This document shows, one piece after another, positions 1 through 64,000 of a DNA stretch of 64,000 bases; positions within the stretch are counted from its first letter, which is position 1; each line of letters opens with the position of its first letter. The notes beneath the pieces were generated by a model. The model saw nothing but the letters and a program-made list of their open reading frames with translations, was not told the origin of the DNA and searched no databases. A program made the translations under genes and the position numbers. The stretch lies in the NCBI RefSeq assembly GCF_001014645.1, contig NZ_LASZ01000009.1, positions 62,001-126,000 of the forward strand, read 5' to 3'. The stretch is from Luteimonas sp. FCS-9. Lineage in GTDB: Bacteria > Pseudomonadota > Gammaproteobacteria > Xanthomonadales > Xanthomonadaceae.

Positions 1-117
1 ACGAATACGAGCGGAGTGATGGAGCTGGTGGGGAGCGTCATGGGAACAGCGGTCGCTGGAAAGCCCCATTCTACAGGCTGCGGCGGCGCAGCGCCGGCGC
101 AAGGGGCCCGGACGTGC

Positions 118-143
118 GAACGCCCCGGCGGGCCGGGGCGTTC
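118..143 (-). terminator. Strong GC hairpin downstream of the small secreted-protein gene
   Basis: Two perfectly complementary 12-base arms, GAACGCCCCGGC (118-129) and GCCGGGGCGTTC (132-143), face each other across two bases. The hairpin lies 32 bases beyond the stop of the minus-strand gene ending at 176, where a terminator is expected. There is no T-run, so it may be Rho-assisted or serve a gene to the left of the window. I see no other feature in 1-117. Confidence 0.5.
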
Positions 144-175
144 GGGCGGGTCGGCGGGCGACGGCCCGCCACGGG

Positions 176-475
176 TCATCCCGGATCGTCGTCCTGGTCG
201 GTGGTGCGCTCGGCCTGGGCCTCGGCAGCTGCCGCCTCGGCCTCGGCCTGCGCATCCTGCGCCTCGTTGACCGCATCGGCCGCGTAGGTCTCGGCCGCCG
301 CGCTCTCGGCCGCCTGGGCCGCCGCCTCGGCGGTCTGCGCATCCTGCTCGGCTTGCTGCGCCGCAGCTTCCGCCTGGCGGACCTGCTGCTGGACATCCTG
401 GGCGTCCTGCGCAAACGCAGGGGCGGCGAAGGCCGTGGCGACGACGGCGGCGAACAGCACGGTGCGGGTCTTCAT
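176..475 (-). CDS. Small secreted Ala/Glu/Gln-rich coiled-coil protein
   Basis: The predicted 99-residue protein starts with a typical Sec signal peptide (MKTRT, then a hydrophobic stretch ending AAPAFA before QDAQ). The rest is almost only Ala, Glu, Gln and Asp in roughly heptad spacing, ending in an acidic tail (TTDQDDDPG). That predicts a soluble, acidic, helical or coiled-coil periplasmic protein. The reading frame stays open upstream, but the ATG at 475 is preferred because it begins the signal peptide and follows a GGAG-type site. I do not recognise a named family. Low-complexity secreted proteins of this kind occur in xanthomonads, often without a known role. It is transcribed divergently from parE. 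Confidence 0.7.
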   Translation of the reverse strand: MKTRTVLFAAVVATAFAAPAFAQDAQDVQQQVRQAEAAAQQAEQDAQTAEAAAQAAESAAAETYAADAVNEAQDAQAEAEAAAAEAQAERTTDQDDDPG

Positions 476-758
476 AAGGCGGATCTCCGTCTGCGGGACT
501 GGTCCCGGATGCATACCTCGATGGTCGGATGCGCCGGCGTCGCGGCGCGATGTGCCACGGACGTGGCGACGGATCCACCGTAGCCACGCCCAACCGGCCC
601 CGGACTGAACAACCGGCGCCTTACGTCCCATGCACTCAGGCTTAACGCAACCGGAACCGGTTACATCGCGCCGCGCCGCGCTTTCCCGCATCCGGCGCGC
701 GGGATCGGCACAGGCGCAATTCCATTACCATGCGCCGACCTCCCCGCAGCATCGCCGC

Positions 759-2648
759 ATGAACAACCGCTACAACGCCGCCGACATCGAAGTGCTTTCT
801 GGCCTGGACCCGGTCAAGCGCCGCCCCGGCATGTACACCGACACCGCGCGCCCGAACCACCTGGCGCAGGAGGTCATCGACAATGCCGTCGACGAGGCGC
901 TGGCCGGCCATGCCCGCGGCATCGAGGTCCGGCTGTACGCCGACGGCAGCTGCGAGGTCGCCGACGACGGTCGCGGCATGCCGGTGGACATCCATCCCGA
1001 GGAGAAGATCCCCGGCGTCGAACTGATCCTCACGCGGCTGCACGCCGGCGGCAAGTTCAACAACCGCAACTACACCTTCAGCGGCGGCCTGCACGGCGTC
1101 GGCGTGAGCGTGGTCAACGCGCTCTCGACGCTGGTCGAGGTGCACATCAAGCGCGAGGGCAGCGAGCACCGCATCACCTTCCGCGACGGCGACCGCGCCA
1201 CGCCGCTGGAAGTGGTCGGCAGCGTCGGCCGCAAGAACACCGGCACGCGCGTGCGCTTCTGGCCCGATCCGAAGTACTTCGACTCGCCGAAGTTCAGCGT
1301 ACGGGCGCTGCGCCACCTGCTGCGCGCCAAGGCGGTGCTGTGCCCGGGCTTGCGCGTCACCTTGCACGACGAGGCCAGCGGCGAGCGCGACGAGTGGTAC
1401 TACGAGGACGGCCTGCGCGACTACCTGCGCGGCGCGCTCGAGGGACGCGAACTGCTGCCGCCCGAGCTGTTCGTCGGCGGGCTGGGCCGGGAGACCGAGA
1501 CCGTCGACTGGGCGGTCGCGTGGCTGCCCGAGGGCGAACTGGTGCAGGAGAGCTACGTCAACCTGATCCCGACCGCCCAGCACGGCACCCACGTCAACGG
1601 CCTGCGTACCGGCTTCACCGATGCGCTGCGCGAGTTCTGCGACTTCCGCAGCCTGTTGCCGCGCGGGGTCAAGCTCGCGCCCGAGGATGTCTGGGACCGC
1701 GTCGCGTTCGTGCTGTCGCTGAAGATGACCGACCCGCAGTTCAGCGGCCAGACCAAGGAGCGGCTGTCGTCGCGCCAGGCGGCGGGCTTCGTCGAGGGCG
1801 CCGCGCACGACGCGTTCTCGCTGTGGCTCAACCAGCATGTCGAGCTCGGCGAGCGGATTGCGCAGTTGGCGATCGAGCGCGCCAGCGCGCGGCTGAAGAC
1901 CGAGAAGCAGATCGTCCGCAAGAAGGTCACCCAGGGCCCCGCCCTGCCCGGCAAGCTCGCCGACTGCATCAGCCAGGATCTGTCGCGCACCGAGCTGTTC
2001 CTGGTCGAGGGCGATTCGGCCGGCGGCAGCGCCAAGCAGGCGCGCGACAAGGATTTCCAGGCGATCCTGCCGTTGCGCGGCAAGATCCTCAACACCTGGG
2101 AAGTGGCCAGCACCACGGTGCTCGGCTCCGAAGAAGTGCACAACCTCGCGGTCGCGATCGGCTGCGACCCGGGCAAGGACGAGATCGCCGGGCTGCGCTA
2201 CGGCAAGGTCGTGATCCTGGCCGACGCCGACTCCGACGGCCTGCACATCGCCACGCTGCTCAGCGCGCTGTTCCTGCGGCATTTCCCGGCGCTGGTCGCG
2301 GCCGGCCACGTGTTCGTCGCGATGCCGCCGCTGTTCCGCGTCGACGTTGGCAAGCAGGTGTTCTACGCGCTCGACGAGGAAGAGAAGCGCCTGCTGCTGG
2401 AGAAGATCGCGCGCGAGAAGCTCAAGAGCCAGGTCAACGTCACCCGCTTCAAGGGCCTGGGCGAGATGAACCCCTCGCAGCTGCGCGAATCGGCGATCCA
2501 TCCCGACACCCGCCGCCTGGTCCAGCTGACCGTCGACGACGACCTGCAGACGCGCTCGCTGATCGACATGCTGCTGGCGAAGAAGCGGGCCGGGGATCGG
2601 AAGGCGTGGCTGGAAACCAAGGGCGATCTGGCAACGCTGGAAGTCTGA
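759..2648 (+). CDS. parE: DNA topoisomerase IV subunit B (ParE)
   Basis: This is the 629-residue ATPase subunit of topoisomerase IV, which with ParC decatenates daughter chromosomes. The N-terminus carries the GHKL ATPase signatures (EVIDNAVDEALAG, then DDGRGMPVD). A TOPRIM segment follows with EGDSAGGSAKQARD and DADSDGLHI, and the C-terminal part has FKGLGEMNP. Length and order match gammaproteobacterial ParE. The frame is open back to 630, but family members begin close to NNRYNAADIEVLSGLDPVK, so the ATG at 759 is chosen. It stands alone here, with parC not in the window. Confidence 0.97.
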   Translation: MNNRYNAADIEVLSGLDPVKRRPGMYTDTARPNHLAQEVIDNAVDEALAGHARGIEVRLYADGSCEVADDGRGMPVDIHPEEKIPGVELILTRLHAGGKFNNRNYTFSGGLHGVGVSVVNALSTLVEVHIKREGSEHRITFRDGDRATPLEVVGSVGRKNTGTRVRFWPDPKYFDSPKFSVRALRHLLRAKAVLCPGLRVTLHDEASGERDEWYYEDGLRDYLRGALEGRELLPPELFVGGLGRETETVDWAVAWLPEGELVQESYVNLIPTAQHGTHVNGLRTGFTDALREFCDFRSLLPRGVKLAPEDVWDRVAFVLSLKMTDPQFSGQTKERLSSRQAAGFVEGAAHDAFSLWLNQHVELGERIAQLAIERASARLKTEKQIVRKKVTQGPALPGKLADCISQDLSRTELFLVEGDSAGGSAKQARDKDFQAILPLRGKILNTWEVASTTVLGSEEVHNLAVAIGCDPGKDEIAGLRYGKVVILADADSDGLHIATLLSALFLRHFPALVAAGHVFVAMPPLFRVDVGKQVFYALDEEEKRLLLEKIAREKLKSQVNVTRFKGLGEMNPSQLRESAIHPDTRRLVQLTVDDDLQTRSLIDMLLAKKRAGDRKAWLETKGDLATLEV

Positions 2649-2697
2649 CGGCCACCCATCGGACATGCCGCATGCCTAGGCGGGTCGTAGCGCCACG

Positions 2698-3624
2698 GTG
2701 GTCCCGGTGATCGCCCACACCGTCCCGGTGCTGCTGCTGGTGCTGCTCGGCGTCTGGCTGCGCCGCGCGCCGCGTACGCCCGAGGGCTTCTTCCCGGCGA
2801 TCGAATGGTTCACGTTCTACGTCGCGTTCCCGGCATTGCTGTTCGTCAACACCGCGCAACTGGACGTCTCCGGCGCCCAGCTGCGCGACCTGACCGCGGC
2901 CACGCTGCTGCCGACGCTGCTGTTCGCCGCCGCCGTCGCGCTGGTGCTGCCATTGGCCCGTGGCCTGCCCGATGCCAGCCGGTCCTCGGTGATCCAGGGC
3001 GCGACCCGGCCGAGCACCTACTTCGGCCTGTCGGTCGCCGCGCTCGTGTTCGAGCGCGAGACCGCCGCGCTGGTGATGCTGGCACTGGCGATCTGCCTGC
3101 CGGCGGTCAACGTGATCGCGGTGGTGGCGCTGACCCGCTGGAGCGGGCGGCCGGCCGGTCCGGGGCGGATCGCGCGCGCCCTGGCGGGCAATCCGATCAT
3201 CGTCGCGACCGCCGCCGGTGCGGCGGTCAACCTGTCCGGGCTGCCGCTGCCGGGCGCACTTGTCCACGCCCTGGATATCCTGGGCGCCGCCGCGCTCGCG
3301 CTCGGCCTGGTCTGCGTCGGCGGCGGCCTGGTGTTCGACTGGTCGGCGTCGCGGCCGGCGGCGCTGGCCGCGACCTCGGCGCTCAAGCTGCTGGCGCTGC
3401 CCCTGGTCGCGGTGTCCGCCTGCCGCCTGCTCGGCGCCAGCGAGGCGGTGACCGCGGCCAGCTGCTTCTATGCCGCGCTGCCGACGGCGTCCAATGCCTA
3501 CATCATGGCGCGCCAGATGGGCGGCGACGCGCCGCTGATGGCCGCGCTGATCACGCTGCAGACCCTGCTGGCGGTGGTCACGGTGCCGCTGGCGATGCGA
3601 CTGCCGGCCTGGTTCGCGGGCTGA
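2698..3624 (+). CDS. AEC-family (auxin efflux carrier) permease
   Basis: This 308-residue membrane protein has about ten hydrophobic segments arranged as two five-helix halves, typical of the AEC/BART permeases (Pfam Mem_trans). The conserved TM regions include FTFYVAFPALLF near the start and a C-terminal segment with CFYAALPTASNAYIMARQMGGD, a hallmark of the family. Bacterial members export or import small organic acids or amino acids, and the substrate cannot be read from sequence. The start is a GTG at 2698, 49 bases after parE. It converges on the mdtD-like gene with only 14 bases between stops. Confidence 0.88.
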   Translation: MVPVIAHTVPVLLLVLLGVWLRRAPRTPEGFFPAIEWFTFYVAFPALLFVNTAQLDVSGAQLRDLTAATLLPTLLFAAAVALVLPLARGLPDASRSSVIQGATRPSTYFGLSVAALVFERETAALVMLALAICLPAVNVIAVVALTRWSGRPAGPGRIARALAGNPIIVATAAGAAVNLSGLPLPGALVHALDILGAAALALGLVCVGGGLVFDWSASRPAALAATSALKLLALPLVAVSACRLLGASEAVTAASCFYAALPTASNAYIMARQMGGDAPLMAALITLQTLLAVVTVPLAMRLPAWFAG

Positions 3625-3638
3625 CCCGCAGGGGCGGC

Positions 3639-5048
3639 TCAGCCCTGCTCGGCCTGCCCGACGGCCTGCTCGGGAATGCGCCGCGTGCGCCCGAGCTGGG
3701 CGAAGATCCCCGCCGACACCAGGGTCAGCACACCGACGCAGACGAACGTCCAGCGGAACGCCGCGATGACCGGCTCGCCGCCGCCCGACTCGCCGAACGC
3801 GGCCAGCAGTCCGCCGGCGGTCGCGACCCCGAGGCTCATCGCGAGCATCATCACCATCGACAGCAGGCCGTTGCCCGCGCTGGCGTGCTCGCCGTCGAGG
3901 TCGCGCAACGTCAGCGTGTTCATCGCAGTGAACTGCAGCGAGTTGACCGCGCCGAAGCACGCGAACTGGACGATCTGCAGCCACAACGGCTGGCCCGGCT
4001 GGACCAGCGCGAAGCTCGCCATCGCAAGGCCCGTCAGCACGGTGTTGACGACCAGCACGCGGCGGTAGCCGAAGCGCTGCACCAGCGGCACCACGATGCG
4101 CTTGGAGAACATGCCCGCGACCACGACCGGGATCATCATCATGCCCGCGCGCGCCGGCGCCACGCCCAGTCCGACCTGCAGCAGCAGCGGGATCAGGTAC
4201 GGCATGCCGCCGCTGCCCAGTCGCGCGAACAGGTTGCCGAGCACGCCGACGCTGAAGCTGCGCACGCGGAACAGCGACAGCGGGAACAGCGGCGCCGCCG
4301 TACGCGCGGCATGCAGCCAGTAGGCGACCAGCGCGCCGAGGCCGGCGACCAGCAGCACCACCAGCGCCGCGCCGTGGGCGGCGTGACCCGACAGCGCGTC
4401 GACCGACAGCGACACCGCCGCCATGCCGAACGCCAGCAGGCAGTAGCCGAGCAGGTCGAAGCGCGAGACCGCCGCACGCAGGTCGGGCATCAGCCGCAGC
4501 GTGGCGAGTGCGCCGGCGATGCCCAGCGGCAGGTTGATCAGGAAGATCCAGTGCCAGCTCGCGACCTCGACCAGCCAGCCACCGAGCGAAGGGCCGATCA
4601 GCGGACCGATCAGCCCCGGCACGGTGACGAAGGTCATCGCGGCGAGGAACTCGGTGCGCGGCACCGCGCGCAGCACCGCGAGCCGGCCGATCGGCAGCAG
4701 CATCGCGCCGCCCACGCCCTGCAGCACGCGCGCGGCGACCAGCGCCTGCAGCGTCTGCGACAGCGCGCAGGCGAGCGAGCCGGCGGTGAACACGACGATC
4801 GCGGCCAGGAACACGCGCCGGGTGCCGAAGCGGTCGGCCAGCCAGCCCGAGGCCGGGATCAGCACCGCGACGGTCAGCGCGTAGGCCACGACCACCGCCT
4901 GCATCCGCAGCGGCGACTGGTCGAGGCTGGCGGCCATCGCGGGCAGCGCGGTGTTGACGATCGTGGTGTCCAGCATCTGCATGAACACCGCGGCCGCGAC
5001 CAGCCACAGCATCGGCCGGTGGGGGCGCAAAGCTTCGGACTGGCTCAT
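3639..5048 (-). CDS. mdtD: MdtD-like DHA2 multidrug MFS exporter
   Basis: The 469-residue protein belongs to the 14-helix DHA2 drug:proton antiporters. It closely follows E. coli MdtD in length and motifs: FMQMLDTTIVNTALPAMA in the first helix, LTVAVLIPASGWLADRFG in the 2-3 loop, LQGVGGAMLLPIGRL, and ASWHWIFLINLPLG. Family function is proton-driven efflux of lipophilic compounds, and the substrate here is unknown. No MdtABC pump genes are adjacent, unlike the E. coli operon. The start at 5048 (MSQSEALRP) is the ATG just ahead of the first helix. An in-frame upstream ATG (MLAG) is possible. Confidence 0.9.
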   Translation of the reverse strand: MSQSEALRPHRPMLWLVAAAVFMQMLDTTIVNTALPAMAASLDQSPLRMQAVVVAYALTVAVLIPASGWLADRFGTRRVFLAAIVVFTAGSLACALSQTLQALVAARVLQGVGGAMLLPIGRLAVLRAVPRTEFLAAMTFVTVPGLIGPLIGPSLGGWLVEVASWHWIFLINLPLGIAGALATLRLMPDLRAAVSRFDLLGYCLLAFGMAAVSLSVDALSGHAAHGAALVVLLVAGLGALVAYWLHAARTAAPLFPLSLFRVRSFSVGVLGNLFARLGSGGMPYLIPLLLQVGLGVAPARAGMMMIPVVVAGMFSKRIVVPLVQRFGYRRVLVVNTVLTGLAMASFALVQPGQPLWLQIVQFACFGAVNSLQFTAMNTLTLRDLDGEHASAGNGLLSMVMMLAMSLGVATAGGLLAAFGESGGGEPVIAAFRWTFVCVGVLTLVSAGIFAQLGRTRRIPEQAVGQAEQG

Positions 5049-5091
5049 GCCGGCCAGCATGCCGTCAACGCCGTCATGGCACCGCCAAGCG

Positions 5092-5895
5092 TCACCCGGT
5101 CCGGCTGCCCCGCGCGTGCGCGATCGCGGTTTCGAGCAGTCGGCGCAGCAGCGGCTGCAGCGCCTCGGCCCGCGCCGGATCCCAGTCGAAGCCGGCCTCG
5201 TCCATGTAGCAGCGCTGGCTGATCTCCAGCTGCACCGCCTCGATGCCGTCTTCGGGCGCGGCGTAGTGGCGGGTGATGTGGCCGCCGCGGAAGCGCCCGT
5301 TCGCGACCCAGCCGTAGTCGGCCTGGTCGGCGAGCAGCGTCGAGATCCGCGCCTCCAGCGCCAGCGTGCAGCTGGTGCCGCCGGCCGTGCCGAGGTTGAG
5401 GTCTGGCAGCCGGCCCTCGAACAGGAACGGCAGCGTGCCGCGGATCGAATGCCCCTCCCACAGCACGACGCGCCGGTGCCGGGCGCGCAGGCGGTCGAGC
5501 TCGTCGCGCAGCGCCGCGTGGTAGGGCCGCCAGTAGCGGTCGACCCGCGCCGCGATCTCGGCCGCATCCGGCGCCGCGCCGTCCAGGTAGACCGGCCCGC
5601 CGTCGAAGCGCACCCGCGGGCAGAGCCCGGTGGTGTTCTGCCCGGGATACAGCGAGGCGTCGTCCTCGGGGCGGTTGAGGTCGATCACGTAGCGCGAGTA
5701 GCGCGGTACCAGCACCGAGGCGCCGAGCGCGCGCGCGAACGCGTACAGCCGCGAGACATGCCAGTCGGTGTCGGGCACGGCCCGGGCCTCGGGCGTGAGC
5801 CGCTGCGCGATGTCGTCCGGCAGCCGGGTGCCGTCGTGCGGCAGGCTGACCAGCAGCGGCGCGGTGCCGCGATGGAGTTCGAGGATGTCGGCCAT
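5092..5895 (-). CDS. hutG: N-formylglutamate deformylase (HutG type)
   Basis: The 267-residue enzyme matches N-formylglutamate amidohydrolases, which release formate and glutamate in the last step of one histidine-degradation branch. Visible family features are SLPHDGTRLPDD near the N-terminus (metal-ligand His), DTDWHVSRLY, YVIDLNR, LWEGHSIRG and QLEISQRCYMDE. The ATG at 5895 is chosen because homologues begin with a short MADILELHRG-like stretch. The frame runs on upstream, but that part reads as an unrelated relic. No other hut genes are in the window, so it is either an orphan or sits beside a lost cluster. Confidence 0.9.
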   Translation of the reverse strand: MADILELHRGTAPLLVSLPHDGTRLPDDIAQRLTPEARAVPDTDWHVSRLYAFARALGASVLVPRYSRYVIDLNRPEDDASLYPGQNTTGLCPRVRFDGGPVYLDGAAPDAAEIAARVDRYWRPYHAALRDELDRLRARHRRVVLWEGHSIRGTLPFLFEGRLPDLNLGTAGGTSCTLALEARISTLLADQADYGWVANGRFRGGHITRHYAAPEDGIEAVQLEISQRCYMDEAGFDWDPARAEALQPLLRRLLETAIAHARGSRTG

Positions 5896-5934
5896 GCCCC
5901 ATTGTAGGCCGCTCCCCGCGGGCGGCGTCCGGCG

Positions 5935-6084
5935 GCAGGTCCACCGACCATCCCCCTGCACCGAGCGGCCCAGCGCGTCGTACAGGCCGCGGTCGTAGAA
6001 CGGCCAGTGGCCGTCGGTGCGGTCCAGCAGCGGGCGGCGGGCGGCGATGTTGTTGACCGACAGCAGCATCCCGGAGCGGTCGCC
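5935..6084 (-). pseudogene. Relic of a TonB-dependent receptor C-terminus
   Basis: Read on the minus strand in the same frame as hutG, this stretch gives about 50 residues that look like the last two beta-strands of a TonB-dependent receptor: LLSVNNIAARRPLLDRTDG, then HWPFYDRGLYDALGR, then a degraded end (SVQGDGRWTC) where a terminal aromatic would be expected. The typical receptor ending is a variant of NRRPP...FYD..YDALGR.....YRF. There is no barrel upstream. The assignment rests on pattern memory and is tentative. The rest of 5896-6393 shows no other gene. Confidence 0.45.
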
Positions 6085-6233
6085 GAAGCGCGGACGACGG
6101 ACGACGCCGGCGCGGGTACGGCGCCGCGGTACAGGATCGCGTCGCACCTGTCGCCACGCCGCGGCACCACCGGACGGTCCGGCAGACCGCGAATGATCGG
6201 GCGATGCGGCCGCTCGGCGACGCCCGGATTCGA

Positions 6234-6389
6234 TTAAATCGTTAAAAACCATTGCCAGCATGGCACTGCGACATGCTTTCGCGCGCCCGACCCGCGTCTA
6301 TACGGCTCTGCACGGCCACCCGGTGTTGCGGCGCGGTTTGCCAAGCGCACGGTTCTTCTGCACGATCGGCCCCACCCTTAAAACGATCC
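6234..6389 (+). promoter_or_regulatory. Candidate LacI operators upstream of the mannosidase operon
   Basis: Two AT-rich islands stand out in otherwise GC-rich DNA: TTAAATCGTTAA at 6234-6245 and TTAAAACGATCC at 6378-6389, the latter ending four bases before the regulator's start codon. Both contain AACGAT in opposite orientations, a core common in LacI-family operators. They are plausible autoregulatory sites for the LacI protein, but the dyad symmetry is imperfect. Confidence 0.3.
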
Positions 6390-6393
6390 AGCC

Positions 6394-7488
6394 ATGACCC
6401 GACCCGAACCGCGCCGACGGGTGACCCTGGCCGACATCGCACGCGCCTGCGGTGTGTCGCCGGCGACGGTCTCGCTGGTGCTCGGCGGCAGCCCGGTCGT
6501 CGCCGCGCAGACCCGACGCCGTGTGGAAGCCGAAATCCGCCGCCAGGGCTACGTCTACAACCGCAGCGCGGCGAACCTGCGCCGCAAGATCTCCACCAGC
6601 GTCGCACTCGTCGTCAACGACCTGTCCAACCCGTTCGTCGCGGAGTTCGCCGCGGGCGTCGACGAAGCGCTGGCCGCTGCCGGCTGCGTGATGCTGCTGG
6701 GCAGCAGCGGCGAGTCGGTGGAGCGCCAGCGCGCGGTGCTGGCGTCGCTGGTCGAGCATGGACCGGCGGGCGTGATCCTGACGCCTGCCGACGGCACCCG
6801 CGCCGACGACCTGCGTCCCGTCGTCGGGCTGCACACGCCGCTGCTGCTGTTCAACCGCGAGGTCGCCGACGGCGACTGGGACTACCTGGGTGCCGACAAC
6901 GCCGCCGGCGCGCGACTGGCGACCGAGCACCTGCTCGCCCAGGGCCACCGGCGCATCGCGTTCTTCGGCGGCAGCCGCACCTCGAGCTCGTTCCGCCAGC
7001 GCGCGGACGGCTATCGCACCGCGCTCGCCGACGCCGGCGTGACGCCCGAGCCGCAGTGGGTCGTCGAATGCCCGCCGACCCGGGTCGCCGCGAGCCTGGC
7101 GACGTCGGCGCTGTTCGCGCGCGACCCGGCGCCCACGGCCGTGGTCGCCTACAACGACGGCGTCGCGTTCGGGCTGATGATGGGCCTGCGCGCGCGCAAT
7201 ATCGCGCCCGGTCGGGACTTCGCGATCACCGGCTTCGACGACACGCCCGAGGCCTGCGCACAGGTGCCGGCACTGACGACGCTGGCCACCGCGCCGCGCG
7301 CGCTCGGCCGCCAGGCGGTGGACATCGTGCTCGCGCGCGGTCGTGCGCCCGATGCCCCGCAGCGCACGACGATCGCGGCGGTGCACCTGGTCGAGCGCGA
7401 CAGCTCGTTGACCTACGCGCACGCGCCCGACGACCGCGGCACGCGCACGTCCGCACCGCGCCCTCGCGACAGGAGCGAACCGGCATGA
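6394..7488 (+). CDS. LacI-family transcriptional regulator
   Basis: This is a 364-residue repressor-type regulator. Residues 10-30 form the LacI helix-turn-helix (TLADIARACGVSPATVSLVL), followed by the hinge and a periplasmic-binding-like sugar domain (VALVVNDLSNPFVAEFAAGV, then FNREVADGDWDYLGADN and TGFDDTPEACAQVPALTTL). It overlaps the next gene by four bases (ATGA), so it is likely translationally coupled to the GH92 mannosidase. It probably responds to a mannoside-derived sugar and controls this operon. The effector is inferred from context only. The C-terminal tail of about 20 residues is poorly ordered and rich in Arg/Pro. Confidence 0.92.
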   Translation: MTRPEPRRRVTLADIARACGVSPATVSLVLGGSPVVAAQTRRRVEAEIRRQGYVYNRSAANLRRKISTSVALVVNDLSNPFVAEFAAGVDEALAAAGCVMLLGSSGESVERQRAVLASLVEHGPAGVILTPADGTRADDLRPVVGLHTPLLLFNREVADGDWDYLGADNAAGARLATEHLLAQGHRRIAFFGGSRTSSSFRQRADGYRTALADAGVTPEPQWVVECPPTRVAASLATSALFARDPAPTAVVAYNDGVAFGLMMGLRARNIAPGRDFAITGFDDTPEACAQVPALTTLATAPRALGRQAVDIVLARGRAPDAPQRTTIAAVHLVERDSSLTYAHAPDDRGTRTSAPRPRDRSEPA

Positions 7489-10400
7489 CCCGCAACCCCG
7501 TCCCTCGCGTGTTGGGGACCTGCGCGCTCGTCGCCGCGTTCGCGCTGCCGGCGCAGGCACGCGACACCGGCTTCGCCAGTTCGTTCGAGCGCGGGCAGCC
7601 GCAGCCGGCGGCGTCGGCCGAGGCCCGCATCGACGTGCGCGTGGGCGACGGCCCCGAGGCGCCGTACGCCGCGCGCGCGGGCGCCGGCTACAGCGGCCTG
7701 CACGCGCTGCGCTACGTGGCCGCGGCGCCGGGCCGTCGCCGGCTGTTCGACGTCGACGTGACCGTCGAGGCCGACACCGAACTGTCGTGGCTGGCGCTGC
7801 CGGAGATCATCGACGGCGACACCACGGCCTCGACCTGGGTGTCGCTGGACCTGGTGTTCGACGACGGCAGCCGGCTGTCGGCCAGCGACGCGCGCGACCA
7901 GCACGGCGTCGCGCTCGGCGCGCATGCGCAGGGCGCGTCGAAATCGCTGTACCCGCAGCAATGGGCGCGCAAGGCGGTGCGCCTGGGCGACGTGCCGGCG
8001 CTGCACGGCCGGCGCGTGGTCGCGATCGAGCTCGATGTGCAACCGCCCGACGGCGTACCGGCACGCGGCTGGATCGACGACGTCGCGCTGGCACGGGTCG
8101 CGCGCACGGTGCCGGCGCATCCCAGCGACTGGGTGCTCACGACCCGCGGCACCCAGTCCAATGGCCGTTTCTCGCGCGGCAACAACATCCCGGCGACCGC
8201 GGTGCCGCATGGCTTCAACTTCTGGACGCCGGTGACCGACGCCGGCGTGCTGAACTGGCTCTACCGCTGGAACGAGCACAACGATGCGGCCAACCGCCCA
8301 CGGCTGCAGGCGCTGGCGCTCAGCCACCAGACCAGCCCGTGGATGGGCGACCGCCAGACCTTCCAGGTCATGCCGTCGTCGGCGCGCGGCGTGCCCGACG
8401 CCGACCGCATCGCGCGGTCGTTGCCGTTCGCGCGCGAGACCGAGACCGCGCGCCCGCACCTGTACCGCGTGCGCTTCGACAACGGTATCGAGACGGCGCT
8501 CGCACCGACCGACCATGCGGCGGTCTTCGAGTTCGCGTTCCCGGAAGGCGGCGACGCGAACCTGCTGTTCGACAACGTCGACGACCGCGGCGGCCTGCAG
8601 CTCGACCCCGCCACCGGCACGCTGGCCGGCCACACCGACGTGCGCAGCGGGCTGTCGACCGGCGCGACGCGCATGTTCGTGGTCGCGCGCTTCGACAGGC
8701 CGTGGCGCAACAGCGGCACGATCGACACCGGCCGGCCGACCGGCTACGTCAAGTTCGACGTCGACGCCACGCGTACCGTCCGCATGCACGTCGCGACCTC
8801 GCTGATCTCGATCGAGCAGGCCTGGCACAACCTCGCGCTGGAGATCGCCGAGGCCGACACCGTCGCCAGCGTCTCCGAACGTGCCCGCGGACAGTGGGAC
8901 GCACTGCTGGGACGGATCGAGGTCGACGGCGCCAGCGACGACCAGCGCACCACGCTCTACTCCAACCTCTACCGACTGTTCCTGTACCCCAACAGCGGCG
9001 CCGAGAACGCCGGCACCGCCGCGCGGCCCGACTGGCGCTACGCCAGCCAGATGAGCAGCGCCGACGACAACGCGCAGGGCAATGCGCAGCGCAGCTTCGC
9101 GCCGGTGCGCGACGGCCGGATCGTCGTCAACAACGGCCTGTGGGACACCTTCCGCACTGCGTGGCCGGCCTACACGCTGTTCGCGGCCGACGAGGCCGGC
9201 GGACTCGTCGACGGCTTCCTCGAGCAGTACCGGGCCGGTGGCTGGCTGGCGCGCTGGTCCTCGCCCGGCTACGCCGACCTGATGGTCGGCACCAGCACGG
9301 ACGTCGCCTTCGCCGATGCCTGGCGCAAGGGCGTGAGCGGCTTCGACCCGGTGCTGGCCTACGAGGCGGCGCGCAAGAACGCGACGGTCGTGCCGCCCAG
9401 CCGCCACGTCGGCCGCAAAGGCATGGCCGAAGCGACGTTCCGCGGCTACGCCGACACCCGCGTGCCGGAGGGCATGTCGTGGACGATGGAGGGCGCGCTC
9501 AACGACTTCGGCATCGCCGGCATGGCGCAGGCGCTGGCCGAGCGCGCCGACACGCCACAGGCCCGACGCCGCTACGACGAGGAGGCCGAGTACTTCCGCT
9601 ACCGTGCGGCGGCCTACGCGCAGCTGTTCGACCGGCAGGCCGGCTTCTTCCAGGGCCGCGACGCCGAGGGCGCCTGGCGGGTGCCGTCCGCGCAGTACGA
9701 CCCGCGGGTGTGGGGCCACGACTACACCGAATCCAACGGCTGGACGTTCGCGTTCACCGCGCCGCACGACGGCAACGGCCTGGCCGCACTCTACGGCGGC
9801 CGCGAAGCGCTGGCGGCCAAGCTCGATGCGTTCTTCGCCACGCCCGAAACGGCGGACCCGGCGCTGGTCGGCGCCTATGGCGGCGTGATCCACGAGATGA
9901 CCGAGGCGCGCGACGTGCGCATGGGCATGTACGCGCACAGCAACCAGCCCGCGCACCACATCCCGTGGATGTACCTGTACGCCGGCCAGCCGTGGAAGAC
10001 CCAGCGCATCGTGCGCGAGGCGCTGGCGCGGCTGTACCTGGGCAGCGAGATCGGCCAGGGCTACCCGGGCGACGAGGACAACGGCGAGATGTCGGCCTGG
10101 TACCTGTTCGCGGCGCTGGGCCTGTATCCGCTGCGCATGGGCGCGCCCGAATATGTGATCGGCTCGCCGCTGTTCGAGCACGCGCGCGTGCGGCTGGGCG
10201 AAGGCCGGACGCTGGAGGTGCGCGCGATCGACCACGCGCCGCGCAACGTCTACGTGCAGTCGCTGACCGTGAACGGCCGACCGTGGCATCGCAGCTGGAT
10301 CCCGCACGAGATCGTCGCGGCCGGTGCCACGCTGGAGTTCCGCATGGGACCCGAGCCCTCGACCTGGGGCAGCCGCCCCGAGGATGCGCCGCCGTCGCTG

Positions 10401-10847
10401 ACGCCGGCCGGCCAGGCGCCGACGACGCTGGCCGATCTCGCGACGCCCGGCGCGCGGGCCGCGCTCGCCGACGGCACCGCAGCCGGGGCGCTGCTCGACG
10501 ACGACGCCACGACCGACCTGTGGCTGCGCGGCGACGACGCCACGGTCGAGGTCGCGCTGCCGCAGGCCGCCCGCGCGCACTTCTATACGCTGACCTCGGG
10601 CGAGCGCCCGGTCCGCGACGCCGCGTGGACGCTCGAGGCGCGTCGCGGCGACGGCGCCTGGCGCACGCTCGACATCCGCCGGGCCGAGTCCTTCGACTGG
10701 CCGCGCCAGACGCGCCCGTTCCGCATCGGGTCGCCCGGCGACTTCGACGCCTACCGCGTGCGCTTCTCCGCGCCCGGCCGCCTGCAGCTGGCGGAGATCG
10801 AGCTGCTCGCCCCCCACGTGCCCGTTCCGCTGGAGACCCGCCGATGA
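7485..10847 (+). CDS. GH92 alpha-mannosidase, secreted
   Basis: The 1120-residue protein begins with a signal peptide (MTRNPVPRVLG, cut near LPAQA/RD). It has an N-terminal beta-rich region of about 200 residues, then the GH92 core: VNNGLWDTFRTAWPAYTLF, GTSTDVAFADAW, HSNQPAHHIPWMY and YPGDEDNGEMSAWY. The last motif carries the conserved acidic and metal-coordinating residues. GH92 enzymes are Ca-dependent exo-alpha-mannosidases acting on N-glycans or yeast mannan in periplasm or outside. The last 130 residues look like an added F5/8-type (discoidin-like) carbohydrate-binding domain. The gene overlaps both neighbours by ATGA. Linkage specificity cannot be assigned. Confidence 0.93.
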   Translation: MTRNPVPRVLGTCALVAAFALPAQARDTGFASSFERGQPQPAASAEARIDVRVGDGPEAPYAARAGAGYSGLHALRYVAAAPGRRRLFDVDVTVEADTELSWLALPEIIDGDTTASTWVSLDLVFDDGSRLSASDARDQHGVALGAHAQGASKSLYPQQWARKAVRLGDVPALHGRRVVAIELDVQPPDGVPARGWIDDVALARVARTVPAHPSDWVLTTRGTQSNGRFSRGNNIPATAVPHGFNFWTPVTDAGVLNWLYRWNEHNDAANRPRLQALALSHQTSPWMGDRQTFQVMPSSARGVPDADRIARSLPFARETETARPHLYRVRFDNGIETALAPTDHAAVFEFAFPEGGDANLLFDNVDDRGGLQLDPATGTLAGHTDVRSGLSTGATRMFVVARFDRPWRNSGTIDTGRPTGYVKFDVDATRTVRMHVATSLISIEQAWHNLALEIAEADTVASVSERARGQWDALLGRIEVDGASDDQRTTLYSNLYRLFLYPNSGAENAGTAARPDWRYASQMSSADDNAQGNAQRSFAPVRDGRIVVNNGLWDTFRTAWPAYTLFAADEAGGLVDGFLEQYRAGGWLARWSSPGYADLMVGTSTDVAFADAWRKGVSGFDPVLAYEAARKNATVVPPSRHVGRKGMAEATFRGYADTRVPEGMSWTMEGALNDFGIAGMAQALAERADTPQARRRYDEEAEYFRYRAAAYAQLFDRQAGFFQGRDAEGAWRVPSAQYDPRVWGHDYTESNGWTFAFTAPHDGNGLAALYGGREALAAKLDAFFATPETADPALVGAYGGVIHEMTEARDVRMGMYAHSNQPAHHIPWMYLYAGQPWKTQRIVREALARLYLGSEIGQGYPGDEDNGEMSAWYLFAALGLYPLRMGAPEYVIGSPLFEHARVRLGEGRTLEVRAIDHAPRNVYVQSLTVNGRPWHRSWIPHEIVAAGATLEFRMGPEPSTWGSRPEDAPPSLTPAGQAPTTLADLATPGARAALADGTAAGALLDDDATTDLWLRGDDATVEVALPQAARAHFYTLTSGERPVRDAAWTLEARRGDGAWRTLDIRRAESFDWPRQTRPFRIGSPGDFDAYRVRFSAPGRLQLAEIELLAPHVPVPLETRR

Positions 10848-11542
10848 TCCGGTCCGCCCGCCTGCTTCCGCTGCTGTGCCTGCTGCCGCTGGCGACCGCC
10901 GCGGCCACCGAGACCACGATCGAGCGCGACGGCGTGACGCTCGTCTATCGCGATGCGTCCGACGCGCTCGACGCCACGATGCGCGCGCGCATCGTCGAGA
11001 CGTTCTTCTCCGCGTACGCGCGCCAGCGCGCGGACTTCAACCCCGCGGCGGCGGACGCCGTCGACATCGTCATCGACGCCGGCTACGACGGCGTCGCCTT
11101 CGTCGACAACAAGGGCCACGCGACGATGACGATCAACCCGGCCTGGCTCGTCGAGCGGCCGGGCGATGTCGACCTGGTCACGCACGAGGCCATGCACATC
11201 GTGCAGGCCTACCCCGGCTATGGCGTAGGCGCGCCGGTCTGGCTGACCGAGGGGATCGCCGACTACGCGCGCGACCGCTACGGCCTCGACAATGCGGCCA
11301 GCGGCTGGGCCCTGCCCGACGCCGTCGCGGACGACCACCGCCACGACACCGGCTACCGCGTCAGCGGCGCGTTCCTCAAGTGGGCCGACGCCGCGCACCC
11401 GGGCCTGGTCCGCCGGCTCGACGCCGCGCTGCGGGCCGGCGCGTACACGCCCGACACCTGGGCCGCGCTGACCGGCGAAACGATCGAGGCGACCTGGTCG
11501 CGATACGCGCAGGCGCGAGCGGACGGGCGCGACGCACGATAG
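10844..11542 (+). CDS. Secreted basic-secretory-protein (BSP) family metallopeptidase
   Basis: The 232-residue protein has a Sec signal peptide (LLPLLCLLPLATAAA) and the zinc-peptidase motif HEAMHIVQ followed by VWLTEGIADYARDRYG, in which the second Glu/Asp cluster is typical of BSP proteins (Pfam BSP, gluzincin-like). It is encoded from an ATG that overlaps the GH92 stop, so it is part of the mannosidase operon. A protease beside a GH92 enzyme suggests joint attack on glycoproteins (mannose trimming plus peptide cleavage). That is inference from context. Confidence 0.85.
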   Translation: MIRSARLLPLLCLLPLATAAATETTIERDGVTLVYRDASDALDATMRARIVETFFSAYARQRADFNPAAADAVDIVIDAGYDGVAFVDNKGHATMTINPAWLVERPGDVDLVTHEAMHIVQAYPGYGVGAPVWLTEGIADYARDRYGLDNAASGWALPDAVADDHRHDTGYRVSGAFLKWADAAHPGLVRRLDAALRAGAYTPDTWAALTGETIEATWSRYAQARADGRDAR

Positions 11543-11601
11543 ACGCGACATCTGCGGCGGACGCGCAGCCCTGTGGCGCACCTGGCGCCCGCTTGCAAGC
11601 C

Positions 11602-11627
11602 GATGCTTGATGCGTGATGCTTGATGC
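11602..11627 (+). repeat. Perfect 12-bp direct repeat upstream of vapB
   Basis: GATGCTTGATGC occurs at 11602-11613 and again at 11616-11627, separated by GT (14-base period). Each copy itself contains GATGC twice. It ends 23 bases before the antitoxin start codon and is a good candidate for the operator bound by the antitoxin or antitoxin-toxin complex. It could alternatively be a slipped-strand duplication with no function. Confidence 0.5.
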
Positions 11628-11650
11628 AGCCCGTTCGCGGAGTGCCGGCC

Positions 11651-11881
11651 ATGCGCACCACCCTTTCGCTCGACGACGACGTACTCGCCGCTGCCCGCGC
11701 GCTCGCCCAGGCGCAGGGTCGCAGCCTCGGGGAAGTGGTGTCCGAACTCGCCCGCAAGGGCCTGAGGCCGGCCGCGCCCGCCCCGCGCTACCGCAACGGG
11801 ATCCCGCTGCTGCCGGCGCGGCCCGGTGCCGACCGGGCGACGCTCGAGCTGGTGAACCGGCTCCGGGACGAGGCCCCGTGA
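11651..11881 (+). CDS. vapB: VapB-type ribbon-helix-helix antitoxin
   Basis: This is a 76-residue protein with an N-terminal ribbon-helix-helix fold (MRTTLSLDDDVLAAARALAQ) and a flexible, Pro-rich C-terminal tail expected to wrap the toxin. The ATG at 11651 follows a GGAG site and begins the beta strand of the RHH, so it is preferred to earlier in-frame TTG/ATG codons. It overlaps the toxin gene by GTGA. The family neutralises a PIN-domain RNase and represses its own operon. Confidence 0.85.
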   Translation: MRTTLSLDDDVLAAARALAQAQGRSLGEVVSELARKGLRPAAPAPRYRNGIPLLPARPGADRATLELVNRLRDEAP

Positions 11882-12366
11882 CGGCGGCCCGGCATCGGGT
11901 CGCGGAGCGTGCGCCCGGCTGGCCGCCGGGCGCGCCGGTCCACCTGCTCGACGTCAACGTGCTGCTCGCGCTGATCGACCCCCTGCACGCCCACCACGAC
12001 CGCGCCCACGACTGGTTCGCCGAGGAAGGCGCGCAGGGCTGGGCCTCATGCCCGATCACCCAGAACGGCGCGCTGCGGATCATGGCCAACCCGCGCTATC
12101 CCAACCCGGCCGGCTCGGTCGCCGAGGCCGCGCAGGTGCTGGCCGGCCTGTGCGCGCACCCGGCGCACCGCTTCTGGCCCGACGCGTTGAGCCTGCTCGA
12201 TGCGTCGCACGTCGCGCACGACCGGCTGCTGTCCTCGGGCCAGGTCACCGATACCTATCTGCTGGCGCTCGCGGTCCGGATGGGCGGACGGCTGGCCAGC
12301 TTCGATCGCAGGCTGGTCGTCGATGCGGTCCGCGGCGGCGCCGAGGCCCTGCGCCTGTTGCCCTGA
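11878..12366 (+). CDS. vapC: VapC-type PIN-domain ribonuclease toxin
   Basis: The 162-residue PIN protein starts at a GTG overlapping the antitoxin stop. Acidic active-site positions are visible at LLDVNVLLALID (first Asp), in the TDTYLLALAVRMGGRLASFDRRL segment (third and fourth Asp) and in the central helices. VapC toxins cleave tRNA or rRNA when freed from VapB. The first 20 residues are a variable extension. Its stop is 21 bases from the convergent gor gene. Both genes look intact, so the module is probably functional. Confidence 0.88.
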   Translation: MTAARHRVAERAPGWPPGAPVHLLDVNVLLALIDPLHAHHDRAHDWFAEEGAQGWASCPITQNGALRIMANPRYPNPAGSVAEAAQVLAGLCAHPAHRFWPDALSLLDASHVAHDRLLSSGQVTDTYLLALAVRMGGRLASFDRRLVVDAVRGGAEALRLLP

Positions 12367-12387
12367 ACGCCCGGCCCGCGCAGCCGG

Positions 12388-13767
12388 TCAGCGCATCAGC
12401 ACCACTTCCTCGGCGCTGGTGGGATGGATCGCGATGGTGTCGTGGAAATCGTCCAGCGTGGCGCCCATCTTCAGCGCGACGGCGAAGCCCTGCAGGATCT
12501 CGTCGGCGGCGTCGCCGAGCAGGTGCAGGCCGACCACGCGGCGCGACTCGCCGATGCAGACCAGCTTGAACAGGCTGCACTGCGGCGTGTCGGCCAGCGC
12601 CTCGATCATCGGGCGGAAGCGGCTGGTGTACACGTGCACGTCGTCGCCGTGGCGCTCGCGCGCCTGGGCCTCGGTGAGCCCGACCATCGCCAGCGGCGGA
12701 TGGGAAAAGATCGCGCTGGGCACGTTGTCCGGATCGAGCCGGGCCTCGGGCCGGCCGCCGAACAGCCGGTCGCAGAGCCGACGCGCGGCCGCGATCGCGA
12801 CCGGCGTGAGCGCAGGCCCGCAGCCGCAGATGTCGCCGACCGCGTGCACGCCCGGCGCCGGCGTGTCCTGGAACGCGTCGACCGGCAGGTGCCCCTTCGG
12901 GTCGGGCACGATCCCCACGCGATCCAGGCCCAGATCATCGGTATTGGGCCGGCGGCCGGTCGCGAACAGCACTTCGTCGTAGCCGTCGAGCCGCTCGTCG
13001 CCATCGGTCTCGATCGCGATCCGCCCGCCGGGCTGACGGTGCAGCGCGCGCGACGCGACGCCCAGCCGAAGCTCCACGCCCTGCTGGCGGTAGTTGTCCT
13101 GCAACTGGGCGACCAGTTCGGGCTCGGCCTGGCGCAACAGCCGGCCGTCGCGCACAACCAGGTCGACCTGGCTGCCGAGCGCCTGCAGCACGCCCGCGAG
13201 TTCGACTGCGACGTAACCGCCGCCGACGATCGCCACGCGCGACGGCGCCTGCGTCCAGCCGAAGAAATCGTCCGACACCACGCCCAGCGGCGCGCCGGGG
13301 ATGTCGGGTACGATCGGCCGCGATCCGGTCGCGAGCACGATGTGCGGCGCGCGCAGCAGCGCGCCGTCGGCGGTCTCCACCGTGCCCTGCCCGGCCAGCC
13401 GGCCGCGCGTGGGCAGCAGCGCCACGCCGTCGCGGTCGAGGCGCCAGCGATAGCTGGCATGGATGTTGTGGATATAGCGCTGGCGGTCGGTCAGGAACGC
13501 CGGCCAGTCGAACGTGCGGCGTCCGTCGGCCGGCAGCGCGAAACCCAGCCGCGCCGCGTGGCCGATACGCAACCCGAGGTCGGCGGCCAGCCACATCGCC
13601 TTCTTCGGCACGCAGCCGACATTGACGCAGGTCCCGCCGAGCTCGGACGGCTCGAGCAGCGCGACCCGCTGTCCGTGCTCGGCGGCGCGGAAGGCCGCGG
13701 CGAGCCCGCCCGAGCCGCCGCCGAGGACGATCAGGTCGAACGCGAGCGCATCGCCGGCCGCGGTCAC
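12388..13767 (-). CDS. gor: Glutathione-disulfide reductase
   Basis: This 459-residue flavoprotein disulfide reductase has the FAD Rossmann motif (LGGGSGGLAAA), the redox-active pair C47/C52 in GGTCVNVGCVPKK, an NADPH-binding VAIVGGGYVAVELA, the second FAD motif GVHAVGDICG and the catalytic HPTSAEE at the C-terminus. KK after the second Cys fits glutathione reductase more than lipoamide dehydrogenase. It keeps cytoplasmic glutathione reduced using NADPH. The start is a GTG that overlaps the upstream oxidase stop (GTGA), so the two are coupled. Confidence 0.9.
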   Translation of the reverse strand: MTAAGDALAFDLIVLGGGSGGLAAAFRAAEHGQRVALLEPSELGGTCVNVGCVPKKAMWLAADLGLRIGHAARLGFALPADGRRTFDWPAFLTDRQRYIHNIHASYRWRLDRDGVALLPTRGRLAGQGTVETADGALLRAPHIVLATGSRPIVPDIPGAPLGVVSDDFFGWTQAPSRVAIVGGGYVAVELAGVLQALGSQVDLVVRDGRLLRQAEPELVAQLQDNYRQQGVELRLGVASRALHRQPGGRIAIETDGDERLDGYDEVLFATGRRPNTDDLGLDRVGIVPDPKGHLPVDAFQDTPAPGVHAVGDICGCGPALTPVAIAAARRLCDRLFGGRPEARLDPDNVPSAIFSHPPLAMVGLTEAQARERHGDDVHVYTSRFRPMIEALADTPQCSLFKLVCIGESRRVVGLHLLGDAADEILQGFAVALKMGATLDDFHDTIAIHPTSAEEVVLMR

Positions 13768-15011
13768 GCGAACCTCGCCGGCGTGAACGGGGCCGGGTCG
13801 AACCCCGGCGGGGTTCCGCGGATCAGATCGCGGATCAGGTGGGCGGTGGCGACACTCATGCTGATGCCGAGCATGCCATGGCCGGTCGCCAGCCAGACGT
13901 GACGATGCCCCGGCGCCGGTCCGATCAGCGGCAAGTCGTCGACGCAGACCGGCCGCAGGCCGGTCCAGGTGTCCTCGCGATGCGGCGCCGCCGGCAGGTG
14001 CAGGTACTCGCCGGCCGCGCGCTCGATCGCGTCGATCCGAACACGGTTGAGGCTGCGGTCGTGGCCGGCGAACTCCATCGTGCCGCCAAGCCGCAGTCCG
14101 GCCTCCCAGACGGTCACGAACACGCTGCGCTCGTGCAGCACAATCGAGCGCGCCGGCGCCGACGGCGGCCGCGCATACGTCATCGAGTAGCCTTTGCCCG
14201 GTTGCACCGGCACGCGCAGCCCCAGCCCGCGCGCGACGCCCGGCGACCAGGCGCCGGCGGCCAGCAGCAGGTCGCGGCCGGCGAACCCGCCGCGCGCGGT
14301 CGTCACGCGCACGCCGTCGGCGGTCTCCCCGGCCGACAGCACCTCGCAATGCTCCTCCAGCACGCCGCCCGCCGCGCGGAACGCGGTGGCGAGCCCGGCG
14401 ACGTAGCGGTCGGGCCGCAGCCGCGCATCGCCCGGGAAGCGCACGACGCCGGCGGTGCCCTCGCGCAGCGCCGGCTCCTCGCGCAGCGCACGTGCGCCGT
14501 CGATCTGCGACAGCTCGATCCCCAGCTCGCGCAGCGCCCGCCCCTCCGCCTCGAAGGCGTCGAACTGCGCGCGGTCGCGGTAGACGTAGTCGATGCCGGT
14601 CGCCGCGAACTCGCAGTCGATGCCGTGGTCGGCGAGCCAGCCGGGAAACGCCGCCCGCGACGCCTGCAGGATCGACGCCCGCGCGCGCATCGCGTGCCGC
14701 CAGTCGCGGCGGTTGCAGCGCAGCGCGAAGCCCGCCAGCCACGCCCACAGCGCCGGGTCGAAACGCGGTGCGATGCGCAGCGGCGCGTCGCCGGCGAACA
14801 GCCAGCGCAGCGCGCGGGCGATCGTGCCCGGCGCCGCCAGCGGCCCTGCGTGGCTGGGCGTGATCGTGCCGCAGTTGCCGTGCGAGCTGCCGCAACCCGC
14901 GGTGCCCGCCTCGAGCACCCGCACCCGGCGCCCGGCCTCGACCAGCGCCAGCCCGCAGGCCAGCCCGATCGCGCCGCCGCCGACGATCAGTACGTCGTCG
15001 CGTGGCCTCAT
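13764..15011 (-). CDS. DadA-like FAD-dependent D-amino-acid oxidoreductase
   Basis: The 415-residue protein of the DAO superfamily has the N-terminal FAD motif VLIVGGGAIGLACGLAL, SSHGNCGTITPSHAGPL (typical of DadA-like enzymes), a central substrate domain, and the C-terminal WTGLRPVCVDDLPLIGP then ATGHGMLGISMS that close the FAD site. The family deaminates D-amino acids or related amines. The exact substrate (D-amino acid, hydroxyproline epimer or other) cannot be fixed from sequence. It overlaps the genes on both sides by four bases, linking it to gor and the DUF418 gene. Confidence 0.85.
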   Translation of the reverse strand: MRPRDDVLIVGGGAIGLACGLALVEAGRRVRVLEAGTAGCGSSHGNCGTITPSHAGPLAAPGTIARALRWLFAGDAPLRIAPRFDPALWAWLAGFALRCNRRDWRHAMRARASILQASRAAFPGWLADHGIDCEFAATGIDYVYRDRAQFDAFEAEGRALRELGIELSQIDGARALREEPALREGTAGVVRFPGDARLRPDRYVAGLATAFRAAGGVLEEHCEVLSAGETADGVRVTTARGGFAGRDLLLAAGAWSPGVARGLGLRVPVQPGKGYSMTYARPPSAPARSIVLHERSVFVTVWEAGLRLGGTMEFAGHDRSLNRVRIDAIERAAGEYLHLPAAPHREDTWTGLRPVCVDDLPLIGPAPGHRHVWLATGHGMLGISMSVATAHLIRDLIRGTPPGFDPAPFTPARFA

Positions 15012-16246
15012 GCCATCCCGGACGCGCGCCGCCACTGCGGCCGGTGGCCGTAGGTCGCCCAGCGCCACAGCCATTCCGCCGGCCCGTGGCGGTGCCGGGC
15101 CAGCCACGCATGGCTGATCGCCAACTGCAGCGCGAACACCGCCAGCACCAGGCCGGTCTGCGCCGCACGGCCGAGCTCGCCCCACAGCCCGGCGCCGTAG
15201 CCGTAGAACAGCAGCGAGCACAGCAGCGACTGGGCCAGGTAGTGCGTCAGCGCCATGCGCCCGGCCGGCGCGAACGCGCGCAGCACCCGCGCGCCGGATG
15301 TCGACGTCCACGCCAGCACCAGCAACGCGACGTAGACCAGCGACAGCGGCAGCGCGCCGAGCAGCATCAACCCGCCCGACCCTGCCGCGCGCGGCGCGAG
15401 CGGGCCGTCGAACGAGGTCCCCAGCCACACGCCCAGCGCGGTGAACAGCACGCCCGGCGGCAGCGCCCAGCACAGCAGCCGCAGCCAGAACCCGCGATGC
15501 GCGGCCGGCGCGCGCAGCCAGCCGCCGCGCAGCAGCCAGCTGCCGATCAGGAATACGCCGGCGATCATCGGAACCTGGAACATCTGGCCCTGCAGGCCGA
15601 GCTGCAGGTAGTCGAGGACGCGCCGTTGCGCGACCGCGCCGAAGCTTCCGCCGGGATAGACGCGCTCGGCCGCCTCGCGGCCGGAGGCGATCGCGCCCGC
15701 CAGGTCGGCCAGCATCGACTCGGGCACGATGACCAGCACCGCGGCGTTGGCCAGGTAGACCAGGCCCATGCCGCCGTACAGCGCCAGGCCCGCAACGAGC
15801 TGCCAGCGCGGCGCGACCTCGCGCATCGCCAGCAGCAGCAGGCCCGCGATCGCATAGCTGTGCAGGATGTCACCCCACCACATCAGTGCGATATGCAGCA
15901 GGCCGAACGCCAGCAGCACCGCCTGGCGGCGCAGGAAGACCGGCGCGACCGGCCGTCCGGACGCGGCGATGCGGTCGCTCATCAGCGCGAAGCCCATGCC
16001 GAACAGCAGCGAGAACATCGTCCAGAACTTGCCGGCGACGAACACGTGGACGCCCCACGCGACCGCCCGGTCGAGGCCGACGGCGTCGGGCGCGATGCCC
16101 GTGCCCATCTCCTGCATCGGCCGCGAGAACCATTCGACGTTCATCGCGAACACGCCCAGCAGCGCGACGCCGCGCAGGGCATCGAGGATGTCCAGCCGCT
16201 CGGTGGCGGGCACCGGTCCGAGCGCAGCGTGCCGTGGCGCGTTCAT
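15008..16246 (-). CDS. DUF418 / acyltransferase-like integral membrane protein
   Basis: The 412-residue protein has about nine to ten membrane segments. ERLDILDALRGVALLGVFAMN near the N-terminus and the C-terminal block FAPAGRMALTHYLAQSLLCSLLFYG are diagnostic of the DUF418 family (YeiB-like). Function is unknown, and a distant relation to HGSNAT-type membrane acyltransferases has been suggested. The ATG at 16246 gives a short charged N-terminus before the first motif. It is the first gene of the DUF418/DadA/gor overlap cluster, 70 bases downstream of slyD. Confidence 0.85.
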   Translation of the reverse strand: MNAPRHAALGPVPATERLDILDALRGVALLGVFAMNVEWFSRPMQEMGTGIAPDAVGLDRAVAWGVHVFVAGKFWTMFSLLFGMGFALMSDRIAASGRPVAPVFLRRQAVLLAFGLLHIALMWWGDILHSYAIAGLLLLAMREVAPRWQLVAGLALYGGMGLVYLANAAVLVIVPESMLADLAGAIASGREAAERVYPGGSFGAVAQRRVLDYLQLGLQGQMFQVPMIAGVFLIGSWLLRGGWLRAPAAHRGFWLRLLCWALPPGVLFTALGVWLGTSFDGPLAPRAAGSGGLMLLGALPLSLVYVALLVLAWTSTSGARVLRAFAPAGRMALTHYLAQSLLCSLLFYGYGAGLWGELGRAAQTGLVLAVFALQLAISHAWLARHRHGPAEWLWRWATYGHRPQWRRASGMA

Positions 16247-16316
16247 CGCATGTCCCCCTGCCAGCGGATCCGTCCCGGCCGCGCGACGCCTCCCCGCGTC
16301 GCGCGCCGTCGCCGGA

Positions 16317-16796
16317 TCAGTGGTGGTGGCCGCCGTCGCCGTGGACGTGGCCGTGCTCGATCTCCTCGGGCGAGGCCTCACGCACCTCGACGATCTCGAT
16401 GTCAAACGTCAGGTCCTTGCCGGCCATCGGATGGTTCAGGTCGACGTCGACCACGCTCATGCCGACCTTCTCGATCGTCACCGCGCGCGGGCCGAAGCTG
16501 GTGTTGAGTACGACCTGCTGGCCGACGCTGAGCTTCTGGTCGCCGAAGTGCTTCTTGGGCACGCGCTGGCTCATGCCCTCGCGACGCTCGCCATAGGCCT
16601 CGGCCGCGGTGACGTCGGCCTGGAAGCTCTCGCCGGCCTCGCGGCCGTCCATCGCCTTCTCCAGGCCCGGGATGATGTTGCCGTGGCCGAACAGGATCGC
16701 CAGCGGATCGCGATCGCGCGACGTCTCCACCGGCGCCTGGCCGGCCTCCGCGACGCTGTAGTGGAAACGGACGACGCGGTCTTTCTCGATCTTCAT
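16317..16796 (-). CDS. slyD: SlyD-type FKBP peptidyl-prolyl isomerase
   Basis: The 159-residue protein has the split FKBP domain of SlyD (VRFHYSVAEA, LFGHGNIIPGLEKAMDG, then GKDLTFDIEIVEV) with the insert-in-flap chaperone domain between them. The C-terminus is a short His-rich tail (HGHVHGDGGHHH), the nickel-binding feature of SlyD. Roles are proline isomerisation, chaperone activity and metal delivery in the cytoplasm. The start ATG at 16796 is the only sensible one. It is divergent from the NlpC/P60 lipoprotein gene. Confidence 0.93.
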   Translation of the reverse strand: MKIEKDRVVRFHYSVAEAGQAPVETSRDRDPLAILFGHGNIIPGLEKAMDGREAGESFQADVTAAEAYGERREGMSQRVPKKHFGDQKLSVGQQVVLNTSFGPRAVTIEKVGMSVVDVDLNHPMAGKDLTFDIEIVEVREASPEEIEHGHVHGDGGHHH

Positions 16797-16888
16797 TAGG
16801 GATACCCGGTGGCGCGGCCGCGAGGCCGCTTGAGGACGATGGCGCAGATGCGGCACGATGCCGGCACTTTCGAAGGCGGAGCGACGTC

Positions 16889-17464
16889 ATGCAGGCAGCG
16901 CCGCATTATCCCGACTCGGGTGCGTCCGCGCCAACCGTCCCCGGCCGGCGGCTGGCGGTCGCCGCGCTGGTGCCGGCGCTGCTCGCGCTGGCCGGCTGCG
17001 GCGGCCGCGACGTGCGCCCGGCCGCGCCGGCCGCCTCGGCACCGGCGCCGCAACGCGCATGGACGGCGGTCGCCCCGTCGGACCCCGCCGCAGCGAACGC
17101 GGTGCTGATGCGCGCGATCAGCCTGGTCGGCACGCCCTACCGCTACGGCGGCAACACGCCCGAGGGCGGCTTCGACTGCAGCGGGCTGGTCAACTACGTG
17201 TTCCGCGACATGCTCGACCTGCGGCTGCCTCGCTCCTCGCGCGAGCTCTACGCCTACCAGGGGCCGAAGATCGACGCCGCGCGCCTGGCGCCCGGCGACC
17301 TGGTGTTCTTCGGCAGCGGCGGCGCGGTCTCGCACGTGGGCATCTATGTCGGCGAAGGCCGGTTCGTGCACGCCCCGAGCACCGGCGGCACCGTCCGCCT
17401 CGACCACTTGGACGGCAGTTACTGGCGCAGCCACTACACCGGCTCTCGACGCGTTCTTCACTGA
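16889..17464 (+). CDS. NlpC/P60 peptidoglycan endopeptidase, lipoprotein
   Basis: The 191-residue protein has a lipoprotein signal (hydrophobic core, then LALAGC as lipobox near residue 36) and a C-terminal NlpC/P60 domain. Catalytic Cys lies in TPEGGFDCSGLVNYVF, with the His in AVSHVGIYVGEGRFVHAP. It is expected to cleave the D-iGlu-mDAP bond in peptidoglycan from the outer membrane or periplasm, like Spr/MepS. The next gene is a paralogue. The long n-region before the lipobox suggests the real start may lie slightly downstream, but I see no better one. Confidence 0.88.
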   Translation: MQAAPHYPDSGASAPTVPGRRLAVAALVPALLALAGCGGRDVRPAAPAASAPAPQRAWTAVAPSDPAAANAVLMRAISLVGTPYRYGGNTPEGGFDCSGLVNYVFRDMLDLRLPRSSRELYAYQGPKIDAARLAPGDLVFFGSGGAVSHVGIYVGEGRFVHAPSTGGTVRLDHLDGSYWRSHYTGSRRVLH

Positions 17465-17485
17465 ATTACCAGCCTAAACAGGGGC

Positions 17486-17514
17486 TTGCGCGTATTCAGT
17501 AACTTTCGTTTAAC
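17486..17514 (+). promoter_or_regulatory. Candidate sigma-70 promoter for the second NlpC/P60 gene
   Basis: A TTGCGC (17486-17491) is followed after 17 bases by TTTAAC (17509-17514), a fair -35/-10 pair in a locally AT-rich island 59 bases upstream of the chosen start codon. If real, it excludes the earlier in-frame TTG at 17486 as a start. Confidence 0.35.
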
Positions 17515-17572
17515 AACTCCTTCGCGCAAACCCGGTAGCTTCCCCCGCTGGTCCGGACGATGTGAAGCCCAC

Positions 17573-18229
17573 GTGACGACGACAGACGCGCCCCTGAACG
17601 GCGCTCGCGCCTCCCGCAGCCTCCTCCGCAACACCGCCGCCGCGCTGGTTCTCGCGCTGGCCGCCGCCCCCGCTTTCGCAGGCCCCGGCCTGGCCGCCGA
17701 CTCGGCCGACCAGATCGAGCAGACCACCTCGGTCGCCAAGGCCATCGCCGCCCCCGCCGCCCAGCTGCAGCAGCCGCAGATGCTGCTGGCCAGCGACATC
17801 AACCAGCTGATCGCGATGGACGTCGACAAGCCGGTGCAGGTCGCCGACGGCCGGGTCGAGTCGCTGCTCAAGCGCGCGCTCACCCTGATCGGCACCCCAT
17901 ACCGCTGGGGCGGGTCCAGCCCCGACAGCGGCTTCGACTGCAGCGGCCTGGTCGGCTACGTCTTCCGCACCGCGCTGGGCATCGAGCTGCCGCGCGTCTC
18001 GCGCGACATGGCCCAGAACGGCGAGCGGATCGACCGCACCTCGCTGACCGCCGGCGACCTGGTGTTCTTCGGCCGCCGCGGCAACCGCATCGACCACGTC
18101 GGCATCTACCTGGGCGAAGGCCGCTTCGTGCACGCCCCGCGCACCGGCAAGGACGTGATGGTCTCCGACCTCGATTCCGGCTACTGGGCCACCCGATTCC
18201 AGGTCGCCCGCCGCGTCGCCGGCGTCTGA
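17573..18229 (+). CDS. NlpC/P60 peptidoglycan endopeptidase, secreted
   Basis: The 218-residue paralogue of the preceding gene has a Sec signal (NTAAALVLALAAAPAFA) rather than a lipobox. A roughly 70-residue Ala/Gln-rich linker follows, then an NlpC/P60 domain: catalytic Cys in PDSGFDCSGLVGYVF and His in NRIDHVGIYLGEGRFVHAPRTG. The two domains share almost all core motifs, so this is a tandem duplication with different anchoring. The GTG at 17573 is chosen because it precedes the signal peptide directly. A TTG start at 17486 would add 29 atypical residues. Confidence 0.87.
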   Translation: MTTTDAPLNGARASRSLLRNTAAALVLALAAAPAFAGPGLAADSADQIEQTTSVAKAIAAPAAQLQQPQMLLASDINQLIAMDVDKPVQVADGRVESLLKRALTLIGTPYRWGGSSPDSGFDCSGLVGYVFRTALGIELPRVSRDMAQNGERIDRTSLTAGDLVFFGRRGNRIDHVGIYLGEGRFVHAPRTGKDVMVSDLDSGYWATRFQVARRVAGV

Positions 18230-18250
18230 CCCGCCGCGCCACGATGCCCG

Positions 18251-18273
18251 AAGGCCGCCGAGAGGCGGCCTTT
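18251..18273 (+). terminator. Rho-independent-like terminator after the second NlpC/P60 gene
   Basis: The arms AAGGCCGCC (18251-18259) and GGCGGCCTT (18264-18272) pair perfectly around GAGA, with TTT following at 18271-18273. It sits 22 bases after the stop. The rest of 18274-18540 contains no gene or clear motif that I can support. Confidence 0.75.
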
Positions 18274-18540
18274 CGCGTTTCCGGGGTCGACGTGACATCG
18301 AGTCTGGGTCTGCGCCGCCTTCACGCCCGGGGGCGCCATCTCGCGGGCGACACGTCGACAGGCGACGCCCGGCCGCGCGCAGCGCGTCCAGCAGCGTGGC
18401 CGCGAGCTCGAGCGCCCCGCTTGCGCAGTCCCAATGCGGTCTCGCGGCTGCGGTGCTGCGGCTCTCGCCTGGCTCGCGCCGGCCGTGCGTAGTACGACAA
18501 CACCCGCTCTCGCCCCGACAGCCGCCGAGCATGCCCCGGC

Positions 18541-19449
18541 TCATGCGAATTGCGCGGACTTGACCAGCAACTGCTTGGCGATCGCGCCGTGCACGCGGCC
18601 GATGCCGCGGCACAGGTGCAAGGTCGCGAACAGCAGCAGCACGCCGACGCCAGACAGCAGCGGCAGCAGGAACGGCGCCTGCCGCGGCACGTCGATGCCC
18701 GAGATCCAGAGGTTGAGGTTCAAGCCCGGCAGCAGCGCCAGCGGCGCGGCGACCAGCGGCAGCGCGACGCTCAGCAGGCTCACCACCACCGTGAAGTAGA
18801 CGATGCCCAGCGGCAGCATCAGCAGCATGTACAGCAGCGTGCTCCAGGTCCGCGCGTCGGTGAACATGTCGGCGATGCGCTGGGTCCAGCTGCGGCCGCG
18901 CGCCGCGTACAGCGGCCGGCGCGGCATGCGCTCGCCGAGCATGACCTCGACCAGCCGGCCTTCCACCAACGACAGCACCCGCACCGAGCCCAGGAACAGG
19001 ATCAGCAGCGGGATGCCGACCAGCACGATGACCAGGCCGCCGGAGATCGACAGGCCCAGCACCACCCACAGGAAGTAGAAGATGCCCGTGGCCAGCGACA
19101 GCAGCATGTAGAACAGCGCCGACCATGTGCGCGGATCGGCGGCGACGCCGAAGAAGCGCCCGGCCAGCGAGCTGCGCGGCGCCGGCACCGGCGGCCGCAG
19201 CGCGGTCTGCACCTTGACCTCGGTGTCGCGGTAGATCTCGGCGACCTCGTCGGGCGCGCCGTAGCTCGAGGCGACCGCGGCGATGACCTCGGCCTCCGAG
19301 CGCCCGGGCTGCTCGGCCAATTCCGAGCGCAGGTATTCCTCGGCGTCGTACAGCGCGTCCTGGACCAGCGCCGGGTCGGCACCGGCCAGCGCACGGCGCA
19401 GCTGCTCCAGGTATTCGGGGATGCTCTGCGGCAGGCCTTGGGTGTTCAT
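18541..19449 (-). CDS. HAAS/sensor-domain membrane protein paired with PadR
   Basis: The 302-residue protein starts with a HAAS-like helical domain ([16 protein letters not shown] through [18 protein letters not shown], like DUF1700). Two similar membrane blocks follow, each with the pattern R-T-W-S-hydrophobic-YMLL ([18 protein letters not shown] and [18 protein letters not shown]). It therefore contains an internal duplication of a putative sensor domain. HAAS proteins are typically regulatory partners of PadR repressors, and here the PadR gene overlaps by four bases (TCAT), fitting that known pair. The signal sensed is unknown. Confidence 0.85.
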
Positions 19450-19820
19450 TCGATCATCCCCTCCAGGACGGCGTCGACGGAATCGCGGGTGGCACGCCAG
19501 GCGGCGGCCCAGTGGCGCAGGGTCGTCCGCCCTGCCTCGGTGATGCGGTAGTAGCGGCGCGGCGGCCCGGCGTCCGACGGCGCGACGTGGCTGTCGAGCA
19601 GCCCCGCGGCACCGAGGTTGCGCAGCACCGGGTACAGCGCGCTCTGCTTGCCGGCGAGCACGCCGTCGAGCCGTTCGAGCCGCTTGGCGATCTGGTAGCC
19701 GTACATCGGCTCGGCGCTCGCGCCCAGCACCGCCAGCAGCGCGAGCGACACCGTGCCTGCGCTCAGTTCCTTCTGGAACTTGCGCAGGCCCGCGTCGTCG
19801 CCGTCGTCGCTCCCGGTCAA
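19446..19820 (-). CDS. PadR-family transcriptional regulator
   Basis: The roughly 124-residue winged-helix regulator has PadR signatures: [47 protein letters not shown] and [21 protein letters not shown] at 19820 is preferred as start because GGAGGGG (19827-19833) lies seven bases ahead. A GTG at 19835 would add five residues and hide that site. It overlaps the downstream HAAS gene, and a perfect palindrome 43 bases upstream is probably its operator. Confidence 0.88.
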
Positions 19821-19862
19821 TGCCCGCCCCTCCACTCGTTCGACCAGGACTCTATTGCGAAC

Positions 19863-19876
19863 TTCGCTATAGCGAA
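19863..19876 (-). promoter_or_regulatory. 14-bp perfect palindrome, likely PadR operator
   Basis: TTCGCTATAGCGAA is a perfect inverted repeat in the region between the divergent PadR and cyclophilin genes. It contains a TATAGC-like element, so a bound repressor would block a promoter. An extra half-like GCGAA lies directly to the left (19855-19862). PadR proteins usually bind inverted repeats in their own promoter. Confidence 0.6.
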
Positions 19877-19943
19877 TGTGCCGCTAGTCATGCGGCGGCC
19901 CGCGTCGGCCACAATCGGCGCTCGACCCCGCCGGAATCCGCCC

Positions 19944-20912
19944 ATGCGCCTGCTCCCGTCCCGTCCGCACCGTCCCGCCGCATGCGCGATCGCGCTCGCG
20001 CTGCTGCTCGCCGGCTGCGCGAGCGTGCCCGCCCCCGGCGCCGCCGACACGCGTGCGCCCGACGCGCGCTCGACCCAGGACCTGCTCGACGCCTCGACGC
20101 CGGCGGACTGGCGCACGCCCGACCCGCAGGACACGCTGTATCTCGACCTCGCGACCGGTCGGGTGATCATCGAACTGGCGCCGGACTTCGCGCCTGCGCA
20201 CGTGACCAACATCCGCACGCTCGCACGCGAGGGCTTCTGGAACGGCCTGACGCTCTACCGCGCGCAGGACAACTTCGTCGTGCAGTTCGGCGACATCGTC
20301 GAGGACGGCGCGCCGGGCAAGCCGATCGGCAGCGCCCGCGCGCGGTTGCCGGCCGAGTTCGACCGCCCGGCGACGGGGCTGGACTTCCACGCCCTGCCCG
20401 ACCCCGACGGCTGGGCCGCGCAGACCGGGTTCGCCGCCGGTTTTCCGGCCGCGCGCGACGCCGCCGCACAGGCCGGCCGCGACGGGCGCGCCTGGCTCGC
20501 GCACTGTTACGGCACGCTCGGCGCCGGCCGCGACACCGCGCCCGATTCGAGCAACGGCACCGAGCTCTACGTCGTCACCGGGCAGTCGCCGCGCCAGCTC
20601 GACCGCAACATCACCGTCGTCGGCCGCGTGCTGCGGGGCATGGAACTGCTGAGCGTGCTCCCGCGCGGCACAGGTCCGCTCGGCTTCTACACCGATGCCG
20701 CGCAGCGCACGCCGATCCGCGCGGTCCGGCTGGCCTCCGAGACGCCGCTCGCCGAACGCACGCCGCTCGAGGTGCTGCGTACCGACACGCCGCTGTTCGA
20801 CGCGGTGGTCGAGTCGCGCCGCAACCGCCGCGACGCCTGGTACCTGCGTCCGGCCGAGCACATCGACCTGTGCAACATCACGGTGCCGGTGCGCACGCCC
20901 ACAGCGCCATGA
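19944..20912 (+). CDS. Cyclophilin-type peptidyl-prolyl isomerase lipoprotein
   Basis: The 322-residue protein has a lipoprotein signal ([12 protein letters not shown], lipobox at LAGC) and a cyclophilin domain starting near [27 protein letters not shown]. The substrate-site region reads [21 protein letters not shown]. It is larger than simple cyclophilins because of insertions (residues about 130-190) and a C-terminal 60-residue extension ending CNITVPVRT. It should act on periplasmic proteins. The ATG at 19944 begins the signal peptide. The downstream GNAT remnant overlaps its stop by ATGA. Confidence 0.88.
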
Positions 20913-21205
20913 CCATCGTCGAAACCGCCCGCCTGAGGCTGCGCCCGCATGTCCTCGACGACTTCGCGCCGATGCGCGCCATGCTGGCCGACCCTGAAGT
21001 CCTGCGGCATCTCTCGGCCGTGCCGCCGACCGAAGAAGACGTCTGGAACCGACTGCTGCGCTACATCGGTCACTGGCAGGCATTGGGCTACGGCATCTTC
21101 GCGGTGCTGCACCGCGACACCGGCCATTATCTCGGCGGTGCCGGCTTTGCAGATTTCCGCCGGGGACTCGGACCGGATTTCGGCCGTTCGCCCGAAGGCG
21201 CGTGA
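20909..21205 (+). pseudogene. 3'-truncated GNAT N-acetyltransferase
   Basis: The 98-residue frame begins like RimJ/RimL-type acetyltransferases ([22 protein letters not shown], then DPEVLRHLS and [31 protein letters not shown]). It stops after [13 protein letters not shown], before the acetyl-CoA-binding Q/RxxGxA loop and C-terminal half (normal length about 170-180 residues). Only 93 bases separate this stop from the next gene. A deletion or frameshift has therefore removed the catalytic part. The start overlaps the cyclophilin stop, so the original was in that operon. Confidence 0.75.
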
Positions 21206-21298
21206 GTCTTCGTCCGGGTCCGGCCTTCGCCGCCTGACACACTCGCGTCCGACGCGCCCCTGTCGCACACTGCCGCGCCGCACCGCCCTTCTTCTTGC

Positions 21299-22435
21299 AT
21301 GTCCTCCCCCGCCTCCTCTCCCCGCGCGCAGCAGCATGCGACGCGCGCCGCGTTCTTCATCCCCGGCTTCGCGATCGCCGCCTGGGCCCCGATCGTCCCG
21401 TTCGCCAAGACCCGCACCGGCCTGGACGAAGCCTCGCTCGGCCTGGTGCTGCTGTGCCTGGGCACCGGCTCGCTGCTGGCGATGCCGATGGCCGGCGCGC
21501 TCGCCGCGCGCCAGGGCTGCCGGCGCGTCATGGTCGCCGCGCTGCTGCTGATCTGCGCGGCGCTGCCGGCACTCACGCTCGCCGGTGCGCCGTGGCTGCT
21601 GGCGGCCGCGCTGTTCGCGTTCGGCGCCGGCATCGGCGCGATGGACTGCGCGATGAACCTGCAGGCGGTCGCGGTCGAGCGCGACGCCGCGCGTCCGATG
21701 ATGTCGGGCTTCCACGCGTTCTACAGCATCGGCGGTTTCGTCGGCGCCGCCGGCATGACCGCGCTGCTGAGCGCGGGCCTGGCGCCGTGGCTGGCGGCGG
21801 TGCTGGTCGCGGCCGCGATCCTGGCGCTGCACGGGCCCTCGGCGCGGCACTGGCGGAGCGAGCGGCTGGCGCGCGACACCGCCGCGTTCGCATGGCCGCG
21901 CGGCGTGGTCGCGTTCATCGGCGTGCTGTGCTTCGTGACGTTCCTGGTCGAGGGCTCGATGCTCGACTGGAGTGCGGTGTTCCTGCACGAGGTCCGTGGC
22001 GTGGACGCTGCACGCGCGGGGCTCGGGTTCGTCGTGTTCTCGCTGGCGATGACGGTGGCGCGGCTGCTCGGCGACGGCCTCGTGCAGCGCCTGGGCGACC
22101 GCCGCGCGGTGGTGCTGGGTGCGCTGTGCGCCTGCGCCGGGCTCTGCGTGGCGACGCTCGTGCCCGACGGCACGCTCGCGCTCGCCGGCTACGCGCTGGT
22201 CGGCGCGGGCTGCGCCAACATCGTGCCGGTGATGTTCTCGATGGCCGGCCGGCAGACGACGATGCCCGAGGCGCAGGCGATCCCGGCGATCAGCACGCTC
22301 GGCTACACCGGCGTGCTCGCCGGTCCGGCGCTGATCGGCTTCGTCGCGCACGCGACCGGACTGATCGTCGCGTTCCTCGGCGTCGCCGTGGCGATCGCGT
22401 GCGTCGCACTGTCGATGCGCTGGCTGCGCGCCTGA
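21299..22435 (+). CDS. YbjJ-like MFS permease
   Basis: The 378-residue major-facilitator protein has about 12 helices. It resembles the YbjJ/fucose-permease-like group, with [30 protein letters not shown] in the first helices and the conserved MNLQAVAVE and [15 protein letters not shown] segments between. The substrate is unknown and the protein is shorter than drug exporters. The ATG at 21299 is used, without a strong ribosome site. The gene is monocistronic and follows the truncated GNAT gene. Confidence 0.85.
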
Positions 22436-22526
22436 CCGACGCGCATCGCACGCATTCGTCACGCGGGCTTGCGCCGGCTTCTTCCAGCCTCACGCTTCCC
22501 CGCCCGATCGAAGAAGAGGAACCGCC

Positions 22527-22823
22527 ATGCCCATGCTCCGTATCCGCCTGACCGGCAGCGACGACACCGCCCGCGCGGTGATCAATCTCCTGCAGAGCGT
22601 CGAAGGCATCGAGCATGTCGAGGAGATCGACGACCTGATGCCGCACATGGACGACGCCGACTCCAGCTCCGCCGGTCTGAGCGACGTGGGCGGTCCGCAG
22701 ATGCACGAGATCGAGGTCGAGGTCGGAAACCCTGCGACCGCGCGCAAGGTGCGCGAGGCGGTCGAGGCGCTGGCATTCGACCTCGATGCGCTGGTCGAGT
22801 TCGAGGAGGAAGAGGAAGGCTGA
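22527..22823 (+). CDS. Small acidic conserved-type hypothetical protein
   Basis: The 98-residue, strongly acidic protein begins MPMLRIRLTGSDDTARAVI and ends in a run of Glu (FEEEEEG). An alpha/beta character with alternating hydrophobics (LRIRLTGS, HEIEVEV) suggests a small ACT/BMC-like or ferredoxin-fold domain, with a flexible Asp/Ser linker in the middle (DDADSSSAGL). I do not recognise it. A clear purine-rich ribosome site (GAAGAAGAGGAA) precedes the ATG. Codon use matches the neighbours. Confidence 0.75.
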   Translation: MPMLRIRLTGSDDTARAVINLLQSVEGIEHVEEIDDLMPHMDDADSSSAGLSDVGGPQMHEIEVEVGNPATARKVREAVEALAFDLDALVEFEEEEEG

Positions 22824-22876
22824 GCCCGGCCGGCCCACGCACGCGCGTCGGACCGGCCCCCGCGGCGCTGCGCCGG

Positions 22877-23821
22877 TCACGCCGCCGGCAGCGCCTCGAT
22901 CAGGTCGATCATCCGCCGCCGCTGCGCCTCGTCGGGCAGCCGCCCGCGTCCGGCACCGAGATTGTCGACGAGATTGCGCACGCGACTGGTCGCCGGCGTC
23001 ACGCAGGTGACCGTCGGATTGGCGAGCACGAACTTCAGGAAGAACTGCCCCCAGCTCGCGGCGTCGAACTCGGCGGCCCAGTCCGGCAGCGCGCGGTCGC
23101 CGACGCGGTTCCACAGCCGCGTACGCCCGAACGGCGCGTAGACCAGCACCGCGATGCCGCGCTCGGCGGCCAGCGGCAGGATCGTCCGCTCGACGTCGCG
23201 GTTGTCGATCGCGTAGTCCACGCCGATGAAGTCGAGCGGCTCGCGGCGCATCGTCTCGACCAGCCGCGGATAGTCGGCCTTGGACGTCGAGGTCACGCCG
23301 ATGTGGCGCACGCGCCCGGAGGCCTTGAGCGTCTTCAGGATCCCCAGCTGCGTCGGCACGTCGCCGAGGTTGTGCACCTGCACCAGGTCGATGGTGTCGC
23401 GGCCCAGGCGCGCGAACGAGGTCTCGATCTGCGCGCGCGCCTGCGCCGGATCGGCCTTGGCCTCCGCGCCGCGGCCGGCGACGTTGACCTTCGTCGCCCA
23501 GAACAGGCGATCGGCGATGCCCAGGTCCTGCGCCGCGCGGCCGGCGACCTCCTCCGACGCGCCGTAGCTGGGTGCGGTGTCGAACACCCCGCCCTCGGCG
23601 GCCAGCGTGCGCAGCACCTCGCGCACCGCGGCCGCGTCCTCGCCCGCGGCGCGGGAGAACGTGGCCGAACTGCCCAGCCCGACGACCGGGATGCGCTGGC
23701 CGCTCGACGGGATCGCGCGCGTGTTCAACGGCGCGGCGGAGACGGCGAACGCAGCGCCGGGCAGCGCAAGCGACAGGCCGGCACCGAGGGAGAGTTTCAG
23801 GCAATCGCGACGGGTGACCAT
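22877..23821 (-). CDS. Tat-signal aldo/keto reductase
   Basis: The 314-residue protein begins with a twin-arginine-type signal (MVTRRDCLKLSLGAGLSLAL) and continues as an AKR TIM barrel. The catalytic tetrad is readable as Asp and Tyr in FDTAPSYGAS, Lys in FWATKVNVAG and His in DLVQVHNLGD. NADPH-dependent reduction of carbonyls is the family activity, and a periplasmic location is implied by the signal. If folded before Tat export it would carry its cofactor. The substrate is unknown. No partner gene is adjacent. Confidence 0.85.
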   Translation of the reverse strand: MVTRRDCLKLSLGAGLSLALPGAAFAVSAAPLNTRAIPSSGQRIPVVGLGSSATFSRAAGEDAAAVREVLRTLAAEGGVFDTAPSYGASEEVAGRAAQDLGIADRLFWATKVNVAGRGAEAKADPAQARAQIETSFARLGRDTIDLVQVHNLGDVPTQLGILKTLKASGRVRHIGVTSTSKADYPRLVETMRREPLDFIGVDYAIDNRDVERTILPLAAERGIAVLVYAPFGRTRLWNRVGDRALPDWAAEFDAASWGQFFLKFVLANPTVTCVTPATSRVRNLVDNLGAGRGRLPDEAQRRRMIDLIEALPAA

Positions 23822-23974
23822 GGCGTGCTCCTCGCAGGGATGACGCAGGCGACGGACCTGCGCCGGGACGGCGCCGACGGCGCGCAGGGAAAGCCGGCGA
23901 TCGCGCGGCGCCCCGAGTCTGCCGCAGCCCGGCCCGGGCGGGCAACCGGCGCCCGGGCGGCGCCCGCGTCGCCG

Positions 23975-24319
23975 TCAGAAGCTGGCGCCGTCGATCTGGA
24001 CGATCTTCAGCAACGCCAGGTCCAGTCCGTCGATGCAGCGCACGTTGACGCAGGCCATCGGCGATCCGTCCGGCCCGGTACCGCGGCTGTAGGGCGCGAT
24101 GCCGCAGACGGTGCAGAAATGGTGGTCGATCCGGTGCGCGTTGAAGCGGTACGTGCCCGCTTCGCCGGTGCCGGTCTCGCGCAGCGCGTCGGCGGGCGCG
24201 AACGCCAGCAGGCCGCCGCGCCGGCGGCACATCGAGCAGTTGCAGTCGTAGACCTCGGCGATCTCGCCGTCCAGTTCGAATGCCAGGCTGCCGCAATGGC
24301 AGCGTCCGCGATGCGTCAT
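23975..24319 (-). CDS. GFA-family (CENP-V/GFA) zinc protein
   Basis: The 114-residue protein is in the glutathione-dependent formaldehyde-activating enzyme fold family. Zinc ligands are visible in RCHCGSLAFEL, DCNCSMCRRRGG and CTVCGIAPYSRG. Most members have no proven activity, and true GFA activity should not be assumed. It starts 29 bases after the stop of the GATase-like membrane gene and might be the last gene of that operon, though the gap is larger than the other overlaps. Confidence 0.87.
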   Translation of the reverse strand: MTHRGRCHCGSLAFELDGEIAEVYDCNCSMCRRRGGLLAFAPADALRETGTGEAGTYRFNAHRIDHHFCTVCGIAPYSRGTGPDGSPMACVNVRCIDGLDLALLKIVQIDGASF

Positions 24320-24348
24320 CGTCGCCCCTCCCTCGCCCAGGCCGCAGG

Positions 24349-26156
24349 CTAGGCGATCCCGGGCGGCGCCGACACCCGTGCGCGCCCCAGGCGCGCCCGG
24401 CCCAGCGCCCACAGCGCGGTCGTCGCGAGCAGCCAGGCCAGCGCCCAGGGCCAGCTCGGGCCGGGGACGCTCGCCTGCGCCGGGGCCGCACCCGGGGCCT
24501 CGCGCACCAGTGCGCGCGTCGCGGCCTGCAGACGCGCGGCCTGCAGGCCCGGCGCGTCGTCCGCGGCGCGCACCGGCAACGGCCAGCTGCGGCCCGCGTC
24601 GACGATGCGATGCCAGCCGGGCGCGTCCGGCCACAGGCCGGTGCAGCCGCCGGCGACCGGGTCGCGCAGCAGCGGCACCGCGCGCCCGTCGAGCGCGACC
24701 ACGTGCGCGTCCGGGCCGAGCCCGCACAGCGCCAGCCGGTCGCCGACACGGCCCTGCCCCTCGACCCCCGGCACCGCGCGGTCGCCGGCGCGCGCGAGCG
24801 TGCCCGCCCAGCCACTCCACAGTCCCGCGTGCAGGTCCGCGCGGCCGGCCAGCGGCAGGCGCCAGCTGTCGGCCAGCGTGACCAGGCCGATGCGGCCGCG
24901 GCCGAAGGCCTGCCAGCGCATCATGTCCGGCGGGCCGACGTCCGCACCCGGCAACCCGCCGGTCAGCGGACGATAGGCCAGTGCCGGCGGCGTCTCGCCG
25001 GCAAGCAGCGGGTCGAACGGCGCGTCGTCGCTGCCGGGGCCGGCCCACGCGCGCCACCGCGCCGCGTCGGCCGGGCCGGGATCGGGCCGCCAGGGACGCA
25101 CCGGCCCTGCTTCGATCGTCAGCCCGGTACCACGCAGCCAGTCGCGCAGCGCGGCCGACGGCGGCTGCGGCGCGTGCACCAGCAGGCCGAGGCCGTCGGC
25201 CACAGCGCTGCGCAGCGCGGCCCGCGCGCCCGCGCCCAGGCCGTCGAACGCACGCGCATCGAGCACGACCAGGTCCTGTTCGGCGAGGCCCGCCGCCTCG
25301 AGCGCCGGCGCATCGCCCACGCCGGCACCGCCCCCCAGCGCGGCCCGCCACCGCAGGCCTAGGCCCGCATCCTCGGACCAGCGGCGCAGCGCGCGCAGGT
25401 CCGGGTTCGGCGCGCCGGCCAGCAGCAGCACCCGGACCGGCGCGACGTCCTCGACGACCACCGGCACGTCGACCCGGTCCGCCTCGCCGTCGTCCGCGTC
25501 GCGCACCCGCACGACGAATGTCGCGGCCCCGGCATCGCGCGCCGTGCCGGCGAGCCGGAAGCGGCCCGCGTCGTCGGCCGCCGCCGCGTCGACGACGCGG
25601 CCTGCGGGATCGGACAGCGAGACCTGCGCACCGTCGATGCCGGCGACCCGGCCGCGCACCTCGAACCGCGCCCCCGGCGCGATGCCACGCGGCACCTCCA
25701 GCGCGACGATGCCGGCAGGCAGCGCCGCCGGTACGAACGCCAGCGCACGCCCGTCGACCGCATCGCGGTCGCGCGCCGTCAGCCCGGCGCCGACGACGGC
25801 CAGCGCCTGCGTGTCGGGATGGCGCCGCAGCGCGGTCGCCAGATCGGGCATCCGCGTCGCCCCCGGCGGCCCGTCGCCGGCCTCGGGCAACGCGACGACC
25901 CGCTGCGACGCGGGCCGCGGCAAATCCGCCCAGCCGGCGGTCAGCACGACCAGCGTGTCGCGCGCGACCGGCACCGGCGGCGGCTGCAGCGTCAGCGCCA
26001 GCAGGGCCGCGGACACCGCCGTCAGCGCCGCGAGCGCGCAGGTGCGCCAGACCGCGGGCCGGGCGCCGCGCGGCGCGCGCAGGTGCGCAGTCGCCAGCCG
26101 CAGGATCGACAGCGCGGCGCCGGCGGACAACAGCGCGACCAGCCAGCGTTCTGGCG

Positions 26157-26160
<4 letters not shown>
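24349..26160 (-). CDS. GATase-like membrane protein of the MoxR operon
   Basis: The 603-residue protein has N-terminal helices (LVALLSAGAALSILRLAT; LTAVSAALLALTL), then a periplasmic part with an Ig-like module (about 160-230). It also carries a class-I glutamine-amidotransferase-like fold (VRVLLLAGAPNPDLRALRRWSEDAG, LVVLDARAFDGLG, ADGLGLLVHAP), and ends with a C-terminal helix. The usual GATase Cys-His pair is not obvious, so it is probably a non-catalytic relative, as in homologues of such operons. It overlaps the DUF4175 gene by ATGA. A role in a MoxR-linked envelope system is inferred. Confidence 0.75.
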
Positions 26161-28429
<2,269 letters not shown>

Positions 28430-28433
<4 letters not shown>

Positions 28434-29560
28434 GCGGCAGTTGTCCGGCGCGCGGCGGCGGCCAGCCAGCGCTCGAGCGCGAACGCCAGCGCGACCAGCA
28501 GCGCCCACCATGGCCGCAGGTCGCGCGGCGTCGGCGGATACGCCGCCAGGCCGGCGCCGGGCGCGAGCGCGCTTGCGGCAATGCGCGCCGGCGGCGGCCG
28601 CGGCTGCAGCCGGTCGCGCAGACTCGCCGGAAATCCGGGATCGAGCAGATCCGGGTCGAGCGCCGGGTCGAACGGGCCGGTCCAGCGCACGCAGGTCGAC
28701 GCGCCGCAGGCCGCCTGTGCGAACCCGGCGGCGTCCCCACTCGCCTGCCACTGCGCGCCGCCCGGCAGCGTGGCCGCCGGACCGAGCAGCAGCACGCGAC
28801 CGGCCGCGGCGTCGAGCAGCGCGCGCGGCGGCGCGGCTGTGCCCCACCAGGCGAGCGCCGCATCCGCGCGCGGGGCATCGCCAGGCGCGCCACGCCGCAG
28901 CGCGTCCGCATCGTCGGGGCGCCAGGCGCGCGCGACCGCGGCGAGCGTGCGCAGCGCGGGATCGTCGTCGGCAATCCCGAACACGTCGAGCCGCGGCGGC
29001 GGCGCGACGGTCTGCTCACCTGCAGCGGACGCGGCCGCCACGATCCGCCAGTCCACGGCGCGCGACAGCAGCACGCGGCCACCGTCGGCCCCGTCGACGG
29101 TCCCGGGCACGACGACCGTCAACGCGGTGCCGGCCGGCAGCATCATGTCGAGTTCGCGCAGCAGGCTGGCGACCGGCACCGGGCCGGCCGGCGCGGCGCC
29201 CGTCGCCTCGGGAAAGCCCGGTGCCAGCCAGCGCACCGGCGCGTCGGGGTCGGCCTCTGGCATCGCGTCGGCCGCGACGCCGGGCACAACGACCGTCCAG
29301 CGTTCCGGCGCCGCACCCCCGTGCAGCACCGGCCACGCCAGCCACAGCGCGAGCAGCGCAAGCAGCAGCAGGCGGGCCAGCAGCAGCGGCCAGTCGTCGA
29401 AGCGCAGACGCCGGCGCGGCTTCGGCCGCTCGCGCAGCCAGCGCAGTGCCGCGAACGGCGTGGGCCGCGTCGCATCGCGGCGCGCCAGATGCAGCAGCAG
29501 CGGCAGCACCAGCGCCGCCAGCGCGGCGAGCGCGGCCGGTGCGAGCAGGCCGAGGCTCAT
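28430..29560 (-). CDS. BatA-like N-terminal membrane-domain protein
   Basis: The 376-residue protein begins with the BatA N-terminal block (SLGLLAPAALAALAALVLP, then LHLARRDATRPTPFAALRWL). Two helices and a soluble domain with vWA-like or receiver-like segments follow, and the C-terminus (WWALLVALAFALERWL) is another helix. BatA-like proteins sit next to MoxR and DUF58 and are thought to form or anchor a periplasmic complex. The ATG at 29560 overlaps the DUF58 stop. Confidence 0.8.
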
Positions 29561-30492
29561 CGCGCGCGATCGCCGAACAGCGCGCGCAGCACGTCCTGGG
29601 CCGGCGCGTCGGCGACGTGCGTCGCGAACGCGATGCCGGCCGCCCCCAATCGGGCCGCCAGCGCGCGCTGCGCCGCGCCGAAGCGCGCGAGATAGTCGGC
29701 ACGCAGCGCCGGCCCGTCGCCGAGCAGCGCCTCGCCGGTCTCGGGGTCGACGAAGCGGCGGCCGTCGCGGAACGGAAAATCGCGCTCGTCGGCGGTCAGC
29801 ACCTGCAGCGCGACCACGTCGCGCCCGGCCTGCGCCAGTTGTAGCAGCGCGTCCACCGCGCCCGCGTCGAACCAGTCGCCGATCGCGACGACCAGGTCGC
29901 CGCGCGCGATGCGGCCCCAGACCGGGGCGAGCGTCGCGGCCTCGGGCCAGCCATCGGCCGGCGTCGCCTGCGCCAGCGCGTGGCGCAGGCGGTCGCGCTG
30001 CCGCGGCCCGGTGCCCGGCGCCACCAGCGCGACGCCGGCGCCGCCGCAGGTCGCCAGCCCGCAGGCGTCGCCCTGGCGCTGCGCGATCTCGGCCACGCAC
30101 GTCGCCAGCAGGCGCGCAACGTCCAGCCGCGTGCGCTGCGGCGCGGCCTCGTCGGCCTGGGCCATCGACGCGGTGGTGTCGAGCAGCACCCAGGCCCGGA
30201 CCGGGCTCTCACGCTCGGCCTCGCGCACGAAGAACCGGTCGCTGCGCGCGTACAACCGCCAGTCGATCTGCCGTGGCTCGTCGCCGGGCTCGTAGGCGCG
30301 GTACTGCGCGAACTCCAGGCCCGCGCCGCGGTTGCGGCTGGCGTGCTGGCCTAGGCCGTCGCGGCCCCGCGCGTGACGCGGCCGCAGCCGCAGCCGCAGC
30401 GTCGCCAGGCACGCCCGCAGCGCGGGCGTCAGCCCGTCGCCGGGCGGCGGGCCGTCCGACGACGACGGCGTTGCCGGGCTCGCAGCCGCCAC
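29557..30492 (-). CDS. DUF58 (vWA-related) protein
   Basis: The 311-residue protein has the DUF58 signature GAGLEFAQYRAYEPGDEPR followed by IDWRLYARSDRFFVREAERE, then a vWA-like MIDAS-type region (VLLDTTASMAQ, with GDLVVAIGDWFDAGA). These proteins are typical partners of MoxR ATPases. The start is a GTG at 30492, eight bases after the MoxR stop. The first 20 residues are Pro/Ser-rich. Confidence 0.88.
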   Translation of the reverse strand: MAAASPATPSSSDGPPPGDGLTPALRACLATLRLRLRPRHARGRDGLGQHASRNRGAGLEFAQYRAYEPGDEPRQIDWRLYARSDRFFVREAERESPVRAWVLLDTTASMAQADEAAPQRTRLDVARLLATCVAEIAQRQGDACGLATCGGAGVALVAPGTGPRQRDRLRHALAQATPADGWPEAATLAPVWGRIARGDLVVAIGDWFDAGAVDALLQLAQAGRDVVALQVLTADERDFPFRDGRRFVDPETGEALLGDGPALRADYLARFGAAQRALAARLGAAGIAFATHVADAPAQDVLRALFGDRAR

Positions 30493-30500
30493 GGTGCGCC

Positions 30501-31502
<1,002 letters not shown>

Positions 31503-31520
31503 GTGGAAGTCCTTGAAAAC

Positions 31521-31594
31521 CCTGTAGGCGCGCGCTTGCGCGCGATGGGGCTGTACCGGTACAGCCTCGTCGCGCGCAAGCGCGCTCCTACAGG
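31521..31594. repeat. REPIN (paired inverted REP) with palindromic spacer
   Basis: Two copies of the 22-base REP (31524-31545 and its reverse complement at 31570-31591) flank a perfect 16-base palindrome, GCTGTACCGGTACAGC (31550-31565). The flanks extend the inverted repeat as CCTGTAGG / CCTACAGG. The whole 74 bases could form one long hairpin in mRNA between DUF4159 and moxR. Confidence 0.9.
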
Positions 31595-31605
31595 AAATAT
31601 GGGGG

Positions 31606-32304
31606 TCATGCGCTCAATGCGTACATGACGATGTTGACCGCGAACTTCGTATTGTCCTCGGCCAGGAAGCGCTTGTTGCGCCAGTCGTAGTCCCATTCGC
31701 AGCCGTAGTCCTTGTTGCTGTAGAGCACCGCCAGCCGGCCGTCGATCTCGATGCCCTTGAGGTAGTCGTGCACCAGATCGTCGCCCCAGCCGTTGAGCTC
31801 GAAGCCGGTCGCCGGCGGGCCGTCCGGGAAGCGGAAGAAGCTGTGGTAGAGCGCGTGCGAGTTCGGCAGCTTGCGCATCGCCGAGGCGCCGAACAGCGCG
31901 GCCATCTGCGCCTCGAACGACTTCGCGAACAGGCCGTCGATGTCGTGGTTGCAGTCGTCGACGAACACGAAGCCGCCGCCGCGCACGTAGCGCTCGAAGT
32001 TGCGGCGCTCGGCCGGGCTGAACTCGACCAGCCGGTGCCCGGCCAGGTAGCAGAACGGCGCGGCGAGCATCTTCGGGTCCGACAGCGCGACCACGTGCTC
32101 GACCGGATCGACGCGCAGGTCGGTGTAGTCGATCAGCGAGGTGATCACGTTCGACGGCATCCGCGCATCGACGTCCCAGTCGCCCGACTCGTAGCGCAGC
32201 CGCGTGAACCAGAAGTCGTAGCGCGCCGACTGGGCCGGAACCTGCGGCAATGCGAAGCCGGCGGCGGCGCCAAGCAGCAGCTGGAGCGACTGGCGACGGT
32301 TCAC
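31606..32304 (-). CDS. DUF4159-domain exported protein
   Basis: The 232-residue protein starts with a signal sequence (MNRRQSLQLLLGAAAGFALP, twin-Arg-like) and contains the DUF4159 fold: WFTRLRYESGDWDVD near residue 32, then RRNFERYVRGGGFVFVDDCNHDIDG and GFELNGWGDD. DUF4159 proteins often co-occur with MoxR/DUF58/BatA clusters in proteobacteria. The function is unknown. It is 103 bases upstream of moxR, with a REPIN between. It may be exported through Tat or Sec. Confidence 0.82.
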   Translation of the reverse strand: MNRRQSLQLLLGAAAGFALPQVPAQSARYDFWFTRLRYESGDWDVDARMPSNVITSLIDYTDLRVDPVEHVVALSDPKMLAAPFCYLAGHRLVEFSPAERRNFERYVRGGGFVFVDDCNHDIDGLFAKSFEAQMAALFGASAMRKLPNSHALYHSFFRFPDGPPATGFELNGWGDDLVHDYLKGIEIDGRLAVLYSNKDYGCEWDYDWRNKRFLAEDNTKFAVNIVMYALSA

Positions 32305-32450
32305 GGCCTCACGCCTCCGCGCAAGGCCCGGCTGCCGTTGGCGCTTAACGCATCGTCGAGGCGCTCACCAGACCCCAAAAGAACTTGATCTTCGCGGGTT
32401 CGCGCCATTTTCCTTGAAAAGCAGAGCTTCCACTCGCCTGCCGGCGAGCG

Positions 32451-32595
32451 GGTCACTTTTCTTTGCTGGCCCAAAGAAAAGTAACCAAAAGAAATGGCCT
32501 CCCCGAAGAAGCTAACCTGGTCAGTCATTCGTTCCGGGATTTTCCGACTCGGCATCCTGCCTCGGTCGGAAAACGCCACCCATCCATGGGTGGCG
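32451..32595. repeat. AT-rich inverted-repeat element and hairpin in the DUF4159-tldE gap
   Basis: The gap 32305-32677 is unusually AT-rich for the region. At 32451-32465 and 32472-32486, GGTCACTTTTCTTTG and CAAAGAAAAGTAACC form a 15-base stem with one mismatch. A second, perfect stem occurs at 32574-32583/32586-32595 (CGCCACCCAT / ATGGGTGGCG). Sequences like CTTTTCTTTG...CAAAGAAAAGTAACC recur in intergenic DNA of xanthomonads (from memory). I read no gene in it. Peptides translated from it look like repeat artefacts. Confidence 0.65.
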
Positions 32596-32677
32596 CCCTT
32601 CGGGTCGGCAGATAGCGCTGAGAGTGTCACGGAGAGCAAAAGCCTTGCACTATCGAGCCGCGTCGGCGCGTCGTGCC

Positions 32678-34012
32678 TCAGACCGCATCCGACAACGACG
32701 TGAACGTGAAGTCGCGCAGCCGCATCGGCGGCAGCATCATCACCATCGACGACTCGTCGCCGCCCACGCGCACCGGCCGGCCGAGCTCGTCGATGTTGTT
32801 GAGCATGATCACCGGCGATTCGTTGAAGCGGAAGTTCTTCAGCGGGTACTTGATCTCGCCGTTCTCGATGTAGAACGTGCCGTCGCGGGTCAGGCCGGTC
32901 AGCAGCACGGTCTGCGGATCGACCATGCGGATGTACCAGGTGCGGGTGACGAGGATGCCGCGGTCGGTGCCGGCGATCAGGTCGGCGGTCGACTTGTCGC
33001 CGCCCGACATCAGCAGGTTGCCCGGCCGGCCGACCGCGCGCTTGCCCTGCTGCTGCGCCCAGAAGCGCGAGTAGTCGAGGTTGACGACCTTGCCGTTTTC
33101 GATGATCGCCATCTTCTCGCGCGGCAGGCCCTCGCCGTCCCACGGCAGCACCGGCGCCTCGGGGTGCCAGGGGTCGGCGACGATGTTGACGCGCGGGTCG
33201 TAGACCTGCTCGCCGAGCTTGTTGCCGCCGCCGCGTTTGGACAGGAAGCTGCGCCCCTCGTCGGCCGTGCGCGCGTCGAAGAAGCGCATCATGAACGAGA
33301 TCAGCCCGGCGGCCGCCGCCGGCTCCAGGATCACCGTGTACTTGCCCGGCTCCAGCGCCTGCGCCTGGGCCGAATCGCTGGCCTTGCGCATCGCCACGCG
33401 CACGTCGCGGCCGGCGTCGAACGCGCTGGCGTCCTTGAGGTTGCGCCCGACCCAGCCCGAACCGCGGCCGTCCTCGGTCCGCACGGTGCAGGTGTAGTTG
33501 AAGTTGGTCGCCTGCTGGTAGCCGAAATTGCCGTTGCTGTTGGCGAACGCGACGAAACTGCGGCCGTCCTCGAGGAAGCCGGCTGCGATCAGTTGCTCGG
33601 CGCGGCAAGGCGCGATCGAGCCGGCGGCCACGTCGGCGCGGAACTCGGGGGTGATCGCCGCGGTCGACTCGCTGAACGTCGGGCTCGGCCGATAGTCCTG
33701 CTTGCCGATCGCCGGCAGGAACTCGGGGTTCTCCGGCGCCAGCCGGGCGAGATCCTCGGCGCGCTTGACCACGCTGCGCAGCGACGCATCGTCGAAGGCG
33801 TTGATGCTGGCCGTGCCCACGCGCTTGCCGAACGCGACCTGGACGGCGAGTTCGGCGTTGCTGACGATGCCGCTGGTGGAGACGTTGTTGAGCGCGAAGC
33901 GGATGTTGCCGTCGATCGAGCCCGACAGCGTCGCGGTGCACTCGTCGGCGGTCGACAGCGCGACGGTCTTCTCGAGCAGTTCGCGGGCCTGGGCTTCGGT
34001 GAAGATGGTCAT
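32678..34012 (-). CDS. TldE/PmbA-like subunit (TldD-PmbA family)
   Basis: The 444-residue protein aligns with the TldE/PmbA branch: an N-terminal domain with CTATLSGSIDGNIRFALNNVSTSG, and a C-terminal domain with GKYTVILEPAAAAGLI, GDKSTADLIAGTDRGILVTRTWYIRMVD and NFRFNESPVIMLNNI. It lacks the zinc HExxxH motif, as expected for TldE. Known TldD/TldE complexes are proteases that act on microcins and CcdA. It has no signal peptide, unlike the TldD-like paralogue next to it. The start ATG (34012) is 12 bases after the TldD-like stop. Confidence 0.87.
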   Translation of the reverse strand: MTIFTEAQARELLEKTVALSTADECTATLSGSIDGNIRFALNNVSTSGIVSNAELAVQVAFGKRVGTASINAFDDASLRSVVKRAEDLARLAPENPEFLPAIGKQDYRPSPTFSESTAAITPEFRADVAAGSIAPCRAEQLIAAGFLEDGRSFVAFANSNGNFGYQQATNFNYTCTVRTEDGRGSGWVGRNLKDASAFDAGRDVRVAMRKASDSAQAQALEPGKYTVILEPAAAAGLISFMMRFFDARTADEGRSFLSKRGGGNKLGEQVYDPRVNIVADPWHPEAPVLPWDGEGLPREKMAIIENGKVVNLDYSRFWAQQQGKRAVGRPGNLLMSGGDKSTADLIAGTDRGILVTRTWYIRMVDPQTVLLTGLTRDGTFYIENGEIKYPLKNFRFNESPVIMLNNIDELGRPVRVGGDESSMVMMLPPMRLRDFTFTSLSDAV

Positions 34013-34024
34013 GGTCGGAACTCC

Positions 34025-35659
34025 TTAGCCGAGCGAACGCGCGGTGTTGATGACGTTGATGCCGTTGAAGCGGGCGGTCGCCGAGCCGTGCGAGACCGCC
34101 GAGACCTGGCTGGGCTGGCCCTTGCCGTCGAAGAACGAGCCGCCCAGACGGTAGTCGCGCTCGTCGCAGACCGCGACGCAGGCGTTCCAGAACTCCGGCG
34201 TGCGGATCTGGTAGGCGACGTCCTCGATCATGCCGGCGATCTTCCCGTTGCGGATCTCGTAGAACAGCTGCCCGCCGAACTGGGCGTTGTAGCGCTGCTG
34301 GTCGATCGAGAACGAGCCGTCGCCGACGATGTAGATGCCGTTCTCGACGTCGCCGATCATCTGCTCCACGCTCAGCGGCGTGCGGCCGGCGGCCAGCGAG
34401 ACGTTGGGCATGCGCTGGAACTGCACGCTCGACCAGGCGTCGGCGTAGCTGCAGCCGTCGGACTCGGTCTTGCCCAGGATGTGCGCCTGGTCGCGCGTGG
34501 CCTGGTAGTCGACCAGCTTGCCGGCGTCGATCAGGTTCCAGCGCTTGGTCGCCACGCCTTCATCGTCGTAGGCCACCGCGCCCAGGCTGCCGGGCTGGGT
34601 CTTGTCGGCGAACACGGTCACCTGGTCGCTGCCGTACTGGAAGCGCTGCTCGCGCTTGTCGAGCGTGGCGAAGCTGGTGCCGGCGTAGTTGGCCTCGTAG
34701 CCGAGCACGCGGTCGAGCTCGAGCGGGTGGCCGATCGACTCGTGGATCGTCAGCCAAGTGTGCGAAGGGTCGAGCACCAGATCGTAGCGGCCGGGCTTGA
34801 CCGACGGCGCGCGCAGCTTCTCCTGCGCCTGGCGCGCCGCGGCGATCGCGTCCTCGCGCATGTCGTAGGAGGTGCTGTAGTTGACCACGCCGTTGGGCGA
34901 GACGACCTTGCCCGCGGCCGCGCCGTCGAGGTACTCGAAGCCCATGCCCATCGGCGCAGACAGGCCCTCGCGGGTGCGGAACTTGCCACTGGCCTTGTCG
35001 ATCGCGGTCACCGTCATCGGCGCCCAGATCCGGTGCACGTCCTGGTCGATGTACGACCCGTCGGTGCTGGCGAAATACTTCTGCTCGTTGACGAGGAACA
35101 ACGTGGAGTTGACGAAACTCGCACCGGCCGACAGCGCCGCGGCGTTGACGCCCAGCAGCAGGTCCACCTTGTCCTTGACCGGCACCTCCATGCCGTTGCG
35201 GGCGATCGGGGTGCGCCAGGCCACCTCGCCCACGCCCTTGACCGGCGCCAGCTGCACCTGCGCGGTCTGGACCTTGGCGTTGGCCTGTGCGATCGCGACG
35301 GCCTGGCGCGCGGCCTCGGCCACGCCCTGCTCGGTCAGCGTGTTGGTCGCCGCGAAGCCCCAGGCCCCGCCGGCGACGACGCGCACGCCCACGCCGGTCG
35401 ACTCGGTGCTGACCACGTTCTGCACCTTGTCCTCGCGGGTCATCACGAACTGGCGCAGATAGCGGCCCACGCGCACGTCGCAGTAGCTCGCGCCGGCGGC
35501 GGACGCCGCATTCAGGCCGGCATCGGCCAGTCGCTTCTTGAAGCCCACGTCGAGCGCGGACAGCAGTTGTTCGGCGGCAATCACCTTGCCGAAGACGGCG
35601 GGCAGCAACAGGCCGCCCGCGCCGACACCAGCGAGGGCGAGGAAATCGCGTCTATGCAC
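34025..35659 (-). CDS. Tat-signal TldD-like metallopeptidase (copy A)
   Basis: The 544-residue protein has a Tat-type signal (HRRDFLALAGVGAGG) and TldD features. The zinc motif is HESIGHPLELDR (HExxxH), and other conserved blocks are VASTDGSYIDQDVHRIWAP-like and DGCSYADAWSSVQFQRMPNVSL. TldD is normally cytoplasmic, so a Tat signal is atypical. The start is a GTG at 35659, giving VHRRDF. It lies 12 bases upstream of the TldE-like gene, likely in one operon. Copy B is about 75% identical by eye. Confidence 0.85.
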   Translation of the reverse strand: MHRRDFLALAGVGAGGLLLPAVFGKVIAAEQLLSALDVGFKKRLADAGLNAASAAGASYCDVRVGRYLRQFVMTREDKVQNVVSTESTGVGVRVVAGGAWGFAATNTLTEQGVAEAARQAVAIAQANAKVQTAQVQLAPVKGVGEVAWRTPIARNGMEVPVKDKVDLLLGVNAAALSAGASFVNSTLFLVNEQKYFASTDGSYIDQDVHRIWAPMTVTAIDKASGKFRTREGLSAPMGMGFEYLDGAAAGKVVSPNGVVNYSTSYDMREDAIAAARQAQEKLRAPSVKPGRYDLVLDPSHTWLTIHESIGHPLELDRVLGYEANYAGTSFATLDKREQRFQYGSDQVTVFADKTQPGSLGAVAYDDEGVATKRWNLIDAGKLVDYQATRDQAHILGKTESDGCSYADAWSSVQFQRMPNVSLAAGRTPLSVEQMIGDVENGIYIVGDGSFSIDQQRYNAQFGGQLFYEIRNGKIAGMIEDVAYQIRTPEFWNACVAVCDERDYRLGGSFFDGKGQPSQVSAVSHGSATARFNGINVINTARSLG

Positions 35660-35790
35660 AGCAGCTCTCCCGAAAAGCGAGGGTCCGCGGCGCGCGCGGA
35701 CGGGGCGATGAGATGGCGACGCGTCCCCTACGCGCCGTCCGGATTGATGACATGCCGCGCGCGCGCCGTCCAGTGACGAATGGCATAGAC

Positions 35791-35815
35791 GGGATTCGGG
35801 ATTCGGGATTCGGGA
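35791..35815. repeat. Tandem heptamer GGGATTC between the TldD paralogues
   Basis: Three copies of GGGATTC plus GGGA run from 35791 to 35815, in the 246-base gap between the two TldD-like genes. Heptamer repeats of this type are familiar in xanthomonad intergenic DNA (from memory). The rest of the gap shows no gene. Confidence 0.7.
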
Positions 35816-35905
35816 CAGCCTGTCGCCCGGCCGGCGCATGATCGCGAACAGACCCTGGACCCGGCGCCCTTTCGAATCGCCTGTCACCGATCCCGCCATC
35901 ACGCA

Positions 35906-37537
35906 CTAGAGATTGCGCGCCGTATTGATCACATTGATGCCGTCGAAGCGGGTGGTCGCCGCGCCGTGCGAGACCGCCGAGACCTGGCTGGGCTGGCCCT
36001 TGCCGTCGAAGAACGAGCCGCCCAGGCGGTAGTCGCGCTCGTCGCAGATCGCGCTGCAGGCGTTCCAGAACTCCGGCGTGCGGATCTGGTAGGCGGCGTC
36101 CTCGACCATGCCGGCGATCTCGCCGTTGCGGATCTCGTAGTACAGCTGGCCGCCGAACTGGGCGTTGTAGCGCTGCTGGTCGATCGAGTACGAACCGCGG
36201 CCGTGGATGTAGAGGCCGCGCTCGACGCCGGCGATCATCTCGCGCACCGTCAGCGGCGCCCGGCCCGGCGCCAGCGAAACGTTGGGCATGCGCTGGAACT
36301 GCACGCTCGACCACGCATCGGCGTAGCTGCAGCCGTCGGACGCGGTCTTGCCCAGGATGTGCGCCTGGTCGCGCGTGGCCTGGTAGTCGACGAGGATGCC
36401 GTCCTTCACCAGGTCCCAGCGCTTGCACCGCACGCCTTCGTCGTCGTAGCCGACCGCGCCCAGGCTGCCGGGCTGGGTCTTGTCGGCGACGAAGTTCACG
36501 ATGTCGCTGCCCCAGCGGTAGCCGGCGGCGCGCTTGTCGAGCGTGGCGAAGCTGGTGCCGGCGTAGTTGGCCTCGTAGCCGAGCACGCGGTCGAGTTCGA
36601 GCGGATGGCCGACGTTCTCGTGGATGGTCAGGAACAGGTTCGACGGATCGAGCACGAGGTCGTAGCGGCCGGGCTGGACCGACGGCGCGCGCAGCTTCTC
36701 GCGGGCCTGGCGCGCGGCGGCGACGGCGTCCTCGCGCATGTCGTAGGCCCGCCCGTAGGCGATCACGCCGCCGGGCAGTTCGAAGCGCTGCGCCGGGTCG
36801 GGGGTGAGGTACTCGTAGCCCAGGCCCATCGGCGCCGACAGTCCGTCGCGCGTGCGGAACTTCCCGCTCGCCTTGTCGATCGCGGTCACGGTGAAGGGCG
36901 CCCAGATCCGGTGCACGTCCTGATCGATGTACGAGCCGTCGGTGCTCGCGAAGTACTTCTGCTCGTTGACCAGGAACAGCCGCGAACCGACGAAGTCGGC
37001 GCCGGCGGCGGTCGCCGCGGCGTTGATGTCGAGCAGCAGCGCAACCTTGTCCTCGACCGGTACCGCCATACCGTTGGTGGCGATGGGCGTGCGCCAGGTC
37101 ACCTCGCCGACCCCGCGAACCGGCGCCAGTTGCACCGGCGTCGCCTGGATGCGCGCATTGGCCTTCGCGATCGCCACCGCCTGGCGTGCGGCTGCGGCGA
37201 CGCTGTCGGGATCGAGCGCGTTCGTCGCCGCGAAGCCCCAGGCGCCGTCGGCGAGCACGCGCACGCCCACGCCGGTGGATTCCTCGTTGACCACGTTCTC
37301 CACCCGCGTCTCGCGGGTCATCACGTACTGGCGCAGGTAGCGGCCGATGCGCACGTCGCAGTAGCCGGCGCCGCCGTCGCGCGCGGCCTGCAGCCCGACG
37401 TCGGCGAGCCGCTTCTTCAGTGCCGGATCGAGCGTGCTGGTCAGGTCCTCGGCCGCGATCGCGCGGCCGATGCCGCCGGGCAGCAGCAGGCTGCCCAGCC
37501 CGATCCCGCCCAGGGCCATGAAGTCGCGACGTCGCAT
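35906..37537 (-). CDS. Tat-signal TldD-like metallopeptidase (copy B)
   Basis: The 543-residue paralogue of copy A has the same organisation: signal MRRRDFMALGGIGLGS, zinc motif HENVGHPLELDR, GTSFATLDK, DGCSYADAWSSVQFQRMPN and a C-terminal GGSFFDGKGQPSQVSAVSHG. It is the first gene in the three-gene TldD/TldD/TldE block. Duplication of the metal-bearing subunit beside a single TldE suggests two alternative heterodimers. Near-identical C-termini argue for recent duplication or gene conversion. Confidence 0.85.
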   Translation of the reverse strand: MRRRDFMALGGIGLGSLLLPGGIGRAIAAEDLTSTLDPALKKRLADVGLQAARDGGAGYCDVRIGRYLRQYVMTRETRVENVVNEESTGVGVRVLADGAWGFAATNALDPDSVAAAARQAVAIAKANARIQATPVQLAPVRGVGEVTWRTPIATNGMAVPVEDKVALLLDINAAATAAGADFVGSRLFLVNEQKYFASTDGSYIDQDVHRIWAPFTVTAIDKASGKFRTRDGLSAPMGLGYEYLTPDPAQRFELPGGVIAYGRAYDMREDAVAAARQAREKLRAPSVQPGRYDLVLDPSNLFLTIHENVGHPLELDRVLGYEANYAGTSFATLDKRAAGYRWGSDIVNFVADKTQPGSLGAVGYDDEGVRCKRWDLVKDGILVDYQATRDQAHILGKTASDGCSYADAWSSVQFQRMPNVSLAPGRAPLTVREMIAGVERGLYIHGRGSYSIDQQRYNAQFGGQLYYEIRNGEIAGMVEDAAYQIRTPEFWNACSAICDERDYRLGGSFFDGKGQPSQVSAVSHGAATTRFDGINVINTARNL

Positions 37538-37644
37538 TGCATTCTCCCCTGCGGCGATGGCCGCGCAGCGTCGATTCTTCTGTGCATGCGCCGCCCGGGT
37601 CAACTTGCGCCGCATGGCCGGTCGAATCACGCCGCAGCGTCGGC

Positions 37645-37785
37645 GCACGCTCGCGCGCAAAGGGCGATCCGCGACAGGCCCGGTCGCGCGCAAGCGCGCG
37701 CCTACAGGAGCGTCGCCCGTAGGAGCGCGCTCGCGCGCGAATGGCGCTACCCGGGATGCTTCATCGCGCGCGAGCGCGCTCCTAC
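37645..37785. repeat. Cluster of two REP pairs upstream of the DUF885 gene
   Basis: The first pair is formed by a degenerate left REP (37645-37660) and a right REP (37684-37705). The second is intact, with a left REP at 37719-37740 and a right REP at 37764-37785, 23 bases apart. It fills most of the 413-base gap 37538-37950 between the divergent TldD-like and DUF885 genes. No gene or promoter is evident in the rest. Confidence 0.85.
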
Positions 37786-37950
37786 CCAGCAGGTTGGCGC
37801 GATCAACCGGAACGGCCCGGAGCAACCGACATATGCACGAGCATGGCCACGACCGGCGCACGGACAGGACGAGTCGGCACGATCGGCACATGCGGCGCGT
37901 GGGCGGCGCCTCTATGCTTGCGGGCTGTCCCAATGCCTGGAAGTTGCCGC

Positions 37951-39762
37951 ATGCGCCGTTCCCTGCTCGCCGTTGCCGTGCTCACCGCCGCCCTCGCCGG
38001 CTGCAACCGGGAGGCGCCGAGCGCGCCCGCCAGCGCGCAGGAGGGCGCGGCCGCCACCGCGGCGTCCCCGGCCGACGCCGCGTTCGCCGAGCTGTCCAAG
38101 CGCTACCTCGACGAGGCCATGGCGCTGTCGCCGGTGTCGGCCACGCAGATCGGCGACCACCGCTTCGACACCGAGATCGACGACCTGTCGGCAGCGGGCC
38201 GGCAGGCCGGGCTGGACTTCAACCGCCGGTATCTGGCCGAGCTCGACGCGATCGACTTCGACAAGCTCTCGCGCGAGAACCGCGTCGATGCGCTGATCCT
38301 GCGCAACCAGCTCGAGTACGGCGTCTGGGACACCGAGGTCATGCAGAGCTGGGCCTGGGACCCGCAGACCTACAGCGGGCTGGCCGGCGGAGCGATCTAC
38401 GGGCTGATGGCGCGCGAGTTCGCGCCGATGCCCGAGCGCCTGAAGTCGGCGACGCAGCGCATGGAGAAGATCCCGGCGATCCTCGCCCAGGCCCGCGAGA
38501 ACCTGGACCCGGTGCGGGTGCCGCCGACGCACGCGCGCACCGTCGCGGCGCAGAACAAGGGCGTGCTGGCGCTGATCGAGACCTTCATCGCGCCCAACGC
38601 CGACCAGTTGCAGGGCGAGGACCGCACGCGCCTGGACGCGGCGGTCGAGACGCTGCGTGCGGCGGTCGAGGAACACCAGGCCTGGCTCGACGGCACGCTG
38701 GTGCCCAACGCCAAGGGCGAGTTCCGCATCGGCGCGGAGAAGTACGACCAGAAGCTCAAGTTCGCGCTCAACTCCTCGCTCTCGCGCCAGGACATCCGCC
38801 AGCGCGCCGAGGCCGAACTGGCGCGCATCCGCGAGGAGATGTACGTCGTCGCGCAGACGGTGCTCGACGGCCGCGACGGCGCGCCCGCAACGCCGGCGCA
38901 GCCGACCGAGGACCAGCGCCAGGCGGCGATCGAGGCGGCGATGGAAGTGGCCTATGCCGACCGCCCGGGCCGCGAGGAGGTCGTGGAGTACGCGCGCCAC
39001 ACGCTCGACGTCGCCACCGCGTTCACCCGCGAGCACGACCTGGTCACCGTGCCCGACGATCCGGTCAAGATCATCCTGATGCCGGAGTTCCAGCGCGGCG
39101 TCGCGGCGGCGTACTGCGATTCGCCCGGCCCGCTCGACAAGGGCCTGGACACCTATTACGCGATCTCGCCGATCCCCGAAGACTGGAACGACGCCCAGGT
39201 CGATTCGTTCCTGCGCGAGTACAACAAGCACATGCTGCACGTGCTGACGATCCACGAGGCGATGCCGGGCCACTATCTGGAAGGCGCGCATTCGGTGAAC
39301 CACCCCTCGACGCTGCGCGCGGTGTTCCGCTCCGGCCCGTTCGCCGAAGGCTGGGCGGTGTACACCGAGCGGATGATGGCCGACGCCGGCTACGCAGACA
39401 GCGACCCGCTGTTCCGGCTGATGCAGCTCAAGTTCTACGCGCGCGCGGTCGCCAACGCGATCCTCGACCAGGGCATCCACGTCGACAACTGGACCAAGGA
39501 ACAGGCGCTGGACCTGATGGTGCACCAGACGTTCCAGCAGCAGAGCGAGGCCGAGGGCAAGTGGACGCGCGCGCAGCTGTCGTCGACGCAGCTGGCGACC
39601 TACTTCGTCGGCGCGCAGGAGCACTTCGACGCGCGCAAGGCGGCCGAGACCGCGCGCGGCGATGCGTTCAACCTCAAGCAGTACCACGACGACATGCTGG
39701 CCCAGGGCGCGCCGCCGGTCCGCTTCGCGCGCCAGCTGATGCTGGACGAAGCGATCGAGTGA
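37951..39762 (+). CDS. DUF885 lipoprotein, metallopeptidase-like
   Basis: The 603-residue protein has a lipoprotein signal (LLAVAVLTAALAGC) and is a DUF885 protein. The probable zinc motif HEAMPGHYLEGAHS and a downstream EGWAVYTERMMADAG provide the HExxxH and distal Glu of a peptidase-like active site. The first 25 mature residues are an Ala/Ser-rich linker, so it is likely anchored in the periplasmic leaflet of the outer membrane. The ATG at 37951 is directly before the signal. Substrate is unknown. Confidence 0.86.
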   Translation: MRRSLLAVAVLTAALAGCNREAPSAPASAQEGAAATAASPADAAFAELSKRYLDEAMALSPVSATQIGDHRFDTEIDDLSAAGRQAGLDFNRRYLAELDAIDFDKLSRENRVDALILRNQLEYGVWDTEVMQSWAWDPQTYSGLAGGAIYGLMAREFAPMPERLKSATQRMEKIPAILAQARENLDPVRVPPTHARTVAAQNKGVLALIETFIAPNADQLQGEDRTRLDAAVETLRAAVEEHQAWLDGTLVPNAKGEFRIGAEKYDQKLKFALNSSLSRQDIRQRAEAELARIREEMYVVAQTVLDGRDGAPATPAQPTEDQRQAAIEAAMEVAYADRPGREEVVEYARHTLDVATAFTREHDLVTVPDDPVKIILMPEFQRGVAAAYCDSPGPLDKGLDTYYAISPIPEDWNDAQVDSFLREYNKHMLHVLTIHEAMPGHYLEGAHSVNHPSTLRAVFRSGPFAEGWAVYTERMMADAGYADSDPLFRLMQLKFYARAVANAILDQGIHVDNWTKEQALDLMVHQTFQQQSEAEGKWTRAQLSSTQLATYFVGAQEHFDARKAAETARGDAFNLKQYHDDMLAQGAPPVRFARQLMLDEAIE

Positions 39763-39777
39763 TCTCCCGTGCCACCT

Positions 39778-39844
39778 GTAGGAGCGCGCTCGCGCGCGAT
39801 CGGGATTTCCGGTGAAGCCCCATCGCGCGCAAGCGCGCTCCTAC
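39778..39844. repeat. REPIN after the DUF885 gene
   Basis: The left REP (39778-39799) and inverted right REP (39823-39844) are 23 bases apart, forming a hairpin between the convergent DUF885 and regulator genes. It could also act as the shared transcription terminator. Confidence 0.9.
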
Positions 39845-39887
39845 GGCAGACGCAATGGCGCGCAGCGGATGCGACGGGGCGAATGAT

Positions 39888-40964
39888 CTACCCCCGCGCC
39901 GACACGAACGCCTCGGGCAGCGTCTGCACCTGCCCGCAGCGGCTTGGGTCGTAGCCGGGCAGCAGGCCGAGCTCGCGGCGGAAGCCGTCGCTGCGCAGCA
40001 GCGCGAGCAGGCCGCGCAGGCGGCCCGACTCCAGCACGTCGTTGTGGCACAGGAAGAAATAGTGCTCGGTGACCAGCGGGTGGAAATCCAGCCCGTAGCG
40101 CCGCGCCGGCGGTTCGAGCGCGAAGCCGACGTCGGCCAGCCCGCTGGCGACGTACGCCGCGACCGCAGCGTGGGTCAGTTCCTCGACGTCGCAGGCGCGG
40201 ATGCGCTCGAACGCGATGCCGTGCCGCACCAGCATCGTCTCGAACAGCAGCCGCGTGCCGGAGCCCGGCTGGCGATGGATCACGCGGATGTCGGGGCGCT
40301 CCAGGTCCTGCAGCGTGCCGATACCCAGCGGATTGCCGGCCGCCAGCACCAGCCCCTGCCGGCGCATCGCCAGGTGGATCACGCGGTCGGCATCGAGGTC
40401 GAGCCGCGCGCGGTAGTGCGCGAACAGCGGCTCTTCGAGCACGCCGATCGGCAGGTGCAGGCCCGCGATGTCGCAGGCGCCGGTGCGCAGCGCGGCCAAC
40501 GCGTCGTCGGGGCTGCGGTACTTGAGGTCCAGCGCCACGCCCGACTCGGCCATCGAGCGGCGCAGCGTCTCCACCCCGAAGCCGTGCGAGGCGTGCACGC
40601 GCAGCGGCCGCGCATGCGCGCCGACGGTGCGCTCGAGCTCGGCCTCCAGTTCGGTCGCCAGGCTGTCGAGCAGCGGCGACAGGCGCGCGGCGATGCGGCT
40701 GTCGGCCCAGACCAGGCGCTCGCCGATCGGCGTCAGCGCGGCACCCCGGCCGCGGCTCATGCGCAGCAGCGGCTGGCCGAACACCGCCTGCGCGTCCTGC
40801 AGCCGCCCCCAGGCGTAGCGGTACGAGAGCCCGGCCTGGCGCGCGGCGGCGGCCAGCGAGCCGGTCGCGCGTACGGCCAGCAGCAGGTCGACGAGCTGCG
40901 ACGACAGCGCCACGCCATCGGCGTTCTCCAGCGACCACTGCGGCTGGATGCGGACCTTGTACAT
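39888..40964 (-). CDS. ModE-type HTH regulator with substrate-binding-like domain
   Basis: The 358-residue protein has an N-terminal LysR/ModE-like winged helix (LLLAVRATGSLAAAARQAGLSYRYAWGRLQDAQ) followed by a PBP-like domain (from about residue 115: RPLRVHASHGFGVETLRRSM, HRQPGSGTRLLFETML). Such ModE-HTH plus PBP-like fusions regulate molybdenum or formate genes and may sense an oxyanion. The ATG at 40964 follows GGAGG inside GTGGAGG. It diverges from the oxalate/formate antiporter, with three operator-like dyads between. Confidence 0.8.
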   Translation of the reverse strand: MYKVRIQPQWSLENADGVALSSQLVDLLLAVRATGSLAAAARQAGLSYRYAWGRLQDAQAVFGQPLLRMSRGRGAALTPIGERLVWADSRIAARLSPLLDSLATELEAELERTVGAHARPLRVHASHGFGVETLRRSMAESGVALDLKYRSPDDALAALRTGACDIAGLHLPIGVLEEPLFAHYRARLDLDADRVIHLAMRRQGLVLAAGNPLGIGTLQDLERPDIRVIHRQPGSGTRLLFETMLVRHGIAFERIRACDVEELTHAAVAAYVASGLADVGFALEPPARRYGLDFHPLVTEHYFFLCHNDVLESGRLRGLLALLRSDGFRRELGLLPGYDPSRCGQVQTLPEAFVSARG

Positions 40965-40991
40965 CGGAACCTCCACCCGCGGACGGGCTCA

Positions 40992-41013
40992 AATCGGCTT
41001 TTCAAAGCCGATT
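40992..41013. promoter_or_regulatory. 22-base dyad in the divergent promoter
   Basis: Arms AATCGGCTTT (40992-41001) and AAAGCCGATT (41004-41013) are perfectly complementary across two bases (TC). The site lies 28 bases upstream of the regulator's ATG, well placed for autorepression. Confidence 0.55.
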
Positions 41014-41057
41014 ATTCGATCAACGACGCTTCCCGGGCAAGCGTGATGCGCGTACCG

Positions 41058-41086
41058 TTGCGACACTTTGTCGCAGCCAATATGCA
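41058..41086 (+). promoter_or_regulatory. Candidate promoter with overlapping dyad, oxalate/formate antiporter
   Basis: TTGCGA at 41058-41063 is followed after 17 bases by TATGCA (41081-41086), a fair sigma-70 promoter 58 bases upstream of the antiporter start. A dyad TGCGACA-CTT-TGTCGCA (41059-41075) covers the -35 region, and the next dyad covers the -10. Confidence 0.4.
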
Positions 41087-41100
41087 ATAGAAAGCATATT
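41079..41100. promoter_or_regulatory. ModE-box-like dyad AATATGC-N8-GCATATT
   Basis: AATATGC (41079-41085) and GCATATT (41094-41100) are inverted around eight bases. The arrangement resembles, but is not identical to, ModE boxes (inverted TATA-rich half sites around a 6-8 base gap). It overlaps the predicted -10 element. Confidence 0.45.
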
Positions 41101-41143
41101 AGGCCGCGGTCCCGCATTCCGGCTGATCGATTCGGGAGGATCC

Positions 41144-42829
41144 ATGGCCAACAGCACCGCAATTCCGCTTCCTGCCGCCGGGGCGCCTTCGGGCGGCCTG
41201 CTGACGAAGGAACGCATCATCGCCCGGCCCGGTTTCAACCGCTGGCTGGTCCCGCCGGCCGCGTTGGCGATCCACCTGTGCATCGGCATGGCCTACGGCT
41301 TCAGCGTGTTCTGGCTGCCGCTGTCGATGGCCGTCGGCATCGACGCGCCGATCGCCTGTGGCGCCGACATGGGCTTCCTGGCACGCATCACCTCGGCCGC
41401 CTGCGACTGGAACATCAGCGAACTGCAGTGGATGTACACGCTGTTCTTCGTGCTGCTGGGCTGCTCGGCCGCAATCTGGGGCGGCTGGCTCGAGCGCGTC
41501 GGCCCGCGCAAGGCCGGGTTCGTCGCGGCGCTGTGCTGGTGCGGCGGCCTGCTGATCTCCGCGCTCGGCGTGCACCTGCACCAGATCTGGATGCTGTGGC
41601 TGGGCTCGGGCGTGATCGGCGGCATCGGCCTGGGACTGGGCTACATCTCGCCGGTGTCGACGCTGATCAAGTGGTTCCCCGACCGCCGCGGCATGGCGAC
41701 CGGCATGGCGATCATGGGCTTCGGCGGCGGCGCGCTTGTCGGCAGCCCGCTGGCGGACATGTCGATGCGCTACTTCGCCTCGCCGACCTCGGTGGGCGTG
41801 AAGGAAACCTTCCTGGTCATGGCGGTGGTGTACTTCGTCTTCATGATGGCCGGCGCGTTCGGCTACCGCGTGCCGCCGACCGGCTGGAAGCCCAAGGGCT
41901 GGACGCCGCCCCCGGCAGCGAACAACGCGATGATCACCCAGGGCCACGTGCACGTGAAGAAGGTCTGGGGGATCCCGCAGTTCTGGCTGGTCTGGGGTGT
42001 GCTGTGCCTGAACGTCTCGGCCGGCATCGGCGTGCTGGGCCTGGCGTCGCCGATGCTGCAGGAGATGTTCGGCGGCCGCCTGATCGGCGAGGACGTGGGC
42101 TTTCGTGAGCTGAGCGCCGAGCAGCTCTCGGCGATCGCCGCGATCGCCGCCGGCTTCGTCGGCCTGCTGAGCCTGGCGAATATCCTGGGCCGGTTCTTCT
42201 GGGCGACGATGTCGGACAAGTTCGGCCGCAAGCTCACCTATTCGATCTTCTTCGTCCTGGGGATCGCGCTGTACGCGGCCGCACCGACGCTCGGCAACGC
42301 CGGCTCGATCGCGCTGTTCGTCGTCGCGTTCTTCGTGATCCTGTCGATGTACGGCGGCGGCTTCGCCACCGTGCCGGCGTACCTGGCCGACCTGTTCGGC
42401 ACCCAGCACGTGGGCGCGATCCATGGCCGGCTGCTCACCGCCTGGGCCACGGCCGGCATCCTCGGCCCGTCGGTGATCGGTTACATGCGCGAGTACCAGC
42501 TGGGCCTGGGCATGCCGCCGTCGCAGGTCTACAACACCACGATGTACATCCTGGCCGGCATGCTGGCGCTGGGCCTGGTCTGCAACCTGCTGGTGCGCCC
42601 GGTGAACGCGAAGCACTTCATGACGCCCGAGGAACTGGCGCACGAGAAGCAGCTGGCGCACGAGAAGGTCGACGCCAGCGGCAAGTCGCTGATCTCCCAG
42701 GACGAGATGGACCGCATCGGCTCGGGCGGCAACCCGCTGCTGGTCGCGTTCTGCTGGGCCGCGGTCGGCATCCCGCTGGCCTTCGGCATCTGGAAGACGC
42801 TGGAAAAGGCCCTGGTGCTGTTCTCCTGA
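41144..42829 (+). CDS. OFA-family oxalate/formate MFS antiporter
   Basis: The 561-residue permease of the OFA group (oxalate/formate antiporter family) has about 12-14 helices. It contains FNRWLVPPAALAIHLCIGMAYG at the N-terminus, GGIGLGLGYISPVSTLIKWF, DRRGMATGMAIMGFGGGALV and GTQHVGAIHGRLLTAW. The long insertion between helices 1 and 2 is typical of the family. Import of formate or exchange with oxalate would feed the FdhD/FdhF-like genes downstream. The start follows GGAGGATCC. Transport substrate is inferred from family and neighbours. Confidence 0.88.
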   Translation: MANSTAIPLPAAGAPSGGLLTKERIIARPGFNRWLVPPAALAIHLCIGMAYGFSVFWLPLSMAVGIDAPIACGADMGFLARITSAACDWNISELQWMYTLFFVLLGCSAAIWGGWLERVGPRKAGFVAALCWCGGLLISALGVHLHQIWMLWLGSGVIGGIGLGLGYISPVSTLIKWFPDRRGMATGMAIMGFGGGALVGSPLADMSMRYFASPTSVGVKETFLVMAVVYFVFMMAGAFGYRVPPTGWKPKGWTPPPAANNAMITQGHVHVKKVWGIPQFWLVWGVLCLNVSAGIGVLGLASPMLQEMFGGRLIGEDVGFRELSAEQLSAIAAIAAGFVGLLSLANILGRFFWATMSDKFGRKLTYSIFFVLGIALYAAAPTLGNAGSIALFVVAFFVILSMYGGGFATVPAYLADLFGTQHVGAIHGRLLTAWATAGILGPSVIGYMREYQLGLGMPPSQVYNTTMYILAGMLALGLVCNLLVRPVNAKHFMTPEELAHEKQLAHEKVDASGKSLISQDEMDRIGSGGNPLLVAFCWAAVGIPLAFGIWKTLEKALVLFS

Positions 42830-42881
42830 GCCAGGCCCGTCGCCGTCGGGCGCTCACACGCCCGCCGCTACCCTCGCCGCC

Positions 42882-43757
42882 ATGACCCAGTCCACCGATC
42901 CCGATCTGCCCGCAGGCGCCGTGCTGCGTTCCGTCGAACGCTGGCGCGACGGCGCGGGCCACCGCCTCGACGACCCGGTCGCCGAGGAGGTGCCGGTCGC
43001 GTTCGTCTACAACGACGCGCCGTTCGCGGTGATGATGGCCACGCCCGCCGACCTGGAGGATTTCGCGCGCGGCTTCGCGCTCAGCGAAGGCATCGTCGAG
43101 CGCCCCGGCGACGTGGCGATCGAGCGCATCGAGCATCTGCTCGAGGGCATCGAGATCCGCCTGCGCATTCCCGACGCGCGCGCCGACGCGCTGGCCTCGC
43201 GCCGGCGCAGCATGAGCGGGCGCAGCGGCTGCGGCGTGTGCGGCAGCGAGCTGCTGGAGGCGGCGCTGCGCCAGCCGCCGCCGGTCGCCGCCGACGTGCG
43301 AGTCTCGGCGCAGGCGCTGCGGCGCGCGATGCACCAGCTGCGCGACACCCAGTCGATCAATGCGGTGACCGGTGCCACGCACGCCGCCGGCTGGGCCGCG
43401 ACCGACGGCACGCTGCAGTTGCTGCGCGAGGACATCGGCCGGCACAACGCGCTCGACAAGCTGATCGGCGCGCTGCACCGCGAGGGCCTCGCGTTGGACG
43501 CGGGGTTCCTGGTCGTCACCAGCCGCGCCAGCTACGAGATGGCGATGAAGGCCGCCAGCGCGGGCATCGCGCTGATGGCCGCGATCTCGGCCCCGACCGC
43601 GCTGGCGATCTCGCTCGCCCAGCGCGCCAACCTCACCCTGATCGGCTTCGCCCGCGACGACGGGCACGCCGTGTACACCCACGCGCAGCGGCTGCTGCCC
43701 GAGCCGGCATCGCCGCCGCCCGCAGCCACGCGCCAAGGCAGGAGCTCCACGCCATGA
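42882..43757 (+). CDS. fdhD: Formate dehydrogenase accessory sulfurtransferase FdhD
   Basis: The 291-residue FdhD transfers sulfur from IscS to the molybdenum cofactor of formate dehydrogenases. The conserved Cys pair lies in SGRSGCGVCGSE, and LREDIGRHNALDKLIG is the cofactor-binding signature. Its stop overlaps the start of the molybdoenzyme gene by ATGA, so maturation factor and target are coupled. Confidence 0.95.
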   Translation: MTQSTDPDLPAGAVLRSVERWRDGAGHRLDDPVAEEVPVAFVYNDAPFAVMMATPADLEDFARGFALSEGIVERPGDVAIERIEHLLEGIEIRLRIPDARADALASRRRSMSGRSGCGVCGSELLEAALRQPPPVAADVRVSAQALRRAMHQLRDTQSINAVTGATHAAGWAATDGTLQLLREDIGRHNALDKLIGALHREGLALDAGFLVVTSRASYEMAMKAASAGIALMAAISAPTALAISLAQRANLTLIGFARDDGHAVYTHAQRLLPEPASPPPAATRQGRSSTP

Positions 43758-46108
43758 GCAAGCATCCGATCCGCAAGTACGACGCCCCGGCCGGCGGCTG
43801 GGGCGCGCTCAAGAGCGTCGCCAAGACGCTGATGGACCAGAACATCGCCGTCGACGGCGCCAGGACGCTGCTGCGCGCCAACCAGCCCGACGGCTTCGAC
43901 TGTCCCGGCTGCGCCTGGCCCGACCGCGACCACACCTCGACGTTCGAGTTCTGCGAGAACGGCGCCAAGGCGGTCGCCGCCGAGGCCACGAAGTTCCGCG
44001 CCGGGCCCGAGCTGTTCGCGCAGTACAGCGTCGCCCAGCTGCGCGGCTACAGCGACCACTGGCTCGAGGGCCAGGGTCGGCTGACGACGCCGATGCGCTA
44101 CGACGCGGCCACCGATCACTACGTGCCGGTGAGCTGGGACGAGGCGTTCGCGCTGATCGCCCGGCACCTCAACGCCCTGCCCTCGCCCGACGAGGCGATC
44201 TTCTACACCTCCGGACGCACTTCCAACGAGGCCGCGTTCCTGTACCAGCTGTTCGTGCGCGAGTACGGCACCAACAACTTCCCCGACTGCTCGAACATGT
44301 GCCACGAGTCGTCGGGCACCGCGCTCAAGAAGCAGATCGGCGTGGGCAAGGGCACGGTGTCGCTGCACGACTTCGAACTGGCCGACGCGATCTTCATCTT
44401 CGGCCAGAATCCCGGCACCAACCATCCGCGCATGCTCGGCGAACTGCGCGAGGCCGCGCGGCGCGGCTGCGCGATCGCCTCGTTCAACCCGCTGCGCGAG
44501 CGCGGCCTGGAGCGCTTCGCCGACCCGCAGGACAAGGTCGCGATGCTGACCAACGGCTCGACGCGAATCTCGTCGGACTACTTCCAGCTCAAGATCGGCG
44601 GCGATCTGGCCGCGATCAAGGGCATGATCAAGCACGTGCTCGAACGCGACGTCGAGGTCACCGGCCAGGGCGGCGACTCGCTGCTCGACCACGCCTTCAT
44701 CGCCGAGCACACCGCCGGCTTCGAGGCCTTCGCCGCCGACGTGATGGCCGAATCGTGGGACGTCATCGTCGACGAGTCCGGGCTCGACGAGGCGCAGATC
44801 CGCCGCGCCGGCGAGCTCTACCTGCGATCCGAGCGGGTCATCGCGTGCTGGGGCATGGGCATCACCCAGCACAAGCACTCGGTCGCGACGATCAACATGC
44901 TGGTCAACCTGCTGCTGCTGCGCGGCAACCTCGGCCGCCCCGGCGCCGGCGCCTGCCCGGTGCGCGGCCACAGCAACGTGCAGGGCGACCGCACGATGAT
45001 GATCTACGAAAAGCCCCCGGTCGCGTTCCTCGACCGGCTGCGCGACGTGTTCGGCTTCGAGCCGCCGCGCGAGGACGGGTTCGACACCGTCGGCGCGATC
45101 GAGGCGATGATCGACGGCCGCGCGAAGGTCTTCTTCGGCATGGGCGGCAACTTCGCGATCGCGACCCCCGACACCGAGGCCACCGCGCGTGGCCTGCGCA
45201 ACTGCGCGCTGACCGTCAACGTCACCACCAAGCTCAACCGCACCCACCTCACGCATGGCCAGGAGGCGCTGATCCTGCCGTGCCTGGGCCGCACCGAGAT
45301 CGACATCCAGGCCGGCGGCGCGCAGGGCGTCACGGTCGAGGACTCGATGAGCATGGTGCACCTGTCGTCGGGCATCAATCCGCCGGCCTCCGACGACCTG
45401 CTGTCGGAGCCGGCGATCGTCGCCCGGCTCGCGCACGCCACGCTCGGCGCACGCAGCCGCGTGCCGTGGCTGGCGCTGGTCGAGGACTACGACCGCATCC
45501 GCGACCTGATCGCGCGCACCTTCGACGACTTCCGCGACTTCAACGCGCGCGTGCGCGTGCCCGGCGGCTTCCGGTTGTCGAACACCGCGCGCGATCGCCA
45601 CTGGGTGACCGCGACCGGCAAGGCGAACTTCGTCGCCGCGCCCGTCCCCACCGACAACCCGATCCACCGCGCGCGGCGCATGCACGGCGACCGCCCGGTG
45701 TTCACGCTCGCCACCACGCGCTCGCACGACCAGTACAACACCACCGTGTATGGCCTGGACGACCGCTACCGCGGCGTGTTCGGCGAGCGCCGCGTGCTGT
45801 TCATCGGCGCCGAGGACATCGCCGCACTCGGCATGCGCGCCGGCGACTGGGTGGACCTGGAAAGCCTCAGCGACGACGGTGTGCGCCGCCAGGCTAAGCG
45901 GTTCCTGCTGGTCGAGTACGACATCCCGCGCGGCTGCCTGGCCGCGTACTACCCGGAGACCAACCCGCTGGTCCCGCTGTCGAGCTACGCCGACGAATCG
46001 CGCACGCCGACGTCGAAGTCGGTGCCGGTGATCGTCACTCCGCACGTGCCCGACGGCGACGGCGCGACCCCGCGGCAGCGCGACATCCCGGCCGCCGTTG
46101 TCCGCTGA
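43754..46108 (+). CDS. FdhF-like molybdopterin oxidoreductase (formate dehydrogenase alpha-like)
   Basis: The 784-residue catalytic subunit belongs to the FdhF/YdeP-like group of molybdopterin oxidoreductases. The N-terminal segment has DCPGCAWPDR, then GRTSNEAAFLYQLFVREYG and DCSNMCHESSGTALK, in which Cys of NMCHESS is the predicted Mo ligand (cysteine, not selenocysteine). LRGNLGRPGAGACPVRGHSNVQGDRT and, near the C-terminus, TLATTRSHDQYNTTVYGLDDRYRG bind the pterin. No signal peptide is present, so it is cytoplasmic. The electron acceptor subunit is not in the window. Confidence 0.88.
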   Translation: MSKHPIRKYDAPAGGWGALKSVAKTLMDQNIAVDGARTLLRANQPDGFDCPGCAWPDRDHTSTFEFCENGAKAVAAEATKFRAGPELFAQYSVAQLRGYSDHWLEGQGRLTTPMRYDAATDHYVPVSWDEAFALIARHLNALPSPDEAIFYTSGRTSNEAAFLYQLFVREYGTNNFPDCSNMCHESSGTALKKQIGVGKGTVSLHDFELADAIFIFGQNPGTNHPRMLGELREAARRGCAIASFNPLRERGLERFADPQDKVAMLTNGSTRISSDYFQLKIGGDLAAIKGMIKHVLERDVEVTGQGGDSLLDHAFIAEHTAGFEAFAADVMAESWDVIVDESGLDEAQIRRAGELYLRSERVIACWGMGITQHKHSVATINMLVNLLLLRGNLGRPGAGACPVRGHSNVQGDRTMMIYEKPPVAFLDRLRDVFGFEPPREDGFDTVGAIEAMIDGRAKVFFGMGGNFAIATPDTEATARGLRNCALTVNVTTKLNRTHLTHGQEALILPCLGRTEIDIQAGGAQGVTVEDSMSMVHLSSGINPPASDDLLSEPAIVARLAHATLGARSRVPWLALVEDYDRIRDLIARTFDDFRDFNARVRVPGGFRLSNTARDRHWVTATGKANFVAAPVPTDNPIHRARRMHGDRPVFTLATTRSHDQYNTTVYGLDDRYRGVFGERRVLFIGAEDIAALGMRAGDWVDLESLSDDGVRRQAKRFLLVEYDIPRGCLAAYYPETNPLVPLSSYADESRTPTSKSVPVIVTPHVPDGDGATPRQRDIPAAVVR

Positions 46109-46355
46109 CACCGCCCTGCTCGAGGCGCTGCTGCACGAGCTCGCCGCCGCGCCCGGCGGCGTCTCGCTGCCGCGGCTGTGCAAGCGCCTGGGCCTGCGCA
46201 TGAGCGTGCTGATGCGCATGCTCGCCTACCTCGGCGAGGACGCGATCGGCGGTACCCAAGGCCTGGGCTGGGTCCGCACCGTCGACGACGGCCCCCGGAC
46301 CCTGGCAACGCTGACCGACGCCGGCCGCCAGGCCCTGGACCGCAGCGACGGCTGA
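46098..46355 (+). CDS. Small winged-helix-like protein of the formate operon
   Basis: The 85-residue protein, from a TTG start, overlaps the fdhF-like stop by 11 bases. LLEALLHELAAAPGGVSLPRLCKRLGLRMSVLMRML fits a winged-helix HTH followed by a beta wing (GLGWVRTVDDGPRTLATLTDAGRQAL). It could be a small regulator of the molybdoenzyme, or a FeoC-like accessory protein. I do not recognise a specific family, and no function is proven. Confidence 0.65.
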   Translation: MSADTALLEALLHELAAAPGGVSLPRLCKRLGLRMSVLMRMLAYLGEDAIGGTQGLGWVRTVDDGPRTLATLTDAGRQALDRSDG

Positions 46356-46398
46356 AGCCGAACCGCGTCGCGGGCACAGCCCGCCACGCGGCGAGGCA

Positions 46399-46421
46399 CC
46401 TCCCCCGCCCTGCGGGGGAGG
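46399..46421. repeat. GC-rich hairpin and repeat element in the formate-pectate gap
   Basis: CCTCCCCCGC (46399-46408) and GCGGGGGAGG (46412-46421) pair perfectly around CCT, followed by a second GC-rich inverted segment. The pattern resembles a common intergenic repeat of xanthomonads. In position (44 bases after the winged-helix gene) it may act as a terminator. The remaining gap to 46556 holds nothing else I can support. Confidence 0.55.
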
Positions 46422-46556
46422 TCGGCCCGCCCCGCGGGCCGGGTGGGGGCACGGGCCTGCCCGGAAAACCACCTCCCAGGCAGGCCCGCCGACCGCGAAC
46501 CGACCTGCCCGCAGTCGGTTTCCACGCGGCCCGGCCTTACATGCGCCGGCGCGTAC

Positions 46557-48743
46557 CTACTGGCAGCCCGCCGGCGCCGCGGCGACGATCGCCGAAAAGC
46601 CCGGCGTCGCCGGCGACACGTACGGCGCCAGCCCGCCCTTGCCCGCGGTCGCGAACACGTAGCGCGCCAGGTCCATGTCGGCCGGCAGCCAGTTGTCCTC
46701 GAACAACGCGAGCGAACGCGCGTCGTAGGCCGCAAGCATGTCGGGCACCGAACCGACCGTGCGGGTCAGGTCACCCGGCACGCCGTGCGCCTGGCAGTTG
46801 GCGTCCGAATAGCGGACCACGCTGCCCTCCACGCGCAGGCCCGACGTGTCGCGCACGTCGCGCAGCAGCGCGGCGACCCAGTCGTCGAGATCGTCGCCCT
46901 TGCTGTTGACGCTGTTGTTGAGCAGCAGGTTGTCCTCGAACGCCAGGCGCCCGCCCACGCGCACGCTCAGCACGTCCTTGCGGTAGCCGTAGAAGACGTT
47001 GTTGAACATGTGCGAGCGACCGCGCCGCAGCAGCGGCACGCGGCGCAGCCCGTTGTAGGCGCTGTCGCCGAACACGTCGTCGGTGGTCACGTACAGGTTG
47101 TTGTGCACCGTGCTGGTGATCTGCTCGTTGATGACGCGGCTGTCGCTCGAGCCGTGCAGCGCGGCGCGCTTGACGTTGTGCAGCCGGTTGAACGACACCG
47201 TGATGTCGTACGCGCCGACCTTGACGTCGTAGGCCGAATCGCCGGTGTTCTCGAACGTGTTCTGGTGGATCCAGATGTCGTGCGAGGCGCCGGTCGAGCG
47301 CACCATGTCCGGGTCGAGGTCGTGGTCCTCGGTATGCCCGACGCCGACGAACCGGTTGTTGGTGACGATGACGTTGCGCGAGGTGTGGGACGGGCTGCCG
47401 CCGCTGTCGGCGCCGATCTTGAAGCCGCTGAAGATGAAGCGCGCGTTCGCGCCGCGGCCGTCGATGGTGGTGTTGGACTGAACCAGCGGCAGCTTCAGCG
47501 CGTCCAGGCTGGAATCGTTGAGCCGCGAATTGAAGAACGTGTCTTCGCAGGCCGCCGCCGACACCCCGCGGTTGCTGCACCACAGCCGGTGATCGCGGCA
47601 CTCGGCGACGCTGGCATTGCCCAGCGCCGTGCGCACCTTCGGATCGCTGCAGCCGTTGCGGTACATGCCGATCTCGGTCGGCGCGGCGAAATCGACCTTG
47701 TCGAACACGATCCAGGTCGGCGTGTCGGTCCCGATGGCATCGAGGATCTGCTGCTCGGGCGGCACCGCGCCGCCCTTGGTCACCACGACCAGCGTGCTGC
47801 CGCCGGCCGGCGCGTAGCCGCCGGTGGTGCGGTGCCCGAAGCCGACCGGCTTGCCCAGCGAATCGGACAGGCACTGGACGATCGCCTGGTCGGTGGTCAG
47901 CACCGGCGACTGCCGCCAGTTCATCGACGGCGTCTCCAACAGCTGCCGGCAGGCCGCGGCGATCCCGCTGCCCGGTCCACCCCCCCCGCCTCCGCCGCCG
48001 TTGCCGCCGCCCGGCGCGACCGTCACCGCGACCGGCGCGGACTCGTAGGCGGTGCCGCTGCCGTCGAGCACGCGCACCCAGTAGTAGTGCGTGCCCGCCG
48101 CCAGGCCTGCATCCGCATAGCTGCCGCCGACGACGTGGTCGGCCACGAGCGTGCGCCCCGCCGGGTTCGCATCGGCGTCGCGGTACACCTGCTGCCGCGC
48201 CGGCGTCCCGCCGCCGACCGACCACGCCAGTTGCGCGGTCGTGCCCGACGCGGTCGCCGACAGGCTCACCGTCCACGGCGTGCCGGGCGGGTTCGCGGGC
48301 CCGTCGCCCGCATAGGTCTCGAACTCGGCCACCGCCGGCGTGCCGCTGGCACTGAGGATCTCGAAGTTGAGCTTGCTCAGCGAGACCGGTGCGAACGCGA
48401 TCGTGCCCGCGCCGCTGCCGGTCGCCAGCACCTGGCCGTTGCCGTTGTTCACCAGCCGCCAGTTGCCGATGCGGCCCTGCTGGCCACTCGGCTCGCGGAT
48501 CACGGCCGCACCCACGGTGCGCGCCGCGCTCCACTTGACCGAGATCCGGCCCGTCGTGCCGCTGGGCGACCACCACGTGCCGGCATCGCCATCGATGGCG
48601 TTGCCGTAACTCGTCCCCCCGCCCTTGCTCGAGCCGTCGGCGCTCGCGCCCAGGCTCAGGTTGGGTCCCGTCTGCGCATGGACGCCGCCCACGGCGCACG
48701 CGCCCAATGCCGCCGCCAACAGCCACTGCCTTGTCGCTCTCAT
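46557..48743 (-). CDS. Secreted multidomain pectate lyase (PL1)
   Basis: The 728-residue extracellular enzyme has a Sec signal (WLLAAALGACAVGGVHA), an N-terminal F5/8-type carbohydrate-binding domain (about 25-150) and a fibronectin type III domain (about 160-250). A poly-Gly/Pro linker (GGGNGGGGGGGGPGSG) then leads to a PL1 beta-helix (270-728) with RNVIVTNNRFVGVGHTEDHD, then DPDMVRSTGASHDIWIHQNTF. PL1 enzymes cleave polygalacturonate by beta-elimination. The ATG at 48743 follows GGAGGTGACGGAG. The gene is a single unit in reverse orientation. Confidence 0.9.
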   Translation of the reverse strand: MRATRQWLLAAALGACAVGGVHAQTGPNLSLGASADGSSKGGGTSYGNAIDGDAGTWWSPSGTTGRISVKWSAARTVGAAVIREPSGQQGRIGNWRLVNNGNGQVLATGSGAGTIAFAPVSLSKLNFEILSASGTPAVAEFETYAGDGPANPPGTPWTVSLSATASGTTAQLAWSVGGGTPARQQVYRDADANPAGRTLVADHVVGGSYADAGLAAGTHYYWVRVLDGSGTAYESAPVAVTVAPGGGNGGGGGGGGPGSGIAAACRQLLETPSMNWRQSPVLTTDQAIVQCLSDSLGKPVGFGHRTTGGYAPAGGSTLVVVTKGGAVPPEQQILDAIGTDTPTWIVFDKVDFAAPTEIGMYRNGCSDPKVRTALGNASVAECRDHRLWCSNRGVSAAACEDTFFNSRLNDSSLDALKLPLVQSNTTIDGRGANARFIFSGFKIGADSGGSPSHTSRNVIVTNNRFVGVGHTEDHDLDPDMVRSTGASHDIWIHQNTFENTGDSAYDVKVGAYDITVSFNRLHNVKRAALHGSSDSRVINEQITSTVHNNLYVTTDDVFGDSAYNGLRRVPLLRRGRSHMFNNVFYGYRKDVLSVRVGGRLAFEDNLLLNNSVNSKGDDLDDWVAALLRDVRDTSGLRVEGSVVRYSDANCQAHGVPGDLTRTVGSVPDMLAAYDARSLALFEDNWLPADMDLARYVFATAGKGGLAPYVSPATPGFSAIVAAAPAGCQ

Positions 48744-48888
48744 CTCCGTCACCTCCTGCGAAGGGGGGCAAGCCCCGGAATTCGATCCACGAAACCGGAT
48801 GCCGACGGATGGGGGGGGGACCTGGAGTATGCACATCCGGACGGCCGATGACTACCGGGGGACAATCAATCGAATCAATGTCTTGCGG

Positions 48889-48900
48889 ACATTCGAATGT
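48889..48900. promoter_or_regulatory. 12-bp palindrome and low-GC island upstream of pectate lyase
   Basis: ACATTCGAATGT is a perfect palindrome in a locally AT-rich block (48861-48900) between the pectate lyase and the small membrane gene. The direct repeat ATCAAT occurs just left of it. A G9 run (48811-48819) lies closer to the pectate lyase start. The rest of 48744-49079 has no gene. Confidence 0.35.
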
Positions 48901-49079
48901 GCAGGCGCGATCCCCCCGCGATGGCGCCGTCCGCCGGCGCGGCATCCCGGCCGGGTTCCGGAACGGAACGCAGGCACAACGGCGCAACGCATTCGCGCAC
49001 CGATCGGCCGCCAGGTCACGGCCGGCTCACGGCGCAGCGCCGACGCTTGCCCGGTCGCAATCAACCACGGAGATCGACG

Positions 49080-49310
49080 ATGGGAATGCTGAAATGGCTG
49101 GCGGTCGGTGCCGCCGGCGCCTTCGCCTACAACGCCTGGCAGAAGCGCCAGGCCACCGCCGGCACGTCGCCGGCCGGCACGCTCGACGACGGCAGGAGCA
49201 CGCCACCGCACGGCGATGCGATCACCGTCGGCGGCCCGGACCGCGAAGTCCCCGACACACCGACGACGCGCCCGGCGCACGCGAGCCGCAGCTTCGGCGA
49301 CGAGGGCTGA
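49080..49310 (+). CDS. Small single-pass membrane protein
   Basis: The 76-residue protein begins MGMLKWLAVGAAGAFAYNAWQKR (one membrane segment with Arg/Lys flanks), followed by a polar tail ending SFGDEG. The ATG follows CGGAGATCGACG, with a GGAG site. Similar MG(I/M)LKWL..GAA.G..AY-type proteins are common in xanthomonads (from memory). Function unknown. A terminator follows. Confidence 0.75.
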   Translation: MGMLKWLAVGAAGAFAYNAWQKRQATAGTSPAGTLDDGRSTPPHGDAITVGGPDREVPDTPTTRPAHASRSFGDEG

Positions 49311-49330
49311 CGCCACGCGTCACCGTCCTT

Positions 49331-49371
49331 GCGGGCGCCGGCCGATCCACGATCGCCCGGCGCCCGCTTTT
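49331..49371 (+). terminator. Rho-independent terminator after the small membrane gene
   Basis: GCGGGCGCCGG (49331-49341) pairs with CCGGCGCCCGC (49357-49367) and is followed by TTTT (49368-49371). It is 20 bases beyond the stop. Confidence 0.85.
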
Positions 49372-49423
49372 GTCAGGCGAGAGCGTCACGCACGCAGCAA
49401 GACGTCCGACCCCGGCATCGGCG

Positions 49424-50260
49424 TCACCACGCCAGTTCGAACCACCGCGTCAGCCGTTCGCCCGGCGCCAGCCGCCTTGGCGCGAGGTTGAACGCGTCCG
49501 GTGGCCCGGTCTGCGGCTCGATGCAGGTCGCATGCGGCGCCGCGTCGAACACGACCCGGTGCTCGCAGTCCGAGCGTAGCCGCAGGCGCTGGCCGGCGCG
49601 GTGCAGCACGATCTCGCCATCGCCGGGAAAGCAGTCGTCCCACGGTCCGGGCGGCGCCGGCGCCAGCGGCAGCGTCGCGATGCCCTCCGCGTCCCGCGGG
49701 TAGACCCACGCCGGCGCGAAGTCCACGCGCTCGGGCTTGCGGAACCAGGGATGCCAGCCGATCTCGGCCGGCATCGCGGTGTCGCCCGCCGTCAACGACA
49801 GCGTCAGCCTCACCCGGCCCGGCGCGACCGTGATGCGCTGGTGCGCGGTGCCGCCGAACGCCCAGTCGGTATCGCGCGGCAGTCTCAGCGACAGCGCGAC
49901 GGCGTCCGGCGCCTGCGCCTCGACCCGCCACGCCGAGGCGAAGCCCAGCCCGTGGATCGCATGGCCCTCGAAGTTCGTCCGCAGCGCGTGCGCGCGCCCC
50001 TCGAAGCGGAAGCGGCCACGGCGTACGCGGCCCGCCCACGGCAGCATCGGATAGCAGCCCCAGGCGATCGTCGCCAGGGTGCCGTCCTCGGGCCCGACCA
50101 ACTGCGCGATGCCGTCGTGCACGATCTGCGCGATGCGCCCACCCGCCTCGGGTGCGACGGCGACCTCGGTCGCGCCGCAGCCGATGCGCAGCAGGGGGCC
50201 GGGCGGCAATGGTGCGGTCGCATCGCGCCACGCACGTGCCGGACCGGCGTCAGCCGCCAT
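49424..50260 (-). CDS. galM: Aldose 1-epimerase (GalM-like)
   Basis: The 278-residue epimerase has the galactose mutarotase fold: RIAQIVHDGIAQLVGPEDG, ATIAWGCYPMLPWAGRVRRGRF (substrate-site Arg), GHAIHGLGFA (catalytic His), IGWHPWFRKPE (second His) and CIEPQTGPPDAFN (catalytic Glu). It equilibrates sugar anomers. Its position at the end of the xylan gene block suggests action on xylose or arabinose. It overlaps the GH43 gene by 11 bases. Confidence 0.87.
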   Translation of the reverse strand: MAADAGPARAWRDATAPLPPGPLLRIGCGATEVAVAPEAGGRIAQIVHDGIAQLVGPEDGTLATIAWGCYPMLPWAGRVRRGRFRFEGRAHALRTNFEGHAIHGLGFASAWRVEAQAPDAVALSLRLPRDTDWAFGGTAHQRITVAPGRVRLTLSLTAGDTAMPAEIGWHPWFRKPERVDFAPAWVYPRDAEGIATLPLAPAPPGPWDDCFPGDGEIVLHRAGQRLRLRSDCEHRVVFDAAPHATCIEPQTGPPDAFNLAPRRLAPGERLTRWFELAW

Positions 50261-51305
50261 AGGGCGCGATCGTGCGGATGCGGCCCTGCGCGTCGTGGTG
50301 GAGCTCGGCGACCTTGACGTCGCGCAGGTGGGTCACCCCGCCCGAGCGCAACGCGTCGTGGTAGTACAGCCACCAGCGCCCGTCGAACGCGACGATCGAA
50401 TGGTGCGTCGTCCAGCCGACCACCGGCTCGAGCAGCACGCCCTGGTGGACGAACGGGCCGTACGGGCTGTCGCCCACCGCGTAGCACAGCAGGTGGGTGT
50501 CGCCGGTCGAGTACGACAGGTAGTAGCGCCCGCCGTGGCGGTGCACCCACGGCCCCTCGAAATAGCGCCGCGCGTGATCGTCGGCGCGCAGCGGGCGGCC
50601 GTCGGCGTCGAGGATGGCCACCTCGTGCGTGGGCTCGGCGAGCCCGCGCATGTCCGCGCGCAGCCGCGCCACCCGCGGCCCCAGCGCCGGCGCATCGCCC
50701 GTGGGTTCCTCGTGACCCGGGTCGTAGACGTTGTCGCGGTACTTCTGCAGCTGTCCGCCCCAGATCCCGCCGAAGTACAGGTACTGCTCGCCGTCGTCGT
50801 CGGCGAACACCGCCGGGTCGATCGAGTACGTGCCCTCGATGGGCTCGGGGTCGGGCACGAACGGCCCTTCCGGCCGGTCGCCGACCGCCACGCCGATGCG
50901 GAACAGCCCGTCGTCGCGCTTGGCCGGGAAATAGAAGTAGTAGCGGCCGTCGCGGCATGCCGCGTCGGGCGCCCACATCTGCCGCGCCGCCCACGGCACG
51001 TCGCGCACGTGCAGCGCGCAGCCGCAGTCCACGGCCTCGCCGTCGGGCCGGTCCTGGCGCAGCACGTGGTAGTCCTCCATGCCGAAGTGGCCGCCTTCGT
51101 CGTCGAACGGCGCGCCGGCGTCGATGTCGTGCGAGGGATAGATGTAGATCCGGCCCTCGAACACGTGCGCCGACGGGTCGGCGGTGTGGATGTGGGTCAC
51201 CAGCGGCGGCGAGATCGCCGTGGCGGCGAGCGCCTGCAGGTCGGGGGTCGGCGCGGCGTCGGCGGCGGCGTCGACCGCACGGGCATCGTCGGGCGGCGCG
51301 GTCAC
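50250..51305 (-). CDS. GH43 beta-xylosidase/arabinofuranosidase
   Basis: The 351-residue glycosidase has the five-bladed GH43 propeller. Three acidic catalytic positions are visible: the Asp of THIHTADPSAHVFEGRIYIY, the Asp of TYSIDPAVFADDDGEQYLYFGG and the Glu of YFEGPWVHRHGG. No signal peptide is apparent, so it may act in the cytoplasm on imported xylo-oligosaccharides. The start is a GTG overlapping the GPH symporter stop. Confidence 0.9.
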   Translation of the reverse strand: MTAPPDDARAVDAAADAAPTPDLQALAATAISPPLVTHIHTADPSAHVFEGRIYIYPSHDIDAGAPFDDEGGHFGMEDYHVLRQDRPDGEAVDCGCALHVRDVPWAARQMWAPDAACRDGRYYFYFPAKRDDGLFRIGVAVGDRPEGPFVPDPEPIEGTYSIDPAVFADDDGEQYLYFGGIWGGQLQKYRDNVYDPGHEEPTGDAPALGPRVARLRADMRGLAEPTHEVAILDADGRPLRADDHARRYFEGPWVHRHGGRYYLSYSTGDTHLLCYAVGDSPYGPFVHQGVLLEPVVGWTTHHSIVAFDGRWWLYYHDALRSGGVTHLRDVKVAELHHDAQGRIRTIAPYGG

Positions 51306-52789
51306 GGCGTCGCTCCGGCGGCGCGCGCACGACGCGCACCGAGCTCGTGTTCGATTCGGGTTTCCATCGGCTTGTCGATCTCGTAGAAGAACAGCAGGGC
51401 CACGGCGGCCAGGAACGGCAGCGCGCAGTACACGCTGACCGCGAGCCGGATGCCGTCGATCGCGGCCGCCGGCTGGGTGCTCGCGCCGGCCTCGTAGCCG
51501 TAGCGCGCCAATACCGCGGCGACCAGCGCGCCGCCGATGCTCAGTCCGATCTTCAGGCCGCACAGCATCGCCGAGAAGATGATCGCGGTCGCGCGGCGGT
51601 CGTTCTTCCACTCCGACCAGTCGGCGACGTCGGCGATCATCGCCCACAGCAGCGGGATCGTGATGCCGTAGAAGAAGCCGTGCAGGATCTGCGAGCCGAA
51701 CACCAGGCCGATCGCGTCGGGCGGATAGACGTAGAACGCCAGCAGGAACAGCGTCGAGACGAACAGCGCGCCGCCGAACACGTTGCGCTTGCCGAAGCGG
51801 TCGGCCAGCGGGCGCGACAGCCCGATGCCCAGGATCATGAAGACGATGCCGCCGGCGTTGAACAGGCTGAAGGCCGACGTCGGCGCGTCCTCCGGCCACA
51901 GGAAGCCGGCCATGCCTGCACTGGCCAGCATCGCGTTGAGCCCGCCGATCGCGCGCTCGAAGCCGCTGCGTTCCAGGAAGTCCGCCAGCGCCGCCGGGTC
52001 GAGGTAGTACTGGAAGTAGTAGATCGTCATGCCGCCCTTGAGCGCGAGCGTCGCGAACACCAGGATCGTCAGCGCCAGCATCACCAGCCACGGCCGGTTG
52101 CGGGCGAGGTCGGCCAGGTCCTGGCGCACGCCCGACGACTGCGCCGGGGTCGGCACGATGCGCTCGCGCGTGGTCGCGAACGTGATCAGGAAGAACACCG
52201 TGCCGACGACCGCGAACACCGTCATCACGCTCTCGAAGCCGCGCACCCGGTCGCCGTCGCCCAGGATCAGCACCAGCGGCAACAGCAGCACCTGGATCAC
52301 GAACTGGGCGATCATCACCGCGACGAAGCGGTAGGCCGACAGGCTGTTGCGCTGGGCCATGTTGCCGGTCAGCACGCCGCTGAGCGCCGAGTACGGCAGG
52401 TTGTTGGCGCCGTAGACCAGCACCAGCAGCGTGTAGGTCGCCAGCGCGTAGATCACCTTGCCGCGCTCGCCCAGTTCCGGCGTGCTGAAGGCCAGCAGCG
52501 ACAGCACGCCGAACGGCACCGCCGTCCACAGGATCCACGGCCGGAACTTGCCCCAGCGCGTGCGCGTGCGGTCGGCCAGGATGCCGATCACCGGCGTGAA
52601 CACGAACGCGCCGAGCAGGCCGACGACGAAGATGATCGTCGCCGCGGTCGAGGCCGGCAGCGCATAGACGTCGGTGTAGAAGAACGCCAGGTAGGTGATC
52701 AGGGTCTGGAAGATCAGGTTCGCGGCGAGATCGCCGAGGCTGTAGCCGACCTTCTCCCGGACCGAGAGGTGCTGCGATGCGTTGCTCAT
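51302..52789 (-). CDS. GPH-family glycoside/pentoside:cation symporter (XynP-like)
   Basis: The 495-residue permease of the GPH family (MFS_2) has about 12 helices. Features are LGDLAANLIFQTLITYLAFFYTDVY at the start, GILADRTRTRWGKFRPWIL, NNLPYSALSGVLTGNMAQRNSLSAYR and the conserved C-terminal MIADVADWSEWKNDRRATAIIFS. It imports xylosides or similar oligosaccharides with a cation. It is coupled to GH43 (GTGA overlap). The ATG at 52789 is the first Met of the aligned family. Confidence 0.88.
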   Translation of the reverse strand: MSNASQHLSVREKVGYSLGDLAANLIFQTLITYLAFFYTDVYALPASTAATIIFVVGLLGAFVFTPVIGILADRTRTRWGKFRPWILWTAVPFGVLSLLAFSTPELGERGKVIYALATYTLLVLVYGANNLPYSALSGVLTGNMAQRNSLSAYRFVAVMIAQFVIQVLLLPLVLILGDGDRVRGFESVMTVFAVVGTVFFLITFATTRERIVPTPAQSSGVRQDLADLARNRPWLVMLALTILVFATLALKGGMTIYYFQYYLDPAALADFLERSGFERAIGGLNAMLASAGMAGFLWPEDAPTSAFSLFNAGGIVFMILGIGLSRPLADRFGKRNVFGGALFVSTLFLLAFYVYPPDAIGLVFGSQILHGFFYGITIPLLWAMIADVADWSEWKNDRRATAIIFSAMLCGLKIGLSIGGALVAAVLARYGYEAGASTQPAAAIDGIRLAVSVYCALPFLAAVALLFFYEIDKPMETRIEHELGARRARAAGATP

Positions 52790-52859
52790 CGTTCCTGTGT
52801 TTCCTGCTGCTCCCGGACGGCACCGGCGCGGTGCCCGCATCGCCTCGCGGCACCGGGCG

Positions 52860-52900
52860 CCTGCGCGACGGCGTCCGGGAGGACGACGCCGTCGCGCAGG
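52860..52900 (-). terminator. 16-bp perfect stem-loop after the TonB receptor
   Basis: CCTGCGCGACGGCGTC (52860-52875) and its perfect complement at 52885-52900 form a very stable hairpin with a nine-base loop, 13 bases after the receptor stop and 70 bases ahead of the GPH start. There is no T-run, so it may terminate or attenuate transcription, or stabilise the receptor mRNA. Confidence 0.65.
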
Positions 52901-52913
52901 GCCCGCCGACGCG

Positions 52914-55796
52914 TCAGAACGTCCCGCGGATGCCGACGGTGAACGTCGTGCCCGGGTCGTACATGTCGTTGACCGCGTTGGGGTAGGCGAAGTACGAGCG
53001 ACGTTCCTCGCCGGTGATGTTGAGCACGTTGAAGGTCAGCTGGGGCTCGGAGCGGATGCCCTTGAGCGTGTAGCTGGCCGACAGGTCGAGCTGGCCGCGG
53101 TCCTCGCCGTAGATCTGCGCGAACGGAATGCCCTGCTGGTTCGGCCCCGTGCCCACCGCCCCTTCCGCCCAGGTGTAGGACAGCCGCACCGAGGCGACGT
53201 CGTTCTCCCAGTACGCGGTCGCGTTCCACATCGACGGCGCCACGCCGTAGACGTTGCCCGCCAGCGCGTCGGCGTCGTTGCCGAGCGTCTTGATGTCGAG
53301 CTTGGTGTAGTTGGCCATGAAGCCCAGCCCCTCGAGCACCACGCTCAGCGGCTGCACCCAGATCGCCTCCCAGCCGCGGACCTCGAGCTCGGCGTCGGCG
53401 TTGACCTGCTGGTTGACGTTGACGGTCGCCACGTCCGGGCCGCCGCGCGAGAGGATCGCCTGCTGCTGCTCGGCGACCAGGCTCTCGAACGGGATGCCCA
53501 GGCTGCTGAACGGCCGCGTGGTCACGCCCTGGTAGGTATAGCCCTCGATGCGCTTGTTGAACAGCGTCAGCCCGACGAAGCCCTCGCCACCGGTGTACCA
53601 CTCGCCGCCGATGTCGAAGTTGGTCGAGGTGTACGGCGTGAGGTTCGGGTTGCCCTGGTTGGCCACCTGCGCCGAGATGTCGGTGAACGTCGTCGCCGGC
53701 AGCATCGAGCTGGGGTTGGGCCGGGTCATCGTGCGCGAGGCCGACGTGCGCAGCACGACGTTGTCGGCGACGTCCCACGCCGCGCTGAACGACGGCAGCC
53801 ACTCGGCGTAGTCGCCGGTCAGCGTCTGCCACTGGCGCACGCCGCCGATCGTCACCGGCCCGCTGATCTCCTGGTCGGTGGTCGCGTAGCGCACGCCCAT
53901 GTTGTAGCGCAGGTTGCGGTTCCAGATCTCCGACTCGCCGTTGACCATCACGTAGGCGGCCTTGGTGGTCTCGTCGAAGCCGCCGGTCGGACCGCCGGTG
54001 TTGGCACCGCTGGCCTCGCCGGCCGCGTCGCGGTACTGGGCGTAGTTGGTGTCGCGCATGAAGCGCTCGAAGTCGACGGTCACAAAGCCCAGCGGGCCCG
54101 GCACGATGTAGCCGGCCAGTTCGGCGTCGCTGACCTGCGAGAACGCATACGGCTGCCAGTCGGTGCCGGTGTCGCCGAAGCCCTGCACGCGACGCTGGTT
54201 GTTGTCCCAGGCCACGCCGAAGGTCACGTTGTTGCGGTCCTCGCCCAGCTGCAGGTCGGCGCGCACGCCGCGGGTCTGCGTCACGCGCTTCTCGTTCTGC
54301 GCCCAGACGCGCCCGCCGTTCCAGGTCCATCCCAGGTTCGGGTCGTTGAGGTCGAGATCGGTGTTCCAGGTCGGCACGTTGCCGTCGTTGGCGTACTGCA
54401 GCGTGGTGTAGGGCGAGTTGAACAGGATCGTCGGCGAGTCGCGGAACATCCAGCTGCGGCTCATGTTGGCCTGCACGTCGAGCTTGACGTCCTGGGCGTC
54501 GCCGAACCAGAACGTGCCGCCCGGGGTCAGGTGCCAGTACTGCACGTCCTCGGTGTACGGGCGCGCCTCCAGGAAGAACTGCGCGTTGGTGAACGTGGCG
54601 CCGGTGACGACGTTGTTCGTATCGAGTTGCATGTCCAGCGGGATCAGCGCGCCGTTGCGGCCGATCAGGTTGATGTCGATGCGGTCGTTGGTACGCTTGG
54701 CCTTGGTGTAGAGCACGTCGAGGTAGAGCTCGGCGTTGTCGCTGGGCCGCCATTGCAGCGACCCCAGGAACGCGTCGCGGTCGCGGTCGCCGGACATGTG
54801 CACCGGCCGGCCGAGACGCGGGATCAGCGCCTCGCCGATCTGCGCGGTGGTCAGGCCGGGGTTGTTGGCCTGCAGCCAGGCGGCGTCGATCGCCTGCCCC
54901 GGCACCAGCCCGGCAGCGATCGTCGACGCGTTGTTGGGTACCACATCGGGGATGCGCCAGCCGTTGCCGCCGGTGACGTTGCAGGCGCTGCCCAGCGCCG
55001 GGAAGCCGCCCGGCGCGCCGCCATTGCCGCACTGCGCATTGGTGAGGTTGGGGTTGGTCCAACCGACGGTCTCGTAGCCCTCCACGCCCATCTTGCCGCG
55101 CTGCGAGGTCACGCCGACGAGCACGCCGAACGTGCCCTCGTCGTTGGTCCAACTGCCGATCACGGTGCCGCGCGGACTGGTCTTCTCGGCGATGTCGTTG
55201 TAGTCGGCCTGCAGCGAGTAGGTCACCTGGCTGCCGTTGACGTCGAACGGGCGCATGTTGCGCATGTCCACGACACCCGACGCGCCGCCCTCGGTGAGCC
55301 GGGCGGTCGGCGACTTGTAGACCGTGAGCTGGTTGAAGAACTCGGTCGGGAAGATGTTGAGGTCGACCTCGCGGTTCTGGTTGGTCGCATCCAGGCCGAT
55401 CGACGCGGTCGCCACCGATGCGCCGTTGATCGTGGTCTTGGTGAAGCTGCTGGGCAGGCCGCGGATCGCGATGTTCAGGCCTTCGCCGTTGACGTCGCGG
55501 TTGAGCTGGATGCCGGGGATGCGGCTCAGCGATTCGGCGATGTTGGTGTCGGGGAACTTGCCGATGTCCTCGGCGAAGATCGAGTCGGTGAAGCCGGTCG
55601 ACTCGCGCTTGGCCTCGGTCGCGAACTGCAGGCTCTGGCGGTAGCCGCGGACCACGACCGCGTCGAGGTCGGTGGCCGAGGCCGATGTTTCGGTCGGCGG
55701 CGTCGGGTCCTGCGCGAACGCGGACGCGCCCGCCGTGCCCAGCAGCGCGATGCCCAGCGCACGCGACAATGCGGTTTTCGAGACTTGGATCTGCAC
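52914..55796 (-). CDS. TonB-dependent receptor of the xylan locus
   Basis: The 960-residue outer-membrane receptor has a signal peptide (about 28 residues), the TonB box region DLDAVVVRGYRQSLQFATEAK, the plug (DSIFAEDIGKFPDTNIAESL and GIQLNRDVNGEGLNIAIRGLPSS), and a 22-strand barrel ending in a C-terminal Phe (VGIRGTF). DSIFAEDIGKFPD is typical of carbohydrate-uptake receptors of xanthomonads. It presumably imports xylan oligosaccharides. The start is GTG (55796), with an operator at 55918-55931 in the promoter. Confidence 0.93.
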   Translation of the reverse strand: MQIQVSKTALSRALGIALLGTAGASAFAQDPTPPTETSASATDLDAVVVRGYRQSLQFATEAKRESTGFTDSIFAEDIGKFPDTNIAESLSRIPGIQLNRDVNGEGLNIAIRGLPSSFTKTTINGASVATASIGLDATNQNREVDLNIFPTEFFNQLTVYKSPTARLTEGGASGVVDMRNMRPFDVNGSQVTYSLQADYNDIAEKTSPRGTVIGSWTNDEGTFGVLVGVTSQRGKMGVEGYETVGWTNPNLTNAQCGNGGAPGGFPALGSACNVTGGNGWRIPDVVPNNASTIAAGLVPGQAIDAAWLQANNPGLTTAQIGEALIPRLGRPVHMSGDRDRDAFLGSLQWRPSDNAELYLDVLYTKAKRTNDRIDINLIGRNGALIPLDMQLDTNNVVTGATFTNAQFFLEARPYTEDVQYWHLTPGGTFWFGDAQDVKLDVQANMSRSWMFRDSPTILFNSPYTTLQYANDGNVPTWNTDLDLNDPNLGWTWNGGRVWAQNEKRVTQTRGVRADLQLGEDRNNVTFGVAWDNNQRRVQGFGDTGTDWQPYAFSQVSDAELAGYIVPGPLGFVTVDFERFMRDTNYAQYRDAAGEASGANTGGPTGGFDETTKAAYVMVNGESEIWNRNLRYNMGVRYATTDQEISGPVTIGGVRQWQTLTGDYAEWLPSFSAAWDVADNVVLRTSASRTMTRPNPSSMLPATTFTDISAQVANQGNPNLTPYTSTNFDIGGEWYTGGEGFVGLTLFNKRIEGYTYQGVTTRPFSSLGIPFESLVAEQQQAILSRGGPDVATVNVNQQVNADAELEVRGWEAIWVQPLSVVLEGLGFMANYTKLDIKTLGNDADALAGNVYGVAPSMWNATAYWENDVASVRLSYTWAEGAVGTGPNQQGIPFAQIYGEDRGQLDLSASYTLKGIRSEPQLTFNVLNITGEERRSYFAYPNAVNDMYDPGTTFTVGIRGTF

Positions 55797-55917
55797 CGTA
55801 CTCCCCTCCCGTTTCTGGTGACCGGCACGTGGCGCGCTGCGCGTCGCCCGGGCCGTTGCGTGTTGTTCGTCCCACCCCTGACGCGTCGGTGGATGCCCGC
55901 CTCCGCGCTCGAATTGA

Positions 55918-55931
55918 TGGTAGCGCTATCA
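55918..55931. promoter_or_regulatory. LacI-type operator (xyl-box-like), receptor side
   Basis: TGGTAGCGCTATCA is a near-perfect inverted repeat around TAGCGCTA, 122 bases upstream of the receptor start. It matches the TGGTAGCGCTAACA-type box known for xylan genes in Xanthomonas (from memory). Confidence 0.75.
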
Positions 55932-56081
55932 AAAATGGCGCGCACGCTGCGTAGCAGCATGACCGGCAAGCGCCATCGAAACCGCGCCGCTGCGACGTTC
56001 GAGGCCGGTTTTCCTCCCTTGACTGCCCAAGGCGGGCGGCGTGATGCAGTGCAGAACGCAATCCCGGCGAGGCTGTGTTAA

Positions 56082-56095
56082 TGATAGCGCTACCA
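56082..56095. promoter_or_regulatory. LacI-type operator (xyl-box-like), ExuT side
   Basis: TGATAGCGCTACCA is the exact reverse complement of the operator at 55918-55931. It lies 111 bases upstream of the ExuT-like start codon, so both divergent units should answer to one repressor. The other sequence between 55797 and 56205 holds no gene. Confidence 0.75.
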
Positions 56096-56205
56096 CGGAT
56101 TTGCGCCGTGGAGCACGCCTGGAGGGAGGCGATGACAGCGACTCGAGGGGCGCGGCCGCAGCGGTCGCCGGCGATGGTATTCGGCACCCGGACGGAGCCG
56201 CCGAG

Positions 56206-57504
56206 GTGAGCGGCGGCGCTCCTGCGGGGCTCGCCGCGCAGCCGCCGGCGGCGCGGATCGGCATGTACCGGTGGCGGGTGTGCGCGATGCTGCTCGCGGC
56301 GACGACCATCAACTACATCGACCGCCAGGTGCTGGGCGTGCTCGCCCCGTTCCTGCAGGACGAGATCGGCTGGAACGAGATCCAGTACGGCTACATCGTC
56401 ACCGCGTTCCAGGCCGCGTACGCGATCGGACTGCTGTGCGCCGGCGCGATCATCGACCGCTTGGGCACCAAGGCCGGCTATGCGATCGCGATCTGCGTGT
56501 GGAGCATCGCGGCGATGAGCCATTCGCTGGCGGCCGGGGTCGTCGGCTTCGTGATCGCCCGCTTCATGCTGGGGCTGGGCGAGGCCGGCAACTTCCCGGC
56601 CGCGATCAAGACCGTGGCCGAGTGGTTTCCGCGGCGCGAGCGTGCGTTCGCGACCGGCATCTTCAACTCCGGCTCCAACATCGGCGCGATCGTCGCCCCG
56701 CTGCTGGTGCCGGTCATCGCGGTGACCTGGGGCTGGCAGGCCGCGTTCCTGTTCACCGGCGCGCTCAGCGCGACATGGCTGGCGGTCTGGCTGCTGACCT
56801 ACCGCGCACCGGAGCAACAGCCGGCGCTGTCGGCGGCGGAGCTCGCGCACATCCGCAGCGATCCGCCCGAGCCCACGGCCAAGGTCCCTTGGCGGCGCAT
56901 CCTCCGCCATCGCCAGGCGTGGGCCTTCGTCGCCGCCAAGTTCATCACCGACCCGATCTGGTGGTTCTTCCTGTTCTGGCTGCCGAAGTTCCTCAACGCC
57001 GAGTACGGCCTGACCCTGCTCGCGCTCGGCCTGCCGCTGGTGGCGATCTTCGTGCTCGCCGACGTGGGCAGCATCCTGGGCGGCTGGCTGGCCGGGCGCT
57101 TCCTGCGCCTGGGCTGGAGCGTCAACCGCGCGCGCAAGGGCGCGATGCTGGTCTGCGCGCTATGCGTGGTGCCGATCGTGTTCGCCGCGCAGGCCGACAA
57201 CCTGTGGCTGGCGGTGGCGCTGATCGGCCTGGCGACCGCCGGCCACCAGGGCTGGTCGGCCAACGTGTTCACGCTGACCTCGGACATGTTCCCGCGCCAC
57301 GCGGTCGCGTCGGTCGTCGGCATCGGCGGGTTCGCCGGCGCGGTCGGCGGCATGATGATCGCGACCTTCACCGGCTGGCTGCTGCAGACCACCGGCAGCT
57401 ACCTGCCGGTGTTCCTGATGGCGGGTTCGGCCTACCTGCTGGCGCTGCTGGTGGTGCACCTGCTGGCGCCGCGGCTGGAACCGGCCAGGCTCGAATCGCC
57501 CTGA
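56206..57504 (+). CDS. ExuT-like hexuronate MFS permease (ACS family)
   Basis: The 432-residue permease of the anion:cation symporter family has about 12 helices. Typical stretches are TTINYIDRQVLGVLAPFLQDEIGWNEIQYG, FMLGLGEAGNFPAAIKTVAEWFPRRERAFATGIFNSGSNIGA and WWFFLFWLPKFLNAEYGL. E. coli ExuT imports glucuronate, and here glucuronate would come from GH115. A GTG at 56206 preceded by a GGAG site is chosen. Earlier in-frame codons lie upstream of or within the operator at 56082 and cannot be starts of the real mRNA. Confidence 0.87.
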   Translation: MSGGAPAGLAAQPPAARIGMYRWRVCAMLLAATTINYIDRQVLGVLAPFLQDEIGWNEIQYGYIVTAFQAAYAIGLLCAGAIIDRLGTKAGYAIAICVWSIAAMSHSLAAGVVGFVIARFMLGLGEAGNFPAAIKTVAEWFPRRERAFATGIFNSGSNIGAIVAPLLVPVIAVTWGWQAAFLFTGALSATWLAVWLLTYRAPEQQPALSAAELAHIRSDPPEPTAKVPWRRILRHRQAWAFVAAKFITDPIWWFFLFWLPKFLNAEYGLTLLALGLPLVAIFVLADVGSILGGWLAGRFLRLGWSVNRARKGAMLVCALCVVPIVFAAQADNLWLAVALIGLATAGHQGWSANVFTLTSDMFPRHAVASVVGIGGFAGAVGGMMIATFTGWLLQTTGSYLPVFLMAGSAYLLALLVVHLLAPRLEPARLESP

Positions 57505-57543
57505 GGCGCCGCGCGAGCGCCCTGTCGTCACACGTTCAGACCA

Positions 57544-57563
57544 TCGCGCGCGAGCGCGTTTCC
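57544..57563. repeat. Single degenerate REP upstream of GH10
   Basis: TCGCGCGCGAGCGCG then TTTCC is a diverged copy of the REP (right orientation) that has lost its partner. It lies in the 76-base gap between the ExuT-like and GH10 genes, just before the GH10 ribosome site. Confidence 0.55.
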
Positions 57564-57580
57564 AGAAGGACATGCAGACC

Positions 57581-58615
57581 ATGAAATACGTCCCCGCCTC
57601 CCTGCTCGCCGCGCTGGCGCTCGCACTGTCGGCCTGCGGCGACCGCCCGCCCGCCGCGCCCGGATCCGCCGCGGACCCGGCACCCGCACCCGCCTCCACC
57701 GCGCTGGCGCACGGCCAGGCCAAATTTCTTGGCGGCGCGCACAGCCCGTCGCAGGCCGAGGGCTTCGTCGACTACTGGAACAAGGTCAGCCCGGAGAACG
57801 GCGGCAAGTGGGGCGAGGTCGAGGCCGAGCGCGACGTGATGGTCTGGGACGAGCTCGACGCCGCCTGGCAGGTGGCGAAGGACCACGGCCTGCCGTTCCA
57901 GATGCACGTGATGGTCTGGGGCAACCAGCAGCCCGAGTGGATCAAGACGCTGCCGCCGGCCGAACAGCGCGCGGAGATCGAACAGTGGTTCGCGGCAGTC
58001 GCCGAACGCTACCCGGGCATCGACTTCGTCGAGGTCGTCAACGAGCCGCTCAACGACCCGCCGTCGAAGGACGACCAGGGCGGCGGCCACTACATCGAGG
58101 CGCTCGGCGGGGACGGCGAGAGCGGATGGGACTGGATCCTGGAATCGTTCCGCCTCGCCCGAACGCACTTCCCCGATTCTAAGCTGATGATCAACGAGTA
58201 CAGCGTCACCAACGATCCCGAGGCGACGCAGCGCTACCTGGAGATCGTGCGGCTGCTGCAGGCAGAAAACCTGGTCGATGCGATCGGCGTACAGGGCCAT
58301 GCGTTCTCGACCACGACCGAGACATCGATGGACGTGCATCGCGCCAACCTCGACGCGCTCGGCGCGACCGGCCTGCCGGTCTACGTCACCGAGCTCGACA
58401 TCGACGGTCCCGACGACGACACCCAGCTGCGCGATTACCAGCGCATCTTCCCGGTGTTCTGGGAGCATCCGGCGGTCCACGGCATCACGATGTGGGGCTT
58501 CCGCCGCGGCCTGTGGCGCGACGAACAGGGCGCCTACCTGGTCCGCGACGACGGCAGCGAGCGGCCGGCGCTGGACTGGCTGCGCCGCTACGTGGGCGGA
58601 GAGGCGCAACCATGA
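57581..58615 (+). CDS. GH10 endo-xylanase lipoprotein
   Basis: The 344-residue protein is a GH10 (beta/alpha)8 enzyme with a lipoprotein signal (LALALSACG). The acid/base Glu is E155 in VEVVNEPLND and the nucleophile E271 in VYVTELDIDG. The canonical GH10 sequence WDELDAAWQVAKDHGLPFQMH precedes them. It cuts the xylan main chain. The ATG at 57581 has AGAAGGA ten bases upstream. An ATG nine bases earlier is too close to it. Confidence 0.9.
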   Translation: MKYVPASLLAALALALSACGDRPPAAPGSAADPAPAPASTALAHGQAKFLGGAHSPSQAEGFVDYWNKVSPENGGKWGEVEAERDVMVWDELDAAWQVAKDHGLPFQMHVMVWGNQQPEWIKTLPPAEQRAEIEQWFAAVAERYPGIDFVEVVNEPLNDPPSKDDQGGGHYIEALGGDGESGWDWILESFRLARTHFPDSKLMINEYSVTNDPEATQRYLEIVRLLQAENLVDAIGVQGHAFSTTTETSMDVHRANLDALGATGLPVYVTELDIDGPDDDTQLRDYQRIFPVFWEHPAVHGITMWGFRRGLWRDEQGAYLVRDDGSERPALDWLRRYVGGEAQP

Positions 58616-61602
58616 GCTGTGCGGGCGCGCGCGCGACCGGCACCCCGCCCGTAGGAGCGCGCTTGCGCGCGAAGACGCTTTCCCGGCGACCCTCGGGCGT
58701 GCGTGAGCGCGCCATGGCTGATCGCGGGGAAAGCGCGATCGCGCGCAAGCGCGCTCCTACGTCGGTGGTGGTGGCGCTGCTGGCGCTGCTGTGCACCCTG
58801 CCGCTGCACGCGCGCGACTGCGCGCAGCCGGCCGCGGTCTGCGAGGCAGCGGTGCCCGGCGCGCTGCCGCTGATCGACGACGGTCGCCCGCTGCCGGTGC
58901 TCGTCGACGAGGCCGACTTCCCCGGTGTGCTGCGCGCCGCCGGCGACCTGCGCGGCGACCTGGCCGCGGTCGCCGGCGCCGCGCCACGCGAGGCCGCGCC
59001 GCGCATGGCGGTCATCGCGGGCACGCTCGGCCGCAGCCCGCGCATCGACCGCATCGTGCGCGAGCGCGGGCTCGACGTGTCCGGCGTCCAGGGCCGCTGG
59101 GAGGCCCACCTGCTGCAGGTCGTCGATACCCCCGAGCCGGGCATCGACCATGCGCTGGTGATCGTCGGCGCCGACCGGCGCGGCACGATCTTCGGCCTCT
59201 ACGAACTCTCGCGCCGCATCGGCGTCTCGCCGTGGACCTGGTGGGCCGACGTGCCGGCGCCGCGCCGGGCCGCGCTGTACGTCGCGCCCGGCCGCTTCGT
59301 TGACGCACCGGCGGTGCGCTACCGCGGCCTCTTCATCAACGACGAGGACCCCGCGCTCGGCGGCTGGATGCAGGCGACCTACGGCGGTCCCAACCACAGG
59401 TTCTACGAGCGCGTGTTCGAACTCGTGCTGCGCCACAAGGGCAACTTCCTGTGGCCGGCGATGTGGGGCCGGGCGTTCTACGACGACGACCCGCAAAACG
59501 CCGCGCTCGCCGACGAGATGGGCGTGGTCATCGGCACCAGCCACCACGAGCCGATGATGCGCGCCCACGTCGAATGGTCGCGCCACGGCGAGGGCCCGTG
59601 GGACTACGCGAAGAACGCGGACCGGCTGCAGGCGTTCTGGCGCACCGGCATCGAACGCCTCGACGGCCGAGAGGCCGTGGTCACGCTGGGCATGCGCGGC
59701 GACGGCGACGAGCCGATGGCCGAGGGCACCGCGATCTCGCTGCTCGAGGGCATCGTCGCCGACCAGCGACGGATCCTCGCCGACGTCACCGGCCGCCCGC
59801 CGCAGGACACGCCGCAGGTCTGGGCGCTGTACAAGGAGGTCCAGGACTACCTCGACGCCGGCATGCGGGTGCCCGACGACGTCACGCTGCTGTTCGCCGA
59901 CGACAACTGGGGCAACCTGCGCCGGCTGCCCGCACCGGGCGAAAGCCGCGCCGGCGGCACTGGCGTCTACTACCACTTCGACTACGTCGGCGGCCCGCGC
60001 AACTACAAGTGGATCAACACCACGCAGATCGAGCGCGTCTGGGAACAGATGCGGCTGGCCTGGGCGCACGGCGTCGACCGGCTGTGGGTGGTCAACGTCG
60101 GCGACATCAAGCCGATGGAACTGCCGATCGGCTTCTTCCTCGACCAGGCCTGGAACCCGGACGCGATGACGCGCGAGGCGCTGGCGGCCTATCCCGCCGC
60201 CTGGGCCGCGCAGCAGTTCGGCGACGCCCATGCCGCGGAGATCGGCGAGATCCTGACCCGCTACACGCAGTACAACGCGCGCCGCAAGCCCGAACTGCTG
60301 TCGGCCGACACCTGGAGCCTGCTGCACCATGGCGAGGCCGAACGCGTGCTGGCCGAATGGGACGCGCTGGTCGAGAAGACCGAACGCGTCGGCGCGGCGC
60401 TGCCGGCCTCGCACCGCGATGCCTGGTACCAGTTGATCGCGTACCCGGTGCTGGCCAGCGCCAACCTCAACCGCTTCCATGTGGCGGTCGCGCGCAACCG
60501 GCTGTACGCCGACCAGGGGCGCGCCTCGACGAACGCCTGGGCCGATGAAGCGACGCGGCTGTTCGCGCGCGACGCCGAACTGGCGCGCGTCTACGAGCAG
60601 GACATCGCCGGCGGCAAGTGGGTGCACATGATGTCGCAGCCGCGCATCGGCTACACCCACTGGCAGATGCCCGACCGCAACGTGCTGCCGGCGCTGGCGC
60701 GCATCGATGTGCGCGAGCACGGCACGATGGGCGTGTCCGTCGAGGGCGATGCACGCGGCTGGCCGGTCCCGGCCGAGACCGCGCGCCTGCCGATGCTCGA
60801 TCCGTACGCCACGCGCGCGCCCGGGCTCGTGGTGTTCAACCGCGGCGCCGCGCCGATCCGCTACACCGCGAACGTGTCCGAGCCCTGGCTGCGGGTGACC
60901 CCGGCCGCCGCCGAGGTCGCCGATGCGCAGCCGCTGCGCGTCGAGATCGACTGGGACGCAGTGCCCGCCGGCACGCACGTCGGCTACGTGGACCTGCTCG
61001 GCAGCGACCGCACCGAAGTCCGCGTGGTCGTGCCGGTGTCGCGGCCCGCATCGAACGGCCCGGTGGCCGGCTTCGTCGAGAGCGGCGGCGCGGTCGCGAT
61101 CGAGGCCGGCGACTACGCACGCGCCGTGGCGCCCGACGGCCTGGCCTGGGAGACGATCCCGCACCTGGGCCGCACCCGCGCCGGCGTGACCACGGCGCCG
61201 ATCACCGCCGCACCCGGCGAGGCCGGCCCCGGCGGCGCCTGGCTCGAATACCCGGTCCACCTGCATGCCGCAGGCGAGGTCGAGGTGCGCGTCGTGCTGT
61301 CGCCGACGCTCGACTATGCGCACCGCGGCGGCCAGCGCTTCGCGGTGTCGTTCGGCGATGCCGCGCCGCAGCTGCAGACGATGCGGCTCGATCCCACGCC
61401 CGGCCATCCGGACTTCCCGGCTTGGCAGCGCGCGGTCGCCGACAGCGTGCACGTCGCCACGTCGCGCCACCGCGTCGAGGCCGGTGCGCAGACACTCAAG
61501 CTCTGGCGCATCGATCCGGGCGTGGTCGTGCAGCGCATCGAGATCGTCCGCGACGGCACGCCGACGACGCTGCTCGGCCCGGCAGCGAGCGTGAAGCGAT
61601 GA
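58612..61602 (+). CDS. GH115 xylan alpha-glucuronidase
   Basis: The 996-residue enzyme of GH115 removes (4-O-methyl-)glucuronic acid from internal xylose units of xylan. Recognisable blocks are VGADRRGTIFGLYELSRRIGVSPWTWWADV, RGLFINDEDPALGGW, GNFLWPAMWGRAF, GTSHHEPMMRAHVEW and GVYYHFDYVGGPRNYKWINT. The ATG at 58612 overlaps the GH10 stop and has GGAGAGG seven bases before it. The next 50 codons cross a REPIN before the hydrophobic signal core (SVVVALLALLCTLPLHA). Starts at ATG 58714 or GTG near 58764 are possible. Confidence 0.9.
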   Translation: MSCAGARATGTPPVGARLRAKTLSRRPSGVRERAMADRGESAIARKRAPTSVVVALLALLCTLPLHARDCAQPAAVCEAAVPGALPLIDDGRPLPVLVDEADFPGVLRAAGDLRGDLAAVAGAAPREAAPRMAVIAGTLGRSPRIDRIVRERGLDVSGVQGRWEAHLLQVVDTPEPGIDHALVIVGADRRGTIFGLYELSRRIGVSPWTWWADVPAPRRAALYVAPGRFVDAPAVRYRGLFINDEDPALGGWMQATYGGPNHRFYERVFELVLRHKGNFLWPAMWGRAFYDDDPQNAALADEMGVVIGTSHHEPMMRAHVEWSRHGEGPWDYAKNADRLQAFWRTGIERLDGREAVVTLGMRGDGDEPMAEGTAISLLEGIVADQRRILADVTGRPPQDTPQVWALYKEVQDYLDAGMRVPDDVTLLFADDNWGNLRRLPAPGESRAGGTGVYYHFDYVGGPRNYKWINTTQIERVWEQMRLAWAHGVDRLWVVNVGDIKPMELPIGFFLDQAWNPDAMTREALAAYPAAWAAQQFGDAHAAEIGEILTRYTQYNARRKPELLSADTWSLLHHGEAERVLAEWDALVEKTERVGAALPASHRDAWYQLIAYPVLASANLNRFHVAVARNRLYADQGRASTNAWADEATRLFARDAELARVYEQDIAGGKWVHMMSQPRIGYTHWQMPDRNVLPALARIDVREHGTMGVSVEGDARGWPVPAETARLPMLDPYATRAPGLVVFNRGAAPIRYTANVSEPWLRVTPAAAEVADAQPLRVEIDWDAVPAGTHVGYVDLLGSDRTEVRVVVPVSRPASNGPVAGFVESGGAVAIEAGDYARAVAPDGLAWETIPHLGRTRAGVTTAPITAAPGEAGPGGAWLEYPVHLHAAGEVEVRVVLSPTLDYAHRGGQRFAVSFGDAAPQLQTMRLDPTPGHPDFPAWQRAVADSVHVATSRHRVEAGAQTLKLWRIDPGVVVQRIEIVRDGTPTTLLGPAASVKR
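58651..58760. repeat. REPIN inside the N-terminal coding region of GH115
   Basis: The left REP (58651-58672) and right REP (58739-58760) are 66 bases apart, wider than the usual 23. The frame stays open through both. The translated REP reads PVGARLRAK and SAIARKRAPTS, adding Arg/Lys ahead of the signal-peptide core. Confidence 0.85.
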
Positions 61603-61610
61603 GTCCCCCC

Positions 61611-61677
61611 GTAGGAGCGCGCTCGCGCGCGAACGGGCTTTCCCGGGAATACCGATCGCGCGCGAGCGCGCTCCTGC
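61611..61677. repeat. REPIN between GH115 and uxaC
   Basis: The left REP (61611-61632) and right REP (61656-61677, last base pairs changed to CTGC) are 23 bases apart. The element fills most of the 97-base gap before the uxaC start at 61700, and may influence mRNA processing between the enzymes. Confidence 0.88.
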
Positions 61678-61699
61678 ACTGGTTCGAAGAAGATTGCCG

Positions 61700-63124
61700 A
61701 TGACCACAGACACCGCGCCCCTCACCCTGCATCCCGACCGCCTGTTCTCCCCCGAGCCGACCCAGCGCGCGATCGCGCGGCGGCTGTACGCGGAGATCGC
61801 CGGCCTGCCGATCGTCAGCCCGCACGGCCACACCGATCCGGCGTGGTTCGCGACCGACGCGCCGTTCGAGAACGCGACCGAGCTGCTGCTGGTGCCCGAC
61901 CACTACGTGTTCCGCATGCTCTACAGCCAGGGCGTGGACCTCGACACGCTCGGCATCCCGCGTGCCGACGGTTCGCGCGCCCGGGTCGATCCGCGCGCGG
62001 CCTGGCGCGTCTTCGCCGAGCGCTTTCATCTGTTCCGCGGTACGCCGTCGTCGCTGTGGCTCAATCACGTGTTCTTCGAGGTGTTCGGTCTGCGCGTGCG
62101 GCTGTCGGCGGCGACTGCCGATCTGTACTACGACACCATCACCGAGGCGCTGGCGACGCCCGCGTTCCGCCCGCGCGCGCTGTTCGAGCGCTTCGGCATC
62201 GAGGTCATCGCGACCACCGAATCGCCGCTCGACCCGCTCGACCACCACGCCGCGATCCGCGCCAGCGGCTGGAGCGGCCGCGTGGTCACCGCCTACCGCC
62301 CGGACGCGGTGATCGATCCCGAGCACGCGCAGTTTCCCGACGCGCTGGCCCGCTTCGGCGAGCTCACCGGCGAGGACGTGCACGACTGGGACGGCTACCT
62401 GCGCGCGCACCGCGCACGTCGCGCATTCTTCGCCGCACACGGTGCGACCTCCATCGACCACGGACACCCGAGTTGCGCGACCGCCGACCTGCCCCCCGGC
62501 GAGGCGCGGCGGCTGTTCGACACCGTCGTGCGCGGCGAGGCCACGCCGGCGCAGGCCGAACTGTTCCGCGCGCAGATGCTGACCGAGATGGCGCGCATGA
62601 GCCTGGACGACGGCCTGGTCATGCAGATCCATCCAGGCTGCTTCCGCAACCACAACCGCGCCCTGTTCGAGCGCCACGGCCGCGACAAGGGCGCGGACAT
62701 CCCGCTGCGCACCGAGTACGTGCGCGCGCTCAAGCCGCTGCTCGACGTCGCCGGCAACGCCCCGGACTTCCGCCTGATCCTGTTCACGCTCGACGAGAGC
62801 ACCTACGCGCGCGAGCTCGCGCCGCTGGCCGGCCACTGGCCCTGCCTGTCGCTCGGCCCGGCCTGGTGGTTCCACGATGCGCCGGAAGGCATGTGGCGCT
62901 TCCGCGAGCAGACCCTCAGCAGCGCGGGCTTCTGCAACACCGTCGGCTTCAACGACGACACCCGCGCGTTCCTGTCGATCCCCGCGCGCCACGACGTCGC
63001 CCGCCGCGTGGATTGCACGTTCCTCGCCAGGCTGGTGGCCGAGCACCGGCTCGACGAGGACGAGGCCGTCGAGGTCGCGACCGATCTCGCCTACCGCCTG
63101 CCCAAGCGGGCGTACCGGCTGTGA
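61700..63124 (+). CDS. uxaC: Glucuronate (uronate) isomerase UxaC
   Basis: The 474-residue protein matches uronate isomerase in length and motifs: SPHGHTDPAWF (metal-binding HxH), VFRMLYSQGVDLDTLG, WLNHVFFEVFG, TESPLDPLDHHA and GWWFHDAPEGMW-type segment (AWWFHDAPEGMWRFR). It converts glucuronate to fructuronate. The ATG at 61700 is used (a TTG two codons earlier is possible). It overlaps the following GH2 gene by GTGA. It links GH115 products and ExuT-like import to central metabolism. Confidence 0.95.
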   Translation: MTTDTAPLTLHPDRLFSPEPTQRAIARRLYAEIAGLPIVSPHGHTDPAWFATDAPFENATELLLVPDHYVFRMLYSQGVDLDTLGIPRADGSRARVDPRAAWRVFAERFHLFRGTPSSLWLNHVFFEVFGLRVRLSAATADLYYDTITEALATPAFRPRALFERFGIEVIATTESPLDPLDHHAAIRASGWSGRVVTAYRPDAVIDPEHAQFPDALARFGELTGEDVHDWDGYLRAHRARRAFFAAHGATSIDHGHPSCATADLPPGEARRLFDTVVRGEATPAQAELFRAQMLTEMARMSLDDGLVMQIHPGCFRNHNRALFERHGRDKGADIPLRTEYVRALKPLLDVAGNAPDFRLILFTLDESTYARELAPLAGHWPCLSLGPAWWFHDAPEGMWRFREQTLSSAGFCNTVGFNDDTRAFLSIPARHDVARRVDCTFLARLVAEHRLDEDEAVEVATDLAYRLPKRAYRL

Positions 63125-64000
63125 CGGTGCGCGTAGCGGTGACAGCTCACGTAGGAGCGCGCTGGCGCGCGATGCTTTTTCTCTGGCGTCGGCGGCAAGG
63201 CGCATCGCGCGCGAGCGCGCTCCTACGTGGGCTGGTGCTCGTGTGCATGCTGGCGTCGGTGGCCGCCCACGCCGCGCCACGCGGACGCGTGCTGCTCGAC
63301 ACCGGTTGGCGCTTCCATCGCGGCGAGGCGCCCGGCCCCGACCCGCAGCTCGACTACGACGTGCGCCCCGAGCCCGGCGACCACAGCGATGGCCAGGACG
63401 CCGACACCCGGCCCACCGAGGCGCGCCGCGTCGACGCCGGCGACCGCCGCGTGCTCAAACCCTGGATCCTGCCCAGCGGCAACGCGCTGATCGCCGATCC
63501 CGCGCGCCGCCACGTCCGTCCCGACGGCGATCCCGGCGGCGACCATCCCTTCGTCCAGGCCGGCTTCGACGACCGCGGCTGGCAGGCCGTGACGCTGCCG
63601 CACGACTGGGCGATCGCCGGGCCCTTCATCGAAGACGGCCCGCACGGCGGCATGGGCCGGCTGCCGAGCTGGGGCGTGGGCTGGTACCGCCGCACGCTGG
63701 AGGTGGACGCCGCCGACCTCGGCCGACGCCACTATCTCGACGTCGACGGCGCGATGGCCTACGCCGCGGTCTGGCTCAACGGCCGCCTCGTCGGCGGCTG
63801 GCCCTACGGCTACAACGGCTGGCGGCTGGACCTGAGCCCGTACCTCGTCGAAGGCCGCAACCAGCTCGCGATCCGGCTCGACAACCCGCCCGATTCCGCG
63901 CGCTGGTATCCCGGCGGCGGGCTCTATCGCAACGTCTGGCTGACCCGCACCGCGCCGGTGCACGTCGGCCACTGGGGCACGGTCGTCACCACGCCCGAGG
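63121..64000 (+). CDS. GH2-family glycoside hydrolase, N-terminal part (runs off window)
   Basis: The frame from a GTG at 63121 (GTGA overlap with uxaC) remains open to the end, about 293 residues. After a signal-like region whose core is RGLVLVCMLASVAAHA, it shows the GH2 sugar-binding domain: LLDTGWRFHRGEA, LPHDWAIAGPF, GVGWYRRTLEV, VWLNGRLVGGWPYGYNGW and LYRNVWL. GH2 enzymes act as beta-galactosidase, beta-glucuronidase or similar. The REPIN at 63151-63226 is translated in the N-terminus. An ATG at 63172, inside the repeat, is an alternative start. The C-terminus is missing. Confidence 0.85.
   Translation, partial: MTVRVAVTAHVGARWRAMLFLWRRRQGASRASALLRGLVLVCMLASVAAHAAPRGRVLLDTGWRFHRGEAPGPDPQLDYDVRPEPGDHSDGQDADTRPTEARRVDAGDRRVLKPWILPSGNALIADPARRHVRPDGDPGGDHPFVQAGFDDRGWQAVTLPHDWAIAGPFIEDGPHGGMGRLPSWGVGWYRRTLEVDAADLGRRHYLDVDGAMAYAAVWLNGRLVGGWPYGYNGWRLDLSPYLVEGRNQLAIRLDNPPDSARWYPGGGLYRNVWLTRTAPVHVGHWGTVVTTPE
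63151..63226. repeat. REPIN inside the N-terminal coding region of GH2
   Basis: The left REP (63151-63172) and right REP (63205-63226) are 32 bases apart, with a GCGCGC(T/A)GG-type core in the left copy. The coding frame runs through without stop and gives an Arg-rich n-region. The REP carries AGGAG at 63153-63157, which could serve as a ribosome site for the ATG at 63172. Confidence 0.85.

Follow-up and report, generated by a model that had tools for sequence, protein, structure and literature searches.

The window analysed here is a 64,000-nt stretch of the 3.95-Mb genome of Luteimonas sp. FCS-9, which corresponds to positions 62001-126000 of contig 9 (C9) and thus starts at C9:62001. At its end, a transporter-type ORF is followed by GH10, GH115, uxaC, and GH2, the last four of which were assigned by Pfam. 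REP arms and pairs of inverted arms (REPINs) lie among these genes, and a further gene of the same cluster is situated outside the window. The features are as follows.

57543..57558, plus strand: possible degenerate REP arm ATCGCGCGCGAGCGCG before GH10, recognised by eye
57584..58615, plus strand: upstream gene of the GH10 xylanase family (Pfam Glyco_hydro_10)
58612..61602, plus strand: GH115 gene, start ATG 58612 (Pfam Glyco_hydro_115); ATGA at 58612-58615 overlaps the GH10 stop
58651..58760, plus strand: REPIN in the GH115 frame, in the n-region of the signal peptide (VGARLRA...ARKRAPT)
61611..61677, plus strand: REPIN between GH115 and uxaC, 8 nt past the GH115 stop; uxaC has a start of its own downstream
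61700..63124, plus strand: uxaC, glucuronate isomerase (Pfam UxaC); TGA stop at 63122-63124
63121..63124, plus strand: GTGA, proposed GH2 start overlapping the uxaC stop, from the sequence and the RTGA codon of relatives
63121..64000, plus strand, continuing past the window end to C9:127913: GH2 gene, GalB-type beta-galactosidase (Pfam Glyco_hydro_2_N; NCBIfam NF041463 GalB, 1448 bits)
63151..63226, plus strand: GTAG-type REPIN of two inverted REP arms in the GH2 frame; codes for VGARWRAMLFLWRRRQGASRASALL plus the first base of the codon that follows
63172..63174, plus strand: terminal ATG of the left REP arm, with AGGAG 14 nt upstream; alternative GH2 start judged less likely
63232..63273, plus strand: hydrophobic core of GH2 with its presumed signal peptidase site, LVLVCMLASVAAHA; lies two codons past the right REP arm
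C9:149358-150980, minus strand, REPIN region to 151067 (L368, L324): GH43 gene, which belongs to this cluster but lies outside the window

The initial annotation described the GTG at 63121 as overlapping the uxaC stop and its frame as running through a REPIN into a signal core and a GH2 domain, and both statements were confirmed. The frame is open from GTG 63121 to the window end, and the NCBIfam GalB model begins at residue 54 of this frame, just past the presumed cleavage site AHA (residues 49-51). The right arm of the REPIN between GH115 and uxaC ends in CTGC, and our search pattern matches only its left arm. If the arm at 57543-57558 is real, a REP or a remnant of one is present at all four junctions up to GH2.

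The REPIN in the GH2 frame and its family

The GH2 REPIN consists of two REP arms in opposite orientation, each beginning with GTAGGAGCGCGC, and extends from GTAG at 63151 to CTAC at 63226; GTAGGAGCGCGCTGGCGCGC at 63151 comprises the GTAG tag and a short palindrome. A repeat search delimited inverted arms of 33 nt (63143-63175 and 63202-63234) that are 94% complementary and 26 nt apart. Folding of the RNA from 63100 to 63260 gave -108.7 kcal/mol (z -6.8), and 0 of 200 shuffled sequences folded as well. With at most one mismatch, GTAGGAGCGCGC had 230 + 230 matches in the genome, compared with 83 + 85 for the reversed control. The GH2 REPIN itself is beyond chance.

The genome contains a single Y1_Tnp match (C1:262362-262544), which belongs to a RAYT gene encoding 166 amino acids (L201 1342-1842, minus strand; ca. 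262.4 kb on contig 1). Its product scored 112.1 bits against the NCBIfam model REP_Tyr_transpos (NF047646; cut-off, 80), and the gene is flanked by REPs on both sides. This RAYT is likely the mobiliser of this REP family. REPs usually lie between genes. The present family agrees with known GTAG REPs and REPINs associated with RAYT in its GTAG-tagged palindromes, inverted pairs, hundreds of copies, position behind stops, and the location of the RAYT gene between REPs, but differs in that the few copies described here lie within reading frames rather than between genes. The GH2 copy is one of these: it is situated within a frame, behind the start deduced from relatives, which makes it an exception to the extragenic position while it is still a member of the family.

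The initial annotation also pointed out that the left REP ends exactly with ATG 63172 and that an AGGAG-like segment precedes this codon by 14 bases. These positions hold (AGGAG, 63153-63157), but neither feature is special to this gene. AGGAG belongs to the GTAGGAG of the arm, and GCGATG directly follows 110 of the 204 REP arms sampled in this genome; since both are common REP letters, ATG 63172 and AGGAG are ordinary. In 74 of the 204 arms, TTG stands 5 nt behind AGGAG; such an arm, GTAGGAGCGCGCTTG, amounts to a ready-made but weak start signal. We likewise set aside the openness of the frame as evidence in itself, because the TAG of the arm blocks only one of the three frames. Other REPs lying between genes of the same strand are also open, yet the gene behind them has its own start past the repeat.

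Start codons of GH2 and GH115 in relatives

We compared 35 rows of GH2 loci, 33 of which have uxaC directly upstream (29 distinct), whereas L010 and L109 have no uxaC on the stretch. Among the 29 distinct rows, uxaC ends in RTGA in 24, GTAA in four, and GTAG in one. In 19 of the 24 relatives, GH2 shares the frame of the RTGA codon (p = 5e-6 against the expected one third), and in 17 no stop interrupts this frame before the mature domain (p = 2e-4), the rows being uncorrected for relatedness. The two other in-frame rows (L011/L033 and L016) are interrupted by a stop, and the five rows out of frame comprise two from Xanthomonas and three from one other genus. Furthermore, the overlap GTG is the only ATG, GTG, or TTG upstream of the core in four of eight REP-free GH2 N-termini (L015, L019, L043, and L048; in L048, a second GTG encodes the first residue of the core). 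The sister genome G162, the closest REP-free relative with a mature GH2 92% identical to that of FCS-9, has the same GTGA, no REP, and a leader of 42 residues to AQA. Since REP-free relatives, including G162, start GH2 at the overlap codon, this codon is most likely the older start, with the REPIN placed behind it. The end of uxaC reads AAGCGGG here and AAGGAGG before the GTG in four of the relatives compared.

At this site of GH2, Luteimonas marina (L029) has a REPIN from a different subfamily, which is in frame and 21 nt longer. Two loci of the genus, L111 and L113, matched L. marina and Luteimonas rhizosphaericola (L035) in their junction sequence. In genome G169, the assembly breaks inside a repeat on both sides of the uxaC-GH2 junction, and a repeat is therefore present at this junction as well.

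For GH115, 20 rows were compared, of which 11 have GH10 upstream. GH115 is in frame with the overlap to GH10 in ten of these 11 loci, through ATGA or GTGA in eight and CTGA in two. Two other species, G169 and G152, also have the REPIN in the GH115 frame, and G176 has a decayed copy. From the start upstream of the REPIN to the hydrophobic core, G169 and G152 lack any further ATG, GTG, or TTG; there, TCG follows GTAGGAGCGCGC, and no start codon lies inside the REPIN. Because no start codon intervenes before the core, any signal peptide of these two enzymes includes the REPIN. Thus, if the enzyme has a signal peptide and starts with ATG, GTG, or TTG, the REPIN of G169 and G152 must be translated. 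In the GH115 tree (21 rows), the REPIN-bearing genes fall into two groups, namely this genome with G169 and G152 with G176, and the REP-free genes of G162 and of G154, G180, and G186 stand beside the former group. A single old insertion followed by losses and two separate insertions both fit this tree.

These comparisons bear on the possibility that the REPIN is an untranslated leader or a regulatory hairpin RNA, the protein starting after it and the open frame being accidental. Such is the view taken of most REPs at ORF 5' ends in Pseudomonas putida, Citrobacter koseri, and Stenotrophomonas maltophilia in the available text of one study (PMC3733652), and the other same-strand REPs in our sample of this genome are indeed followed by a separate called gene start. 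In GH2, by contrast, the starts past the repeat (GTG 63235, GTG 63241, and ATG 63247) would leave only 6 to 10 residues before AHA, none of them basic. In the GH115 gene of G169, no start was found past the REPIN within the 46 codons examined, and G152 has only an ATG close to where the core ends. We regard this explanation as improbable.

The signal peptides were evaluated with a crude, home-made hydropathy rule, by which 114 of 403 genes of this genome were scored as exported; the standard limit is 45 residues, and a looser one places the core within 70 residues. The comparison of both GH2 starts proposed in the initial annotation was made with this rule, and it did not separate them, GH2 passing from GTG 63121 and ATG 63172 alike. 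From GTG 63121, the n-region is long (37 residues, eight basic and none acidic); from ATG 63172, MLFLWRRRQGASRASALLRGLVLVCMLASVAAHA forms a compact signal peptide with an n-region of 20 residues, five of them basic. The GH115 n-region from ATG 58612 has 51 residues (12 basic and three acidic). At the 45-residue limit, GH115 failed from ATG 58612 and, among the starts tried, passed only from ATG 58714, which lies inside the REPIN.

The compact GH2 signal peptide and the behaviour of GH115 in the crude test are what would be expected if translation began inside the repeat (ATG 63172 in GH2; TTG 58663 or ATG 58714 in GH115; the ATG of the second REPIN in GH43, described below), so that the REPIN would supply both the start and the n-region and the overlap codon would be unused. 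For GH2, the idea of the initial annotation that the repeat provides a new start and n-region is weakened by the 14-nt spacing, the position of ATG 63172 in a strong predicted hairpin, and the commonness of this REP variant. Moreover, start codons within the REPIN are not conserved, as the TCG of G169 and G152 indicates, and the overlap start is used in REP-free relatives. A start within the repeat is hence unlikely overall, and conceivable chiefly in GH43 and GH115.

Distribution of REPs over gene junctions

To place the GH2 copy among the others, we surveyed ca. 625 kb of this genome in stretches chosen around REPs and thus non-random, namely the window, stretches around exact arms on contigs 1 to 4, further REP places, and C9 from the window end to 154000. 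Genes were called with our own codon-usage caller. Of 108 REP clusters, 51 lie at convergent, 51 at same-strand, and five at divergent junctions, and one is inside a gene near its 3' end, so that 107 were classed outside called gene bodies; the sampled junctions numbered 80, 346, and 73, respectively. In a first set of 41 same-strand clusters, the median distances from the stop upstream and from the gene body downstream were 46 and 88 nt, respectively, and 32 of the clusters were nearer the stop. An even spread would put ca. 11 of these 41 on RTGA starts (72 of 271 junctions), whereas two were seen. That REPs lie near the 3' end of the preceding ORF is also described in the available text of PMC3733652.

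Same-strand junctions from five genomes (this one, G169, G175, G190, and G152) were pooled into a table of 579, which leaves out L353-L368 of this genome, G162, and one stretch each of G169 and G190. REPs were present at 5 of 133 overlapping in-frame starts and at 99 of 446 other junctions (p = 7e-8). With the 70-residue limit applied to all overlapping starts, 5 of 62 exported-like genes and 0 of 71 others carried a REP (p = 0.02); with the 45-residue limit, the numbers were 3 of 49 and 2 of 84 (p = 0.36), and the insertion itself can push a core past 45 residues. The five REP-bearing overlapping starts represent three gene families. Independent evidence for an excess of exported genes is thin, since GH115 orthologs account for three of the five and, in L226 of G169, the REP is followed by a complete signal peptide that has an ATG of its own. 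That the exceptions at overlapping starts are exported proteins is therefore suggestive only and dependent on the rule chosen; GH43, which is outside the pooled table, points the same way.

The initial annotation suggested that REP insertion may be favoured at the starts of genes for exported enzymes. The three clear cases in this genome (GH115, GH2, and GH43) are indeed exported hydrolases, and the 70-residue count over five genomes tends in this direction. An active preference would nevertheless be hard to reconcile with the depletion at overlapping starts, the rarity of REPs at divergent junctions, and the two copies found on RTGA starts, and we consider it very improbable. The survey revealed no preference for gene starts, in this genome or in the five pooled. 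The pattern is consistent with REPs that insert behind stops and are lost again wherever an N-terminus would be spoiled, signal-peptide n-regions excepted, but not with an attraction to genes for exported proteins.

Among the 27 clusters of G175, the one open case (L253) was discarded because an ATG lies past the repeats. The 69 clusters of G190 include five open cases. One of them, the lipoprotein-like L297 (G190:C42:86000-91000), possibly takes its basic n-region and an ATG (MARSYG) from a right REP arm.

GH43 and the REPINs of the cluster

The initial annotation doubted that the same arrangement in two genes of one locus is a coincidence. The arrangement stood for GH115 and GH2, in both of which the REPIN is in frame and relatives start before it, but the set proved larger, GH43 being a third gene. 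We located 35 GH43 places, fetched 30, and read 26; exact REP strings occurred within 250 nt of GH43 in three of the 26 loci, those of this genome, G169, and G190 (the last with another subfamily). In-frame REPINs precede the signal core in this genome and G169, and G162 has a REPIN, decayed and recognised by eye, with an ATG before its right arm. GH43 of FCS-9 contains two tandem in-frame REPINs and several possible starts. Among the 204 sampled arms, GTAGGAGCGCGC is followed by ATG solely in the second left arm, and this in-frame ATG stands 5 nt behind AGGAG. This arm, the TTG at the same spot in the 74 arms mentioned above, and the decayed G162 copy agree with a start inside the repeat.

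In the frames used, the right arm encodes SRASALL(x)G in GH2 and GH43 and ARKRAPT(x) in GH115. The GH43 core of this genome includes the ALL of the right arm, and ALLLGVLL spans the arm boundary; the mean hydropathy of the core is 3.07 with the arm and 1.8 without it. The arm adds little or nothing to the core in GH43 of G169 and G162, in GH2, and in GH115. REPINs might serve as portable parts of signal peptides, their right arms providing a basic, acid-poor n-region, the arm in GH43 of this genome also building the core, and some copies carrying AGGAG with a start codon 5 nt later. We regard this broader reading as doubtful; if it is true, mobile repeats help to build or rebuild the export signals of a polysaccharide-degrading cluster.

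Signal-peptide n-regions tolerate changes of length and sequence as long as they remain basic. The most likely interpretation of the sequence comparisons is that REPINs in the first codons of these secreted sugar-degrading enzymes are translated as part of the export signal. For GH2, the REPIN probably settled behind the uxaC stop, became coding through the overlapping GH2 start, and survives in a tolerant n-region. A GTAG-type REPIN from the family native to this genome, driven by the RAYT, would have inserted just behind the stop; because GH2 starts on the 4-nt overlap GTGA with this stop, such an insertion falls behind the GH2 start codon. Ribosomes ending uxaC may restart at GTG 63121 by translational coupling and read the REPIN within the 37-residue leader, where it would contribute ca. 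25 Arg/Ala-rich, acid-free residues of the n-region before the core LVLVCMLASVAAHA, and the Sec machinery would accept this leader. The persistence of REPINs in GH2, GH115 (with its ATGA overlap to GH10), and GH43 would then follow from the tolerance of n-regions. REPs are rare at overlapping starts in general, and signal-peptide n-regions would be the places where they are tolerated. These observations suggest a rule that REPs settle behind a stop and, in an overlapping start, remain where an n-region can take the repeat.

REPs within ORFs are documented in several species, with a share at the NH2 terminus, and the available text of PMC3733652 describes REP-decorated proteins in which REP dimers encode 20 to 30 residues, some of them NH2-terminal. 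GH2 and GH115 likewise have the repeat in frame, free of stops, within a conserved gene. They differ from the cases in that text in that most 5'-end REPs of P. putida, C. koseri, and S. maltophilia were judged non-coding there, mostly as start-site errors, whereas here relatives appear to put the start before the repeat, and in that, in several species, the repeats probably lie within the signal peptides of exported hydrolases that belong to one cluster. The comparison across species suggests that some 5'-end REPs are truly coding. The same text cites NH2-terminal RPE-1 proteins of Rickettsia as expressed.

Rickettsia palindromic elements (RPEs) are similar, by description only, in being palindromic, inserted in frame, and kept in proteins, but occur in a different host; we know of no signal-peptide role for them. 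Among the matches listed in our literature searches, those for REPs of Luteimonas included (titles and starts of abstracts, with subscription journals mostly outside the scope), nothing on REPs in signal peptides was found. The present comparison adds genes of one polysaccharide-degrading cluster whose relatives put the start upstream of the repeat, which would thereby fall within the signal peptide. They are relevant to the annotation of start sites in REP-rich genomes and offer a test of whether mobile palindromes become parts of proteins.

A REPIN also stands at the other end of one gene. In L147 (15710-17122, minus strand; contig 1), the 3' coding end of the called gene passes through a REPIN, giving a C-terminal tail of VGARSRAH...SRASALLQGGDGHAR.
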